Below are positions 1 to 64,000 of a stretch of DNA of 64,000 bases, piece after piece. Source of the stretch: Bifidobacterium phasiani. GTDB taxonomy: Bacteria > Actinomycetota > Actinomycetes > Actinomycetales > Bifidobacteriaceae. Both the position numbers and the translations under genes were made by a program. Position 1 is the stretch's first letter. Every line of letters starts with the position of its first letter. The stretch spans positions 1-64,000 of the forward strand of contig NZ_JAHBBD010000008.1 in the NCBI RefSeq assembly GCF_019331775.1. Reading direction: 5' to 3'. The notes beneath the pieces are model-generated. The model had not been told where the DNA came from, searched no databases, and saw nothing but the letters and a program-made list of their open reading frames with translations.

Positions 1-123
1 CGGCTTCACCAACCTCGGCAACTACATCACCAGAAGCCTCCTGCACGCCGGAGGATTCAGACAAACCATACGGGAACGAATCTCACAACCATGAACCCGA
101 CACACACGAAAACCGGAAGAGCC
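1..123 (+). mobile_element. Right end of an ISL3-family insertion sequence (partial)
   Basis: The end of a transposase reading frame (stop at 92-94) is followed by a sequence at 101-123 whose reverse complement starts GGCTCTTCCGG. Terminal repeats of the ISL3 family characteristically start GGCTCTT, so I read 123 as the outer edge of the element. The left end and the target duplication lie outside the window or cannot be checked. The family call combines the terminus and the transposase tail and is an inference. Confidence 0.6.
2..94 (+). CDS. Transposase, C-terminal end (ISL3-like), cut by window edge
   Basis: Thirty residues remain, beginning GFTNLGNYITRSLLHAGG and ending ISQP before a TGA stop. 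The NxxNYxxRxLLxxGG pattern followed by a basic tail is what I recall of ISL3-type transposase C-termini, and the terminal-repeat-like sequence just downstream agrees. Whether the full gene is intact cannot be seen. It ends about 115 bases from a tRNA-Pro gene on the opposite strand, so the insertion sits beside, not within, that gene. Confidence 0.5.
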   Translation, partial: GFTNLGNYITRSLLHAGGFRQTIRERISQP

Positions 124-170
124 GGCAATGTTGACCAATGTTGACCGGAGCCGTTTCGACACGGAAAACA

Positions 171-203
171 AAAAGGGCGGAATCGTTGAAACTCCGCCCT
201 TTT
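171..203 (-). terminator. Rho-independent terminator of tRNA-Pro
   Basis: An inverted repeat (AAAAGGGCGGA at 171-181 and its complement at 193-203) with an A/T run gives, on the minus strand, a GC stem followed by a run of T just after the tRNA-Pro gene. Confidence 0.8.
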
Positions 204-207
204 CTCG

Positions 208-281
<74 letters not shown>

Positions 282-306
282 AACTGTGCTTTACGCACAA
301 GTGGAT

Positions 307-334
307 ACTTTACCACACTGTCGCCGAGTGCCAA
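307..334 (-). promoter_or_regulatory. Candidate sigma-70-type promoter of tRNA-Pro
   Basis: On the minus strand a -35 box TTGGCA (334-329) and a -10 box TAAAGT (312-307) are separated by 16 bases. Transcription would start near 300, about 20 bases before the tRNA. This is motif reading only. Confidence 0.6.
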
Positions 335-513
335 ATCATGGCGCGTCGCACTTCTGGGACGATCCTCCCCGCACTGGACGCGCGGTCGGCGGAACCGATG
401 CGGCGGGTCGCGCGACGGTCCGTCCATGTCCGGACCGCGGGGCGGCGGATGATGAGCCGGAGCCCCGCGACGGCCCGTCCGCATCCGGCCCCGCGGCGCG
501 CCGGGTACGCGTA

Positions 514-549
514 GGCGCCCCGCACACGCGGTCGCGCATGCGGGGCGCC
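514..549 (-). terminator. Terminator-like hairpin after cmk-der
   Basis: A perfect 11-base inverted repeat (GGCGCCCCGCA at 514-524, complement at 539-549) lies 14 bases after the cmk-der stop. It has no strong T-run, as is common in GC-rich actinobacteria. Confidence 0.65.
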
Positions 550-562
550 CGACGCCCGACGG

Positions 563-2692
563 CTACTTGCGGCGCTTCTTCTCGCGGATGTTCACCGAGA
601 TCTGGATCGGCGTGCCCTCGAATCCGAACTCCTCGCGCAGCGACCGCTCGAGGAACCGGCGGTAGCCGTGCTCCAGGAACCCGGTGGCGAAGATCACGAA
701 CCGCGGCGGACGGCTGGAGGCCTGCGTCGCGAACAGGATGCGCGGCTGCTTGCCGCCGCGCAGCGGATGCGGATGCGCGGCCTGCACGCGGCCGAGGAAG
801 GCGTTGAGCTTGCCTGTGGGCACGCGCTGGTCCCAGGACTCCAGCGCCTTGCGCATCGCGTTGGCCAGGCGGTTGGTGTGCCAGCCGGTCTTGGCCGACA
901 GGTTCACGCGCTGCGCCCAGGTCACGCGGTCGAATTCGGTGATCCACAGGCGCTCCAGGCGCTGCTTGTCGAACTCGTCCATCGCGTCCCACTTGTTGAA
1001 CACGAGCACGATCGCGCGCCCGGCGTCCACGGCCTGGCTCATGACCTTGAGGTCCTGGTCGGAGATCGGCTGGGAGGCGTCGAACAGCACCAGCGCCAGC
1101 TCGGCGCGCTCGATGGCGGCCTGCGTGCGCAGCGACGAGTAGTAGTCGGCGCCGGAGACCTTGTGCAGACGGCGCTTGATGCCGGCCGTGTCGATGAACA
1201 GCCAGTCCTCGCCGTCGACGTTCACGATCTCGTCGACCGGGTCGCGCGTGGTGCCCGCCAGGTCGTTGACCACCGCGCGCTGCTCGTGCGCCAGCTGGTT
1301 GAGCAGCGACGACTTGCCGACGTTCGGCCGGCCCACCAGCGCCACGCGGCGCAGATGCGACGGGGTCAGGAAGCCCGAGGTCTTCTCGGCCTTGCGCAGC
1401 TTGTCGAGCGCGACGTCGAGCAGATCGCCCACGCCGCGGCCGTGCATCGCGGAGACCGGGTACGGCTCGCCCAGGCCCAGCTTCCAGAACTCGGCCGCCA
1501 TGTACTCGCTTTCGCGGTCGTCGACCTTGTTCACCGCCAGCGTCACCGGCTTGCCGGAGGCGCGCAGCATCCTGACGATGCGCTCGTCGGTGGCGGTCAG
1601 GCCGACCTGCCCGTCGACGACGAGCACCACGGCGTCCGCCAGCTGCACGGCGATCTGCGCCTGGTCGGCGATCGCCGAGTCGATGCCCTCGACGTCGGTC
1701 TCCCAGCCGCCGGTGTCGACCAGCTTGAAGTCGGTGCCCGCCCACTCGGCGTCGTAGCTGACGCGGTCGCGGGTCACGCCGGGCGTGTCCTCCACGACGG
1801 CGGCGCGACGGCCGAGGATGCGGTTGACCAGCGTCGACTTGCCGACGTTCGGCCGGCCTACGATGGCCAGCACGCCCACGGCCTTCGGCGTGTAGCCGGC
1901 GTCGCCCACGTCGAACGACGAGCCGTCGATCAGCGCGGCGTCGCCCTCGTCGAGCTCGTACTCGGCGAGGTTCGCGGCGTAGCGCTCGTACTCCTGCTCC
2001 TCGACAGCCTGCTCGACCAGCGAGCCGAGCAGCTGCATCGTGTCCTCGAATCCCAGGTCGGAGTTGTCGATCGTGGTCACCCCGTCGGCGGCCTCCATGA
2101 AGCTCGTCACCTTGGAGTCGGCCCGGTCGCGCGCCGCCACGTCCTCGCCGCCGACGCCCTTGGACGCCTGGCCCGCGCGGCGCGCCTGGCGGACCTCCTC
2201 GCGCGCGGTCAGCAGCACGCGCACCTCGGCGTCCGGCGCCACCACGGTGGTGATGTCGCGGCCCTCGGCCACGATGCCCCGGCCGCCGGAGAACGAGTCC
2301 TCGGCCGCCTCGCGGGCGATGTAGGCGCGCTGCGCCGCGATCAGCACGTTGCGCACCGGGATGATGTTCGAGACCTTCGAGACGTGCGTGGAGACCTCGG
2401 AGGAGCGGATCGCGGCGCCGATGTCCTCGCCGTCGGCCAGCACCTTCGGGTCGTCCGGGTCGACGCCGATGTCGAAGTGCCCCCCGGTGAAGAACTCCCC
2501 CACCGTCTCGGTGATGCGGCGCTCGTTCACCGGCTCGGCGTCCAGGTCGATGCCCTGCCGCATGCACCACCAGGCGCAGGCGCGGTACATCGCGCCCGTG
2601 TCGAGGTACGCCAGCCCGAAGCGCCTCGCCAGCTCCTTGGAGGTCGTCGACTTGCCGACGCCCGCGGGTCCGTCAATCGCCACGCGAATCAC
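563..2692 (-). CDS. der: Fused cytidylate kinase / GTPase Der
   Basis: This 709-residue fusion carries two jobs: phosphorylation of CMP/dCMP by the N-terminal kinase, and 50S ribosome assembly by the double-GTPase Der (EngA). The kinase has a Walker A GPAGVGKS at residues 8-15 and spans about 1-230. Der follows with two G domains, each with GRPNVGKS (the first at 279-286), GxTRD, DTGG/DTAG and NKxD motifs (NKVD, NKWD), then a KH-like C-terminus with a basic end. The start is GTG at 2692. It has a GGAGG site seven to eight bases upstream and overlaps the rluB stop as GTGA, which implies translational coupling. Larger in-frame extensions upstream only run through rluB. Fusion of cmk to der is a known actinobacterial arrangement. 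Confidence 0.95.
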
Positions 2693-3459
2693 AGTCCGAC
2701 CTCCTTGGACAGGGAGCGCACCTCGGTCTGCGAGAGCACGCGGTACGAACCGGGCTTGAGGTCGCCGAGCTTGATCGGACCGATCTGCGTGCGCACCAGG
2801 CGCTTGACCGGGAAGCCGACCGCGCCGAAGATGCGGCGCACGATGCGGTTCTTGCCCGAATGCAGCACGACCTTGACCAGCGTGGTGTCGCGGGTGGCGT
2901 CGATGATCGCGCAGTGGTCCAGCTTGATCCAGCCGTCGTCGAGCTGCACGCCCTGCGTGACCAGGCGGCGGCACACCGTGCCGCTGATCCGGCCCTGCAG
3001 CGTGGCGATGTACGTCTTGGCGACCTCGTAGCGCGGGTGCATGACGTGCTGGCTGAGCTCGCCGTCGTTCGTCATCAGGATCAGACCCTCGGAGTCGTAG
3101 TCGAGGCGACCCATGTGGAAGATGCGCTCGTACTTGTCTCCGACGATGTCGCGCAGCGTGAACCGGCCCTTCGGGTCGTCCATCGTGCTCAGCACGCGGC
3201 GGGGCTTGTTCAGCGCGAGCGTGACATGGTTCGGGTTGATGCGCACCCGGGAACCGTCCACGCGGATCTGCTGGCGGTGCGGATCGACGCGCGTGCCGAG
3301 CTCGGTGACCAGCTCGCCGTCGACCTCCACGCGTCCTTCCTGGATGATCTCTTCACATTTTCTTCTGGAGCCGAATCCCGCCTGGGCCAGCAGCTTCTGC
3401 AGGCGGATTCCCTCGTTGTCGTCGTGCGCCTTGGCGGCGCGGGCATATGCGTGTGGCAT
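2689..3459 (-). CDS. rluB: 23S rRNA pseudouridine synthase, RluB/RsuA family
   Basis: A 256-residue RsuA/RluB-type pseudouridine synthase, expected to modify 23S rRNA near the peptidyl transferase centre. It has an N-terminal S4 RNA-binding domain ([19 protein letters not shown], about residues 18-65). The catalytic core carries [19 protein letters not shown], in which the Asp after GRL is the family nucleophile. The start chosen is the ATG at 3459, preceded by GGGAG and giving the usual short tail before the S4 domain; earlier in-frame starts lack support. Its stop overlaps the cmk-der start, an operon seen in many Gram-positive bacteria. The exact target uridine cannot be told from sequence. 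Confidence 0.9.
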
Positions 3460-3642
3460 CGTTCTCCCAACGTGGCCTGTGGTTGTCTTCGTTCGATATG
3501 TCGTTATAGGGTTGTCGGTCGTTGTGCGGGACGAATCCAGCAAAACGCAACCTTTCCATATTATCCTACCGCGAGGGCTGCTGCTACCATGGCAGTCGTT
3601 CGGCGGGGCGACCCGCGACCATGACCATACGAAGGATTGAAT

Positions 3643-4668
3643 ATGTCTGCTGCAGAGCAATCACAGACGACAAGCAGAGGGATGCGGGCGGGCGCGCTCG
3701 CGGTCCGCGTCGGGGCCGAGTTCGTCGGCAGCTTCCTGATCTGCTTCGGCATCTATGTCATCAGCACGATCGGTTCGGCGCTGTACGTCACGAATCTCGC
3801 GTACCTCGCCGTGGGCACCGGCCTGCTGTACGCGGCGGCGACCGTGGTGTTCGGCGGGGTCTCCGGGGCCCAGTTCAACCCGGCCGTGACGGTGGCCTCG
3901 ATGCTGGCGTCCAAGACGCGTGTGCTGGACGGCGTGCTGTACATCGTCGCGCAGGTGCTGGGCGCGCTGCCGGCCGCCGCGCTGGTCTGCCACCTGCTGC
4001 CCACCTCGGACAGCGCTCCGCTGTCCATCTGGCTGACTCCCGCCGTCAACGGCTTCGACGGCGGTTCGGTGTCGTACTCGGGCCTGAGCCAGGTCGGCCT
4101 GTCGTCGTTCGGCGTCACGGCCGCCATCGCCGTCGAGATCGTCGCCGGCATCGTGATCGTCGGCGCCGCGATGCGCACCACCGGCGAGCACGGCGAGTCC
4201 TCCGCCGGGCACGCCGTCGCCATGGGCCTGGCCTACGGCGTGGGCGCCGCCGTCGCCTACCCGGTGACGGGCGCCGCGCTGAACCCCGCCCGCGCGACCG
4301 GCATCGCCGTCTTCGCGCAGAACCAGGGGCTGAGCCAGGAGCCGCTGGACCAGCTGTGGGTGTTCTGGGTCTGCCCGGTGCTGGCCGCCGCGCTGGTGGC
4401 GCTTCCGATGGTGATCGCCCAGATGATGGCGAGCTCGGCCGCCGCGCCGAAGCCCGTCGCGGCCGCGGCAGATGGCGCCGATGCGTCCGTCGTGTCCGAT
4501 GGGCAGTGCGCCGCCGAGGGCGACGAGGCCGACGAGGCCACGGACGCGGACGTGCCGGCCGCGACGGGGAACGGGGCCGACGCCTCAGACGAGCATGAGG
4601 ATGCTCACGTAGGTGACGATCAGGCCGACGCCCAGCGCGATCCCGATGAAGGCGTCGAAGCCCACTGA
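3643..4668 (+). CDS. MIP-family aquaporin/channel with long acidic tail
   Basis: A 341-residue major intrinsic protein family channel with about six membrane helices in residues 15-265. Both pore signature loops are present: FNPAVTVA in the first half and LNPARATG in the second. The second lacks the Asp after NPAR typical of glycerol facilitators, which favours a water-type channel, but the substrate is uncertain. The start is ATG at 3643 with GAAGGA six bases upstream. The last 65-70 residues are an Ala/Asp/Glu-rich low-complexity tail. Its final 84 bases overlap the opposite-strand gene at 4585-4872, so the tail may be a stop-loss extension. It is divergent from rluB. Confidence 0.8.
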   Translation: MSAAEQSQTTSRGMRAGALAVRVGAEFVGSFLICFGIYVISTIGSALYVTNLAYLAVGTGLLYAAATVVFGGVSGAQFNPAVTVASMLASKTRVLDGVLYIVAQVLGALPAAALVCHLLPTSDSAPLSIWLTPAVNGFDGGSVSYSGLSQVGLSSFGVTAAIAVEIVAGIVIVGAAMRTTGEHGESSAGHAVAMGLAYGVGAAVAYPVTGAALNPARATGIAVFAQNQGLSQEPLDQLWVFWVCPVLAAALVALPMVIAQMMASSAAAPKPVAAAADGADASVVSDGQCAAEGDEADEATDADVPAATGNGADASDEHEDAHVGDDQADAQRDPDEGVEAH

Positions 4669-4872
4669 CCGGACCTTCCACGGGCTGCGGTCGCGCAGCG
4701 CCAGACGGATGACCCCGGTGACGATGGCCGCCACGGCGATGATGACCGTGGCGGCCATCGTGTATCCAAGGAAGGCCACGACGGCCGCCACGACCACGAC
4801 GATGGCCACGGCCCACTCGAACGCCGGCCTGCCCTCATGGGCCTCCGAAACGAAGGGGTGCTTGTCGTCCAT
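4585..4872 (-). CDS. Small membrane protein, DUF3017-like
   Basis: A 95-residue protein with a short charged N-terminus and three hydrophobic segments (about 20-40, 42-60 and 74-95). The ATG at 4872 has AAGGAG nine bases upstream. Size, topology and position just downstream of purH fit the actinobacterial DUF3017 family, often found near purH/folD; that assignment is from memory of gene context. No catalytic motif is visible. Its 3' end runs inside the convergent aquaporin gene. Function is unknown. Confidence 0.7.
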   Translation of the reverse strand: MDDKHPFVSEAHEGRPAFEWAVAIVVVVAAVVAFLGYTMAATVIIAVAAIVTGVIRLALRDRSPWKVRSVGFDAFIGIALGVGLIVTYVSILMLV

Positions 4873-4912
4873 GCGCGTGGCTCCTTAGGTGAACATGCGA
4901 AACGCGATATGC

Positions 4913-4947
4913 GATGGTGGCCCGTCCATGGGGAGCGGACCACCATC
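4913..4947 (-). terminator. Hairpin after purH
   Basis: The 8-base inverted repeat GATGGTGG/CCACCATC, with a 19-base loop, lies between the purH stop and the next minus-strand gene. There is no T-run, so it is a weak call. Confidence 0.35.
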
Positions 4948-4994
4948 CAACAATACCAAGCGCGGGGACGCGCGATCCGCCGCGCCTCCGCCGA

Positions 4995-6623
4995 TCAGTG
5001 GAAGAAGTGGCGGGTGCCGGTCAGGTACATCGTCACACCGGCCTTGCGCGCCGCCTCGATGACCTCCTCGTCGCGGATCGATCCGCCCGGCTGGACGATG
5101 GCCTTGACGCCGGCCTTGATGAGGATCTCGGCGCCGTCGGCGAACGGGAAGAACGCGTCGGACGCGGCGACCGAGCCGGTGGCGCGGTCCGCGCCGTCGG
5201 CCAGCGTGTTCGCGCGCTCGACCGCCAGGTTGCAGGAGTCGACGCGGTTGACCTGGCCCATGCCGATGCCGACCGTGGCGCCGTCGTGCGCCAGCAGGAT
5301 CGCGTTCGACTTGACGCAGCGCACCGCGCGCCACGCGAACTCGAGCTCCTTGAGGGTCTCGGCGTCCGCCGGCTCGCCGGAGACGAGCTTCCAGGCGTCG
5401 GGGGCGTCGCCCGGCGCGTCGATCAGGTCGGTCGACTGCACGAGCAGGCCGCCGTCGATGGCGCGGAACTGCGTCCTGGCCCTCGGCGGCTCGGCCACCT
5501 TGAGGATGCGCAGGTTCTTCTTCTTGGTCTGCAGCAGCTCCAGCGCGGCGGGCTCGTAGTCCGGCGCGACGATGACCTCGGTGAAGATCGGGCGCACGCT
5601 CTCGGCCATTTCCAGCGTGACCGTGGTGTTGGCGGCGATGACGCCGCCGTAGGCGCTCATCGGGTCGCAGGCGTGGGCCTTGCGGTGCGCCTCGGCCGCG
5701 GTCGCGCCGACGGCCAGGCCGCACGGGTTGTTGTGCTTGACCACGGCGACGGCGATCTGCGGGGCGAAGTCCCACACGGCGCGCCACGCGGCGTCGGCGT
5801 CGACGTAGTTGTTGTAGCTCATCGGCTTGCCGCCGAGCTGCTCGGCGTGCGCGAAGCCGCCGCGGCTCAGCGGGTCGAGGTACAGCGCGGCCTGCTGGTG
5901 CGGGTTCTCGCCGTAGCGCAGCACATGCGCGCGGTCCCAGGTGCGCGTGTACGCGGCCGGGAACTTCGCCTCGTCGACCGGCTGCGCGTCGGCGGGCTCG
6001 GCGTCCTCGACGGTGGCGGGCTTCGGCCAGTGCTTCGAGGTCCACTCGGTGATCGTCGCGTCGTAGGCGGCGGTGTGCGCGAAGGCCTTGGCGGCCAGCC
6101 AGCGGCGCTCCTCCAGCGAGAATCCGGTGCCGTCGGCGATGCGGCGCGCCACGAGCGCATAGTCGGCCGGGTCGGTGACGATCGCGACGGTCGCGCTGTT
6201 CTTGGCCGCGCCGCGCACCATGGACGGCCCGCCGATGTCGATCTTCTCGATGGTGGCGGCCTCGTCGGCGCCGGAGCGCACGGTGTCGGCGAACGGGTAC
6301 AGGTTCACGACGACCAGGTCGAAGGGCTTGATGCCCAGGCGCTCGAGCTGCGCGGCGTGGTCGGGGTTGGTCATGTCGGCGAGGATGCCGGCGTGGATGT
6401 GCGGGTCGAGGGTCTTGACGCGCCCGTCCAGGCTCTCCGGGAAGCCCGTGACCTCGGAGACCTCGGTGACGTTCACCCCGAGGTCGGCCAGACGCTTCGC
6501 GGTCGACCCGGTGGACACCACTTCGGTGCCGGCGGCGACGAAGGCCTGCGCGAGCACCTCGATGCCTTCCTTGTGGAAGACGGAGACCAGTGCCCGTCGG
6601 ATCGGTCGGTTCGTAGTTGTCAC
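4995..6623 (-). CDS. purH: Bifunctional AICAR formyltransferase / IMP cyclohydrolase
   Basis: This 542-residue enzyme makes the last two steps of de novo purine synthesis: formylation of AICAR and ring closure to IMP. Family landmarks are the N-terminal IMP cyclohydrolase part ([16 protein letters not shown] near residue 11, [15 protein letters not shown]) and the transformylase part with [22 protein letters not shown] and DAFFPFADG. The start is GTG at 6623 with AGGAGG six bases upstream, and it lies one base past the stop of the preceding DUF6350-type gene. Length matches the family. It is part of the leftward run sucC-sucD-DUF6350-purH. Confidence 0.95.
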
Positions 6624-6624
6624 C

Positions 6625-8346
6625 TTATTCCTCCTTGTTGGTTGGTTGCGGATTCACCACGCGCGGGATCGTGGTGGCTTCAGGGGACGATTTGGCCACG
6701 CGGGGCCGGCGCGCCGGGGCGCCGGCGTCGGCGGGTTCCCTCTTCGGGGCGTCGGCGCGCTCCGTGCCGGCATGCCGGGAATCGACGCGGCGCGGGGTGC
6801 GGCGCGCGCCGCCGTCGTGCGGGGCGTCGCCGCGGGAACCATCGTCACGGCGCTGGGCCGGATCGCCGGCTCCCGCGTCCCGTGGCTCGACGCGGCGTGA
6901 ATCCACGCGGCGCGAACGCTTTCGGGAGACGGCGTCGTGGGCGTCGCCGCTGCGTGGTTCGGTGTCGCGGGACTTGACGTTGCGGGACTCGGTATCGCGG
7001 GACTCGGTATCGCCGTGGGCGTCGCCGCGGACCCCGGCATCGTGGGGCGCGGCGTCATGGACGGCGCTTATGACGACGGTGTCGTCGCCGGCCTGTGCGG
7101 GGCCGGCCTGCGCGGCGGCGCGGCGGCGCATCAGCCAGCGCACGCCGTACACCGTCGCGGCCGCGACGGCGACGAGCAGCCAGGCCATGAACAGTCCCAG
7201 CACGATCGGACGGATGACCGTGCGCGTCGAAACCATCACGTCGACGCCGACATGGGCGAGCCGGTCGAAGCCGAGCGAGCCGTTCGACACGGTGAACAGC
7301 AGCGTGAACGCCACCGACAGCAGCGCGCCGGACAGGCAGAACGCCAGCGCGGGCCGGACGAATTCGAGGATGCGACGGAGCGCATCCGGCCCGTCGTCGG
7401 GCGAGCCGGCGCGGATGCCGAAACCCCGCCCGGCGAGCATCGCCGCCAGCCCGCACGCCAGTCCGAGCGCGATCGGGGCGATCATCAGCGCGATGCGGAT
7501 GGCGTCGTTGCCCACGGGCGCCGGGAACAGCCCGAACACCGGCACCGGCGGCAGATCGGCGGACTGCCCGACCCACAGGCTGAAGTCGGCGAGCTCGCCG
7601 ATGGCGAAGCCGCCGCCGAACAGCCAGGAGACCGCCCAGATGCAGACGTTGGGCAGCCAGATGGCGCAGAACACCGTGGTCAGGACGCGTGACCCGGTCT
7701 GCATGCCGGACATCGCGAACACCTCGGCCACGGCCCTCCAGTCCAGCACGGCCCAGACGACGACCGTGACCAGGCCGCAGACCAGATAGACGAGCGCGAC
7801 GACGGCCGCCGTCAGCACGCCGATGCGCACGGTGCGCCGCGCCTCGGCGCCGACGTGGCCTCGGTACCAGTCCAGGGCGAGGCTCGTCAGCGGCGAGCGG
7901 CCCAGCGCCGCCAGGGCGAATCCGACGCTGAACACGAGCGCGCATTTGGCCAGGATCAGCCACAGATCGTCGACGAACGCGAACGCGACGCCCTGCCTGA
8001 GCAGCAGGTTGAGCACCAGCCACGAGGCCAGGCCGGTCAGATAGGCGCGCCAGCCGCAGCCCAGGCGCAGCGCCAGTGACCGGACGACGCCGATCAGCAG
8101 CACGGTCAGCAGCAGCGGAACGATGGTCAGTCGCACGGATCCGATCTCGAATCCGGCGCCCTGGCTGAGCAGCACGACGGCCTCGGTGACCGGCACGGAC
8201 AGCTCGGAGATGTTGTCGCCGCCCTCCTCCATCGCGATGACCAGCAGCATCAGGGAGATGAACAGCCCGAGGGCGACCGAGTACAGCACGAGGGCCACCG
8301 CCGACAGCAGCGGCCCCTTGAGCCAGTCCTTGAGATGCGGGGTCAT
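6625..8346 (-). CDS. DUF6350-like polytopic membrane protein with repeat-rich tail
   Basis: A 573-residue membrane protein with roughly ten hydrophobic segments in residues 15-390, then a hydrophilic tail of about 180 residues rich in Arg, Asp, Ala and Ser. The position between sucD and purH is the actinobacterial location of DUF6350 proteins (once called PerM-like), which is the basis of the name; no function is established from sequence. The tail is encoded partly by four tandem 15-base units at 6952-7011 that give five-residue repeats of the DTESR type. Start and sucD stop overlap as ATGA, so translation is probably coupled. Confidence 0.7.
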
Positions 8347-9269
8347 GACGCGGCGAGTCCGGACAGTACGTCCCTCATGATGGCCGCGGTCTGGCCGGGC
8401 GTGCGGCCCACGCGGATGCCGACCGCCTCCAGGGCGTCCTTCTTGTCCTGGGCGGTGCCCTTGCCTCCGGACACGATGGCGCCCGCGTGCCCCATCTGCT
8501 TGCCCTCCGGCGCGGTGAAGCCGGCGATGTACGCGACGACCGGCTTGGTCATGTGCTCGGACGCCCAGCGGGCGGCCTCCTGCTCGGCGGAACCGCCGAT
8601 CTCGCCGATCATGACGACGGCCTTGGTGTCGTCGTCGGCCTCGAAGGCCTCAAGCGCCTCCTGCAGCGTCGTGCCGACGATGGGATCGCCGCCGGCGCCC
8701 AGGCACGCGGTGAAGCCGATGTCGGACAGCTCCCCCATGAGCTGGTAGGTCAGGGTTCCGGACTTGGAGACCAGGCCGAGCGGGCCCCGGCGCACGATGC
8801 CGTCGGGGATGATGCCCAGGTTGACGCCGTGCCCGCCGGGCTCGGCCGGCAGCGTCAGCAGGCCCGGGCAGTTCGGGCCGACGATGCGCACGCCACGCCG
8901 CATCGCCAGCTCGACGAAGTACGCCGTGTCGGCGACCGGGATGCCCTCGGTGATGACGACGATCAGCTCGATGCCGGCCTCGACCGCCTCGACGACCGCG
9001 TCCTTGGCGAACCTCGGCGGGACGAACACGACGCTGGCCTTGGCTCCGGTGGCCGCCTTGGCGTCGCCGCAGGTCGCGTAGACCGGGATCGGTGCGTCGG
9101 CGCCCTCGCGTGCCCCCTCGAACACGACGCTGGTACCGGCCTTGCGCGGGTTGACGCCGCCGACGATGTTGGTGCCGGCCCTGAGCATGCGCGCGGTGTG
9201 GGTCATGCCCTGGTGCCCGGTCATGCCCTGGACGATGACCGGGGCGCCCTCCTCGATGAATGCCGTCAT
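8343..9269 (-). CDS. sucD: Succinyl-CoA synthetase alpha subunit
   Basis: A 308-residue ADP- or GDP-forming succinate-CoA ligase alpha subunit. It has a CoA-binding N-terminal Rossmann part ([15 protein letters not shown] near residue 12, [10 protein letters not shown]) and the phosphohistidine region near the C-terminus ([15 protein letters not shown]), in which the His is the phosphorylated residue. The start ATG at 9269 overlaps the sucC stop as ATGA and excludes the much longer upstream frame, which only shadows sucC. Bifidobacteria lack a full citric acid cycle, so the pair may work as an isolated succinate/succinyl-CoA converter; that role is inference. Confidence 0.95.
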
Positions 9270-10462
9270 GCACGGGCCTCCTTGGCTTCGGCGGCGAGGC
9301 GGGCGGCCAGCTGCGCGGCCTGCTCCATCGTCTCGCACACATGGACGTTGGGATTGCTGGATGCGGCCAGGATCCGCAGACCCTCGGCGGCGGCGTTGCC
9401 GTCGAAGCGCACGACGAGCGGCTTGGCGCCGCCGAGCTCGTCGAGGGCCTCGAGGATGCCGCGGGCCACCTGCTCGCAGGAGGTGATGCCGCCGTAGACG
9501 TTGATGAACACCGACTCGACCTGCGGGTCGGAGAGCACGATCTCCAGGCTGTGGCGCATGACCTCGACCGAGGCGCCGCCGCCGATGTCGAGGAAGTTCG
9601 CCGGCCTGACGCCGGTGCCCTGCTCCTCGCCGGCGCCGGAGACCGCGTCGAGCGAGCTCATGACCAGGCCCGCGCCGTTGCCGATGACGCCGACCTCGCC
9701 GTGCAGATGCACGTAGTGCAGGCCGTGCTCGCTGGCCTGCCGCTCGAACGGGTCTGCCTGGACCGGGTCGTCGAAGCGCGCCCAACCGTCGTGGCGGAAC
9801 GCGGCGTTGCCGTCCAGGGAGATCTTCGCGTCCAGCGCGCACAGCGACTTCGAGGACTCGTCGTCGGGGTCGCCGATCTTGGCCAGCGGGTTGATCTCCA
9901 CCAGCGTGGCGTCGTTGTCTCGGAAGCAATGCCACATTTTGAGCAGGATCTGCGCGGCCTGCTCGACGTCCGCGTGGTAGAAGCCGATGCTTTCGGCCAT
10001 GCGGCGGGCGGCGTCGATGTCGAACTCCCCCAGCGCCCCGATGTGCAGGCGCTTGACGGCCTCGGGATGCTCCCGGGCGATCTGCTCGACCTCGGTGCCG
10101 CCGTTGGCCGTGGCCAGCACGTCGAAGTCGCGCGAGGAGCGGTCCACGGAGATCGAGACGTAGTATTCGTGCAGGATGTTCTTGGCCTCGGCCACCAGCA
10201 CGCCGCTGACCTTGTGGCCGTGGATGGTCATCGGCAGGATGCGCTCGGCCTCGAGGATCGCCTCGTCGCGGTCGTGTACCAGCTTGACGCCGCCCGCCTG
10301 GCCGCGGTGGCCGATCTTCACCTGCGCCTTGATGACGCAGGGGTAGCCGATGCGGTCGGCGGCCTGCGCCACCTCATGCGAATTCTGAGCGAATATGGCG
10401 TCCGGCGTGGGAATGCCCTGCTCGGCGAGCAGCTCCCTGGCCTGGTATTCGTATAGGTCCAT
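9266..10462 (-). CDS. sucC: Succinyl-CoA synthetase beta subunit
   Basis: A 398-residue beta subunit with the N-terminal ATP-grasp fold starting [20 protein letters not shown]. It continues with [47 protein letters not shown] and FLDIGGGAS, which are the standard nucleotide-binding and alpha-contact motifs. Length is typical. The ATG at 10462 is preceded by a G-rich GGGGG site. It is first of the coupled set sucC-sucD-DUF6350. Confidence 0.95.
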
Positions 10463-10523
10463 TGGCCTTACCCCCTGAATTGCGATGGTTGTTGTGCCGA
10501 TGCTGCGCCGATGGCCCGGCCGG

Positions 10524-11108
10524 TCAGGCCGGCATGGTGACCAGCGTGCTCAGCGGGTAGTCGGACAGCAGGGCCGTGCCCTGCAGGCCCTCGAGCTCCA
10601 TGACGAAGCTGAATCCGGCCACCTCGCCGCCGCACTTCTCGATCAGGTCCGCCGCGGCCTTGGCCGTGCCGCCGGTGGCGATCAGGTCGTCGACGACCAG
10701 CACGCGCTGGCCCGGCGCGACGGCGTCGGTCTCGATCTCGATCGTGGCCTGCCCGTATTCGAGCGTGTAGCTCTCCCCCACGGTCTGCGGCGGCAGCTTG
10801 CCGGCCTTGCGCACCGCGACGAAGCCCTTGCCGAGGCGGGCCGCCAGCGCCGGGCCGAACAGGAAGCCGCGGGCCTCCAGCCCCGCCACCAGGTCGAACC
10901 GGTCGGCGGGGACCGGAAGCGCGGCCTCGAGCGCACGGATCAGGATGTCCAGCCCCCGCGCGTCGGCCAGCACCGGCATGAAGTCGCGGAAGATGATCCC
11001 CTCCTTGGGGAACCCCGGAATCGAACGGATCAGGGACACCACATGCGCGGCGTCCTCATCCCCCACCAGATCCAATTTGCTGATACGAATATCGGACTGT
11101 GCCGTCAT
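10524..11108 (-). CDS. apt: Adenine phosphoribosyltransferase
   Basis: A 194-residue enzyme that joins adenine to PRPP to give AMP (purine salvage, cytoplasm). Motifs seen are IRSIPGFPKEGIIFRD near the N-terminus and the PRPP-binding VLVVDDLIATGGTAKAA. GLEARGFLFG lies in the flexible-loop region. The ATG at 11108 leaves about 15 residues before the conserved core; its ribosome site (AAAGG) is weak and distant, so the start is the least certain part. It lies between yajC and sucC with small gaps and is probably co-transcribed with yajC. Confidence 0.9.
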   Translation of the reverse strand: MTAQSDIRISKLDLVGDEDAAHVVSLIRSIPGFPKEGIIFRDFMPVLADARGLDILIRALEAALPVPADRFDLVAGLEARGFLFGPALAARLGKGFVAVRKAGKLPPQTVGESYTLEYGQATIEIETDAVAPGQRVLVVDDLIATGGTAKAAADLIEKCGGEVAGFSFVMELEGLQGTALLSDYPLSTLVTMPA

Positions 11109-11161
11109 ACGCTGCGCCTGTGCCTTTCTCTCGTGCCGCCGTGGGTCCCGCCGGTCCGCCG

Positions 11162-11617
11162 TTACTTCCGCTGGTCGTCGGCCTCGGCCGCGTCCACGGC
11201 TGCGGCCTCGACGACGGTCTCGGTCTCGACGTCCCCGGTCTCGACGATCTGGGACGACTCGATGACCGCCTGGTCGACGGGAACCTGCGCCTCGTCGTCC
11301 TCGTCCTGCGGCAGCGGGTTGCCGTCCTCGTCCACCTCGTCGTCGTGCACGTAGGCCGGACGGGTGTACTCGCGGCTGATGGCGTTGAATCCGAAGCGCA
11401 TCAGCGAGCCCTCGGAGTCGATGACGATCTCCTCGTACTCGGCATCGACGGACACGACCTTGCCGATGACGCCGCCGATCGTGATGATCTCGGTGCCCGG
11501 CTGCAGGTTCTCCCGGAAGTCCTTGCGCTCCTGCTGCTGCTGCTTCGCCTTGCGCGACTGCCACCACATCATGGCGATCAGGGCAACGAGAACGACGATC
11601 ATGATCACAATATCCAC
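11162..11617 (-). CDS. yajC: Preprotein translocase accessory subunit YajC
   Basis: A 151-residue protein with a single N-terminal membrane helix (residues 2-18), then QSRKAKQQQQERKDF and the LQPGTEIITIGGVIGKVV signature of YajC, partner of SecDF at the translocon. The C-terminal 60 residues are a long acidic tail (DDEVDEDGNPLPQDEDDEA) beyond the usual short YajC. The start is GTG at 11617 with AAGGAG eight bases before it. It follows ruvB in the same direction, as in many bacteria where yajC neighbours the ruv genes or secD. Confidence 0.9.
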   Translation of the reverse strand: MDIVIMIVVLVALIAMMWWQSRKAKQQQQERKDFRENLQPGTEIITIGGVIGKVVSVDAEYEEIVIDSEGSLMRFGFNAISREYTRPAYVHDDEVDEDGNPLPQDEDDEAQVPVDQAVIESSQIVETGDVETETVVEAAAVDAAEADDQRK

Positions 11618-11681
11618 GGTATGAACTCCTTACGTGGGTAGGCGCCGCGAAGCGCTCCGTGCAATGTCCAAAACTCAGATT

Positions 11682-12746
11682 TTAGAATAGCTTGCTGACA
11701 TCATCCTGGGGCCGCAGGCCGAGATGTTCCCACGCCTTGGCCGTCGCCACACGCCCCTTGGGCGTGCGCATCAGGAATCCCTCGCGGACCAGGTACGGCT
11801 CGCAGACCGTCTCGACGGTCTCGGACTCCTCGCCGACCATGGCCGCGAGGTTGTTCAGCCCGACCGGACCGCCGTTGAAGTTCCTGACGATGGCGTTGAG
11901 CACGGCGATGTCGAGCCGGTCCAGCCCCTCCGTGTCGATCTGGTACAGCGCCAGCGCCTCGCATACGTCGTCGGGGCCGACGACGTCCAGATCGTGGACG
12001 ACCGCCCAGTCGCGGACGCGGCGGAGCAGCCGGTTCGCGATGCGCGGCGTGCCGCGGGACCTGCGGGCGAGCTGCGCCGACGCGCCCTCGGCCAGCGCCA
12101 CGCCGAGCACGGCCGACGAACGCTCGATCAGCTTCTCCAGCTCCTCGTGCGGGTAGAAGTCGAGATGCGCGGTGAACCCGAAGCGGGCGCGCAGCGGCGA
12201 GGGCAGCATGCCCTCGCGGGTCGTGGCGCCGATTACGGTGAACCGCGGCAGGGTCAGCGGGATCGATGTGGCGCCCGGGCCCTTGCCCACCATCACGTCC
12301 ACGCGGAAGTCCTCCATCGCGATGTAGAGCAGCTCCTCCGCGGGGCGCGGCAAGCGGTGGATCTCGTCGATGAACAGCACCTCGCCGGCGTCCAGCGAGC
12401 TCAGGATCGAGGCCAGGTCGCCGGCGTGCTGGATGGCCGGGCCCGAGGTGACGCGGATCGGCACGCCGAGCTCGTTCGCCACGATCATCGCCAGCGTGGT
12501 CTTGCCCAGGCCCGGAGGGCCCGCGAGCAGGATGTGGTCGGGCGGCACGTCGCGCTTGCGCGCCGCGTCCAGGAACAGCTGCAGCTGGGCCTTGAGCCGG
12601 GGCTGGCCGATGAAGCCGTCCAGCACATGGGGGCGCAGCTCCTCGTCGCTCACCGGCTCGTTGCCGATCGGCGTGGCCGACACCATGCGCAGCGACTCCT
12701 CGTTCGCCCCGGTGTTGTCCTGGGGCTGCACGTCGTTGTCCGTCAT
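11682..12746 (-). CDS. ruvB: Holliday junction helicase motor RuvB
   Basis: A 354-residue AAA+ ATPase that drives branch migration with RuvA. Seen are Walker A ([15 protein letters not shown]), Walker B ([15 protein letters not shown]), the [18 protein letters not shown] sensor/arginine-finger region, and a C-terminal winged helix ending in [16 protein letters not shown]. The start ATG lies 13 bases after the ruvA stop, so it is in an operon with ruvA and under the same LexA box. Confidence 0.97.
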
Positions 12747-12759
12747 CGTCGCCGTTCAC

Positions 12760-13377
12760 CTACCTTCCGCGATCGAGCGAGGCCAGCGCGAGCTTGAGCA
12801 CGCGCGGGACGTCCTGGTCCGCAAGCGGCGTCGCGATGTCCGCGTCCCGGCACACCTCGCGCACGGCGTGCTCGGCGTCCTGCTGCCGCCAGCCGAGCGA
12901 GACCAGGCCTTCGACGACCTGCAGGGAGCCCGTGTCGGGGCGCGGCGCGGCCGCCTGGGCCGCGCCCTCGATCTGCGAGAGGTCGATCGAGCCCTTGAGC
13001 TCGAGGATGATCTTCTGCGCGCCCTTCCGGCCCAGTCCGGGGGCCTTCGACAGCGCCGCGGCGTCGCCGTCCGCGACGGCGCGCGCCAGCCGGTCCGGCG
13101 GCAGCGTCGAAAGCAGCGACAGCGCCACCTTGGGGCCGATGCCGCTGACCTTCTGCAGCTGCAGGAACATGCGCTTCGACGCGGGGGTCAGGAAGCCGTA
13201 CAGCGTGACGGCGTCCTGCGAGACGTTCAGCGACGTGTACACGCGCACGTCCTGCCCCGCGTGCAGCGACGACAGATCGGCCGCCGGCATGCGCGCCTCG
13301 TAGCCGACCCCTCCGACGTCGATCAGCGCCGTGGCGGCGTCCACCGCCTCGACGCGCCCGGTGAGCATCCCGATCAT
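12760..13377 (-). CDS. ruvA: Holliday junction branch migration protein RuvA
   Basis: A 205-residue subunit that forms a tetramer on four-way junctions. It begins MIGMLTGRVEAVD (OB fold), has two helix-hairpin-helix motifs (VSGIGPKVALSLLS and APGLGRKGAQKIILELKG) and a RuvB-contacting C-terminal domain (LVSLGWRQQDAEHAV). The ATG at 13377 has GGAGGT a few bases upstream. A perfect SOS box sits 24 bases upstream. Confidence 0.97.
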   Translation of the reverse strand: MIGMLTGRVEAVDAATALIDVGGVGYEARMPAADLSSLHAGQDVRVYTSLNVSQDAVTLYGFLTPASKRMFLQLQKVSGIGPKVALSLLSTLPPDRLARAVADGDAAALSKAPGLGRKGAQKIILELKGSIDLSQIEGAAQAAAPRPDTGSLQVVEGLVSLGWRQQDAEHAVREVCRDADIATPLADQDVPRVLKLALASLDRGR

Positions 13378-13400
13378 CGTTCACCTCCGATCATCCGATT

Positions 13401-13414
13401 CGAACATCTGTTCG
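13401..13414. promoter_or_regulatory. LexA (SOS) box before ruvA
   Basis: CGAACATCTGTTCG is a perfect palindrome of the Gram-positive LexA consensus CGAAC-N4-GTTCG. It sits 24 bases upstream of ruvA and just past the ruvC stop, so it would control a ruvAB transcript separate from ruvC. LexA itself is not in the window. Confidence 0.9.
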
Positions 13415-13419
13415 ACAGT

Positions 13420-14001
13420 CTACATGTCCCGCCGGACGCCACGCCGACGCGCGGCCTGTTGCGTCGCCTCCGCCCACCGGCGCTGCGCGGCGGTGAGGTG
13501 CTGCTCGCGTTCGCCGCCCTGCAGCGCCCCCTGCGGGCGCAGGGCGTGGCAGATCGCGACGGCCAGCGCGTCGGCCGCGTCCGCCGGCTTCGGCGGGGCG
13601 TTCAGTCCCAGGATGCGGGCCACCATGCGCTCCATCTGCGGCTTCTCGGCCTTGCCGTTGCCGGTGATGGCGAGCTTGGACTCCGTCGGGGTGTGCAACG
13701 CGACCGGGATGCCGCGCTGCGCCGCGGCGAGCATCGCCAGGCCGGCCGCCTGCGCGGTGCCGAGCACGGTGTTGCGGTTCTCCTGCGCGAACACGCGTTC
13801 GATGGAGACCACGTCGGGCACGAACCGCTCGATCTTGCCGACCAGGCCGTCGTAGATCGCCAGCAGCCGCAGGTCCTGCGACAGCTTCGGGTCCGAGCGC
13901 ACGATGTCGACGTGGATAAAGGAAAGCCGGCGGGGTGCGCCGGCTTCTATCACGCCGACCCCGCAGCGGGTGAGCCCGGGGTCGACGCCCATGATGATCA
14001 C
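13420..14001 (-). CDS. ruvC: Holliday junction resolvase RuvC
   Basis: A 193-residue endonuclease that cuts Holliday junctions. The catalytic acidic residues are recognisable: Asp in [11 protein letters not shown], Glu in [15 protein letters not shown], Glu/Asp in the [10 protein letters not shown] region and Asp in [12 protein letters not shown]. The C-terminus has about 25 extra basic residues. The start is GTG at 14001, seven bases past the yebC stop, with GGAG upstream; the next in-frame ATG is three codons later. Confidence 0.95.
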
Positions 14002-14007
14002 TGGGGA

Positions 14008-14763
14008 TTACTCCTCGTCCAGCTGGGCCATGACCTCGTCGGAGGCGGTCCAGTTGCTGTAGATGTTCTGCACGTCGTCGAGGTCGTCGAGGTTGTCGAT
14101 GAGCTTGGAGACCTTCTGGGCGTCCTCGAGGCTCAGCTCGACCTCGTTCTTGGGGCTCTGCACCAGGTCGGCGGAGTCGTAGTCGATGCCGGCGTCCTGC
14201 AGGGCCTTGCGCACGGCCACCATGTCGCTCGGCTCGGTGATGACGGTGTAGACCTCGCCGTCGTCGGAGACGTCGTCGGCGCCGGCCTCGGCCGCGATCT
14301 CGAACAGGTTGTCGTAGTCCACGCCCTCGGCGGGCACCACGATCTGGCCCTTGCGCTCGAAGTTGAAGCTCACCGAGCCGGTGGTGGCGAGCGACCCGCC
14401 GCCCTTGGTCAGCGTGGAGCGCACGTCGGCGGCCGCGCGGTTGCGGTTGTCGGTCAGGCACTGGATGATCAGGCCGACGCCCGCCGGGGCGTAGCCCTCG
14501 TAGACGATCTCCTCGTAGTTGGCGCCGCCCGCCTCCTCGCCGGAGCCGCGCTTGACGGCGCGCTTGATGTTGTCGGCCGGCATCGAGGCCTTCTTGGCCT
14601 TGACGATCGCGTCGTACAGCGTCGGGTTGCCGTCCGGGTCGCCGCCGCCAAGGCGGGCCGCGATCTCGATGTTCTTGATGAGCTTGGCGAACAGCTTGCC
14701 GCGCTTGGCGTCGATGGCGGCCTTCTTGTGCTTGGTGGTCGCCCACTTGGAATGACCTGACAT
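14008..14763 (-). CDS. YebC/PmpR family protein
   Basis: A 251-residue YebC-family protein starting [23 protein letters not shown], the family's signature N-terminus, with [13 protein letters not shown] and [10 protein letters not shown]. The family was long annotated as transcriptional regulators, and more recent work ties some members to translation of proline-rich stretches; which applies here cannot be told. The ATG at 14763 has GAGGAG just upstream. The order yebC-ruvC-ruvA-ruvB is a conserved actinobacterial operon. Confidence 0.93.
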
Positions 14764-14841
14764 AATGCTCCTCGCAGTAGACGGATGGTATGCAAACGAA
14801 ACGATTGTAAGGCGGTTCGCTGACAAAGCGCGGATTTCGCA

Positions 14842-15585
14842 TCAGAAGAAACCGTCGGGCGCCCCCGTGCGCGCGGCCATGCGGACGAATGCCGGGCGCA
14901 GGTCCCGCCGCCGCCAGCGGATCGTGACGGCGCCCGCGAAGGCCGTCGCGGCAACGGCCGTCCACAGTGGCGCGCGCTCGGGCGCGACGATCACGGTCAG
15001 CGGGGATATCGCGGCGATCTGCGGCCATGATCCCGCCAGCACGGCGGCCGCATACATGACACAGGCGATTACCGTGCCCGACAGCCCGCCGAAGATGGTC
15101 GTGGAGGCGATGGCGATCGCCGCGTACAGCAGGCCGATTCCCCACTCCCCCATGATCGTCCGCCCGTCGAGCGATTCCGCCAGACATCCCGGGCGGACAC
15201 AATACAGGTCGAACCTCGGCACGACATGGCCGGGCGCCAGCGCCAACGCCAGATGCGTGAGCGCGGCCGTCGACGCCGCGCACCCTCCCATCAGCGCGAC
15301 GAAGACCGCGTCGAAGGCGCGTGGACGCCGTACGGCCATGTCGTCGGCATCGGGGTTGGCCGGCGAGCACAGGGCGACGACGCCGATGGCCGTCAGCGGC
15401 GGCACCACGGTGCCCGTCCCCAACGGCAGGCTGGCATGCCCTCCCAGCAGGTACGTGTCGAAGGCGACGTCCCACCCCAGATAGCAGGCGACGGCCGCAA
15501 TCGCCAGCGCCAGCGCGGCGGCCCCGGCGCGACGTCCGAGCAGGAACAGCCGGATGTCCGTCATCGCGGCGCACACGCCCGTCAT
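14842..15585 (-). CDS. Uncharacterised membrane protein of the secreted-protein/ABC cassette
   Basis: A 247-residue protein with about six hydrophobic segments and no recognised motif. I take the ATG at 15585, which overlaps the preceding permease stop as ATGA and so implies coupled translation. It is last of four tightly joined genes: secreted protein, ABC ATPase, large permease, this protein. The best guess is a second membrane subunit of the same ABC transporter; it could also be an immunity-type protein. It has no strong similarity that I can name. Confidence 0.6.
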   Translation of the reverse strand: MTGVCAAMTDIRLFLLGRRAGAAALALAIAAVACYLGWDVAFDTYLLGGHASLPLGTGTVVPPLTAIGVVALCSPANPDADDMAVRRPRAFDAVFVALMGGCAASTAALTHLALALAPGHVVPRFDLYCVRPGCLAESLDGRTIMGEWGIGLLYAAIAIASTTIFGGLSGTVIACVMYAAAVLAGSWPQIAAISPLTVIVAPERAPLWTAVAATAFAGAVTIRWRRRDLRPAFVRMAARTGAPDGFF

Positions 15586-16934
15586 GGCAACGCCTCCGGC
15601 GTGACCGTGCAACTCAGTATGGCCTGACGGTTCCGCATATACCAATCTGCAAAACGCTCGTCGTCCAAGGCCGCCAGCCGGCTCCGCCGCGGATCCGGAA
15701 CCACGTCGCCCGTCGTCTCGTCGATGCCGAACGGGGTCGCCTCCCCTCCCGACCGGGTGCTCAGCTCGTCGCGCACCAGCCGAATGACCGCGGTGGGGGC
15801 GTCATCGCCGACGGGGCCGTCATACCGGGGGCAGGCATCGTACCCGGCGAACCTCGCCAACAGGCCCTCGCGTACCGACTCGTCGACGCTCTCCGCATCC
15901 GCCCGTCCGGACGGGGCTCCGACGATGACGGCGCCGGTGTCGTTCGCCGCGGCCACCGGGGATTCGACCAGCCGGATCGGTTCGTCCCAGCCGGTCAGTT
16001 CCACGAACCGGCCGGATAGTTCGAATGCCCGCCGCCGGATTGACTCGTCCGCGGGGTGGAGGCATACGGTGATGGTTCCGTCGACGTCCGTGGTGCATCG
16101 TGCGTTCGCCTGGTCGGGTTCCACCAGGGTGACCGGATGAATGACCACCGCGATGACCGCGATCGCGGCGATGGTCGATCCGCACCATATGCCGGGGACG
16201 TTCCGGATCCGGCGCCCGGCCACGTGCGCTCGCGCCGCCTCGTACGCGACGGACGCGACGATCAGATACAGCGCGATGCGCAGTACGTTCGCCTGCCACG
16301 TGACGAGCCAGCCGGGTTCCGGAAACTCGTTGAACCATACCAGGGCGGGCGCGAGGATCGAGGAACGGTTCGCCAGCACGGTGTAATTGAGCGCCAACGG
16401 GAGCCATGCGGCGGCCAACACCACACCGACCGCCACAAGCGTGACCCGGCGCTTCGGCATGATGACGCCGAACCACACCGAGACCGCGCCGACCATCACC
16501 AGTCCGGCGACCGCAGCGCAGAGGGTCAGCAGATCGATGAAACCGAACGTGGCCCGCGCCGCCGTGCATATGCACAACGGCATCAGCCCGGCCAGATATC
16601 CCAAGACCGCAACGACGGCGGTGACGCGCATGACATGGCCGACCATCCGGACGATGCCGCGCGCCGGGAGTCTGCCGATGACGACGTTATCCGGACGGAG
16701 CGCCCAAGCCCACACCGTCGCGGATGCGGCGATAAGCAGCGATGGCAGAACGACGGATTCCCTGCAGGCGACGGCGAACGACGACCATCGCGGCACCGAC
16801 GCGGTCAGGTAGCCGAACGTCTGCGCCAGGGTCGCGAACATGACGGCGACGGCGGCGAGCAGTCTGCCTGTGACGGAAGGCCAGACGGCGTCTTGCGGCG
16901 TATGTCCCGGGGCTGCGAGGGATGCCGTCGTCAT
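15582..16934 (-). CDS. ABC transporter permease-like protein with large extracytoplasmic domain
   Basis: A 450-residue protein with about seven hydrophobic segments up to residue 280, followed by a soluble C-terminal domain of about 165 residues that is presumably outside the membrane. That domain opens with a cysteine pair and a CLHPADES stretch (CTTDVDGTITVCLHP), which I recall from actinobacterial ABC-2-type permeases with an exported domain. It sits directly after an ABC ATPase, with start and stop overlapping as ATGA, so the two very likely form one transporter. The substrate is not known; the adjacent secreted protein is an obvious candidate partner. Confidence 0.65.
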   Translation of the reverse strand: MTTASLAAPGHTPQDAVWPSVTGRLLAAVAVMFATLAQTFGYLTASVPRWSSFAVACRESVVLPSLLIAASATVWAWALRPDNVVIGRLPARGIVRMVGHVMRVTAVVAVLGYLAGLMPLCICTAARATFGFIDLLTLCAAVAGLVMVGAVSVWFGVIMPKRRVTLVAVGVVLAAAWLPLALNYTVLANRSSILAPALVWFNEFPEPGWLVTWQANVLRIALYLIVASVAYEAARAHVAGRRIRNVPGIWCGSTIAAIAVIAVVIHPVTLVEPDQANARCTTDVDGTITVCLHPADESIRRRAFELSGRFVELTGWDEPIRLVESPVAAANDTGAVIVGAPSGRADAESVDESVREGLLARFAGYDACPRYDGPVGDDAPTAVIRLVRDELSTRSGGEATPFGIDETTGDVVPDPRRSRLAALDDERFADWYMRNRQAILSCTVTPEALP

Positions 16935-17695
16935 AGGTGCTCCTTGAGAAATCGTTCGATGTCGGCGACGGCGGGTGCGGATCCCGGAACACTCGACAAC
17001 CGGTCGGGCGTCTCGTCGAAGACCAGCCGTCCGGCGGACAGGATGAGCAGATGATCGGCGTGCGTGACGGATTCGTCGATGACATGGGTGCTGAACAGCA
17101 CTGCCGCCGAGGTCGCGATCCGTCGCAGACCCTCACGGATCCGCGCACGATGCAGCGGGTCGAGCCCCGCCATCGGCTCATCCAGCAGCAGGATCGAAGG
17201 CCGGTGGGCCGTTGCGCAGGCGAGCGCAAGGCGGTGGCGCTGCCCTCCCGACAGCGACCGCGCCCTGCGCGTGCGTTCCCGGGACAGGCCCACCACGTCG
17301 ATGGCTCGCGTCGCCGCGCCGTCGACGTCCCCGGACGGCACGCCGTGCGCCCAGGCGGCGTAGCGGACGTTGTCGAACACGGTGGCGGATTCCAGCAACG
17401 TGAACCGCTGCGGCAGATACCCAAGCGATCCCAGGACGGCGTCACGCCCCGCGGGCGACAACGCGTCGTGACCGTCGAGCGACACGGATCCCGCGTCGGG
17501 GAGCCGCAGCGTGGCCAGCACCTGCATCAACGTCGTCTTGCCGGCCCCGTTGACGCCCAATAGGGCGGCCGATCCACGGCCGAGCCGGAACGACACCCGC
17601 GACAGCGCCGTGGCGCCGTTCCGGCAGCGGACCGTCAGGTTCCCGCACTCGACGCACGGAGGGCGAGACGGACGGGATGGCTTGCCGTCAATCAA
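16931..17695 (-). CDS. ABC transporter ATP-binding protein
   Basis: A 254-residue ATPase of the ABC-2/CcmA type. It has Walker A GVNGAGKT (47-54), Q loop (YLPQRFTL), signature LSGGQ (148-152), Walker B LLLDEP (169-174) and switch His in FSTHVIDE. The chosen start is a TTG at 17695 that overlaps the stop of the secreted-protein gene as TTGA, mirroring the ATGA joints downstream; no better start with a ribosome site is seen. An N-terminal stretch VECGNLTVRCRNG carries two Cys. Together with the next two genes it forms an ABC system whose direction (export or detoxification) cannot be told from sequence. Confidence 0.85.
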   Translation of the reverse strand: MIDGKPSRPSRPPCVECGNLTVRCRNGATALSRVSFRLGRGSAALLGVNGAGKTTLMQVLATLRLPDAGSVSLDGHDALSPAGRDAVLGSLGYLPQRFTLLESATVFDNVRYAAWAHGVPSGDVDGAATRAIDVVGLSRERTRRARSLSGGQRHRLALACATAHRPSILLLDEPMAGLDPLHRARIREGLRRIATSAAVLFSTHVIDESVTHADHLLILSAGRLVFDETPDRLSSVPGSAPAVADIERFLKEHL

Positions 17696-18075
17696 AACGT
17701 CAGCCTATCCGAATGAAAGACCGCGCCGTCATCGGTTTGTGTCTGAGTGAAATAGACATGGCCGGTTGTTCCCCATATGCTGAGTTCCCTTGTTTCATTG
17801 GCTGCTGAGAACGAAATTCTGGATAGTTCCTGATCTGGCCACATGGCAATATGTCGCCGAGCTTGAACTGTGACATTTTTTGCTGTAGAGCATCCTTGCC
17901 TGCCACCTTGGAAGATGGCATAGTTACCATCTTTCCATACGTTGGCCACCAACGCGCAGGCGCGCGGAGATGGCTCTTCCTCGGCTGATGCCGTAGGTGT
18001 TGTCATTGCTAGACCCATGAGCAATGAGGTGGTCGCCAGCATGGCGATTGTACTCTTTCTTGCGGAGATCATCAT
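17692..18075 (-). CDS. Small secreted cysteine-containing protein
   Basis: A 127-residue precursor with a clear Sec signal peptide (basic MMISARK, hydrophobic 9-24, TASA cleavage near 31). The mature part is about 96 residues with two cysteines (in RACALVAN and QGCSTAKN) likely forming a disulfide. A stretch VTVQARRHIAMWPDQEL is followed by Thr/Phe-rich beta-strand-like sequence ending DRLTF. The layout Cys-VTVxxRRxxxxWPD resembles small exported actinobacterial beta-sandwich proteins as I remember them; it is not an obvious lactococcin 972. Base composition is clearly less GC-rich than all neighbours. It heads a coupled operon with an ABC system and is divergent from a two-component system. 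Confidence 0.7.
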   Translation of the reverse strand: MMISARKSTIAMLATTSLLMGLAMTTPTASAEEEPSPRACALVANVWKDGNYAIFQGGRQGCSTAKNVTVQARRHIAMWPDQELSRISFSAANETRELSIWGTTGHVYFTQTQTDDGAVFHSDRLTF

Positions 18076-18143
18076 TGTTTCTTCCGGAGGTGTATTGGGA
18101 CGATGCCATCATCGGGCTTGGCCGCGGAGCCGGTCAAGACCGT

Positions 18144-18160
18144 GCCGTGGGAGCCACGGC
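18144..18160. promoter_or_regulatory. Candidate operator between divergent units
   Basis: GCCGTGG-GAG-CCACGGC is a perfect 7-base inverted repeat with a 3-base spacer, midway in the 126-base region between the secreted-protein gene and the response-regulator gene. It is a plausible dimer site for the NarL-type regulator; no experimental support exists. Confidence 0.4.
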
Positions 18161-18201
18161 AACGCTTCCCGCGCATGCGACGGGTCCGGTAGAGTGATGC
18201 C

Positions 18202-18897
18202 ATGGGAGAAGCAGCAGGGGGAACCATACGCCTCGCCGTCGTGGACAACGATCCGTACTCGTTGCGTGGCCTGACGGCGGTCATCGGCCGCATGAGGGAA
18301 TGCACGGTGCTGTGGCGGACCGAGCTGGGTACCGATGCGCTGCGCCGGTGCATGGACCCGAAAACTGCTTCGTTGGACGTGATGATCGTCGACATGTCGT
18401 TGGACGACATCTCCGGCATCGAGGTATGCAGGCGGGTCAGGCGGCGATGCCCCGGCATCGGGCTGGTCGGGGTCACGGCGTACTCCCCGGAGCGGTTCCT
18501 CTCCGATGCCGCGGCCTGCGGCATGCAGACGCTGATCGAGAAAAGGCACGTGTTCGAGCGGTTGCCGCAGGCGATCAGACTCGCCGCGCAAGGCAGGGCC
18601 ATGCAGACCGATGCGGCGGAAGGATACGGAATCCGCTTCCCGGATGTGGACGGGTGTGTCGGCCAGGATGTTCGGACCGCCGGATTCGAGGCGGAGGATA
18701 TCCCGCAGCGGCTGTCCTCGCGGGAGATGCAGACCATGAGGTGCTACGCCCAAGGCTGCTCCACGGACGAGGTCGCCGCGAATCTTGGGGTGAACGCTAC
18801 CACCGTGTATTCGTATCAGAAACGAGCACTGAACAAGCTGCACGCCCGCACGCTTCCGCAGGCGGTGTGCATGCTCGCCAAAAAGGGGCTGCTATGA
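18202..18897 (+). CDS. NarL/FixJ-type response regulator
   Basis: A 231-residue regulator. The receiver domain has acidic pocket Asp residues in VVDND (13-17), phospho-acceptor Asp64 in MIVDMS, a Thr in GVTAYS and Lys in LIEKRH. A LuxR-type helix-turn-helix starts at LSSREMQTMRCYAQG and includes TDEVAANLGVNATTVYSYQKRALNKL. The ATG at 18202 lacks a strong ribosome site; TAGAGT near 18190 could be a -10 box. The stop overlaps the histidine kinase start as ATGA. It most likely controls the divergent secreted-protein/ABC operon. Confidence 0.85.
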   Translation: MGEAAGGTIRLAVVDNDPYSLRGLTAVIGRMRECTVLWRTELGTDALRRCMDPKTASLDVMIVDMSLDDISGIEVCRRVRRRCPGIGLVGVTAYSPERFLSDAAACGMQTLIEKRHVFERLPQAIRLAAQGRAMQTDAAEGYGIRFPDVDGCVGQDVRTAGFEAEDIPQRLSSREMQTMRCYAQGCSTDEVAANLGVNATTVYSYQKRALNKLHARTLPQAVCMLAKKGLL

Positions 18898-20123
18898 GGG
18901 GGATCGTCGGCCTGCTGCCGGCGGCACGATGGTTCGGCTGCGCGGCGGTGGTCGTCGGTCTGCTGGGTCTCGCGCAGGTCATGACCATCGCGACGGGCAG
19001 CGTGGCGGTGGAGACGCTTCCCACGGCGACCAGCGTCGCGTTCTGTCTGATCGTCATGGCCATGTCGTTCTCGTCGACGGTCGCGCCCTGGGGCGTGGTG
19101 CTGCTGTGGTCGCTCGCCGACATCGCCACCGTGGTCCACAGCGGGGTCGTGCAGTGGGTTCCGTCGACCTGCATGACCGCCGTCGCACTCGCGGCCGGCC
19201 GGCTCGCCTATCGGCGCGCATGGTGCGGTGCGCTCGCGGCATGCGTTCCCACGGTTTCCGCGACGCTGCTGACCGCGGGACAGGGGGCTTCGCTCATCTG
19301 GACGGTGTCCACGTTGCTGCAGAACGCCGCATGGTACGGTGCCGCGGCGGGCGTCGGCATGCTGCTCGCCCGGTACCGTGCGCTGCTGCGGGCGGAGCGG
19401 CGTCGCAAAACCCAGGCCATGCGGGAGGAGATCATGATCCGGTTGCACGACTCGGTAGCCAACGACCTGTCCTACGCCGCCGCGTTGCTGCAGCGGGCGC
19501 AGACCTCGGACGGGGAGGTGAACGATGCGATGACCGATGCCGGATCGGCCGTGCACCACGCACTGGAGCGGACCCGCGACGCCATCGAATGGCTGCAGAC
19601 GGCGGAGGATGGGCGGTCCGACGACGGCGATGACGGGACCGCGACCCGGGGCGTGTCCGGGCGGCGTGACGGGGCCGGTTCCATTCGCACCGTCATGGCC
19701 GTCGGCGACGAAAGGCTTTCGGGCCTGGGGTTCATCGGGCAGTCCGTGCTGCTCTGCGATGACGGGGATTGTCCCGATGACCGGGATGCCGCGTTCCTGG
19801 TGCCGTTCCTACGCGAGCTGTATGGGAACATAGCCGGGCACGCCGATCCGAAGGGCGGGTATGCGGTATCGCTGGCATGCGGCCCGGCTTTGTATCGGGT
19901 GTGCGTATCGGACGAGGCGGCGCGGCGTGACGGAGCCGGCGAAGGCCGCCGCGGCGACGGGAAACCGCACCGTCACGGGTTCGGTCTGGAACGGTACCGC
20001 CGGCGGATCGAATCGGTCGGCGGAACGTTCCGGGTCGACCGGAGCGACGGCGTGTGGACGATGCTCGCCGTCATTCCGCGCGCATCTGCCGGCGCACCTC
20101 GAGGATGCGCTGGACGACGGTGA
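18894..20123 (+). CDS. Sensor histidine kinase (NarL-partner, HisKA_3 type)
   Basis: A 409-residue membrane kinase with five or six hydrophobic segments (12-160) and no large extracellular sensor domain. The dimerisation helix has IRLHDSVANDLSYAA with His185 as the likely phosphate acceptor. The ATPase part is short and divergent, with the N-box region RELYGNIAGHA and a G-box HGFGLERYRRR. An Asp/Gly-rich insert separates the two. It overlaps the response regulator by four bases and the convergent pgsA gene by 53 bases. A sensor buried in the membrane and located next to an ABC transporter fits sensing of envelope or peptide stress, which is inference. Confidence 0.8.
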   Translation: MRGIVGLLPAARWFGCAAVVVGLLGLAQVMTIATGSVAVETLPTATSVAFCLIVMAMSFSSTVAPWGVVLLWSLADIATVVHSGVVQWVPSTCMTAVALAAGRLAYRRAWCGALAACVPTVSATLLTAGQGASLIWTVSTLLQNAAWYGAAAGVGMLLARYRALLRAERRRKTQAMREEIMIRLHDSVANDLSYAAALLQRAQTSDGEVNDAMTDAGSAVHHALERTRDAIEWLQTAEDGRSDDGDDGTATRGVSGRRDGAGSIRTVMAVGDERLSGLGFIGQSVLLCDDGDCPDDRDAAFLVPFLRELYGNIAGHADPKGGYAVSLACGPALYRVCVSDEAARRDGAGEGRRGDGKPHRHGFGLERYRRRIESVGGTFRVDRSDGVWTMLAVIPRASAGAPRGCAGRR

Positions 20124-20718
20124 TCGTGCCGAGCACGGCCAGCAGCGTCATCGCCGCGGCGAGCACCTCGATCCGGCCGGACAGCCCGGTGGCGGCCATG
20201 CCGATCAGGATGATCGCCAGGCGGTCGGCCCGGGTGGCGACGCCGTTCTTCGCCTCGCAGCCCACCGATTCGGCACGGGCGCGGGCGTAGGAGGTCACGA
20301 ACGAGGTCATGATCGCGTACAGCGCGACCGCGGTGATGTACGGGGTCATATAGTCGGGGGCCGAGGTCTCCGCCGGGTCGTACCACAGGTCGTTGTGCAG
20401 GTTGACGTACAGGATGACGCCGGCCAGCGTCGCCCAGTCGGCGATGCGGTCGAGCGTGGAGTCGAGGAACGCGCCGAACCTGGTGCCGCCGTCGGTCAGC
20501 GCCGCCACCGAGCCGTCGAGCGAGTCGAACAGCACGAGGATCGTCAGCATGAACGCGCCGGCGAACAGCCAGCCGGTCACGCCGGTCAGCAGCGCCACCA
20601 CGATCGAAAGCACGGAACCGACGACGGTCACGGCGTTCGCGGAGATGCCCAGCCGGACGCACAGCCTGGCGATCGGCTCGATAATGCGCTTCCATCCCCC
20701 GCGGAATCGTTCCAGCAC
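20071..20718 (-). CDS. pgsA: CDP-alcohol phosphatidyltransferase, probable phosphatidylinositol phosphate synthase
   Basis: A 215-residue membrane enzyme that moves a phosphatidyl group from CDP-diacylglycerol to an alcohol. The family motif DG-x2-AR-x8-G-x3-D-x3-D reads DGSVAALTDGG, then G, D and D in place; the usual Arg after the first Ala is replaced by Ala. The order thrS-HIT-pgsA matches the mycobacterial locus of phosphatidylinositol phosphate synthase, which supports that substrate. The start is GTG at 20718 with a strong AGGAGGAG site; it gives the usual length, and the longer upstream frame is rejected. The missing Arg makes the activity less certain. Confidence 0.75.
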   Translation of the reverse strand: MLERFRGGWKRIIEPIARLCVRLGISANAVTVVGSVLSIVVALLTGVTGWLFAGAFMLTILVLFDSLDGSVAALTDGGTRFGAFLDSTLDRIADWATLAGVILYVNLHNDLWYDPAETSAPDYMTPYITAVALYAIMTSFVTSYARARAESVGCEAKNGVATRADRLAIILIGMAATGLSGRIEVLAAAMTLLAVLGTITVVQRILEVRRQMRAE

Positions 20719-20833
20719 GGTTCTCCTCCTCATACGGTCGTCAAGACTCCACCACCCTACCATCCGCCCCGGCGCGCGCCGGAAAACCGTATGCCCCGCG
20801 GGAATCGGGGCATACGGCCCTTCGGAGCGGCGC

Positions 20834-21466
20834 TCAGGCCGCCGGCAGGCGGAAGTCGGGGGCCAGGCGCTCGAAGGCCTCGGCATAGGCGGCGCGCTGG
20901 TCCGACAGCAGAATCGGCATCGTGCGGGTCTGCGCGACGATCGGCATGAAGTTCGCGTCGCCGTTCCAGCGCGGCACGACGTGCTGGTGCAGATGCGCGG
21001 CGACCCCGGCGCCGGCGACCTCGCCCTGGTTGATGCCGATGTTCCAGCCGTCCGGGCGCGAGACCTCCTTCATCACCGTCATCGCCAGCGTCGTGGCCTT
21101 CTCGAACTCGAACAGCTCGTCGTCGTCCAGGTCGGTGATCAGGCCGACGTGGCGGTACGGGCAGATCATCAGATGCCCGACGTTGTACGGGTACAGATTC
21201 ATGATCGCGAACACGTGCGTGCCGCGCCACGCGATCAGCCCGTCCTCGTCGGACTTCTTCGGCCCCGCGCAGAACGGGCACTCCTTGCTCTTCGGCTTGG
21301 TGACCCTGCCCTCGTCGTTGCGCAGCACGTAGGTCATGCGCTGTGGCGTCCACAGCCGCTCCACCGTGTCCTCCGGCGGCGGGAAGGCCTCCGGATCGTC
21401 CACCCGCGGCTCCCCCGCCGCGCGCCCGGATTCCATCTGCCCGTCCCGGGTTCGTTCGTCAGTCAT
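20834..21466 (-). CDS. HIT-family nucleotide hydrolase/phosphorylase
   Basis: A 210-residue protein with the histidine triad AAHLHQHVVPRW and an N-terminal CPFCAG pair (possible zinc site). Members next to pgsA/thrS in actinobacteria act on Ap4A-type nucleotides; that is family knowledge. The first 45 residues are acidic and variable. The ATG at 21466 has AAGGAGG upstream. It is 115 bases upstream of pgsA and likely co-transcribed. Confidence 0.85.
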   Translation of the reverse strand: MTDERTRDGQMESGRAAGEPRVDDPEAFPPPEDTVERLWTPQRMTYVLRNDEGRVTKPKSKECPFCAGPKKSDEDGLIAWRGTHVFAIMNLYPYNVGHLMICPYRHVGLITDLDDDELFEFEKATTLAMTVMKEVSRPDGWNIGINQGEVAGAGVAAHLHQHVVPRWNGDANFMPIVAQTRTMPILLSDQRAAYAEAFERLAPDFRLPAA

Positions 21467-21724
21467 CGCTGCCTCCTTCGTCGACCATCGTCCGTTCGTA
21501 TTCGCTGGCATCCGCCATCCTCAATGATATCGGCGTCCGCCTGCCGCCCCCCCGAGGAACCGGCCGATGCTGCCCGGGCAGCCTGCCCGATGCGATGCCG
21601 TACAGTGTGTCATCCGCTGCTTGCGAGCAGCCGAGAACACACCGCACGGCGCGATGCCCTCGGAAGCAGGCGTCCGGGGCTTGTTCCCCTCCGGCGCCGT
21701 CCATGCACGATCCGCCCGTCATGA

Positions 21725-21762
21725 CACAGCGGGCCGGAGCGCGCATGCTCCGACCCGCTGTG
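21725..21762 (-). terminator. Terminator-like hairpin after thrS
   Basis: CACAGCGGG (21725-21733) pairs with CCCGCTGTG (21754-21762), with an inner CGGAG/CTCCG, giving a 15-base near-perfect stem 24 bases after the thrS stop. Confidence 0.6.
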
Positions 21763-21785
21763 GCGATTGCGGAATCCGACCGCGA

Positions 21786-23843
21786 TTATTCGGCGTCCTC
21801 TACGGCTTCGGCGATGCCGACCGCGGCCTTGAAGTCGTCCGCGGAGTTCACCTGGACGCGCTTGCCGATGACCTCGAGGATCCAGGCGCGGGCCTGGTCG
21901 ACCGGCACGCCGTTGAGCTGGCTGCCGTCGCGGAAGCGGAAGCTCACCGCGTTCTTCGACATGTCGTCCTCGCCGACGATGAGGATGAACGGCACCTTCG
22001 ACTTCGAGGCGTTGCGGATCTTCTTGCCGAAGCGGTCGTCCGAGTAGTCGATCTCGCAGCGGACCATCTCGTCCTCCAGGGACTTGACGAAGCCGGCCAG
22101 ATGCGGGGCGAACTCGTCGGCCACCGGGATGCCGAGCACCTGCACCGGGGCCAGCCACGCCGGGAACGCGCCCGCGTAGTGCTCCAGCAGGATCGCGAAG
22201 AACCGCTCGATCGAGCCGAACAGCGCGCGGTGGATCATCACCGGACGCTGGTGCGTGCCGTCGGCCGCGATGTACTCGAGGCCGAAGCGCTCCGGCAGGT
22301 TGAAGTCGAGCTGGATCGTCGAGACCTGCCAGGTGCGGCCGATCGCGTCGCGCGCCTGCACCGAGATCTTCGGGCCGTAGAACGCGGCGCCGCCCGGATC
22401 GTCCACGAGCTCGAGGCCGGACTCCCTGGCGACCTCGGCCAGCGTGGTGGTCGCCTCCTCCCAGATCTCGTCCGATCCGACGAACTTGTGCTCGTCCTTG
22501 GTGGACAGCTCCAGATAGAAGTCGTTCAGGCCGAAGTCCTTGAGCAGGTTGAGCACGAAGGTCAGCAGGTTCTTCAGCTCGTCGCGCATCTGCTCGCGGG
22601 TGCAGTAGATGTGCGAGTCGTCCTGCGTCAGGCCGCGCACGCGGGTCAGGCCGTGCACGACGCCCGACTTCTCGTAGCGGTACACGGTGCCGAACTCGAA
22701 CAGGCGCAGCGGCAGCTCGCGGTAGGAGCGCTGGCGCGAGCGGAAGATCAGGTTGTGCATCGGGCAGTTCATCGGCTTGAGGTAGTAGTCGACGCCCTGC
22801 TTGACGATGTTGCCGTCCTCGTCGCGCTCCTCGTCGATGCGCATCGGCGGGTACATGCCGTCCTTGTACCACTGCAGGTGGCCGGAGATCTCATAGAGGT
22901 GGCCCTTGGTGATGTGCGGGGTCTGCACGAAGCTGTAGTGGTGCTTGCGGTGCATCTCGCGCGAGTAGTCCTGCATCGCGTTGATGATCGCCGCGCCCTT
23001 CGGGTGGAACACCGCCAGGCCGGGGCCCAGCTCCTCCGGGAAGGAGAACAGGTCCATCTCCTGGCCGAGCTTGCGGTGGTCGCGCTTGGCGGCCTCCTCC
23101 ATGCGCTGCGTGTAGGCCTTGAGGTCGTCCTTGCTCGCCCAGGCGGTGCCGTAGATGCGCTGCAGCATCGGGTTCTTCTCGGAGCCGCGCCAGTAGGCGG
23201 CGGCCGTGCGCTCGAGCTTGAACGCCTTGATGTAGCGGGTGTTCGGCAGGTGCGGGCCGCGGCACAGGTCCTTCCAGACCGTGTTGCCCTCGCGGTCGAC
23301 GTTGTCGTACATGCTCAGCTCGGCCTGGCTGACCTCGGTGGCGGCCTCGGGGTCGAGCGCGGCCTCCTTGTCGCCGATCAGCTCCAGCTTGTACGGCTGG
23401 TCGGCCTCCTCGGCGCGCGCCTCGTCCTCGGTCACCGTGCGGCGGCGGAACGACTGGGAGGACTTGATGATGCGCTGCATGCGCTTCTCGATCTCCTTGA
23501 GGTCCTCCGGGGTGAACGGCTCCTTGACGTCGAAGTCGTAGTAGAAGCCGTCCTTGATCACCGGACCGATGCCGAGCTTGGCGTCCGGGCGGATCTCCTG
23601 GACCGCCTGCGCCATGACGTGCGTCGCGGAATGGCGCATGATGGCCAGGCCGTCCTCGCTGTCCAGCGCGATCGGCTCGACGACGTCGCCGTCGTGCAGC
23701 GGCGTGTACAGGTCGCGCGGCTCGCCGTTCAGCCGGACGGCGATGATGTTCTTGTCGTCGGCGAAGAGCTCGACTCCGGTGAGGCTTGCATCCACCTCCT
23801 TCCGTTCGTCGTCGATGATGATGGAGATGGTCTGTTCAGCCAT
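21786..23843 (-). CDS. thrS: Threonyl-tRNA synthetase
   Basis: A 685-residue class II synthetase. It has an N-terminal TGS-like domain (1-65), an editing domain with [13 protein letters not shown], catalytic motifs [38 protein letters not shown] and [21 protein letters not shown], and a C-terminal anticodon-binding domain. The ATG at 23843 has AAAGGA upstream. The same frame stays open for some 800 bases further, but nothing there looks coding. A T-box-like element lies in its leader. Confidence 0.96.
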
Positions 23844-23867
23844 GGGATGTCCTTTACTATCGGGGCC

Positions 23868-23877
23868 CGCGGTACCA
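23868..23877 (-). promoter_or_regulatory. thrS: T-box-like motif in the thrS leader
   Basis: On the minus strand TGGTACCGCG matches the core of the T-box consensus (AGGGTGGNACCGCG) 25 bases before the thrS start. T-box RNAs sense uncharged tRNA upstream of synthetase genes. I could not build a convincing Stem I or a threonine specifier loop, so this is tentative. Confidence 0.3.
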
Positions 23878-23996
23878 ATGTGCAGGCCTGGACGTGTGCA
23901 GTTGACGGTTGACACGATATGAAATGCGCGAGACATCCGGCGTGGGCCGCCCCGGTTCGCGTGTTGTCGCGTTAGCTGTGGCGGATTTCGGGCATT

Positions 23997-24124
23997 GCAG
24001 CCATCCATATGCGTTACGTGAGGCATCCCGGGGGCGATGTCGCGGGTATGAGCCGTGGCACGGCAACGCCCGTACCCGCGGTCGCCGCGGAATAGTGCCT
24101 CACGTAACGCATATGGATGGCTGC
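23997..24124. repeat. Perfect 29-base inverted repeat with inner hairpin
   Basis: Arms at 23997-24025 and 24096-24124 are exact reverse complements and contain CATATG and TTACGTGAGGC. The 70-base centre holds a second inverted repeat (CGCGGGTA/TACCCGCG). The whole can form a large cruciform in the roughly 810-base gene-free region upstream of thrS. No T-run follows, so it is not an ordinary terminator. Confidence 0.85.
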
Positions 24125-24450
24125 CGGGCTCCGAATCGACGGCAGATAGTCGAGATGGGACCGGGCGCGGGAACGTGGTGCCTGGGTTCCCTGCGGGTTC
24201 TGCCGATGTCTTGTGCGTCGTGGCGTCGTGCCCGACGTGGAGTGTCAAGCGCCTGGGTGTCGGAGAAGACCACCGAGCCATCACTGGCGCGACCGGTGGT
24301 CTCGGTCGTCGTGGGGTATCGCTCGTCGTGCCGGTGGCTATCGCGGTCCGGTTGTCATGGGCCGGTTGCCGGGGGCCGGTTGCCGTCGGCGTCGGTTGTG
24401 GTTGGTAAACAACGGGGCGACTGCGTTTTAGCGGACGCTGGGCGATCCTC

Positions 24451-24502
24451 AGTGTCGGTTCGGTAGCACACGTATCGCCCCAAGTGCTACCGAACCGACA
24501 CT
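24451..24502. repeat. Perfect 19-base inverted repeat
   Basis: Arms at 24451-24469 and 24484-24502 (starting AGTGTCGGTTCGGTAGC) are exact complements around a 14-base loop. The rest of the gene-free stretch 23844-24654 shows short GT-rich degenerate repeats and no credible gene. Confidence 0.85.
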
Positions 24503-24654
24503 CGGATGAAGAGACGTCCTGGGCGCGTATGCCGAGCCGCCCAGGCCGGCATCGACGCCAGTGGGCCGGGCTCGCATCCCCGTCATTTCGGGACGGACCG
24601 GCGGATCGTGCCGGAATACGCGATGAGGGCGCCGTCTCCGGCGCCCTCATCGAC

Positions 24655-24729
24655 TGGTGGGCGATACAAGATTCGAACTTGTGACCCCTTCCGTGTCAGG
24701 GAAGTGCGCTACCACTGCGCCAACCGCCC
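24655..24729 (-). tRNA. tRNA-Val(GAC), copy 1
   Basis: The minus strand gives acceptor GGGCGGT with its partner, anticodon stem CTTCC/GGAAG and loop CTGACAC (anticodon GAC), T arm AGTTCGAATCT and an encoded CCA end. It is the last gene of the six-tRNA cluster. Confidence 0.95.
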
Positions 24730-24775
24730 GGTCGCATGAAAAAACCGCCACGCCACCTGGCATGACGGCCAATCA

Positions 24776-24851
24776 TGGAGCGGACAACGGGACTCGAACC
24801 CGCGGTCTCAACCTTGGCAAGGTTGCGCTTTACCAACTAAGCTATGTCCGC
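24776..24851 (-). tRNA. tRNA-Gly(GCC), copy 1
   Basis: Acceptor GCGGACA pairs with TGTCCGC. The anticodon stem is CAACC/GGTTG with loop TTGCCAA, giving GCC. CCA is encoded. The body is identical to the copy at 25203-25275. Confidence 0.95.
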
Positions 24852-24882
24852 AAAGAATCCCACCGTGAGAAGCAGGACTCCG

Positions 24883-24955
24883 TGGGTGATGTAGGAATCG
24901 AACCTACGACCCCTTCCGTGTGAAGGAAGTGCGCTAGCCGCTGCGCCAATCACCC
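24883..24955 (-). tRNA. tRNA-Val(CAC)
   Basis: Acceptor GGGTGAT, anticodon stem CTTCC/GGAAG with loop TTCACAC giving CAC, T arm GGTTCGATTCC. CCA is not encoded. Confidence 0.95.
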
Positions 24956-24990
24956 ATATTCATTTATATATAACGGAGCGAACTCCGTAG

Positions 24991-25062
24991 TGGGCGATAC
25001 AAGATTCGAACTTGTGACCCCTTCCGTGTCAGGGAAGTGCGCTACCACTGCGCCAACCGCCC
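24991..25062 (-). tRNA. tRNA-Val(GAC), copy 2
   Basis: The 72-base body is the same as tRNA-Val(GAC) copy 1, anticodon GAC, but without an encoded CCA. Confidence 0.95.
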
Positions 25063-25102
25063 GGGTCTGCGTCTCCTCGGCGGATTCGCATCCGCTCCGG
25101 AG

Positions 25103-25173
25103 AGGTGGGTACGAGAGTCGAACTCGTCTATACGGCTTTGCAGGCCGCTGCCTAACCGCTTGGCTAACCCACC
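25103..25173 (-). tRNA. tRNA-Cys(GCA)
   Basis: Acceptor GGTGGGT pairs with ACCCACC. The anticodon loop CTGCAAA gives GCA. T arm AGTTCGACTCT. CCA is not encoded. Confidence 0.95.
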
Positions 25174-25202
25174 GTAAAGGTCGTCAACTCTTCGGACCTT
25201 AG

Positions 25203-25275
25203 AGCGGACAACGGGACTCGAACCCGCGGTCTCAACCTTGGCAAGGTTGCGCTTTACCAACTAAGCTATGTCCGC
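25203..25275 (-). tRNA. tRNA-Gly(GCC), copy 2
   Basis: First gene of the cluster in the direction of transcription, identical in its body to copy 1, anticodon GCC, CCA not encoded. Confidence 0.95.
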
Positions 25276-25318
25276 GTGTGTCTTCCGCAGCGTTCCCGCT
25301 GCCTGAGCACGAGTAACT

Positions 25319-25347
25319 ACTATAACGACGCCGGTGGAGTTTGGCAA
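25319..25347 (-). promoter_or_regulatory. Promoter of the Gly-Cys-Val-Val-Gly-Val tRNA cluster
   Basis: On the minus strand TTGCCA (25347-25342) and TATAGT (25324-25319) are spaced by exactly 17 bases, close to the sigma-70 ideal. Transcription would start near 25312, some 35 bases before the first tRNA. Confidence 0.75.
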
Positions 25348-26088
25348 ATCCGCGTGTCGCGCGGTGTGTCACGGGGGTGGTGATACCCCGTAAACCCTTG
25401 TCCCGCAACGGTTTTCGGCGTTGTACGCCATGTGGGCGGCAATGGCGCCAAAAATATCCGCATCGACATCGGATTGGGCCGGTCGACCCATCCCGATCGT
25501 TCGGCCGGTCGATGGAGTCGGCCGATGGAGACGGAACGGACGGTCCTGCCGGTGCGGCGTGCGCCGGCACGTTCCGTGTCGACGGAATCGGGCGCGCGGT
25601 CGGTCCGTCCGCGCCGGCCGTGCGCGGTTCATGTCGCGGGGCGCCGGTGCGGACGACGGCGGGAACGCCGGCGGGACGGCGGATGAAGCATCCCCCGCAT
25701 ACCGTCCGGCGCCGCTGCGGAGACGACAATGACGGCCTGGCGGCGACAACGGGGCCGTCGGGCGGGCCGCGCCGACGGGGAGGTCGGCCCGCGCGCCCGC
25801 CGCCGCCCGGAAGGGCATGTCGGACGCTCCTCCGGCGCCGTCTCGCCGCCACGGTCGCCGGCCGCGCCGATGCGCCCGCGGAGGCCCGTGGGCGCCCGCG
25901 GGAGGCCCGGTGGTCTCGTCTGCGCCGCCGGCCCGCGGGCCGCTCCGACCGGCCGCGCGGTACGCCGGGGCGCATCGCGGCTCGGGGGCATCGGACGTGG
26001 CCGCCGCGCCCGCCGTCCCGCGGCCTCGCGGAAGATTCACCAATGGCATAAGCTCGCGGTTTCCCGGCGCTCCGGTTACATTGGAGGC
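25348..26088. other. Gene-free GC-rich stretch
   Basis: About 740 bases between the tRNA promoter and the PAC2 gene. Long open frames exist on both strands but encode Arg/Pro/Gly-rich sequence without family resemblance, ribosome sites or normal third-base use, so I call none of them. Confidence 0.5.
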
Positions 26089-26919
26089 ATGAGCGGAAAA
26101 ACACGAACGACCGTCATGCTCGCGGCATTCGAGGGGTGGAACGATGCCTGCCAGGCGGCCACCGACGTGGTGCACCACCTGATCTCGGCCTACGAGTCGC
26201 GTGAGGTGCGGCACATCCGGTGCGACGGCTACTACGACTACCAGGTCGCACGCCCGATGTCCTGCCACGTGCAGGGCCGCCGGCGCATCCTGTGGCCGCA
26301 GACGACGTTCTACGACATCGCGGTCACGCCGGACACGCACATCCTCGCGCAGATCGCGCCCGAACCGAACTACCGGTGGCTGGAGTACTGCCGGCAGAGC
26401 CTGCACATCGCCGAGGAGTTCGAGGTCGACCGTGTCATCACGCTGGGGGCCATGTTCGCCGACTGCCCGCACACCCGCCCCCTGCCGCTGGACGTCTCCG
26501 ACGGCGCCTGCCAGTGCGACATGGACCGCGAGTACAACGGCCCGGTGGGCATCCCCACCGTGCTGGACGCCAAGGCCCGCGAGAACGGCTATGACGCCAC
26601 GTCCATCTGGGTCTCGATCCCCCAGTATCTCGGCTCCGACCAGTGCGCGCAGGCCACGCTGCGCATGCTGGAGGCGCTGTCCGGTTGCCTGGGCGTCGCG
26701 CTGGACGCCGGCGACCTGCCGAAGAAGGCCGAGCGGTGGGCCGCGCAGGCGTCGGTGCTGGTGCGCTGCAACGACGAGCTCGCCGACTACGTGCGCCGTC
26801 TCGAACGCGACTACGACCTGGAGGCCAAGGCCCGCGAGGTGGCCTCGCTCGGCGCCCCGCAGGCCGAACAGCTGGTGCGCGAGGCCGAGCAGTACCTGCG
26901 GGACTTCGGCAGCTCCTGA
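26089..26919 (+). CDS. PAC2-family protein
   Basis: A 276-residue PAC2-family protein (named for the proteasome assembly chaperone fold) with the N-terminal TTVMLAAFEGWNDACQAATD signature and the internal GIPTVLDAKARENGYDATSIW. The C-terminus is helical and charged. The biochemical role in actinobacteria is not settled. I take the ATG at 26089, although GGAGG lies only one base before it; a TACATT -10-like box ending seven bases upstream suggests the message could be leaderless. An in-frame ATG at 26116 is the alternative. Confidence 0.85.
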   Translation: MSGKTRTTVMLAAFEGWNDACQAATDVVHHLISAYESREVRHIRCDGYYDYQVARPMSCHVQGRRRILWPQTTFYDIAVTPDTHILAQIAPEPNYRWLEYCRQSLHIAEEFEVDRVITLGAMFADCPHTRPLPLDVSDGACQCDMDREYNGPVGIPTVLDAKARENGYDATSIWVSIPQYLGSDQCAQATLRMLEALSGCLGVALDAGDLPKKAERWAAQASVLVRCNDELADYVRRLERDYDLEAKAREVASLGAPQAEQLVREAEQYLRDFGSS

Positions 26920-27028
26920 CGGTGCGCGCTTTGCGTGGCCTCGCGCGTCCGGTCGGTCGCCGGCGGCCCCGGACGCACGAATGCGGGGCGTGGACGGCGT
27001 ACCGACAACGGGGGCGTGCGGACGACCG

Positions 27029-27084
27029 GATATGCGCGGGCGGGCCGCGACCCACACGAGGGTCGCGGCCCGCCCGCGCATATC
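27029..27084. terminator. Bidirectional terminator between PAC2 gene and uppP
   Basis: A perfect 25-base inverted repeat (27029-27053 and 27060-27084) with loop ACACGA lies between two convergent genes. Confidence 0.8.
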
Positions 27085-27116
27085 ATCCGATCGTCGCGAT
27101 ACGGCGACCGGTTCCG

Positions 27117-28001
27117 CTAGGCCGCCACCGCGGCCTCGATCGGCGGCAGCACGCCGGCGATGAGCAGGATGGCCACCACCACGGCGAGCCCGATGCGGTA
27201 GATCGCGAACGCCTTGTAGGAGAACGTCGACACGAACTTCAGGAATCCGATGATCACGACGTAGCCCACGACGAAGGCCACGATCGTGGCCGCGATGGTC
27301 GGACCCCAGCCCGGGAACATGCCGGCGTCGCCCGACCCCAGGTCGCGCACGGCGCTGATCGTCTCCAGGATGCCGGCGCCGAAGACGGCCGGGATGGCCA
27401 TGATGAAGCTCACGCGCACCGCCGCCTCGCGCGTGTAGCCCATGGCGCGGCCGAAGGTGATGGTGCCGCCGGAGCGCGAGACGCCCGGGATCAGGGCGAG
27501 CATCTGGCCGACGCCGAACAGCAGCGCGTCCTTGGCGGACATCTCCTTGATCGTCTTGACCTGCTTCGAGCGGGCGTCGACGATCCACAGCAGGACGCCG
27601 AACACGATGAGGACGGCGACCGTGATCCACAGGTTGCGCAGCGTGGTCTCGATCGCGTCCTTGAACAGCAGGCCGCAGACCAGGATCGGCAGCGTGCCGA
27701 TGATGACGTACCAGCCGAGGCGGGCGTCGCGGTTGTGCGCGCCCATGCGGGAGCGCCAGTCCCTGCCCTCGCGGCCGAACAGGCAGCCGAACCAGCCGGT
27801 GAGGATGTTGTAGATGTCGCGGCGGAAATACAGCAGCACCGCCAGCTCCGTGCCCAGCTGGATGATCGCGGTGAACGCGGCGCCGGGATCGGATCCGAGC
27901 ATCAGGTCCCCGATGATGCGGATGTGGGCGCTCGACGAGACGGGAAGGTACTCGGTCAGCGCCTGCACCAATCCCAGAATGATGGCTTCGAAGAAGTTCA
28001 T
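27117..28001 (-). CDS. uppP: Undecaprenyl-diphosphatase (bacitracin resistance type)
   Basis: A 294-residue membrane enzyme that recycles undecaprenyl pyrophosphate to the monophosphate carrier for cell wall synthesis. Signatures are the N-terminal ALTEYLPVSSSAHIRI and PGVSRSGGTITFGR. Seven or eight hydrophobic helices span the chain. The ATG at 28001 has GAGGGG upstream. It is convergent with the PAC2 gene and divergent from the kinase at 28176. Confidence 0.95.
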   Translation of the reverse strand: MNFFEAIILGLVQALTEYLPVSSSAHIRIIGDLMLGSDPGAAFTAIIQLGTELAVLLYFRRDIYNILTGWFGCLFGREGRDWRSRMGAHNRDARLGWYVIIGTLPILVCGLLFKDAIETTLRNLWITVAVLIVFGVLLWIVDARSKQVKTIKEMSAKDALLFGVGQMLALIPGVSRSGGTITFGRAMGYTREAAVRVSFIMAIPAVFGAGILETISAVRDLGSGDAGMFPGWGPTIAATIVAFVVGYVVIIGFLKFVSTFSYKAFAIYRIGLAVVVAILLIAGVLPPIEAAVAA

Positions 28002-28175
28002 GACCCCTCATGTTTCTCTTGTGGCTTGCAGTACCGACACCCCAGACTACCGCCAGGCGGCAACCACGGGTCCGCATGGCCGCGAATTGTCGCACAGCAC
28101 GCACACAATGAGACCGGACGCGGCGCACGCGGCGCCGCCGACGGCAGTGCGCCGGGCGTCGGAAAGGTACGGAAC

Positions 28176-28967
28176 ATGGCGACATATCACAAAAGCAGGG
28201 CGTTCTGCCCGAAGGGATTCTTCGAATGCGAGGGCCGCGGCCTGCAGTGGCTGGGCGCGGCGCATGCGCAGGGCGGCCCGCGCGTCGTGGAGGTGTACGG
28301 CTGGGGCGAGAACCATCTGGACATCGAGCGGGTGTCGCCGTGCGCGCCGACCCGCGAGGCGGCGTTCGCGTTCGGCGCCGCGCTCGCCCGCATGCACGAC
28401 GCGGGCGCCGCGTACTTCGGCTCCGCGCCCGACGGCTACGAGGGCACCTGCTACTTCGGCCCGCTGCAGGACCCGGTGCCGATGGACACCGGCGAATGGA
28501 CCGATGCGGCCACCTACCTGGCCGAAGGGCGGCTGCGCCCGATGGTGCAGCTGGGCATCGACCGCGGCGAGCTGCGCCGGTCGGACATGGAGCTGACCGA
28601 GCGGGTGATCGAGGCGCTGCCCGAACTGCTCGGCCGCGCCGCCGACGACAAGCCGGCGCGCGTGCACGGCGACCTGTGGAGCGGCAACGTGATGTGGACC
28701 GACGACTCGGGCTCGTGCGAGGCCGTGCTGATCGACCCGGCCGCGCACGGCGGGCACCGCGAGGAGGACCTGGCGATGCTGCACCTGTTCGGCATGTCGA
28801 ACCTGACCGAGATCATCGAGGGCTACCAGTCGGTGCACCCGCTCAAGGCGGGGTATCCGGAGCGCCGCACGCTCTGGCAGCTCTACCCCATCGCCGGCCA
28901 CTGCGTGTTCTTCGGCGGCGGGTACGTCAGCGAGTACCGCGCGATGTGCCGCTCGCTGCTGCGCTGA
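28176..28967 (+). CDS. Fructosamine kinase family protein
   Basis: A 263-residue aminoglycoside-phosphotransferase-fold protein of the fructosamine/ketosamine-3-kinase family. It has the catalytic-loop motif VHGDLWSGNVMW and the metal-binding Asp in LIDPAAHGGHREEDLAM. LARMHDAG is also typical. Family members phosphorylate glycated amines for deglycation; the real substrate here is unproven. The ATG at 28176 follows GGAAAGG. Confidence 0.85.
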   Translation: MATYHKSRAFCPKGFFECEGRGLQWLGAAHAQGGPRVVEVYGWGENHLDIERVSPCAPTREAAFAFGAALARMHDAGAAYFGSAPDGYEGTCYFGPLQDPVPMDTGEWTDAATYLAEGRLRPMVQLGIDRGELRRSDMELTERVIEALPELLGRAADDKPARVHGDLWSGNVMWTDDSGSCEAVLIDPAAHGGHREEDLAMLHLFGMSNLTEIIEGYQSVHPLKAGYPERRTLWQLYPIAGHCVFFGGGYVSEYRAMCRSLLR

Positions 28968-29018
28968 ATCGGGCCGCACGCCGCCGCGCCGAGGACGCGG
29001 GGCTGCGGGGATGCGCGA

Positions 29019-29069
29019 ATACGACGACGCCGTGCGCCCGGGAATTCGGGACGCACGGCGTCGTCGTAT
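29019..29069. terminator. Bidirectional terminator between kinase gene and dnaJ
   Basis: A perfect 18-base inverted repeat (29019-29036 and 29052-29069, starting ATACGACGACGCC) lies between convergent genes. Confidence 0.8.
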
Positions 29070-29096
29070 GGCCGCCGGCGTGCGGCGGCGCCGGCT

Positions 29097-30245
29097 TCAG
29101 CTCAGCGCGTCCTTGAGCTTCGAGAAGAAGCCCTTCTTGGCGCCGGACGTGGGCCGCGAGCTCTGCGCGACATGCGTGGCGCCCTCGTCGTGGCTGGCGG
29201 CGAAGCGTTCGATCAGCTCGCGTTCGTCGTCGCTGAGCCTGGTGGGGATCTGCACGGTCACATGCGCCACGAGGTCGCCGCGTTCGCCGTTGGAGCGCAG
29301 CCTGGTGACGCCCAGGCCCTTGAGCGTGACGGTGTCCTCGGGCTGGCAGCCGGCGGGGACCTCCACGGTCTGCGGGCCGTCGAAGGTGTCGATCTCGAGG
29401 TCGTGGCCGAGCACGGCCCAGCTCATCGGCACCTGGATCCAGCAGTGCAGATCGTCGCCGTTGCGGGTGTACTGCTTGTCGGGCCTGATGTGGATGTCGA
29501 CGTACAGGTCGCCGGCGGCGCCGCCGCACTCGCCGACCTCGCCCTGGTTGGCCAGGCGCAGGCGCGAGTTGTCGTTGATGCCCGCGGGGATGTTGACCCC
29601 GACGGTGCGCGTGGTGCGCACGCGGCCGTGGCCCATGCACGAGGCGCACGGATTGGCGATGATCGTGCCGTGGCCCTCGCAGCGCTCGCAGGGCGCGGTG
29701 GTCATCATCTGGCCGAGCATCGTGCGCACGACCTTCTGCATGTAGCCCTGGCCGTGGCAGTCCGGGCAGGTGGTCGGCTGCGCGCCGCCGACGGAGCCCG
29801 AGCCGCCGCAGTCCGGGCACACGCCGAAGGTGTTGATGCGCACGTGCTCGGTGCCGCCGAAGACGACGGTGCGCAGGTCCACCGACGCCGAGGCCAGCGA
29901 GTCGCGGCCGGGCTGGGTGCGCGGCACGGGCCGCTGCCCGCCGCCGGCGCCGAACGCGCCGCCGAAGAACTGGCCGAAGATGTCGCCCATGTCCCCCATG
30001 CCGAAGCCGTCCGCGCCGAAGCCGCCGGCGTTCGGGTTGTTCGGGTCGACGCCCGCGTCGTACATGCGGCGCTTGTCCGGGTTCGACAGCACCTCGTAGG
30101 CGTTGTTGACCTCTTTATACTTGTCCTCGTACTCGGGTCCGGCGATGTCGGGATGGTACTTGCGGCTCATCTTGCGATAGGCCTTCTTGATCTCCTCGTC
30201 GCTTGCCGAGCGGTCGACGCCCAGCACTTCGTAGTAATCTGCCAC
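29097..30245 (-). CDS. dnaJ: Chaperone protein DnaJ
   Basis: A 382-residue type I J-protein. It has a J domain with KYHPDIAG (the HPD motif), a Gly/Phe-rich linker, four zinc-binding repeats ([32 protein letters not shown]), substrate-binding beta domains and a basic C-terminus. It stimulates DnaK ATPase. The start is GTG at 30245 ([11 protein letters not shown]) with AAGGAA upstream; a longer upstream frame has no support. It is 55 bases downstream of hrcA and so under the same CIRCE control. The dnaK operon is not in the window. Confidence 0.96.
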
Positions 30246-30300
30246 TGGTTTCGTTCCTTCATGTTCGGATGTCCGCGAGCCATTGTGCCACAAGGCTGGG

Positions 30301-31404
30301 TCAGGACCGCGGACCGTCCTCGTCGTGGGCGAGGAATGACGTCAGGTACCGCGCCACCGCGCGCACCGCGGCCATCGTGTTGGCGTAGTCCATATGGGTC
30401 GGGCCGATCGAGCCGACGAAGGCCACCGGGTCTCCCCCGGCCTGCGCGGCCGGCCCCGCATCGGCCCCGCTCTCCCCGGACGGGCGCGCGGCGCCGGTGT
30501 GCCCGTAGCCGCTGGTGACCACCGAGGCGTGCATCAGCCCGGGCGTGTGCGTCTCCGAACCGATGGCGACGCTGACCCCGTCGGCCTGCGCCTCCTCGCT
30601 CAGCGAGCTCATCAGCTTCATCAGGACCACCTGCTCCTCGAGCGCGTCGAACAGCGGCGCCAGGTCGGCTACGGTGCGCTGGTGGGCGAGCCGCGAGGTG
30701 CCGGCCATGTACAGCTCGCTGGTCCTCTCGTCGTCCGCCATCGCGTCGAAGGCCCGGGCCAGGGCGTCGACCAGCGGCGCGATGGCCCGCCACCGCGGAT
30801 CCGCGGCCATGGCGCGCACGGCGTCCGCCGCCTTGGACAGCGGCAGCGCGCCGCACTGGGCGTTCACGGCGGACGAGAACGCCGACAGCGTCGCCGTCTC
30901 CGGCAGCGAGCCGATGACGAGCAGGTGCTGGGCCACGCGGCCGGTGTCGGTGATGACGACGGCCAGCAGCGTCGTCATCGAGACCGGGACGATCTCGACG
31001 TGCCGCAGCGTGGACTTGGCCAGCGAGGGCGAGGCCACGACGGCGACCTGGCCGGTGATCTGCGCCAGCAGCCGGGCCGCGCGCTGCAGCGTGTCCTCGA
31101 GGCTGGCCGAGCCGGACAGGAAGCTGTTGATGCCGCGGCGCTGCGCCTCGGACAGCGGCACGACGGTGGCCAGCCGGTCCACGAAGTACCGGTAGCCCTT
31201 CTCCGTGGGGACGCGCCCCGCGGAGGTGTGCGGCTGGATGAGATAGCCCTCGTCCTCGAGCGCCGCCATGTCGTTGCGGATCGTGGCGGAGCTGACGCCG
31301 AGGTCGTGGTCGCGGGCGAGGGTCGTCGAACCGACGGGCTCCTGCGAGCGGATGTAGTCCTCCACCACGGCGCGCAGCACCAGCATGCGTCGTGACTGCG
31401 TCAT
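30301..31404 (-). CDS. hrcA: Heat-inducible transcription repressor HrcA
   Basis: A 367-residue repressor. It has an N-terminal winged helix ([15 protein letters not shown], then [19 protein letters not shown]), a GAF-like middle domain and C-terminal [17 protein letters not shown]. It binds CIRCE and represses heat-shock genes, including its own operon with dnaJ. An insert rich in Gly/Ala ([19 protein letters not shown]) lies near residue 320. The ATG at 31404 has AAGGAGG upstream. Confidence 0.95.
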
Positions 31405-31499
31405 GCGTGCCTCCTTGGCTCCTGTCGCGATATGGTGTGTCGAACGGGTTCGGCGTGTCCTGCGTGTCGCGATGCGTGTCTTGTTCCGTGCCCATTGTA

Positions 31500-31526
31500 T
31501 TAGCACTCCGCATATTTGAGTGCTAA
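31500..31526. promoter_or_regulatory. CIRCE operator
   Basis: TTAGCACTC-N9-GAGTGCTAA matches the CIRCE consensus exactly. It lies 96 bases upstream of hrcA and 189 bases upstream of the divergent tkt gene, where it could also have some effect. Confidence 0.95.
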
Positions 31527-31714
31527 TTCGTTCGTCCCCGGTGAACGCGGAGTGAAATGTGAGCGCTAACGGAACGGACACGGCGAAAAATCGCGGAAAA
31601 TACGGGTTCAGGTCGGCTGCCGAAGCTAGGATGTAAGAGCAATGTGAGGACGTTCATGGCCCGGCACAAGCCGTGAAGCGTGGCGTCCGAAGTATTGGAA
31701 GGAAAGTAGAACCT

Positions 31715-33811
31715 ATGACCGATAACACCTGGTCTGAATTGGACGAGCGCGCCATCAAGATGGCGAAGGTGCTCTCTGCGGACGCCGTTCAGAAGGCTGG
31801 CCACGGCCACCCCGGCTCCCCGGTGTCGCTGGCCCCGATCGCCTACACCCTGTACCAGCGCTTCATCAAGCACGATCCGAACGACCCGAACTGGGCCGGC
31901 CGCGATCGCTTCATCCTCTCCGGCGGCCACGCCTCGCTGACCCAGTACGTGCAGCTCTACTTCTCCGGCTACGGCGTGACCCTCGACGACCTCAAGTACT
32001 TCCGCGGCGGCAAGGACACCCGCACCCCGGGCCATCCCGAGGTCGGCCTGACCCCCGGCATCGAGATGACCACCGGCCCGCTGGGCCAGGGCCTGGCCTC
32101 CGCCGTCGGCTTCGCCTACGGCCAGCGCTACGAGCGCGGCCTGCTCGACCCGGACGCCCCGGCCGGCACCTCGCCGTTCGACCACAAGGTGTGGGTCATC
32201 TGCGGCGAGGGCGACGTCGAGGAGGGCGTCTCCTCCGAGGCCTGCTCGCTCGCGGGCAACCAGAAGCTCGGCAACCTGACCGTGATCTTCGACGCGAACC
32301 ACATCCAGATCGAGGGCGAGACCAAGATCGCCTTCGCCGAGGACATCCTCAAGCGCTACGAGGCCTACGGCTGGTACACCGACGAGATCAGCTTCATCCA
32401 GCCCGACGGCTCCTACAAGGAGGACATCGAGGGCCTGACCAAGGTGCTCGAGAAGGCCGAGCAGGTCACCGACCGCCCGAAGTTCATCAAGGTTGACACC
32501 CTGATCGCCTGGCCGACCCCGGGCAAGACCAACGATCCGTCCTCGCACGGCTCCGCCCTGGGCGTCGACGCCGTCCGCGGCCTCAAGGAGACCCTGGGCT
32601 TCGACCCGGACGTCGACTTCCCGGTCGACGAGGAGGCCCTGGCCCACGCCCGCAAGGTCGCCGAGCGCGGCCTGAAGGCCCACGCCGAGTGGGACGAGGC
32701 CTTCGCCAAGTGGGCCGAGGCCAACCCGGACAAGGCCGCCCTGTACGAGCGCATCCACGCTGGCAAGCTGCCCGAGGACTTCGACAAGGCCATCGACGAG
32801 CTCGAGGCCGGCTTCGAGACCGGTGCCAAGGTCGCCACCCGCAAGGCCTCCGGCGCCGTGATCAACGCGATCGCCGCCGTCATGCCCGAGCTGTGGGGCG
32901 GCTCCGCCGACCTCGGCGGCTCCAACAACACCAACATCAAGGGCGCCGCGTCGTTCGTGCCCGAGGAGTACGCGACCACCCAGTGGCCGAACGCCTCGAT
33001 CTACGGCCGCCAGCTGCACTTCGGCGTGCGCGAGTTCGCGATGGGCGCCATCACCAACGGCATCCTGCTCGGCTCCGACACCCGCCCGTTCAACGGCACC
33101 TTCTTCCAGTTCGCCGACTACGAACGCGCCGCCTGCCGTCTGGCCGCGCTGATGGAGATCCCGAACCTCTACGTGTGGACCCACGACTCCGTGGCCCTCG
33201 GCGAGGACGGCCCGACCCACCAGCCGATCGAGCACCTGGCCTCCTTCCGCGCGATCCCGCAGTTCGAGGTCGTCCGCCCGGCCGACCAGTGGGAGACCGC
33301 CGAGGCCTACCGCGCGTTCTTCGAGAAGGAGAACACCTACCCGACCGCGATGATCCTGACCCGCCAGGGCGTGCCGACGCTCGCCGAGACCGCCGAGAAG
33401 GCCAAGGACGGCGTGAAGAAGGGCGCCTACGTGCTCGTCGACACCGAGGGCACCCCGGACGTCATCATCATGGCCTCCGGCTCCGAGGTCCAGTGGGCCG
33501 TGGCCGCCGCCAAGACCCTGGCCGAGGAGGGCATCAAGGCCCGCGTCGTGTCCATGGTCTCGATGGAGTGGTTCGAGGAGCAGGACGCCGAGTACAAGGA
33601 GGCCGTGCTTCCGGCCTCCGTCAAGGCCCGCGTCTCCGTCGAGGCCGGCCTGGCCATGCCGTGGTACAAGTACCTCGGCGCCTACGGCAAGCCGGTGTCG
33701 ATCGAGCAGTTCGGCCTGCAGGGCGACGGCGGCCAGAACATGATCGACCTCGGCATCACCGCCGAGCATGTGGTCGAGGCCGCCAAGGCCTCCATCGACG
33801 AGGCCAAGTGA
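31715..33811 (+). CDS. tkt: Transketolase
   Basis: A 698-residue thiamine-diphosphate enzyme that moves two-carbon units between sugar phosphates. In bifidobacteria it works in the fructose-6-phosphate phosphoketolase shunt. It has the N-terminal KAGHGHPGSPVSLAP, the ThDP-binding CGEGDVEEGV to NHIQIEG region, HGSALG, and the pyrimidine part GVREFAMGAITNGI and HDSVALGEDGPTHQPIEH. Codon use is strongly biased to C/G third bases, which fits high expression. The ATG at 31715 has AAGGAAAG upstream. A second gene of the shunt, tal, follows. Confidence 0.97.
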   Translation: MTDNTWSELDERAIKMAKVLSADAVQKAGHGHPGSPVSLAPIAYTLYQRFIKHDPNDPNWAGRDRFILSGGHASLTQYVQLYFSGYGVTLDDLKYFRGGKDTRTPGHPEVGLTPGIEMTTGPLGQGLASAVGFAYGQRYERGLLDPDAPAGTSPFDHKVWVICGEGDVEEGVSSEACSLAGNQKLGNLTVIFDANHIQIEGETKIAFAEDILKRYEAYGWYTDEISFIQPDGSYKEDIEGLTKVLEKAEQVTDRPKFIKVDTLIAWPTPGKTNDPSSHGSALGVDAVRGLKETLGFDPDVDFPVDEEALAHARKVAERGLKAHAEWDEAFAKWAEANPDKAALYERIHAGKLPEDFDKAIDELEAGFETGAKVATRKASGAVINAIAAVMPELWGGSADLGGSNNTNIKGAASFVPEEYATTQWPNASIYGRQLHFGVREFAMGAITNGILLGSDTRPFNGTFFQFADYERAACRLAALMEIPNLYVWTHDSVALGEDGPTHQPIEHLASFRAIPQFEVVRPADQWETAEAYRAFFEKENTYPTAMILTRQGVPTLAETAEKAKDGVKKGAYVLVDTEGTPDVIIMASGSEVQWAVAAAKTLAEEGIKARVVSMVSMEWFEEQDAEYKEAVLPASVKARVSVEAGLAMPWYKYLGAYGKPVSIEQFGLQGDGGQNMIDLGITAEHVVEAAKASIDEAK

Positions 33812-33859
33812 CCGGCCGCCGCAAGGCGACGATCGCATGATTCCGCACGGCGGAATCGA

Positions 33860-33907
33860 CCGGTCCGGGCGGCGGGAGCCACGACGCTCCCCCGCCGCCC
33901 GGACCGG
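33860..33907 (+). terminator. GC-rich hairpin between tkt and tal
   Basis: A 19-base arm (CCGGTCCGGGCGGCGGGAG) pairs with 33887-33907 with a two-base bulge. It lacks a T-run and may be a partial terminator or a processing/stability hairpin that sets tal expression apart from tkt. Confidence 0.5.
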
Positions 33908-33950
33908 AACACCAGATGTGTTCCCTAACGGAAACAAAGGAGAAAAACAA

Positions 33951-35054
33951 ATGACTGAAGCAACGCAGCGCACGTCCGACTCCGGCGTCTCGATCTGGCT
34001 GGACGACCTGTCCCGCACCCGCATCGAGTCCGGCAACCTGCAGGAGCTCATCGCCGAGAAGAACGTGGTCGGCGTCACCACCAACCCGTCCATCTTCCAG
34101 AAGGCCCTGAGCCAGGTCGGCCCGTACGACGCCCAGCTCAAGGAGCTCGGCAAGGTCGACGTGGACACCGCCATCCGCGAGCTGACCACGACCGACGTGC
34201 GCAACGCCACCGACATCTTCCGCGAGATCGCCGAGAAGACCGACTTCGTCGACGGCCGCGTCTCCATCGAGGTCGACCCGCGTCTGGCCCACGACACCGA
34301 GGGCACCGAGAAGCAGGCCGTCGAGCTGTGGGAGAAGGTCAACCGCCCGAACGCGATGATCAAGATCCCGGCGACCCTCGAGGGCCTGCCGGCGATCACC
34401 GCCACCCTGGCCAAGGGCATCTCCGTGAACGTCACCCTGATCTTCTCGCTCGAGCGCTACGAGCAGGTCATTGACGCCTTCATCGAGGGCATCGCCCAGG
34501 CCGACGCCAACGGCCACGACCTCAAGCACATCGGCTCCGTCGCCTCCTTCTTCGTCTCCCGCGTGGACACCGCGGTCGACAAGCAGCTCGAGGAGATCGG
34601 CACCGACGAGGCCAAGGCCCTCGAGGGCAAGGCCGCCATCGCCAACGCCCGCATCGCGTACGAGCTGTTCGAGAAGAAGTTCGCGGAGGATCCGCGCTGG
34701 GCCGCCCTCGAGGCCAAGGGCGCCAAGAAGCAGCGCCCGTTGTGGGCCTCCACCGGCACCAAGAACCCGAACTACTCCGACTGCGTCTACGTCGACGAGC
34801 TGGTCGCCCCGTTCGTGGTCAACACCATGCCGGAGAAGACCCTGAACGCCCTCGCCGACCACGGCAACGGCGCCCCGACCATCCAGGGCACCTACGAGGA
34901 GAGCCACGCCGTCATGGACAAGCTCGCCGAGCTCGGCATCGACTTCAAGGCCGTGACCGACAAGCTCGAGGCCGATGGCGTCTCCCAGTTCATCAACTCC
35001 TGGGATTCGGTCATCGCCGACGTGCAGGCCGGCATCGACCGCGTCAACGGCTGA
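33951..35054 (+). CDS. tal: Transaldolase
   Basis: A 367-residue transaldolase of the actinobacterial long type. It moves a dihydroxyacetone unit between sugar phosphates. It begins with SIWLDDLSRTRIESG and has VGVTTNPSIFQKAL; the Schiff-base Lys lies in NAMIKIPATLEGLPA. SVNVTLIFSLERY and LWASTGTKNPNYSD are also typical. The ATG at 33951 has AAAGGAG upstream. Longer in-frame starts inside tkt are rejected. Confidence 0.97.
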   Translation: MTEATQRTSDSGVSIWLDDLSRTRIESGNLQELIAEKNVVGVTTNPSIFQKALSQVGPYDAQLKELGKVDVDTAIRELTTTDVRNATDIFREIAEKTDFVDGRVSIEVDPRLAHDTEGTEKQAVELWEKVNRPNAMIKIPATLEGLPAITATLAKGISVNVTLIFSLERYEQVIDAFIEGIAQADANGHDLKHIGSVASFFVSRVDTAVDKQLEEIGTDEAKALEGKAAIANARIAYELFEKKFAEDPRWAALEAKGAKKQRPLWASTGTKNPNYSDCVYVDELVAPFVVNTMPEKTLNALADHGNGAPTIQGTYEESHAVMDKLAELGIDFKAVTDKLEADGVSQFINSWDSVIADVQAGIDRVNG

Positions 35055-35077
35055 ACTGAAGCAATAAGCAATCGATC

Positions 35078-35121
35078 CTGAAAAACGTACATCTCAGCGT
35101 GCTGAGATGTACGTTTTTCAG
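35078..35121. terminator. Bidirectional terminator, hairpin copy A
   Basis: Perfect 21-base arms (35078-35098 and 35101-35121, starting CTGAAAAACGTACATC) around the loop GT, with A and T runs on both sides, separate the convergent tal and GH3 genes. The same element in inverted orientation is at 40244-40288. Confidence 0.9.
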
Positions 35122-35143
35122 TATTCAGTACCGGAGCGGGCTA

Positions 35144-38008
35144 TCAGCCGACGGTGATGGTGGGCTCGCTGCGCTTGCGCAGGTAGGCGCGGATGGCGAG
35201 GACCTCCCAGCCGATCAGCAGGACGGCGACGACGACGTCGATGGCGATGGCCACCTTCATCCAGGTCTCCAGTCCGGTCTTCAGGTTCTCCGGGGCGTAG
35301 GCGCGGCTGTTGACCACGGTGTACATGATGTCGTGGCAGGCGTCGCGCATGTAGTTCACGTACACCGGGTTATCCGTGTAGGACACGAAGTTCGTGCCGA
35401 TATCGAACGTGGACAGGCAGGTGTCGCCGCCGGCGGCGATCATCTGGTCGGCGTTCATGTAGTAGGCGCCCGCGAAGTAGTCGGTGTCCACGAAGCCGCG
35501 GAAGCCCCACTCGTCGCGCAGCACGCCGGTGAGCAGCTCCGGGCAGCCGCCGGCCCACACGTTGCCGATGTAGTTGAACGAGGACATCACCGCGGTGGCG
35601 CCGCCCTCCTTCACGCACATCTCGAACGGCTTCAGGTACAGCTCGCGCAGCGGCTGCTCCTGGATCCACGAGCACAGCATCGACCAGCGGTTCGTCTCCT
35701 GCTCGTTGAGCACGAAGTGCTTGAGGTAGGCGTACACGCCGTGCTCGGCCGCGCCGGCCACCGCCTTCGAGGCCATGACGCCGGACAGCAGGCTGTCCTC
35801 CGAGAAGTACTCGTAGCTGCGGCCCTCGAAAGCCGAGCGGTGCAGGTTCATCGACGGGGCATACCAGCCGGAGGCGCCGAGCTGGTCGGCCATCTCGCCC
35901 ATGTCGGAGCCGTAGGCGGAGGCCATCTCCGGGTTCCAGGTCGCCGCGATCATCACCGCGGAGGGGAAGCCCACCGAACCGGCGCCGGTGAAGTTGTTGC
36001 TCAGCGCCGACGGGCCGTCGACGTCCACGGTGCTGGCCTTGTCCACGCTCGCCGCGGCCGCGGTCTGGAAGCCGCCGTGGGCGATCATGTCCTGCATGTC
36101 GTCGATGGTCAGCTGGTCGAGCAGGTCGTCCCACTGCGGGTCGTCGTAGTCGGCGCCGCGCAGGTCGGCCAGCGTCAGGCCGTTGTCGGCGCCCGTCGTC
36201 GGCATCTCGGCGTCGGCGTCGGTCTCCTCCTGGTAGGTGGAGGTGTTGATGAAGCCGGCCTTGAGCTCGTCGGACATCGTCATGCTCTCCGGCGCGGCGA
36301 GCGCCTCGTCCATGTTGGCGAAGCCGTCCGCACGCGACAGGTAGGTCACGTCGCCCGCGGCGAAGCCGAAGCGGTTGACCGCCGCGACCTGGTCGGTGGA
36401 GCGCGGGTTGTCCTCGCCGTACACGATGTCCTCGTCCACGTGGTGGGTGAAGGAGTCGATGACGGTGTGCGAGTCGGAGTTCAGCGAGATGACGTAGTCG
36501 CCGGCCTCGAGGACGTAGTGGCCGTCGCCGCTCTGGTCGTACGACGCCATGTCCTCCTCATTGATGGTGAAGGACAGCGTCTGCGAGTCGCCCGGCTCGA
36601 GCAGGTTGGTCTTGGCGAAGTCGATGAGGTTCGCGCTGGCCTTCTCGATGCCGCCGTCGGTGTAGGGCGGGTTGTAGTAGATCTCAGCCACGCCCTTGCC
36701 GGCCACGTCGCCGGTGTTCGTCACCGTGACGTCGAAGCCGATGGTGCCGTCGCCGTTGTCGACCGGCTCTCCCAGCGTCTGCTCGAAGGTCGTGTAGCTC
36801 AGGCCGTAGCCGAACGGGTACTGCACCACGCTGTCGTAGTCGATCGCGCCCTCGGCGGCCGCGGTCTCATAGAAGCGGTATCCGGCGTAGATGCCCTCGA
36901 CGTAGTTCACGAACGTCGGCACGGAGCCGCTCATGTACGGGTCGCTGTCATCGACCATGAACTCGTCCATGTTGTCGTACGGGAAGTTGCCGATGTTGTT
37001 GAACGTCGGCGTCGCGGTCAGGTCGTACACGAAGGTGTCCGGGGTCTTGCCGGAGGGGTTCGTCTCGCCGCTGAGGATGTCGCCGAGCGCGTCGAAGCCG
37101 GTCTGGCCGGGGCCGGCGCACCACAGCGCGGCCTTGATCTGCGGGTACTCGTCGACGAAGCCCAGCTCCATCGGCGACAGGCCGTCGTACACCACGATGA
37201 CGTTCTCGTAGTCGTCGCAGACCATGTCGAGCAGGTCGCGCTCCGTCCGGCTCAGCTGCAGGTAGTGCTCACCCTGCTCGAAGTCGGCGTACTCGGTCGA
37301 ATTGTCCTGGTGCGTCGCGGAAGCCATGTCGGTGGGCAGGTCGTTGCCCTCGCCGCCGACGCGGCCGATCACGAACAGCGCGGTGTCGGAGAACTCGCGC
37401 GCCGACTCCAGCAGGTCGTCGCCGTACTCGGCGACGGGCGGCTCGGGCAGCGTCCAGTCGGTGCCGTAGTCGCTGCGGGTCAGGCCGTAGCTGTTATAGA
37501 AATCGATCAGGTCCTGGTTGACGGAGAACCCGGCGTCCTCGAGCCCCTCGACCAGCGTGACGCGGTCGTACAGGTCGTTCAGCGCGCCGGCGCCGCTGCC
37601 GCCGTACACCGGGTTCGCGACGGTCCATCCGAAGGTGTTGATGGCCGAGCCGGGCTCCAGCGGCAGACCGCCGTCGTTCTTCAGCAGCACCGTGCCCTCG
37701 CCGGCGATGGTGCGCGTGTCCTGGTTGCTGCGGTCGGTGGCCTCGGCGCTGATGGTGCCGCTGCCGCCGAGGGCCAGCGTCAGCAGCGTGGACATCGGCC
37801 CGAGGCAGATGAGGTTGGCGACGGCCACGATCGCCGCGATGGCGACGATCGCCGACTCCTTGCGGATCAGCCCGCGCAGCGCGACGTTCGCCTTGCGGCA
37901 CGCCACGGCGGTGACGATCGCGACGACGAGGATCACTGCCAGAGCGACGAGGTACCAGCGGCATGACTGGATGACGCTGACGACATCGCTCATGTTGATG
38001 TCGATCAT
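35144..38008 (-). CDS. Membrane-anchored GH3 beta-glycosidase with permuted domain order
   Basis: A 954-residue glycoside hydrolase family 3 protein. N-terminal hydrophobic segments at about 18-38 and 52-82, and a C-terminal one at about 918-940, suggest both ends are held in the membrane. The domain order is reversed from the classic layout. The alpha/beta sandwich half comes first (GEGTVLLKNDGGLPL, IGRVGGEGND as the acid/base region, YPFGYGLSYTTF), then a fibronectin-III-like part (VTNTGDVAGKGVAEIY), then the TIM-barrel half (VDVDGPSAL, GRSYEYFSEDSLLSG, KHFVLNEQETNR). The nucleophile is probably Asp843 in GFVDTDYFAG. The start ATG has AAGGAG upstream. The sugar specificity cannot be told. 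It is divergent from a LytTR two-component system. Confidence 0.88.
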   Translation of the reverse strand: MIDINMSDVVSVIQSCRWYLVALAVILVVAIVTAVACRKANVALRGLIRKESAIVAIAAIVAVANLICLGPMSTLLTLALGGSGTISAEATDRSNQDTRTIAGEGTVLLKNDGGLPLEPGSAINTFGWTVANPVYGGSGAGALNDLYDRVTLVEGLEDAGFSVNQDLIDFYNSYGLTRSDYGTDWTLPEPPVAEYGDDLLESAREFSDTALFVIGRVGGEGNDLPTDMASATHQDNSTEYADFEQGEHYLQLSRTERDLLDMVCDDYENVIVVYDGLSPMELGFVDEYPQIKAALWCAGPGQTGFDALGDILSGETNPSGKTPDTFVYDLTATPTFNNIGNFPYDNMDEFMVDDSDPYMSGSVPTFVNYVEGIYAGYRFYETAAAEGAIDYDSVVQYPFGYGLSYTTFEQTLGEPVDNGDGTIGFDVTVTNTGDVAGKGVAEIYYNPPYTDGGIEKASANLIDFAKTNLLEPGDSQTLSFTINEEDMASYDQSGDGHYVLEAGDYVISLNSDSHTVIDSFTHHVDEDIVYGEDNPRSTDQVAAVNRFGFAAGDVTYLSRADGFANMDEALAAPESMTMSDELKAGFINTSTYQEETDADAEMPTTGADNGLTLADLRGADYDDPQWDDLLDQLTIDDMQDMIAHGGFQTAAAASVDKASTVDVDGPSALSNNFTGAGSVGFPSAVMIAATWNPEMASAYGSDMGEMADQLGASGWYAPSMNLHRSAFEGRSYEYFSEDSLLSGVMASKAVAGAAEHGVYAYLKHFVLNEQETNRWSMLCSWIQEQPLRELYLKPFEMCVKEGGATAVMSSFNYIGNVWAGGCPELLTGVLRDEWGFRGFVDTDYFAGAYYMNADQMIAAGGDTCLSTFDIGTNFVSYTDNPVYVNYMRDACHDIMYTVVNSRAYAPENLKTGLETWMKVAIAIDVVVAVLLIGWEVLAIRAYLRKRSEPTITVG

Positions 38009-38203
38009 ATGACAACTCCTTTGTTTCTCTCATGCACGAGATCGCATGCATGCGTACCTGGCATCGTAGGCGTGCGCGCGGCGACGCGCCGGGCCCCGGG
38101 CACCACCTGTCGTTTTCCCGTCGTGGTCGGTCGGCGCCGGCGCCGCGATTTCCCGCCCCCGCGCGGCGCGTGGTAGATTGTTCGCGTCGAAAGCTGGTGG
38201 AAT

Positions 38204-38914
38204 ATGATCGAACTTGCCATAGTCGAGGATGACGAGGCGCAGGCGTGGCTGCTGCGCCGATACGTGGATCGGTACGCCGCCGACCACGGGGTGGGCTTCG
38301 ACGTGAGCGTGCACCGCACCGCCGAGGACCTGTTGGACGGCCGGGCGAAGGCGGCCGACCTGGTGTTCATGGACATCCAGCTGCCCGGCATCGACGGCAT
38401 GGAGGCCGTGCGGCGCATCCGGCGGCGGCGCGCGGACGTGCCGGTGGTGTTCATCACGAGCCTGGCGCAGTACGCCATCGAGGGGTACCGGGTGCACGCG
38501 CTCGACTTCGTCGTCAAGCCGGTGTCGTACTCCAACTTCGAGTTCAAGATGACCCGGGCGCTGCGCGCCGTCCGACGCGAGCGCGGCGCCGGGATCTCCG
38601 TGCGCGCCGACGACGGCCTGCACGTGGTCGAGACCCGCGACATCCGCTACATCGAGGTGCGCAACCACGAGCTCACCTACCATCTGACCGACGGCGAGCT
38701 GCGCTCCCGCGGGTCGGTGGCCGAACGCGAGCGCGAGCTCAAGGACGCCGGTTTCGTGCGCTGCAACGTGTGCTATCTGGTGAACATGCGGCATGTCGCG
38801 GGCTTCGGCGACGAGGGGCTCGTCCTGGACGACGGCACCGCGCTCGCCGTGAGCCGCGCCCGCCGCCGCGCCACGATGGAGGCGATCGCCAGATACATGG
38901 GAGGCATGCGCTGA
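38204..38914 (+). CDS. LytTR-family response regulator (AgrA/LytR type)
   Basis: A 236-residue regulator. The receiver domain has acidic pocket VEDDE (7-11), phospho-acceptor Asp57 in VFMDIQLPGIDG, Thr in FITSLAQ and Lys in FVVKPVSY. A LytTR DNA-binding domain follows from about 130 (DDGLHVVETRDIRYIEVRNH). Such regulators often pair with peptide- or carbohydrate-responsive kinases. Its stop and the kinase start overlap by one base (TGATG). The divergent GH3 gene is the nearest target candidate. Confidence 0.88.
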   Translation: MIELAIVEDDEAQAWLLRRYVDRYAADHGVGFDVSVHRTAEDLLDGRAKAADLVFMDIQLPGIDGMEAVRRIRRRRADVPVVFITSLAQYAIEGYRVHALDFVVKPVSYSNFEFKMTRALRAVRRERGAGISVRADDGLHVVETRDIRYIEVRNHELTYHLTDGELRSRGSVAERERELKDAGFVRCNVCYLVNMRHVAGFGDEGLVLDDGTALAVSRARRRATMEAIARYMGGMR

Positions 38915-40233
38915 TGACGGACAACGTCCACCTGATCAACCTGCTGACGATGGTCGAGGTCGTGGCGGGCGGCCACCTGTTCGCCGGGTGGAACGAGCGC
39001 CGCGGCCACTTCGGCTGGAGGGTGGCGCTGTCGGTGTGCTGCTGCCTGCTGTGGGCCGTCATCGTGCCGATGGAGTACCTGCCCGACCGGTTCGTGCTGT
39101 ACGGCAGCCTGGTGTACGGGTCGTTCTTCATCCTGGCCTGGACGGGGCTGGCGTGCTGCTACCGGGAGTCCGGGTGGGTGACGCTGTTCAACGCCGTGGT
39201 CGGCTACACGCTGCAGCACGGCGTCTCCGGGTTCAACGACATGCTGCAGTGCACCGGCGTCTACGACGCGATGCCGTGGCCGCCGCTGGCGACGATGCTG
39301 CACCTGGCCATGGCGGCGGCGCTGTACGCGTGCTGCTACCTGGTGCTCTCGCCGCGCATCCGCCGGCAGGGGCGCATCGCGATCGACAGCCGGGCGATGC
39401 TGGCGGTGTCGACGATCGCGATACTGGTGGACATCGTCATCGGGCTGTTCATCATGGAGCTGGACCGGACGGACCACAACGCCGGCTATCTGCTGCTGCT
39501 GTCGATGTACAACGTGCTGGTGTGCCTGTTCCTGCTGTACGTGCTGTTCACGCTGGTGACGAACCGCGGCTTCGAGCTGGAGATGCGCGTGATGGAGCGC
39601 ATGCTGGCCGAGCAGCGGCGCCAGTTCGAGATGTCGTCGCGCACGATCGACCTGATCAACCGCAAGTGCCACGACCTGAAGTACCAGATCCGGCGGCTGG
39701 GCGACGGCGGGGCGCGCGCGGACCGCAAGGCGCTGGACGAGCTGGCGGACGCCGTCGACATCTACGATTCGAGCGTGGACAGCGGCAACCGGGCGCTGGA
39801 CGTCATCCTGACCGAGAAGCGGCTGCTGTGCGACCAGCGCGGCATCGAGCTGACCTGCATGGCGGACGGCGGGGCGCTGTCGTTCCTGGATTCCTCGGAG
39901 ATCTACGCGCTGTTCGGCAACATCCTCGATAACGCCATCGAGGCCGTGGACCGGATGCCCGCCCAGGCCGGCAGGGACATCACGCTGGTCGTGCGCCGGC
40001 AGGGGTCGATGGTCTCGATCCACGAGGAGAACCGCTGCGCGCAGGCCCCGCGGTTCCGCGACGGGCTGCCGGTGACGACGAAGACGGACTCCCCCGGATA
40101 CCACGGCTTCGGCATGCGTTCGATCCGTTCGATCGTCGAGGGGCACGGCGGGGTGCTCACCGTCGGCGCCGAGGACGGGCTGTTCCACCTCGACGCCGTG
40201 CTCACCGCCCGCGCGTCCTCCCCTCGCTCCTGA
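38914..40233 (+). CDS. Sensor histidine kinase (AgrC-like)
   Basis: A 439-residue kinase with about six membrane helices (6-215), then a coiled segment (ELEMRVMERMLAEQRRQFE) and the phospho-acceptor region NRKCHDLKYQI with His253. The ATPase domain has NILDNAIEAV (N box) and GYHGFGMRSIRSIVEGHGG (G box). This HPK10-type layout is that of AgrC/ComD kinases, which sense peptides, but no peptide gene is visible nearby. It lies in an operon with the LytTR regulator, with GGAGG upstream. Confidence 0.87.
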   Translation: MTDNVHLINLLTMVEVVAGGHLFAGWNERRGHFGWRVALSVCCCLLWAVIVPMEYLPDRFVLYGSLVYGSFFILAWTGLACCYRESGWVTLFNAVVGYTLQHGVSGFNDMLQCTGVYDAMPWPPLATMLHLAMAAALYACCYLVLSPRIRRQGRIAIDSRAMLAVSTIAILVDIVIGLFIMELDRTDHNAGYLLLLSMYNVLVCLFLLYVLFTLVTNRGFELEMRVMERMLAEQRRQFEMSSRTIDLINRKCHDLKYQIRRLGDGGARADRKALDELADAVDIYDSSVDSGNRALDVILTEKRLLCDQRGIELTCMADGGALSFLDSSEIYALFGNILDNAIEAVDRMPAQAGRDITLVVRRQGSMVSIHEENRCAQAPRFRDGLPVTTKTDSPGYHGFGMRSIRSIVEGHGGVLTVGAEDGLFHLDAVLTARASSPRS

Positions 40234-40243
40234 TTCCATTTCC

Positions 40244-40288
40244 CTGAAAAACGTACATCTCAGCACGCTGAGATGTACGTTTTTTCAG
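40244..40288. terminator. Bidirectional terminator, hairpin copy B (inverted)
   Basis: The same 21-base arms as the hairpin at 35078-35121 but with loop AC instead of GT, so it is the reverse complement of copy A apart from one extra T. It separates the convergent kinase and aminotransferase genes. Confidence 0.9.
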
Positions 40289-40303
40289 GAAAGGTGGGAA
40301 CTG

Positions 40304-41881
40304 CTACTGGCGGTAGTAGGAGAGGAAGTCGGTGAGGCGGTTGGTGGCGTCCTTGAGGACCTCGACGCGCGGCAGGTAGACGATGCGGAAGTGGTCGGGC
40401 TGCCGCCAGTTGAAGCCGCTGCCCTGCACGATGAGCAGCTTCTCGTCGCGCAGCAGGTCGAGGGCGAACTGCTCGTCGTTGGAGATGTTGAACTTCTTCA
40501 CGTCGATCTTCGGGAAGATGTAGAACGCCGCCTTCGGCTTGACCGCGGTGATGCCGGGGATCGAGTTCAACGCCTCGTAGATGTACTCGCGTTGCTCGTA
40601 GATGCGGCCGCCGGGCACGATGTAGTCGTTGACGCTCTGGTGCCCGCCGAGCGCGGTCTGCACGATCGACTGCGCCGGCACGTTCGAGCACAGGCGCATG
40701 TTCGACAGCATGTTCAGGCCCTCGATGTAGTCCGTCGCGACGCGCTTGTTGCCGCTGAGCACCATCCAGCCGATGCGGTAGCCGGCGATCATATGCGACT
40801 TGGACAGGCCGGAGAACGTGACGCAGAACAGGTCGGGCGCCATCGAGGCGATCGAGATGTGCTCCAGGCCGTCCATGACCAGGCGGTCGTAGATCTCGTC
40901 GGAGAAGATGATGAGCTGGTGCTCGCGCGCGATGTCGACGATCTGCTGCAGCACCTCGCGCGGGTAGAGCGCGCCCGTGGGGTTGTTCGGGTTGATGATC
41001 ACGATCGCCTTGGTGCGGTCGGTGATCTTGGCGCGGATGTCGTCCATGTCCGGATACCATTCGGACTGCTCGTCGCACACATAGTGCACGGCCGTGCCGC
41101 CGGCGAGGTTCACACAGGCGGTCCACAGCGGGTAGTCGGGCGACGGGACCAGCACCTCGTCGCCGGTGTCGAGCAGCGCCGACATCGACAGGTTGATCAG
41201 CTCGCTGACGCCGTTGCCGGTGTAGATGTCCTCGATCGACACGTTCGGCAGGCCCTTGAGCTGCGCGTACTGCATGATCGCCTTGCGGGCGGAGAACAGG
41301 CCCTTGGCCGGCGAGTACCCCTCGCAGTCGGTCAGCTGCTGGCGCATGTCGTAGACCACCTCGTCGGGGGTGCGGAAGCCGAACGGCGCGGGGTTGCCGA
41401 TGTTGAGCTTGAGCACGTTCGTGCCGTCGGCCTCCATGCGCATCGCCTCGTCGACGACGGGACCGCGCACGTCGTAGAGCACGTTGTCGAGCTTGGATGA
41501 TTTCGAGAACCGGCGCATGGGAGTTCCTTTCGGCTGATGGGTGGTGGTCGGTGCGGTGGTCGCGGAGGTGGGAGCCATGGAGGCGGCGGACGGCGTCGTG
41601 TCCGTTGCGCCGTCAGCCTTGCCGCGCGTCGTGGGCTCCGTGGACGGCGCGGACGCGTTCGGGGCGCCGTCGCGCAGCCAGGCCTCGTCGACCCCCAGCG
41701 TCCGCGCAAGAAAGCGCATGACGTCGGCACGGGGGACGGTCTTGCCGCCGACGTACTGGCTGACGTGGCTCTTGCCGAGCTTGACGCCGCTGCCCTGCGC
41801 CCGGTTGACCAGGTCGACCTGCTTGAGGCCGGCGGTCTGCATCGCCGCCCTGAGTCGCGCCGCGAACGTCGATTGGTCCAT
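40304..41881 (-). CDS. HTH-domain / class I aminotransferase fusion (AlaA-like)
   Basis: A 525-residue chain with two parts. Residues 1-75 are a Cro/XRE-type helix-turn-helix (LKQVDLVNRAQ, KLGKSHVSQYVGGKTVPRAD). A 50-residue Thr/Ser/Ala/Pro linker follows, then a roughly 404-residue PLP aminotransferase close to alanine/valine transaminases (NIGNPAPFGFRTPDE, INPNNPTGALYPRE, and FSGLSKSHMIAGYRIGW with the PLP Lys). The ATG at 41881 has GGAGA upstream. An in-frame ATG at 41518, at the start of the enzyme part, has its own AAAGGAA site, so a free enzyme may also be made. The fusion suggests an enzyme that regulates its own gene. Confidence 0.85.
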   Translation of the reverse strand: MDQSTFAARLRAAMQTAGLKQVDLVNRAQGSGVKLGKSHVSQYVGGKTVPRADVMRFLARTLGVDEAWLRDGAPNASAPSTEPTTRGKADGATDTTPSAASMAPTSATTAPTTTHQPKGTPMRRFSKSSKLDNVLYDVRGPVVDEAMRMEADGTNVLKLNIGNPAPFGFRTPDEVVYDMRQQLTDCEGYSPAKGLFSARKAIMQYAQLKGLPNVSIEDIYTGNGVSELINLSMSALLDTGDEVLVPSPDYPLWTACVNLAGGTAVHYVCDEQSEWYPDMDDIRAKITDRTKAIVIINPNNPTGALYPREVLQQIVDIAREHQLIIFSDEIYDRLVMDGLEHISIASMAPDLFCVTFSGLSKSHMIAGYRIGWMVLSGNKRVATDYIEGLNMLSNMRLCSNVPAQSIVQTALGGHQSVNDYIVPGGRIYEQREYIYEALNSIPGITAVKPKAAFYIFPKIDVKKFNISNDEQFALDLLRDEKLLIVQGSGFNWRQPDHFRIVYLPRVEVLKDATNRLTDFLSYYRQ

Positions 41882-41904
41882 CCGTCTCTCCGATGCCGTA
41901 GTTG

Positions 41905-42016
41905 GTTCAATTTCCATGATGCTGGTTCAACAGTGTAGCGACGGACGGTGACATGAGTTCAACGCTTTGTGTGTCGAGTTCAATATGCGGACTGCGGCGG
42001 GTGCGAAAAAGTTCAA
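41905..42016. promoter_or_regulatory. Five GTTCAA motifs, probable operator array
   Basis: GTTCAA occurs at 41905, 41925, 41957, 41978 and 42011, all in one orientation. Successive spacings are 20, 32, 21 and 33 bases, close to two and three helical turns, which would put every site on one face of the DNA. The array covers the region just upstream of the HTH-aminotransferase gene and supports the start at 41881. Confidence 0.6.
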
Positions 42017-42032
42017 TTCGTGGCGGCTGTGC

Positions 42033-42070
42033 GGGAATACGCCGGTATTTCTGTGGGAATACGCCGGTAT
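42033..42070. repeat. Direct repeat of 16 bases upstream of the HTH-aminotransferase gene
   Basis: GGGAATACGCCGGTAT is present at 42033-42048 and 42055-42070, 22 bases apart. It lies between the GTTCAA array and the end of the GNAT gene and may be a second regulator site or part of the promoter. Confidence 0.7.
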
Positions 42071-42144
42071 CCCGTGACGTCGCCCAGGGCCCCGCCCGTG
42101 ACCGCTCCGGCGATCCGGCCCGCCGGCCGGCGCGCCATGCGGCG

Positions 42145-42912
42145 CTAGAAACGGCACTCGGCCTCGGGCCGCAGCGTCAGCTCGGCCCACGCCGGGCGGA
42201 ACCCGCACGCGATCGCGTTGCGCGCCGAGGGGATGTTCGACCACGCGCAGCAGTAGAACGGCACCTTGCCGCGCTCCAGGATCGCCGCGGCCAACATGCC
42301 GGTCAGCGCCGAGGCGACGCCCTGCCGGCGGTACGCTGGCAGCACGTCGACGCCGATCTGCCACATGTCCTCGCAGTCCGCCGAGCACGCCGCGAGACCA
42401 ATCAGCTCGCCGCGGTCGTAGGCGCCGACGCCGAGCACGTCGAGTTCGGGGCGCTCCGCGCACAGCGCGTTCGACCACGCGTCCACGTACAGCCCGGCGA
42501 AGTCGTCGGGCCCGAGCACGGCGGTGCCGTACCGGCAGGGCGCGGCCGTCATCCGGTCCGGATCGGGCAGGAAGTACTCGGCCTGGAAGCACACGCGCAG
42601 CCCGTGCGGGCGCAGCGCGTCGTCCAGCCGGTGGATGGCGGGCGTCTCGAAGCAGCGGAACGGCTCGCGGCCGTCGAGATAGCCGGCGACGAGTCCGCGG
42701 TGCCGCGCGTCCACGGAGGCGACGACGTTGGAGCCGTACGACACCAGGTCGCAGGCGAACGGCAGCCGCAGATAGCGCCGTGCGCGCGGGTCGGCCCTCG
42801 ACTCGACGACCACCGGCCCGTCGCGGTCGAAGTCGCCGGGGTCGCAGCCCAGGTCGATGGCGGACTGCCGCTTGGCGACGGCCATGACGGCGGCGTTGTC
42901 GAATGCGGTCAT
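42145..42912 (-). CDS. GNAT-family N-acetyltransferase
   Basis: A 255-residue protein whose C-terminal half is a GNAT fold with the acetyl-CoA loop DVLPAYRRQGVASALTGM, followed by CCAWSNIPSARNAIACGFRPAW, a common ending of the fold. The N-terminal half (residues 1-125) is not recognised and may be a degenerate second GNAT domain. The substrate is unknown. The ATG at 42912 has a GGGAA site upstream. It is 116 bases downstream of the HAD gene and could share its transcript. Confidence 0.8.
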   Translation of the reverse strand: MTAFDNAAVMAVAKRQSAIDLGCDPGDFDRDGPVVVESRADPRARRYLRLPFACDLVSYGSNVVASVDARHRGLVAGYLDGREPFRCFETPAIHRLDDALRPHGLRVCFQAEYFLPDPDRMTAAPCRYGTAVLGPDDFAGLYVDAWSNALCAERPELDVLGVGAYDRGELIGLAACSADCEDMWQIGVDVLPAYRRQGVASALTGMLAAAILERGKVPFYCCAWSNIPSARNAIACGFRPAWAELTLRPEAECRF

Positions 42913-43028
42913 GATGTCGGTTCCCTTCCCCTGTCGTCGTGCGTGTCCACCGCTCCAAGCGGCGGATGGGGCGCCCGCCGCGGCGCCACGGGATCCGGGC
43001 CCATGCCCGGGTCACATCGCTCCCCCGC

Positions 43029-43862
43029 TCAGCGCAGCAGCATCCGTTCGATCCACTGCGCGACGCCGTCCTCGTTGTTGGACGGGCAGACGTCGTCGGC
43101 GACGGCGAGCACCCGCGGGTTCGCGTTGGCCACCGCCACGCCCCTGCCGGAGCGCCTGAGCATCGCGATGTCGATGACGTCGTCGCCGAACGAGACGGTG
43201 TCCTCCAGCGGCACGTCCATCCGCGCGCACAGCTCGCCGAGCGCGTGCTCCTTGTTGGCCAGCGGGTTCATCAGCATCGCCAGCGTGTTCTCGCTGACGT
43301 GCAGGCTGAAGTCCGGCGGCACCAGCCGGCGCAGCGCGTCCCACTGCCCCGGCTCGGGGACGGCGATGATCTTGTCCGCCACCCCCGGCGGGACGTCGGA
43401 GAAGTCGGTGAGCACGAACGCCTGCGTCTTCCACATGTCGGAGATGTCCCAGTTGACGTACCGCACGTCGTCCATCACGATGCCGACCTTCAGTCCGGGG
43501 ATCTCGTCGAGCAGGAAGCGGCAGACGTCGGCGGCGCGTTGCGAGGAGAATCCGACCTTGCACAGGTGCCCGTCCTCCGGGAGCGCGCCGGCGGTCAGCA
43601 TGTCGTAGTCCGAGGCGGCCGGGTCGAAGTCGATGAGCGCGCCGTTGAGGTAGACGCAGGCGTCGACCGGCAGCCGCCGCACGAACTCGTAGCCGGTGCT
43701 CACCGGCCGGGCCGTCGCGATGGCGAAGCGGTACCCCAGGTCGTGCATCCGGTCGATGGCGTCGATCGATCGCCGGGTGATGTAGCGGTCCTCGAACACG
43801 TCGGCGTCGTGCAGCAGCGTGCCGTCGAGGTCGGCGACGATCAGTCGCGGTTCGTGGTGCAT
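43029..43862 (-). CDS. Cof-type HAD-IIB phosphatase
   Basis: A 277-residue HAD hydrolase. Motif I is IVADLDGTLLHD with the nucleophile Asp, motif II a Thr in FAIATARP, the Lys lies in NPLANKEHALG, and motif IV is VSFGDDVIDIAMLRRSG. A cap of the Cof/YidA type sits between. It removes phosphate from small sugar phosphates or similar; the real substrate is unknown. The ATG at 43862 has GGAAGGA upstream. Confidence 0.87.
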   Translation of the reverse strand: MHHEPRLIVADLDGTLLHDADVFEDRYITRRSIDAIDRMHDLGYRFAIATARPVSTGYEFVRRLPVDACVYLNGALIDFDPAASDYDMLTAGALPEDGHLCKVGFSSQRAADVCRFLLDEIPGLKVGIVMDDVRYVNWDISDMWKTQAFVLTDFSDVPPGVADKIIAVPEPGQWDALRRLVPPDFSLHVSENTLAMLMNPLANKEHALGELCARMDVPLEDTVSFGDDVIDIAMLRRSGRGVAVANANPRVLAVADDVCPSNNEDGVAQWIERMLLR

Positions 43863-43953
43863 GGGCGGTCCTTCCGTCGGCGGGTGCGGTCGATGCGTGG
43901 CATGGGGGGCGGATACGGATACGGCCGGCGGGCGGTCGCGTCCCGGCGCGGCG

Positions 43954-44904
43954 CTAGAGCAGCCCCTCGCAGTACGAGCGGACGATCTCGGCCGACCGGT
44001 GCAGCCGCTCGCGCTCCTCGGGCAGCAGCTCGAGCTCGACGATCTCGTTCGCGCCGTTGGCGCGCAGCTCGGTCGGCACGCCGAGGAACACGTCGTGCTC
44101 GCCGTACTCGCCGTCGAGCAGCGTGGAGACCGGCACGATGCGCCGCTCGTCCCACAGGATCGTCTGCACGATGCCCGCCACCGTCGAGGCGATGCCGTAG
44201 TTCGTGCCGCCCTTGGCGTCCTTGATCTCGTTGCCGCGGTCGCGGGTCTTGCGTTCCAGCTCCTCGGTGGACACCGAGGCGAAGCGGTCGCGGTTGTCGG
44301 CCAGGAACCGGGCGAACGGCTTGCCGCCGAGCGAGACGGTCGACCAGGGCACGAACTGCGAGTCGCCGTGCTCGCCCATCACGAACCCGCCGACGTTGCG
44401 CGGGTCGAGCCCCGTCTCCTCGCCGATGATCGTCTTGAGTCGCGAGGTGTCGAGCGCGGTGCCGGTGCCCAGCACCTGCGAACGCGGCAGCCCGCTGCGC
44501 TTCCACGCGTACCACGACATGACGTCGACCGGATTCGAGACCATGATGAGCACGCCGTCGAAGCCGCTGGCCATCACGCTGTCGACGATGCCGCCGACGA
44601 TGCCGACCGTGAAGCCCAGCTCGCCCAGGCGCGTGGCGCCCTGCGGCGGGCGGCGGCCCGCGGTGACCACGACGATGTCGGCGTTCGCGCAGTCGGCGTA
44701 GTCGCCGACGTGCACGTAGACGTGGCGTTCGAAGAACTCGCTGCCGTCGTCGAGGTCGTGGCTCTCCCCCAGCACGCGGCCGGCGTCCGGGTCGATCAGC
44801 GCGACCTCGTTGCACAGGCCGTGGCTGACCAGGCCGAACGCCACCGTCGAGCCCACGGTGCCGGCCCCGATGACGACGACCTTGTTCCTGTTCATGGTGA
44901 CCAT
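43954..44904 (-). CDS. ldh: L-lactate dehydrogenase family protein
   Basis: A 316-residue NAD-dependent dehydrogenase. It has the N-terminal Rossmann motif VVVIGAGTVGSTVA, the mobile loop GRRPPQGATRLGELG, the substrate region VSNPVDVMSWYAW to DTSRL, and the catalytic-His motif MGEHGDSQFVPWS. It is close to LDH and would regenerate NAD+ from pyruvate at the end of the bifid shunt; a related 2-hydroxyacid role is possible. ATG at 44904 (GGGAG upstream) is chosen, with 44895 as an alternative. Bifidobacteria can carry two LDH-like genes, so this need not be the main one. Confidence 0.82.
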   Translation of the reverse strand: MVTMNRNKVVVIGAGTVGSTVAFGLVSHGLCNEVALIDPDAGRVLGESHDLDDGSEFFERHVYVHVGDYADCANADIVVVTAGRRPPQGATRLGELGFTVGIVGGIVDSVMASGFDGVLIMVSNPVDVMSWYAWKRSGLPRSQVLGTGTALDTSRLKTIIGEETGLDPRNVGGFVMGEHGDSQFVPWSTVSLGGKPFARFLADNRDRFASVSTEELERKTRDRGNEIKDAKGGTNYGIASTVAGIVQTILWDERRIVPVSTLLDGEYGEHDVFLGVPTELRANGANEIVELELLPEERERLHRSAEIVRSYCEGLL

Positions 44905-45058
44905 ACGCCCCACGCTCCCTTCCTCATGCGGTGCCCCGCGCCGGATCCGCGGCGGCGCGCCGCACCGCCTCCGGCAATCATGCCATAGCAAAGCGACCCG
45001 CGGTGCCGGGCACCGTGGGTCGCGAACGTCATACACGGGCGCCGGCCCGAATCACGGA

Positions 45059-45316
45059 TCAGATCACGCCGAACTTCGTCATCAGACCGAGCGCGATGAT
45101 CAGCGCCACCCACAGCAGGGCGATGATGACGGTCCATCGGTTCAGGTTCTTCTCGGCCACGCCGGACGTGCCGGCGTTCTGCGTCAGGCCGCCGCCGAAC
45201 ATGTCGGACAGGCCGCCGCCCTTGCCCTTATGCATCAGGATGAGCAGCGTGAGCAGCACGCTGAACAGCACCAGGAAGATCTGCATGACCAGCTCGACGA
45301 TATCCCAAACACCCAC
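45059..45316 (-). CDS. secG: Preprotein translocase subunit SecG
   Basis: An 85-residue protein with two membrane helices (8-28 and 60-80) joined by the LMHKGKGGGLSDMFGGG loop that marks SecG, partner of SecY/SecE. The start is GTG at 45316 with GGAGG upstream. It is last in the pgk-tpiA-secG run typical of Gram-positive bacteria. Confidence 0.95.
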   Translation of the reverse strand: MGVWDIVELVMQIFLVLFSVLLTLLILMHKGKGGGLSDMFGGGLTQNAGTSGVAEKNLNRWTVIIALLWVALIIALGLMTKFGVI

Positions 45317-45443
45317 GGGTGTACCTCCAGTTCGTTAGACACTGCCATCTAGAATAGCGCAACCCGGTGAACAACGGCGGCATTGTCGCGCAAAAGAAGA
45401 AAAGACGATGCGATGTCCCCACGCCGCCGGGCGCGTTCGCGGC

Positions 45444-46238
45444 TCAGCGGGCCGTCTTGAGCGCCAGCCGCGCGATCAGAGCGAGCTCGTCCGGGTCCAG
45501 GGACGCCCCGCCGATCAGGAAGCCGTCGACGTCCGGCTCCTGGATGAGCTGGACGGCGTTGCGCGAGGTGACCGACCCGCCGTACAGGATGCGCACCGCG
45601 TCGGCGGTCTTCGCGTCGAACTGCGTGCGCATGTGCTCGCGGATGGCGCGGGCCGCGTCCTGCGCGGACTGCGGGGTGGCGACCATGCCGGTGCCGATGG
45701 CCCAGACCGGCTCGTAGGCGACGATCAGCTTGGCCGCCTCGTCGACGGACAGGTCGCGGGTCACGTCGTGCACCTGGCTGACGGCGAAGTCGAGCTCGAT
45801 GCCCTGACGGCGCTCCTCGAAGCTCTCGCCGACGCACAGGATCGGCTGCATGCCCGCGGCGAGCACCGCGCGCACCTGGTCGACGATGTTCGCGTCGTCC
45901 TCCGGGTGGTACTTGCGGCGCTCCGAATGCCCGACGATCACGTACGAGCAGCCCAGGTGGGCGAGCATGTCGGCGGAGACGTCGCCGGTGAACGCGCCCT
46001 GCGAGGTGACGGACACCGCCTGCGCTCCGTAGCGGATCCTCAGCCGGTCGGCCTCGACCAGCACCTGCACGCTGCGGATCGAGGTGAACGGGGGGAACAG
46101 CGCGACCTCGCAGCGCCTGAAGTCGAATTTCGCGTCGCGCAGCAGCCAGGCGAACTTCTGGACGAAATACGTGGCCTCGCGGTGGTCGAAGTTCATCTTC
46201 CAGTTGCCGGCCACAAGCGGCGTGCGGGTCGATGGCAT
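45444..46238 (-). CDS. tpiA: Triose-phosphate isomerase
   Basis: A 264-residue TIM-barrel enzyme that interconverts dihydroxyacetone phosphate and glyceraldehyde-3-phosphate. It has LVAGNWKMNFDH (catalytic Lys), VGHSERRKYH (catalytic His), AYEPVWAIGTG (catalytic Glu) and the phosphate-binding ILYGGSVTS with FLIGGASL. The ATG at 46238 has AAGGGAGG upstream. Confidence 0.97.
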   Translation of the reverse strand: MPSTRTPLVAGNWKMNFDHREATYFVQKFAWLLRDAKFDFRRCEVALFPPFTSIRSVQVLVEADRLRIRYGAQAVSVTSQGAFTGDVSADMLAHLGCSYVIVGHSERRKYHPEDDANIVDQVRAVLAAGMQPILCVGESFEERRQGIELDFAVSQVHDVTRDLSVDEAAKLIVAYEPVWAIGTGMVATPQSAQDAARAIREHMRTQFDAKTADAVRILYGGSVTSRNAVQLIQEPDVDGFLIGGASLDPDELALIARLALKTAR

Positions 46239-46324
46239 GGCGTTCCTCCCTTATGACATGGCAGGCTCCCGCCTGCGGCGCGCGCCCATGGGGCGAACGG
46301 CCGCGGACGGGAGCCGGGCGGATA

Positions 46325-47530
46325 TCAGGCGAGCACCTTCAGGCCCGGCAGCTCCTTGCCCTCGAGGAACTCGAGGGAGGCGCCGCCGCCAGTGGAGATG
46401 TGCGAGAAGCCGTCCTCCGGGAAGCCGAGGTTGCGCACCGCGGAGGCGGAGTCGCCGCCGCCGACGATGGTGAACGCGCCGGCCGCGGTCGCGTCGACGA
46501 GCGCCTGGGCCACGGCGGCGGTGCCGGCCGCGAACTCCTTGATCTCGAACACGCCCATCGGGCCGTTCCACACGACGGTCTTCGAGTCGACGATCTTGTC
46601 GTGGAACAGCTTCTGGGAATCCGGGCCGATGTCCAGGCCCATCTTGTCGGCCGGGATGGCGTCGGCGGGCACGACCTCCGGGGCGACCGGGGTGTCGCCG
46701 GCCGGGAAGCCCGGGTTCACGACGATGTCGGTCGGCAGCACGAGCTCGACGCCGTTCTTCTCGGCGGTCTCGATGTAGCCCTTGACCTTGTCGAGCTGGT
46801 CCTCCTCGAGCAGCGAGGTGCCGACCTCATAGCCCTTGGCCTTGAGGAAGGTGAACACCATGCCGCCGCCGATGACCAGACGGTCGGCCTTGCCCAGCAG
46901 GTTCTCGATGACGCCGAGCTTGTCGGAGACCTTCGAGCCGCCGAGCACGACGGTCAGCGGGCGCTCCGGGTTCTCGGTGGCCTTGGACAGCGCGGTGACC
47001 TCCTTCTCGACCAGCAGGCCCGCGGCGGCCGGCAAGTCGGTGGCCACGTCGTAGTTCGAGCCCTGGGCGCGGTGCACGACGCCGAAGCCGTCGGAGACGA
47101 AGACGTCGCCGAGGGCGGCGATCTTCTTCGCGTAGGCGGCGCGCTCCTCGGGATCCTTGCTGGTCTCCTCCGGGTTGAAGCGCACGTTCTGCAGCAGGAC
47201 GACGTCGCCGTCGTTCATCGCGGCGACCTTGGCCTGGGCGTCCTCGCCGTAGGTGTCCTCGGCCAGCGGGACCTCGATGCCGAGCAGCTCGCCGAGGCGG
47301 GCGGCGACCGGGGCCAGGCTCAGCTCGGGGACGACCTTGCCCTTCGGGCGGCCCAGGTGGGCCATCAGGATGACCTTGGCGCCTTCGTCGCGCAGCGTCG
47401 TGATCGTCGGGAGGGCAGCCTTGATGCGACCGTCGTCGGTGATCGTGGTGCCGTCCAGCGGGACGTTGAAATCGGCGCGAACCAGGACGCGCTTGCCCTT
47501 GAGATCTCCAAGATCCTTGAGTGTCTTCAT
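46325..47530 (-). CDS. pgk: Phosphoglycerate kinase
   Basis: A 401-residue glycolytic kinase that makes ATP from 1,3-bisphosphoglycerate. Signatures are [37 protein letters not shown] (the usual Ala of NDAFGTAHR replaced), [21 protein letters not shown] and the C-terminal [13 protein letters not shown] with [18 protein letters not shown]. The ATG at 47530 has AGGAAAGG upstream. The neighbouring tpiA lies 86 bases downstream. Confidence 0.97.
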
Positions 47531-47627
47531 GTATCAGATCCTTTCCTAGCCGCAGAATGCGTGGAATGGCGTTGGTATGCCACTTACGAATGATACATCA
47601 CGGTCCGGTGACACGCTGGGAATGAAC

Positions 47628-47662
47628 GACGCCCCGGACGGCGCGGAGCCATCCGGGGCGTC
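47628..47662 (-). terminator. Terminator-like hairpin after whiA
   Basis: GACGCCCCGGA (47628-47638) pairs perfectly with TCCGGGGCGTC (47652-47662), about 30 bases after the whiA stop. It separates whiA from pgk. Confidence 0.65.
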
Positions 47663-47693
47663 ACGGGTCCCGATGCCGGTCGGCCTGCGGCGC

Positions 47694-48641
47694 TCACTGG
47701 TTCTGGGCGCGGGCCTTCTCGGTCTTGTCGGCGAGCTGCAGCAGGCGGCGGATGCGGCCGGCGATCGCGTCCTTGGTGATCGGCGGATTCGCCAGGCGGC
47801 CGAGCTCCTCGAGGCTGGCGTCGCCGTGGTCCAGGCGCAGCTGGCCCGCCGCGCGCAGGTTCTCGGGGATATCGTCGCCCAGGATCTCGAAGGCCTTGCG
47901 CACCTTGTCGCTGGCCTCGGCCGCGGCCTTGGCGCTGCGGCGCATGTTCGCGTCGTCGAAGTTCGCCAGGCGGTTGGCCTTGCCGCGGGCCTCGCCGTCG
48001 GAGCGCTTGCCGGTCCACTCGCGGGCCGAATGGGGCGCGCCCATCAGCATGAGCATGCGCTCGATGGCGTCCGGGTCCTTCAGCGTCACGCGCTCGGAGC
48101 TGCGCAGCTGGCGCGGCTTGGCGGTCACGCCGAGGCGGCGGGCGGCGCCGACCAGGGCCAGCGCGGCCTCGTTGGTCGGGCAGACGATCTCCAGGTAGCT
48201 GGCCTTGCCCGGGTCGGACAGGCCGCCGTGCGCCAGGAACGCGCCGCGCCACGCGGCCTTGACCTGCGCGATGTTGCCGCTGATGATGTCGGCGGGCAGG
48301 CCGAGGACGAGGTGCTTGCGCCGGTCGAGCAGGCCGGTCTGCAGGGCGAGGGCCGCGCCTCCGCGCTCCACCTGCACCAGATAGCGCTGGACCACGCCGT
48401 TCGGGGTCTGGCGGGCCACCTGGGTCAGGCCGGCCTCGTGGCCGTACAGGTTTCTGATGGTGGATTGAAGCCATTTCGCGGCCTCGAGCGAATCGAACTG
48501 AGCCTGCACGATGATCTGCCGCTGCACCAGACGCAGACCGCCTCCGAAGCGGATCATCGCGGTGGCCTGCGCCTTCTTGGCGGCAGGAAGCTCGTTGTCG
48601 ATTGCAGCCAGCTCGCTTTTGACATCATCCAGAAGCGCCAA
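47694..48641 (-). CDS. whiA: WhiA DNA-binding regulator
   Basis: A 315-residue WhiA. It has an N-terminal LAGLIDADG-like part with [13 protein letters not shown] and [26 protein letters not shown] and a C-terminal helix-turn-helix ([29 protein letters not shown]). WhiA is needed for sporulation septation in streptomycetes and is a division-linked regulator in many non-sporulating Gram-positives. The start is a TTG at 48641 with GGAGG seven bases upstream. It sits downstream of rapZ, but the usual yvcK gene between them is missing here. Confidence 0.95.
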
Positions 48642-48823
48642 GAGCCAACCTCCTACTATCCCGTTCTTCTCCAGTGTTCCAACATGTTTCGGACGTCCAA
48701 CCCACGATTGTACCGGGGTTCAGTGATACCCAACGACTTGGACAACCTCCGACCATCCTACCGCCATGCGGATGAAATCCGTTCGCTATATGGTCGCTGG
48801 GCGGAAGGCGTCCCGTCGTCCGT

Positions 48824-49759
48824 TCAGTTATGCCGCTTCGGCAGCTCGCGGGCCGACACCGTGACCGACAGCCCGCGCGAGCGCAGACGCCTCGCCAGCG
48901 CCTCGCTCATCGCGACCGAGCGGTGCTGGCCGCCGGTGCAGCCGACCGCGATCGTCACGAAGTGCTTGTCCTCCTGGGCGTATCCCTCGATGGCCACGGC
49001 GATGGCCTTCTCGTACGCGTCCAGGAAGTCCTCGGCCCCGGGGCTCGAGAGCACGTAGTCGCTGACGGGCTTGTCGGTGCCGTTGAGCTCGCGCAGCTCG
49101 GGCACCCAGAAGGGGTTGGGCAGGAAGCGCACGTCCGCCACGAAGTCGGCGTCGATCGGGATACCGTACTTGAACCCGAAGCTGAAGATGTGCACGGACA
49201 CCGTCGAGGGGCCCGCGCCCAGCAGCCCCTCGTACAGCTTGGTGCTCAGCTGGTGGAGGTTGAGCGCGGAGGTGTCGATGACGATGTCGGCCCGCTCCTT
49301 GAGCCCCTCCAGCAGCGTGCGCTCCTCGTCGATGCCGTCGATCAGACGCGAGCCCTGCTGCAGCGGGTGCGGGCGGCGGACCGACTCGTAGCGCTTGATC
49401 AGCACCTCGTCGCTGGCGTCCAGGAACAGGATGCGCGTCCTGACGCCCAGGTCGTCCAGATGGCCGAGCACCTGGGACAGGTCGTCGAAGTAGCTGCGGG
49501 ATCGCACGTCGATGACGCACGCCAGCTGGTGGATCTTCGAGGACGAGTTGGTCATCATGTCGACCAGCGGCACCAGCAGCTTCGGCGGCATGTTGTCGAC
49601 CACGTACCAGCCCATGTCCTCGATGCTGTTCGCCGCGCAGGAGCGCCCCGCCCCGGACATGCCGGTGATGAGCAGGACCTCGAACCCGTCGGCCGGCGAG
49701 GGCTCCCCCGCCGAGGCCGGCTGGTCCGCGTTGACTTGCACGATCGGTTGTCGGAACAT
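48824..49759 (-). CDS. rapZ: RNase adapter / nucleotide-binding protein RapZ (YvcJ)
   Basis: A 311-residue P-loop protein with LLITGMSGAGRSCAANSIED, MGWYVVDNMPP and the C-terminal IAVGCTGGQHRSVAMSEALA, all marks of RapZ/YvcJ. In Enterobacteria it controls glucosamine-6-phosphate synthase through small RNAs; in Gram-positives the role is less clear. The N-terminus has a 25-residue extension. I take the ATG at 49759, overlapping the aroE stop as TGATG, with GGAGG upstream; a GTG one codon earlier is possible. Confidence 0.93.
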   Translation of the reverse strand: MFRQPIVQVNADQPASAGEPSPADGFEVLLITGMSGAGRSCAANSIEDMGWYVVDNMPPKLLVPLVDMMTNSSSKIHQLACVIDVRSRSYFDDLSQVLGHLDDLGVRTRILFLDASDEVLIKRYESVRRPHPLQQGSRLIDGIDEERTLLEGLKERADIVIDTSALNLHQLSTKLYEGLLGAGPSTVSVHIFSFGFKYGIPIDADFVADVRFLPNPFWVPELRELNGTDKPVSDYVLSSPGAEDFLDAYEKAIAVAIEGYAQEDKHFVTIAVGCTGGQHRSVAMSEALARRLRSRGLSVTVSARELPKRHN

Positions 49760-50760
49760 CACAACGCCTCCTCAAGCGCTTGTCTCATCGGCTTCTCCAC
49801 GATACCAAGGACGGCCGCGTCGCCTCCGGTCATCCGCCACACCTGCAGGACCGCCTGGTACAGCAGCATCTCCTGGCCGCCGACGGCGCGCGCGCCCCGC
49901 TCCGCCCACGCGGACATCAGCGCGGTGGGCCGCGGGTCGTAGACGACGTCCAGCAGCGTGCCGCGGGGCGCCGGCGTCTCCCCGCCGGCGATGGCGGCCG
50001 CGATGGGGTCGGCCGCATGCGCGGGCATCGTGCTCACGGCGACGTCGGCGTGAGCCAGCTCGGCCGGCGCCCGGTCGAGCGCGACGATCCGAAGCGACCT
50101 GCCGGCCGCTTCGGCGAGGGCGTGGAACGCGTCGGCGTTGCGTTCGGGGTGGCGGGCGGCGACGACGATGCGGCCGACGCGCGGCGCCGTCATCATCGTG
50201 CAGGCCGCCACCGCGGACATGGCGGTGTTGCCGTTGCCCAGCACGACCGCGACGCCGCCGTCCCGATCCGGGGCGGCATCGGCGGCGTCCGCGCCCCGGG
50301 CGCCGCGCGGCGCCGCGCCCTCGGGGTCTGCGGCTCGGGCGGTCCCGCCGGCGATCGCATCAAGGTTGGCGTCGGCCCCTATGGCGTGCTCGAACGCCAG
50401 CACGATGCCGGGGACGTCCGTGTTGTACAGCCGCATCGCGGGCAGGCCCGCGTCCGCCGGGCAGACGGCGTCCCAGTCGAAGACCACGGTGTTGGCCACG
50501 GAGAGCCGACGCGCCCAGGAATCGTCGGGCGTGCCGTACGACTGGATCGTTCGTTTCAGCGGCATCGTCAGGCTCAGGCCCGACCACGACGGGTCGAGTC
50601 CGGCGAGGAAGCCGTGCAGGTCGCCCTCCCCGACCTCATGCCGGCCGTACGACCAGTCCTCCAGTCCGAGCGCGCGGTACGCCGCGTTGTGCAGCACCGG
50701 CGACAGCGAATGCGCGATCGGCCTTCCCAGCACCGCGCACCGATGGTTCACGACCGTCAT
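49759..50760 (-). CDS. aroE: Shikimate dehydrogenase-like protein
   Basis: A 333-residue AroE-type enzyme. It has the N-terminal substrate part VLGRPIAHSLSPVLHNAAY (substrate Ser pair), SLTMPLKRT (catalytic Lys), a NADP-binding core VVLGNGNTAMSA, and C-terminal DVVYDPRPTALMSAW. A low-complexity insert of about 30 residues (rich in Ala, Gly, Asp, Arg) precedes the nucleotide-binding part. The usual GAGG dinucleotide loop is GNGN, so cofactor use may differ. The ATG at 50760 has AAGGAGG upstream. Confidence 0.85.
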   Translation of the reverse strand: MTVVNHRCAVLGRPIAHSLSPVLHNAAYRALGLEDWSYGRHEVGEGDLHGFLAGLDPSWSGLSLTMPLKRTIQSYGTPDDSWARRLSVANTVVFDWDAVCPADAGLPAMRLYNTDVPGIVLAFEHAIGADANLDAIAGGTARAADPEGAAPRGARGADAADAAPDRDGGVAVVLGNGNTAMSAVAACTMMTAPRVGRIVVAARHPERNADAFHALAEAAGRSLRIVALDRAPAELAHADVAVSTMPAHAADPIAAAIAGGETPAPRGTLLDVVYDPRPTALMSAWAERGARAVGGQEMLLYQAVLQVWRMTGGDAAVLGIVEKPMRQALEEAL

Positions 50761-51191
50761 GGCCCCTCCTTTGCCGTTTCGGTACCATGCTAGCCGATGG
50801 ACGCGCTGATACGTCAAGTAACTTTACATTTCGGATGCGGGGCATGCGCGGCTGCGGCGGCAGGCGCGGTCGTGGAGGTGTGAGGTGTGCCTAGCTGCGG
50901 GATTCACGTGGTCATGGCGACGCGCATGGCTGCAAGGGCGGGCATATGGTTGCGGGATTCCGCGTGGTCGCGGCGGCTGCGTGTGGCGGCGGTCGCGCGG
51001 GGTTTGGAGGGCCTGCGCCCGGGATGCGGGCATGCGGTCGCGGAGGCACGCATGGCTGTGGCGGCGCGCAGGTCCATGCGCGCCGCCGTCCTCGAGACCT
51101 GCGCCCGCGAACCTGATCGGTCCGGGCTCCGGGCTCCGGGCTTCGGGCCGATCGGTGCGGCGGGACGGATAACGGTATGAACCGGTTGGCC
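50761..51191. other. Gene-free stretch with degenerate direct repeats
   Basis: This 431-base gap between uvrC and aroE has no credible gene. It contains imperfect copies of a roughly 60-base unit (TGCGGGATTCACGTGG at about 50897 and TGCGGGATTCCGCGTGG at about 50955, with a weaker third near 51020) and a short run of CTCCGGG repeats near 51126. Confidence 0.5.
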
Positions 51192-54005
51192 CTACGACTG
51201 AGGTGCGGGCCGTGCGGGCTGCTCCTGGTGCAGCGCGGCGTGGATCGCCTCGGCCTTGGCGCGGCCGATGCCCTTGACCTGCTCGAGCTGTTCGACACTG
51301 GCCTCGCGCATCGCGCGCACCGAGCCGAAGTGGTTGAGCAGGCGTTTCTGGTAAGCCGGCCCGATGCCGGGGATGTCGTCCAGCGCCGAACGCAGCGCCC
51401 CCTTGCGGCGGGCCTGGCGGTGGTAGGTGATCGCGAACCGGTGGGACTCGTCGCGCACGCGCTGCAGCAGGTACATGCCCTCGGACTGCCGGCTCATGAT
51501 GATCGGGTAGTCGTCGTCCGGCACCCAGACCTCCTCGAGCCGCTTGGCCAGCCCGCACACGGCCACGTCGTCGACGCCGCAGTCCTCCAGGGCCTTGGCG
51601 GCGGCCATGACCTGCGGCTTGCCGCCGTCGACGACGACGAGGTTCGGCTTGTAGGCGAACCGGCGCCGGTCGGTGTTCTGCTGGACGATGGCCTCGCCCT
51701 CCGCGGTGCTCCCGGATCGTCCGTCGGCCGCGTGTCCGTCCGCGTCGCCGCCGTGCGCGACCACGCCCTGGTCGGCTCCGCCGCGTGCGGCCCCGGCATG
51801 GGCGATGCGTCGCTCGTTGTCGAGGCTCTCGCCGGAGTCCCCGGCGATGTTGCCGTGCCGGAAGCGGCGGGTCAGGGTCTCGTAGAGCGCGCTGAGGTCG
51901 TCGAGCGCGCCGCTGCCGTCCGCGCCGCGGATGGCGAAGCGGCGGTATTCGGACTTCTTGGCGATCGCGTCCTCGAACACGACCATCGAGGCGACCTGGT
52001 AGGCGCCGCCGACGGTGTTGGATATGTCGTAGCATTCGATGCGCAGCGGGGCCTGGTCGAGCCCCAGCGCGTCGGCGACGTCGTTCATCGCGCGGCTGCG
52101 CGTGGCCATGTCGCTGATGCGGCTCATCTTGCTGCGCTGCAGCGCCTGCGACGCGTTGTCGTTGGCTCGGTCCAGCAGGGCGCGCTTCTCGCCGCGGCTC
52201 GCCACGCGGATCGACACCGCTCCCCCGCGCAGCCCGGTCAGCCAGCGTTCCAGCTCCTCGCGCCGCGACGGCTCGATGGGCACGATGACCTCGCGGGGCA
52301 CGGGCGCGATCGGGGCGAGCAGGTCGGCGCGGCCGGTCTGCTCCTGGCGCTGGTTGCGCTGCCGCGTGGCCTGCGCGCGGGCCTGCGCGTCGGTGGCGGT
52401 GACGGTCTGCGTCGAACCGACGGCGTCGCGCCGGGACTCGACGACGATGTGGCGGCCGGCCTCGGCGTCGGCCTCCTGGACGAGGTCGGAGTACACCTGG
52501 GTGAGCAGCTCCGCCATCAGGTCGGCGTCGGCGATGTCCTCGACGCGCTCGACGCTCCAGTTGCGTTCGCCGCGGATGGAGCCGGACCGCACGAAGAACG
52601 CGTGCACCGACGCCTCCAGCTCGTCGGAGGCGAAGCCGAAGAAGTCGGCGTCGACGTCCTGGTCGAACGCCACCGCGTTCTGCTCCACCACGGAGGCGAG
52701 CATCTGGATCTCGTCGCGCAGCCGCGCCGCCTTCTCGAACTCGAGGTCGGCGCTGGCCTGCTTCATCTCGCGCGTCAGCCGCGCGATGTACGAACGTCCC
52801 AGGCGCCCGGTCATGACGCCGGCGAGCCGCTCGCACATCCGCCGGTGCTCCTTGGTGCTGATCCGCCCCACGCACGGGGCCGAGCACTTGCCGATCGAGG
52901 CCAGCAGGCACGGACGATTGGTCAGCTGGGCCTTGTGGAACACCGAGTCGGAGCAGGTGCGCACCGGGAACGTCTTGAGCAGCCGGTCCAGGCTTTTGCG
53001 CATGTCCCAGACCTTGGCGTAGGGGCCGAAGTACCGGGTGTCGCGGCGCTTGCGGCTGCGCGTCACCCAGATGCGCGGGATCCGTTCGCCGACGGATACG
53101 GCCAGATACGGGTAGGTCTTGTCGTCGCGCAGCTTGATGTTGAACCGCGGCTCGAACTCCTTGATCCAGGTGTACTCCAGCGTCAGGGCCTCGAGCTCGG
53201 TGCCGACGACCGTCCATTCCAGGCTGCGGGCGGTCAGCACCATCGTCTGCGTCCGCGGATGCAGCTGGTACAGCGGCTGGAAGTAGTTGGACAGCCGGTT
53301 GCGCAGGTTCTTCGCCTTGCCGACGTAGATGACCCGGCCCTCGCCGTCGCGCCATTTGTACACGCCCGGCTTGGCGGGGATGTCCCCGGTCTTCGGGCGG
53401 AACAGGTCGCGGCTGTCGCCCAGCAGCGGCGCGCCGTTGGCGTTCACCGGCGCCTTGGCGGCATCGCCCGATGCGGGGGCGCTCGTGTCGACGTCTCCGG
53501 ATGCGTTGGACGTGCCGTCAAGCGCATCGGCGACGGACGGGCCGGTGCCGACGGACGCGGAGGTCGTGCCGCCGAGTGCATCGACGGAGGACGGTCCGAT
53601 GTCGGCGGATGCGCCGACGGTGCCCGCGGGATCGGTCGGTCCGCCGCCGTCGGAGGCCGGCGGTGCACCGGCGGTGTCGGCGGATGCGTCGGACGCGCCG
53701 CCGATCGCGTCGGCGGCGGTCGCCGCCCGGACGGGGGCGGCCGGGGCGGACGTGTCGGCAAGGCCGGCGAAACCGGCCGGATCGGCGATGCCGGGCGCGT
53801 CGGGCGCATGGTGCGCGCCTGCGGTGCCGATCCGGGCGGGTGCGTCGATCGCGTCGGGCGCATGGCGGGCGTCGGCGGAGCCGGTCGTGCCGGATGCGCC
53901 GAACCCGCCACCCATCAGGCCCGCGGTGCGTTCGGCGTCCATCAGCGACCGGGCGGTTCTGCGCCACTCGTCCGGACTGTGTCTTTCAACCATTCCCGAT
54001 GCCAT
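51192..54005 (-). CDS. uvrC: Excinuclease ABC subunit C with long disordered insert
   Basis: UvrC makes both incisions in nucleotide excision repair. This 937-residue protein is far longer than the usual 600-700. Residues 1-33 look conserved (MVERHSPDEWRRTARSLMDAER), then residues 34-195 are Ala/Asp/Gly/Pro/Ser low complexity, and the family begins properly at GDSRDLFRPKTGDIPAKPG with the GIY-YIG domain (GVYKWRDGEGRVIYVGKAKN). The Cys-rich GKCSAPCVGRIS, the UVR motif, the RNase-H-like nuclease part (ECYDISNTVGGAYQVASMV) and the C-terminal helix-hairpin-helix pair follow. A second low-complexity insert lies before the FAYKPNLVVVDGGKPQ motif. The ATG at 54005 has AAAGGA upstream. Confidence 0.93.
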   Translation of the reverse strand: MASGMVERHSPDEWRRTARSLMDAERTAGLMGGGFGASGTTGSADARHAPDAIDAPARIGTAGAHHAPDAPGIADPAGFAGLADTSAPAAPVRAATAADAIGGASDASADTAGAPPASDGGGPTDPAGTVGASADIGPSSVDALGGTTSASVGTGPSVADALDGTSNASGDVDTSAPASGDAAKAPVNANGAPLLGDSRDLFRPKTGDIPAKPGVYKWRDGEGRVIYVGKAKNLRNRLSNYFQPLYQLHPRTQTMVLTARSLEWTVVGTELEALTLEYTWIKEFEPRFNIKLRDDKTYPYLAVSVGERIPRIWVTRSRKRRDTRYFGPYAKVWDMRKSLDRLLKTFPVRTCSDSVFHKAQLTNRPCLLASIGKCSAPCVGRISTKEHRRMCERLAGVMTGRLGRSYIARLTREMKQASADLEFEKAARLRDEIQMLASVVEQNAVAFDQDVDADFFGFASDELEASVHAFFVRSGSIRGERNWSVERVEDIADADLMAELLTQVYSDLVQEADAEAGRHIVVESRRDAVGSTQTVTATDAQARAQATRQRNQRQEQTGRADLLAPIAPVPREVIVPIEPSRREELERWLTGLRGGAVSIRVASRGEKRALLDRANDNASQALQRSKMSRISDMATRSRAMNDVADALGLDQAPLRIECYDISNTVGGAYQVASMVVFEDAIAKKSEYRRFAIRGADGSGALDDLSALYETLTRRFRHGNIAGDSGESLDNERRIAHAGAARGGADQGVVAHGGDADGHAADGRSGSTAEGEAIVQQNTDRRRFAYKPNLVVVDGGKPQVMAAAKALEDCGVDDVAVCGLAKRLEEVWVPDDDYPIIMSRQSEGMYLLQRVRDESHRFAITYHRQARRKGALRSALDDIPGIGPAYQKRLLNHFGSVRAMREASVEQLEQVKGIGRAKAEAIHAALHQEQPARPAPQS

Positions 54006-54039
54006 GGGGTCCTTTCGTCTCCGTTGCCGGCCGCGACGT

Positions 54040-57039
<3,000 letters not shown>

Positions 57040-57104
57040 TGCTTCCTCCATCATGATCGCATGACCGGTGCCATGCCAAGGATACCGCATTTGCGACGAG
57101 GATT

Positions 57105-57118
57105 CGAACAGTTGTTCG
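57105..57118. promoter_or_regulatory. LexA (SOS) box before uvrA
   Basis: CGAACAGTTGTTCG matches CGAAC-N4-GTTCG. It is 65 bases upstream of uvrA and 154 bases upstream of the divergent MATE gene, so mainly a uvrA-uvrC control site. Confidence 0.9.
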
Positions 57119-57272
57119 AGCGTGTCGCGACGGCGTGGCCCGCCACACCTCAGATAAGCCGCGTTGTGCGGGCGCATGCTTCGGTATAGGATATCCGAGT
57201 CCCGGCCCGTGTTTCGCTCACGGCGTCGTGGCCGTGCGGCGGGCGGGGCGTGGCGGAGAAAGGCGGTGCGGC

Positions 57273-58640
57273 ATGAGCGAAGACGGCGTTCCGGGCGGAT
57301 CCGGCAATCCGCTGGCCACGAGGCCGGTGGGGCGGCTGGCCGTGTCCCTGGCCGTCCCCGCGGTCATCGCCCAGGCGTGCAACGCCCTGTACACCATCGT
57401 CGACCGCCTGTTCCTGGCGCACATCCCCGAGGTCGGCGACCTGGCCATGACCGGCGTCGGCGTGTGCTTCCCGATCCTGCTGGCCGTCTCGTCGTTCGCC
57501 TCGCTGGTAGGCTCCGGCGGCGCGCCTCTGGCGTCGATCGAGCTGGGGCGCGGCAACGTGCGCAAGGCCGAGCGCATCCTCGGCTCCAGCGTCGCCGCGC
57601 TGATCGCGATCGCCGTCGTGCTGCCGACGCTGCTGCAGATATTCAAGGAGCCGATCCTGCTGGCGTTCGGCGCCAGCGAGGCCACGATCCCGTACGCGAT
57701 GGAGTTCCTGACCGTCTATCTGTCGGGCACGGTGTTCGTGCAGTTCGCCCTGGGCCTGAACACGTTCATCACCGCGCAGGGCAGGGCCCGCGTGGCGATG
57801 ACCTCCACGCTGATCGGCGCGTTGAGCTCGGTGGCGCTGGACCCGCTGTTCATCTTCGCGCTCGACATGGGCGTGTACGGCGCCGCGCTGGCCAACGTGG
57901 TCGCGCAGGCGCTGTCGGCGGCGTGGGTGATCGGGTTCCTCTCGTCGCGGCGCAGCGTCATCCGTCTGCGTCTGCGGGACATCCGCCCCGATCCGGTGCT
58001 CAAGTCGGTGGTCATGCTCGGCGTATCGCCGTTCATCATGCAGTTCACCGAATGCGTCATCCAGGTCGTGTTCAATGCGAGCCTGCAGCGCTTCGGCGGC
58101 GACGAGTACGTGGGCGCGATGACGATCATCACCAGCCTGATGCAGCTGATCACCGTGTTCTCCAACGGCATGACGCAGGGCGTGCAGCCGATCGTCGGGT
58201 ACAACTTCGGCGCCCGTCGGTTCGATCGGGTGCGGCGGGCGTATCGCGGCATGTTCGTGGTGCAGATCGCGTTGAACTCGGCGATGGTGGCCGCGTTCAT
58301 GCTCGCCCCGGGCCTGTTCGCCGGCATGTTCACCTCGGACCCCACGATCACCGGCATCGTGGTGCGGATGCTGCCGGTCTTCTGCTGCGGCATGGGCGTC
58401 TTCGGCATCCAGAACGTCGTGCAGTGCTCGTTCGTGGGCATGGGCCAGGCCAAGCCGTCGCTGTTCCTCGCCGTCTTCCGCAAGATCATCCTGCTGGTGC
58501 CGCTGGCGCTGATCCTCCCCCACGTCGCCGGACTCGGCGTGCTCGGCGTGTTCGTCGCCGAGCCGATCTCCGACATCACCTCCGCGATCGTGGCCGGTCT
58601 GCTGTTCCGCGGGCTGATCCCGGCGCTGCTGTCGGAGTGA
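57273..58640 (+). CDS. MATE-family multidrug efflux transporter
   Basis: A 455-residue polytopic protein with about twelve hydrophobic helices and MATE features ([23 protein letters not shown] at the start, [39 protein letters not shown] in the second half). It expels cationic drugs by sodium or proton antiport; substrates are unknown. The ATG at 57273 has AAAGG upstream. It is divergent from uvrA. Confidence 0.9.
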
Positions 58641-58846
58641 CGTGCCGCGGGGCGGCGCGTCCGGCGGATCCGGAATGACGCGGCCGCCGGGCGAGGGTCC
58701 GGCATTGGGTATGATGGACGCTTGGCGTTGCAACAAGGAATACAAAGTGGAACCGAGCCGCGCGGCACCGCGCCACGGGAACCGGATTGAGGAACGGAAC
58801 CGGACCGTGCCGGCGCGCGGCGAACGACGACTGGATAGGTAGAGAT

Positions 58847-60448
58847 ATGGCCATCGAGGCACAGGGACTGGAGATTCAGATCGGCGCGCGCACGCTGCTG
58901 CACCCGACCGACTTCCACGTGACCAAGGGGGACAAGATCGGCCTGGTGGGCCGCAACGGCGCCGGCAAGACCACGCTGACGCGCGTGATTACCGGGGACA
59001 TGCTGCCCAGCGCGGGCAAGGTGCGCGTCTCGGGCAAGCTGGGCTATCTGCCGCAGGACACCCATGCCAGCGACCCGGAGCAGACCGCGCTCGACCGCAT
59101 GATGAGCGCCCGCGACATCGCGCGGATCATCGGCCGCATCCGCAAGGCGGAGCACGAGATGACCGATCCGGACCCGGATGTGATGACGCGCGCGATGAAC
59201 CGCTACGACAAGGCGATGCAGGACTTCGACAAGGCCGGTGGCTACGCGGCGCAGTCGGAGGCGTACGCGATGGCCGAGTCGCTCGGCCTGCCGCAGGACG
59301 TGATGGACCGGCCGCTCGGCACGCTGTCCGGCGGCCAGCGCCGCCGCATCGAGCTGGCGCGCATCCTGTTCTCCGACGCCGACACCCTCATCCTCGACGA
59401 GCCGACCAACCATCTGGACGCCGACTCCATCGAGTGGCTGCGCGACTACCTGAAGCGCTACGAGGGCGGGTTCCTGGTGATCTCGCACTCCACCGAGCTG
59501 CTCGACGAGGTGGTCAACAAGGTTTGGCACCTCGACGCGCAGCGCGGCATGATCGACATGTACTCGCTCGGCTGGAAGGCGTACCTGCACCAGCGGGCCG
59601 TGGACGAGGAGCGCCGCCGCCGCGAGCGCGAGGTCGCCGAGAAGAAGGCCGAGCGCCTGATGAGGCAGGGCATCCGCCTGCACGCCAAGGCCACCAAGGC
59701 CGTCGCCGCACAGAACATGATGCGTCGCGCCGAACGTCTGCTCGAGGAGACGCAGGCGGCGCAGAAGAAGGAGAAGGTCGCCGACATCCGCTTCCCGGAG
59801 CCCGCGCCCTGCGGCCGCACGCCGATCATGGCCAAGGACATCTCGAAGGCGTACGGATCGAACATCGTGTTCGCGGGCATCAACCTGGCCATAGACAAGG
59901 GCTCGCGCGTGGTCATCCTCGGCTACAACGGCGCCGGCAAGACCACGACGCTGCGTCTGCTCGCGCACATCGAGGAGCCGGACACCGGCGTGGTCGAATA
60001 CGGCCACGGCTGCAAGATCGGCTACTTCGCGCAGGAGCACGACACGCTCGACCTGAACGCGACGGTGCTGGAGAACCTGCAGCACGTCGCCCCCGAGCTC
60101 GACAACACGCAGGCGCGCTCGATCCTCGGTTCGTTCCTGTTCTCGGGCGACGACGCGTTCAAGCCAGCCAGCGTGCTTTCCGGCGGCGAGAAGACCCGCC
60201 TCGCGCTGGCCACGCTGGTCACCAGCCGCGCGAACGTGCTGCTGCTCGACGAGCCGACGAACAACCTCGACCCCGCCTCGCGCGAGGAGATCCTCAAGGC
60301 CATCGCCAAGTTCGAGGGCGCGATCGTGCTCGTGACCCACGACGAGGGCGCCGTGCAGGCGCTCAACCCCGAGCGCGTGCTGCTGATGCCCGACGGCGAC
60401 GAGGACCTGTGGAACGACGAATACCTCGAGCTGGTGGCCGAGGAATAG
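58847..60448 (+). CDS. ABC-F family ATPase
   Basis: A 533-residue soluble protein with two ABC ATPase domains in one chain and no membrane part, as in ABC-F translation factors (EttA/Uup type) and ribosome-protecting resistance proteins. Walker A motifs are GRNGAGKTT and GYNGAGKTT, signatures LSGGQRRRIELARIL and LSGGEKTRLALATLV, Walker B LILDEPTNHLD and LLLDEPTNNLD. The linker has charged helices (ERRRREREVAEKKAERLMRQ). The ATG at 58847 has AGGTAGAG upstream. Whether it is housekeeping or resistance cannot be told. Confidence 0.9.
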   Translation: MAIEAQGLEIQIGARTLLHPTDFHVTKGDKIGLVGRNGAGKTTLTRVITGDMLPSAGKVRVSGKLGYLPQDTHASDPEQTALDRMMSARDIARIIGRIRKAEHEMTDPDPDVMTRAMNRYDKAMQDFDKAGGYAAQSEAYAMAESLGLPQDVMDRPLGTLSGGQRRRIELARILFSDADTLILDEPTNHLDADSIEWLRDYLKRYEGGFLVISHSTELLDEVVNKVWHLDAQRGMIDMYSLGWKAYLHQRAVDEERRRREREVAEKKAERLMRQGIRLHAKATKAVAAQNMMRRAERLLEETQAAQKKEKVADIRFPEPAPCGRTPIMAKDISKAYGSNIVFAGINLAIDKGSRVVILGYNGAGKTTTLRLLAHIEEPDTGVVEYGHGCKIGYFAQEHDTLDLNATVLENLQHVAPELDNTQARSILGSFLFSGDDAFKPASVLSGGEKTRLALATLVTSRANVLLLDEPTNNLDPASREEILKAIAKFEGAIVLVTHDEGAVQALNPERVLLMPDGDEDLWNDEYLELVAEE

Positions 60449-60458
60449 CCGTCGGCCG

Positions 60459-60494
60459 TGGATCCGGTCGCGGCATCCTCCGCGGCCGGATCCA
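60459..60494 (+). terminator. Hairpin after the ABC-F gene
   Basis: TGGATCCGG... at 60459-60473 pairs with CCGGATCCA ending at 60494, making a strong GC stem 11 bases after the stop codon. Confidence 0.65.
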
Positions 60495-60554
60495 TCGGAA
60501 TCCCCTGCCTGGTGAATCCCCGGCCCCGGCTCCGGCGAATCCTTCTCCCCGCCT

Positions 60555-60780
60555 CGCGCGATGAGATTCATGCGGCGGACCGGTGCGAATCCCGTCTCGC
60601 GTGATGAGATCCATAATCGGGCCGATGCCAAGGCCCGCTCATCCCCATGCATCGGCTCGCGCGGGCCTGATTATCCCATGCGGCGTCTCGCGCAGATCCA
60701 TGCGGGCCCCGATCATCTCATGCGGCGGTCCCGCGCGGGGCTCGATCATCCCCATGCGGCCCGCGCAGCCCATCCCCTCT
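60555..60780. repeat. Degenerate tandem repeat tract of 33-38 bases
   Basis: Six imperfect units built on GATCATCCCATGCGG followed by CTCGCGCGGG occur in a row (near 60560, 60600, 60635, 60670, 60712 and 60746). Units differ by small changes, so this is an old minisatellite-like tract, not a CRISPR array. No gene fits. Confidence 0.6.
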
Positions 60781-60789
60781 TCCACTGCG

Positions 60790-60861
60790 CGCACAATGTG
60801 CAATTGTTCACGCTGAGACGGCCGAATTGGTCTCTCAGCGTGAACAATTGCACATTGTGCG
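60790..60861. repeat. Perfect 29-base inverted repeat
   Basis: Arms 60790-60818 and 60833-60861 are exact complements around a 14-base loop and contain CAATTG and CACAATGTG. It lies between two genes of the same direction, with no T-run, so it is not a typical terminator. The rest of the gap 60449-61076 holds no gene. Confidence 0.85.
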
Positions 60862-61076
60862 TTGGGGATGATGGGCGATTGGCCGGCGGGCATTGGCATA
60901 ATGCGGAATGGGCGCGATGGGCGCGGAGCGAAGCGGCCTTGCCTTGCTGCCCCTCCCTCCCTTCCCCCGAATGACCCTGAAAATACCCTGAACTCGGTAC
61001 GCAATCCCATTCAATGCCGGCGCGGGTGCCATGCTGGAATCATGGCGACCGGCGACGGCGATGGGAGGGGTGCGCG

Positions 61077-62924
61077 ATGAGGGCGACGAGGACGAAAGGC
61101 GGGCGTCCGGCGCGTCTGATCTGGTGGGCGCGCACCCATCACGCCGGTCCGTGGCTCGCCCGCGCGCTCGCCTTCGAGCTGGCATGGCGGGCCGTGTGGT
61201 CGCTGCTGCTCATCCCCGCGGGCAACATGGCCGTCAACTGGTACGTCGACGCGAACCTGATCTCGCCGGAGATGACCAACGTCGGCATCCTCATAGATTT
61301 CCTCACCGTGCCCGGCGTCCTGACGCTGGCGCTGCTGGCCGTCGTGGCGACGGCGGGCACGGTGTTCGAGCTCAATGTGCTGGTGCTCGTCGCGGAGCGC
61401 ATCGCGCGCGGCGCCGTGCCGGGCCGGTCGCGCACATTGTGCCGGGAGGCGTTCTGCCGGCTGTCCAACCTGCTGCACCCTTCGACGCTGGCGGCCATCC
61501 CGTGGTTCGCGCTGGTCGTCCCGCTGCTGCACGTCGGCACGACCGCGACGCCGGTGCCCGCGCTCGAACCGCCCCGGTACGCCGTCGATGTGCTGCGGGC
61601 GATGCCCGGCGGCGACGCCATCCTCGCGGCGCTGCACCTGACGCTGTTGCTCGCCGGCGCGCTGCTCATGCTGGTGCCGGCCGCGATGGCGACCCGGCGC
61701 ACCTCGTTCGCCGCCGCGGTGCATTTGGGCGTCACGACGCTGCTGCGCGCCCCGGCCCGCGTCAAGGCGCGGCTGGTCGGCGCCTACGGGGCACTCGCGA
61801 TCGTCGGGGCCGTCTGGGACGCGCTGCCCGTGGACGTGTTGCACGTCCAGGACTACAACGTCTACCTGCTGCGCTATGTGATCCATGCGCCGCTGTTCCG
61901 GCTCCGCCTCGGCCTGAGCGTGCTGGAGTGGGTGCTGCTCGCCGTCGCCGTCGTGGCGTTCTCGACCGTCGTGTTCCGTTCGCTGCCGCTGGCCTGCACG
62001 CAGGGCTGGCAGGACGACACCGCCGCCCGGCTGTTCGACTCGCTCAACGGCGTCGCCCGGGCGCGCGGGGCCAGGGCGACCCGGACGCTGGCCATGGCCG
62101 TGGCGAGGCTGCGGCACAAGCGCGTCCTCGCCGCCGTGCTCGTCGCGGCGATGGGATGGTGCATGATCCAGTACGTGCAGCAGCGGCCGGTGCCGCACTC
62201 CCCCGTGACCATCGGGCACCGCGGCACCGGCACGGCGCCCGAGAACTCGCTGCGGGCGATCGCCGACGCCGCCATCGAAGGCGCCGACGTCGTCGAGATC
62301 GACGTGCAGCTGACCGGCGACGACGAGGTCGTCGTCTTCCACGACGAGACCACCTCCCGGCTCGCTGCCGACAGCCGGTCCCTGCCGATCGCCGGCACGT
62401 CGCTGCGGCGGCTGCAATCGGTGCGGCTCGAGTCGCACGGCGTGCCGTACACCATGCCGACCCTGCGCCAGGCGATCGACGCCGCGCAGCGCGTCTGCGA
62501 CGATCTGGAGCTGCTCATCGAGCTCAAACCGGTCGGCGGCAACGCGGACCGGCTGGCCGAACGGGTGGTCGGCATCGTCGAGGACCTGGGATTCGTCGAG
62601 CGTTCGCTGCTGATGTCGATGGACGCTCGGGCCCTCGGCCGGATCCGCGAGCTGCGCACCGGTCCGCAATGGCGCGTCGGCTACTGCGTGTTCTGGGCGC
62701 TGGGCAACCTCAACTGGCCGATCGGCGTGGACTTCGTGGCGATCGAGGAGAGCCAGTGCAACACGCTCTTCGTCGAGCAGGCGCGCGAGATGGGCGTGCC
62801 GGTCTACGTATGGACGGTGAACAGCCCGGCCCGCGCCGCGCAGTACGTGGGCCTCGGCGTCTCCGGGATCATCAGCGACGACGTGGCCGGCACGCACGCG
62901 GCGGTGTCGCAGGCCGGGCGGTGA
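61077..62924 (+). CDS. Membrane glycerophosphodiester phosphodiesterase
   Basis: A 615-residue protein with an N-terminal membrane part of about seven helices (residues 25-375, the GDPD membrane domain) and a C-terminal GDPD catalytic domain from about residue 380. Catalytic motifs are TIGHRGTGTAPENSLRA, VVEIDVQLTGDDEVVVFHDE and ELLIELKP. The active site is probably extracellular, cutting glycerophosphodiesters or lipoteichoic-acid-like polymers to glycerol-3-phosphate. The ATG at 61077 has GGGAGGGG upstream. Confidence 0.88.
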   Translation: MRATRTKGGRPARLIWWARTHHAGPWLARALAFELAWRAVWSLLLIPAGNMAVNWYVDANLISPEMTNVGILIDFLTVPGVLTLALLAVVATAGTVFELNVLVLVAERIARGAVPGRSRTLCREAFCRLSNLLHPSTLAAIPWFALVVPLLHVGTTATPVPALEPPRYAVDVLRAMPGGDAILAALHLTLLLAGALLMLVPAAMATRRTSFAAAVHLGVTTLLRAPARVKARLVGAYGALAIVGAVWDALPVDVLHVQDYNVYLLRYVIHAPLFRLRLGLSVLEWVLLAVAVVAFSTVVFRSLPLACTQGWQDDTAARLFDSLNGVARARGARATRTLAMAVARLRHKRVLAAVLVAAMGWCMIQYVQQRPVPHSPVTIGHRGTGTAPENSLRAIADAAIEGADVVEIDVQLTGDDEVVVFHDETTSRLAADSRSLPIAGTSLRRLQSVRLESHGVPYTMPTLRQAIDAAQRVCDDLELLIELKPVGGNADRLAERVVGIVEDLGFVERSLLMSMDARALGRIRELRTGPQWRVGYCVFWALGNLNWPIGVDFVAIEESQCNTLFVEQAREMGVPVYVWTVNSPARAAQYVGLGVSGIISDDVAGTHAAVSQAGR

Positions 62925-62993
62925 GCGGACATCCGACCTGCGGTCGGAAGACGGCGGCAGGACGGCGGACGTGCCGCCCGCGTGCCTCGCCCG

Positions 62994-63800
62994 CTAGTCC
63001 TGAACGTCGTAATAACTGACGCCGGCCTTGATCGAGGCCGCATCGACCGTGTCGAACGCCTCGAACCTGATCGTCTCGCCGGCCGGCCAGCTGCTGGTGC
63101 TGGCGTATGCCTCCGACACCTTGATGTTCTGCTCGTCATACAGCGCGAGCACGATGCCGACGTTTCCGAAGTCGATGTCCGAGCCGTTCTGGATCGTGGC
63201 GGTGTAGGTGAATCCGCCATAGCCCTCGTCGTGTTTTTCGAACGTGGCGTCGGATACCAGCTGGTTGATCGTCTCCTCCACCCTGTTCTGCTCGGCGACT
63301 TCGGCGCCGTTCGCGGTCAGCTCGTCAAGGTCGGCCTGATAGCGGTCCTCGACCGCCAGCCCGTAGTCGTCGACGAAGGTGTCGAGCAGCGTCGAACGCT
63401 CGTCCCGGATGCCGTTCCACTGCTCGATGAACGTCGTGCCGCCGGTCGACGCCGTGTCGAGCAGGTCGATGGATTCGTTGAGCGTATTGATATAGGCGAT
63501 GACGTGCTCCTGCAGCGTGGTGTCCTCGAACCGCCGCGACGCCAGCCCCTCGATGACGTCCAATTCGCTTTGCACGATGGCCTTGAGGTTCGCGTTGGAC
63601 TGCGTGTCCTCCCCGGACCGCTCCATCGCGTCGATGGTGTCGGCGCGGCGTTCGAAGCCGTCGGCGATGATGGCCATCGCCTCGTCGTCCGCATAGTCGG
63701 GACCCTCGTCCTGACTGGGTCGGGAGCATGAGGACAGCGACCATGCGAGCGATAGGCACAGGGCCGCCGCCGTGATCGTGCGCGCAGCTTTTTCCGTCAT
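62994..63800 (-). CDS. Lipoprotein with C-terminal FxLYD-type domain
   Basis: A 268-residue lipoprotein. The signal peptide ends in the lipobox SLSSC (Cys25), so the mature protein is lipid-anchored outside. Residues 35-195 are mostly helical and charged, and the C-terminal 80 residues have the FxLYD pattern (YTATIQNGSDIDFGNVGIVLALYDEQNI). Function is unknown. It is followed on the same strand by no close gene and is convergent with the GDPD gene. Confidence 0.8.
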   Translation of the reverse strand: MTEKAARTITAAALCLSLAWSLSSCSRPSQDEGPDYADDEAMAIIADGFERRADTIDAMERSGEDTQSNANLKAIVQSELDVIEGLASRRFEDTTLQEHVIAYINTLNESIDLLDTASTGGTTFIEQWNGIRDERSTLLDTFVDDYGLAVEDRYQADLDELTANGAEVAEQNRVEETINQLVSDATFEKHDEGYGGFTYTATIQNGSDIDFGNVGIVLALYDEQNIKVSEAYASTSSWPAGETIRFEAFDTVDAASIKAGVSYYDVQD

Positions 63801-63872
63801 CGGTTGTTCTCCTTCTGATCGTTAGGGCGCGGGTATGCCTCGACGAGGACGAATGCTCCGTCGGCGACGCCC

Positions 63873-64000
63873 CTACTTCTTCGTGACCTTGAATGTGTAG
63901 TCGCTTGGGATCGCCGGCTGGAGGATGCCCTTGATCAGCGCTTCGGACTGGGTGTCGGCCATCTCGAGCACGCCCGAGGTCGAGACCTCCTCCAGCGCAT
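63873..64000 (-). CDS. Unidentified protein, C-terminus only (cut by window edge)
   Basis: Forty-two codons end in TAG at 63875-63873. The visible end reads ALEEVSTSGVLEMADTQSEA and continues LIKGILQPAIPSDYTFKVTKK. No family is recognised from this fragment. It lies 72 bases upstream of the lipoprotein gene and runs in the same direction, so they may share an operon. Confidence 0.6.
   Translation of the reverse strand, partial: ALEEVSTSGVLEMADTQSEALIKGILQPAIPSDYTFKVTKK

Follow-up and report, generated by a model that had tools for sequence, protein, structure and literature searches.

Positions 14842 to 20123 of the window (the whole 64,000-nucleotide stretch of Bifidobacterium phasiani DNA that was analyzed) contain a real, mobile and regulated gene cassette that is undescribed in the resources we searched. 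The explanation that we consider best, to which we assign a probability of roughly 0.45, is that this cassette encodes a Sec-exported, envelope-acting, bacteriocin-like effector and an ABC self-protection pump under the control of a two-component system. All six genes listed in the initial annotation are intact at the positions it gave, and every reading frame is open. The minus strand carries a small secreted protein of 127 aa (17692 to 18075), an ABC ATPase of 254 aa with a TTG start (16931 to 17695), a permease of 450 aa (15582 to 16934), and a 247-aa multipass membrane protein, mem3 (14842 to 15585). Read the other way, on the plus strand, are a NarL/LuxR-type response regulator of 231 aa (18202 to 18897) and a histidine kinase of 409 aa (18894 to 20123). 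The 4-base start/stop overlaps that had been reported are all present (TTGA, ATGA, and ATGA on the small gene/ABC side and ATGA between regulator and kinase). The description of the cassette as previously undescribed also holds, in that it is a real unit and the small protein falls outside the Pfam and NCBIfam families. A tblastn search of a plasmid collection gave no match, and no account of the cassette was found in published papers, although the coverage was mostly without subscription journals and this is hence weak evidence of novelty.

The small protein has, as had been claimed, the features of an exported protein. Sequence inspection identifies a predicted Sec signal peptide at residues 1 to 31 (17983 to 18075, minus strand; predicted cleavage between TASA and EEE), and the mature protein of ~96 aa and 10.7 kDa contains two cysteines, Cys40 and Cys62. 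Structure prediction gives a single 7-strand beta-domain with a pLDDT of ~98 over residues 41 to 127, which a Cys40-Cys62 disulfide probably pins. None of 9 family members matched a Pfam or NCBIfam family at an E value of ≤1, a PDB sequence search gave no match, and Foldseek returned nothing below an E value of 0.001 for the predicted model. The VIA matches of this model (Z up to 9.1; CsgH, RsgI4, RbmA, and Ig-like domains) reflect a common beta arrangement and were not used to assign a function. The small gene has a dN/dS of ~0.25 in the closest comparable pair, which is purifying selection of an ordinary kind, and its product does not outpace the permease in evolutionary rate, so arms-race diversification is unsupported. 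In several high-GC hosts, the base composition of the small gene differs from that of its partners, with a GC3 of 51% versus 83 to 88% here and 34% versus 79 to 85% in B. vespertilionis. We rejected the idea that low GC3 marks the small gene in general, since it is not anomalous at four other loci.

The ATPase matches PF00005 at 5.2e-27 and carries a subfamily mark, GYLPQxF...NVxYAAWAHG, that is seen in the alignment of cassette ATPases. Neither the permease nor mem3 has a family match in Pfam or NCBIfam. The AlphaFold2 model of the permease (mean pLDDT, 83.7) has no Foldseek match below an E value of 0.001, and the best VIA match of its ABC-2-like membrane core is NosY (Z of 15.3 and rmsd of 3.6 over 216 residues, with 12% identity). 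Together, the PF00005 match and the NosY-like core of the 450-aa permease predict an ABC-2 exporter with a dedicated ATPase. By hydropathy, mem3 is a candidate for a second ABC permease, and nearly every cassette has an orthologue of it. The initial annotation was right that the permease has an extracytoplasmic domain, which lies beyond the last membrane helix (the last hydrophobic segment is 245 to 274), but it gave the length as 165 residues; AlphaFold2 segments, hydropathy, and invariant columns place the domain at residues ~266 to 450 (15585 to 16139, minus strand), which is about 185 residues. W200, Cys280, Cys291, Cys368, and Cys442 are invariant in 21 relatives, and all four of these cysteines are within the outer domain, in which we infer two disulfides.

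Across the genus, the presence of these genes is patchy: 10 of 112 genomes match the small protein at an E value of ≤0.01 (the weakest of these matches are probably due to chance), and a related permease is found in 8 of the 112. The expected linkage was borne out in this neighborhood survey, since true small-protein matches have the cassette genes as neighbors. How these genes are arranged varies while the set is kept; in B. vespertilionis the two-component genes are followed by the ATPase and the permease, and the small gene and mem3 stand together. A scan of genome contigs that used only the small protein as query detected no relatives, but a cassette-ATPase segment was effective and reached loci in Bifidobacterium, Gardnerella, Boudabousia, Kytococcus, Trueperella, Arachnia, and Propionicimonas. 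Many of the lower ATPase-segment matches, in Chloroflexota and elsewhere, belong to unrelated ABC loci that lack the cassette permeases, and these were rejected. Class-wide, the permease was detected in 14 of 395 genomes, many of which encode a secreted member of the small-protein family immediately ahead of the ATPase, and all 8 small-protein matches better than 1e-29 adjoin a cassette ATPase. The unit of small gene, ATPase, permease, and mem3 recurs across the Actinomycetota. Small-protein distances correlate with permease distances more closely than with ATPase distances (Mantel r of 0.76 versus 0.47 at 12 loci), which is suggestive of co-divergence of the small protein and the permease in a set of 12 loci that includes one tight subgroup.

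In the two nearest genomes, the gap between pgsA and yebC is only 192 bp and 156 bp, respectively. Homology to both stops at position 20083 and resumes at 14840, and the 5,242 bp between (14841 to 20082, from the alignment) are present only here. This block contains mem3, the permease, the ATPase, the small gene, the regulator, and the kinase minus its last ~41 bp, the kinase frame ending ~41 bp inside sequence that is common with the empty site. The block represents either a gain here or a single loss in the common ancestor of the two relatives. Homologous genes are adjacent in many other genomes, the closest comparable pair is under purifying selection, and the block as a whole is missing at this site in the two nearest genomes; the neighborhood is therefore not due to chance.

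The regulator matches PF00072 (1.3e-13, 51.5 bits) and PF00196 (4.9e-13, 48.9 bits), both above the Pfam cutoffs, and thus has the receiver and LuxR-type helix-turn-helix of a NarL-type protein. The kinase match to HisKA_3 (1.6e-4, 22.6 bits) is below the cutoff of 24, and an H-box, LHDSVAND, was found by inspection; hydropathy indicates N-terminal membrane segments without a large outer sensor domain. Within the intergenic region between the small gene and the regulator gene is the perfect palindrome TGCCGTGGGAGCCACGGCA (TGCCGT-N7-ACGGCA; 18143 to 18161, with no strand assigned), which we propose as the regulator binding site. It is directly upstream of a sigma-70-like promoter candidate for the small-protein operon, TTGACC-18-GATGAT (18108 to 18137, minus strand), which is a consensus match only and faces the small gene (1 found versus 0.0 expected in shuffles). 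The position of the palindrome relative to this candidate resembles that of an activator site. Of 3 exact copies in the 2.7-Mb genome, 2 are at cassettes, namely, the one described here and one in the intergenic region of a second cassette (C34:3444). Exact copies are also found at cassette promoter regions in B. moraviense (2 copies) and B. tissieri (1 copy), and B. vespertilionis has the palindrome twice at such regions, with one mismatch each. Overall, the palindrome is found exactly 5 times within 1,057 bp, and none of 3,000 shuffles produced a copy. The motif was first spotted in two of the tested regions, and the independent support for it is the B. moraviense, B. tissieri, and B. vespertilionis copies. 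The third exact copy in this genome (C29:12073) is inside a kinase-like gene and a one-mismatch copy (C29:15362) is inside an MFS-like gene, and both were discounted as support. With one mismatch allowed, the palindrome is not enriched genome-wide (15 copies versus 26 in the reversed control), and for this reason only exact or promoter-placed copies were used. The palindrome is missing in four cassettes that have more distant regulators. The proposal that the two-component system controls the unit is supported by the common palindromic putative operator and by the presence of all of these genes at one site as a single block.

The second cassette of this genome (C34:543-5417) comprises an ATPase, a permease, mem3, a divergent two-component system, and the same palindrome, and it has no small gene. 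Contig C29, which is 19 kb, carries a low-GC regulator/kinase pair (~7870 to 11550) that is distant kin of the cassette two-component system and is divergent from an MFS-like transporter. The kinase gene of this pair contains an exact palindrome, and resolvase-like and ParA-like open reading frames are also present on the contig.

If the cassette is a horizontally mobile, bacteriocin-like system, the 127-aa protein would be exported by Sec, cleaved, and folded outside the cell into a small beta-domain, which would bind a cell-envelope component of susceptible neighbors. The ATPase and the two ABC-2 permeases would clear the protein from the producer's own membrane, which would be self-immunity, and the disulfide-rich outer domain of the permease would contact the small protein or its envelope target. 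The kinase would sense the small protein or damage, and the NarL-type regulator would bind TGCCGT-N7-ACGGCA, which is just upstream of the candidate −35 element for the operon of the small protein and the ABC genes and also precedes the regulator gene. In this scheme, it is the killing, the envelope target, the immunity role, and the input to the kinase that we infer.

The closest parallel is the lactococcin 972 type of bacteriocin, which is a beta-sandwich that binds lipid II and is made without a dedicated transporter (PMC11796350). In the streptococcin B operon of this type (scbABC), as in the cassette, a small protein without a dedicated exporter is encoded with an ABC ATPase and a membrane protein, and the latter two are presumed to confer immunity (PMC11796350). 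By analogy, the predicted beta-domain of the small protein parallels the beta-sandwich type; the solved lactococcin 972 structure was not among the matches listed for the 7-strand model. The cassette differs in that the ATPase gene is second, there are two permeases, the mature domain is ~96 residues with conserved cysteines, and some bifidobacteria have a two-component system and an operator. The 9 family members had no match to the lactococcin 972 family model (PF09683, NCBIfam) at an E value of ≤1, and although the ATPase is there, neither permease matches a Pfam or NCBIfam membrane family, so a membrane partner of the lactococcin 972 type was not found. A PF09683 search of 19 relative genomes gave no match either, but the controls were likewise silent, so it adds nothing. 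The cassette may work like a lactococcin 972 system, yet by sequence it falls outside that family.

A scripted tally of 54 cassette loci, which were picked by similarity and are a nonrandom set, found 22 with an intact small gene (21 full-length by profile and 1 full-length by tblastn with a nonstandard start) and 32 that keep the ABC genes without one (9 with fragments and 23 with none). In Gardnerella, the small gene is reduced to a 5′ or 3′ portion at six loci and is whole at one (L069); the ABC genes remain. In the B. asteroides group, the small gene is whole in two loci and is replaced by unrelated sequence in five, with conserved flanks. In B. commune (L046, 5311 to 7854), the small gene and the permease gene are both split by frame changes, and this cassette may be decaying or may reflect misassembly or sequencing error. 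The small protein therefore is not an obligate part of the transporter. The initial annotation had held that its proposal would fail if most genomes retaining the ABC genes had lost the small gene or carried it frameshifted, or if the protein belonged to a well-known family with an unrelated function. By bare count the former is the case (32 of 54), while no such family was found. This count does not discriminate, since streptococcin B loci likewise keep scbBC without scbA: 27.5% of 571 pneumococcal genomes have scbBC without the bacteriocin gene (PMC11796350). Loss of the small gene with the ABC genes kept would, by this analogy, be the pattern of a bacteriocin that is lost while its immunity is retained, with the caveat that in no lactococcin 972 locus have the functions of B and C been proven (PMC11796350). 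A bacteriocin with its immunity would account for the secretion, the co-mobility, the persistence of the pump where the small gene is gone, and the likeness to streptococcin B.

Other small-gene and secreted-gene arrangements were also observed. Two loci have other secreted small open reading frames directly before a related ATPase (L152, 3582 to 4022, and L114, 5136 to 5684) that match neither small-protein profile and are possible further effector types; both loci are among the 23 without a small gene. One genome (G080) has an orphan truncated small gene (L013, 9446 to 9691) in a 19.5-kb stretch with no cassette ABC genes.

The main alternative, which we regard as less likely, is an envelope-stress or antimicrobial-resistance module. 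The two-component system and the ABC-2 pump would then deal with foreign compounds that act on the envelope, by expelling or detoxifying them, and the small protein would be a secreted helper, and not a weapon, that captures the compound or shields an envelope target. The second cassette here and cassettes of B. callitrichos, B. moraviense, and B. tissieri have ABC and two-component genes and no small gene, several of them with the same putative operator, and co-divergence with the permease would suit a partner protein too. A helper, however, is not expected to be lost as often as in this tally while the pump is kept, and the mobility of the block and the odd composition of the small gene suit a weapon better.

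The same alternative gains from the occurrence of the domain outside the cassette. The weaker class-level matches of the small protein are the N-terminal domain of secreted CAP proteins of other actinobacteria (five proteins), and HMM E values of 1e-17 to 1e-9 and an hhalign probability of 97.1% indicate that the two are homologous. These differ from the small protein in being single fused proteins with a C-terminal CAP domain (PF00188, confirmed at 6.6e-26) and without ABC neighbors; none of the cassette ABC genes is within ~1.5 kb of a CAP fusion. Two of the fusions have an S13 D-Ala-D-Ala carboxypeptidase as their neighbor. This hints that the domain binds a ligand in the envelope, which favors an envelope-acting bacteriocin-like effector as well. 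The domain is therefore not always a weapon, and what appears from sequence to be a conserved, housekeeping-like use of it, with no ABC neighbor, would count against a bacteriocin-like role.

A further alternative, which we consider improbable, is that the ABC unit acts in the manner of NosDFY and serves to export the small protein or a different molecule, or to assemble it into the envelope, with no killing or immunity. The alignment of the permease core with NosY favors this, as does NosDFY serving a periplasmic protein partner, going by the title of PDB entry 7qba. A common fold demonstrates no function, however; the outer domain (266 to 450) is uncovered by the matches, and copper or nitrous-oxide genes are absent nearby. 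Export of the small protein by the ABC unit, which the initial annotation had offered as one possibility, is needless because the protein carries a predicted signal peptide for Sec, and at the 32 loci noted above the ABC genes remain with no intact small gene. The cassette also resembles the lantibiotic immunity exporters of the LanFEG type, which have one ATPase and two small ABC-2 permeases and often a two-component system, and its ATPase matches TIGR03740 at 3.4e-28. That match is 98.8 bits, far under the equivalog cutoff of 309.75, and the cassette differs in having no lanthipeptide enzymes and in the 185-residue outer domain of one permease. Similarly doubtful is that the small protein is chiefly a signal that the kinase reads to sense population or stress, the ABC unit being the regulated output. 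Although in this genome and in B. vespertilionis the small gene and the two-component genes diverge around a single putative operator, most cassettes with a small gene have no two-component system nearby (five loci are examples) and two-component cassettes without a small gene persist.

We tentatively extend the bacteriocin-like explanation, at somewhat short of even odds, to an unnamed class across the Actinomycetota, in which Sec-secreted beta-domain bacteriocins derived from the CAP front-end domain would be accompanied by ABC-2 immunity exporters with a disulfide-bonded recognition domain and, in bifidobacteria, by two-component control via TGCCGT-N7-ACGGCA. If true, bifidobacteria, Gardnerella, and many other actinobacteria would have an unrecognized class of secreted antibacterials along with a corresponding pump for self-protection. 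This would matter for how gut and vaginal bacteria compete and would offer a new protein scaffold against the Gram-positive envelope. Even if the small protein is not a weapon, the two unnamed protein families, their linkage, and the predicted operator stand, and the question is directly testable. Elsewhere in the window, positions 24655 to 25275 contain six tRNA genes (Val, Gly, Val, Val, Cys, and Gly), including two Val copies with identical anticodons and two Gly copies.
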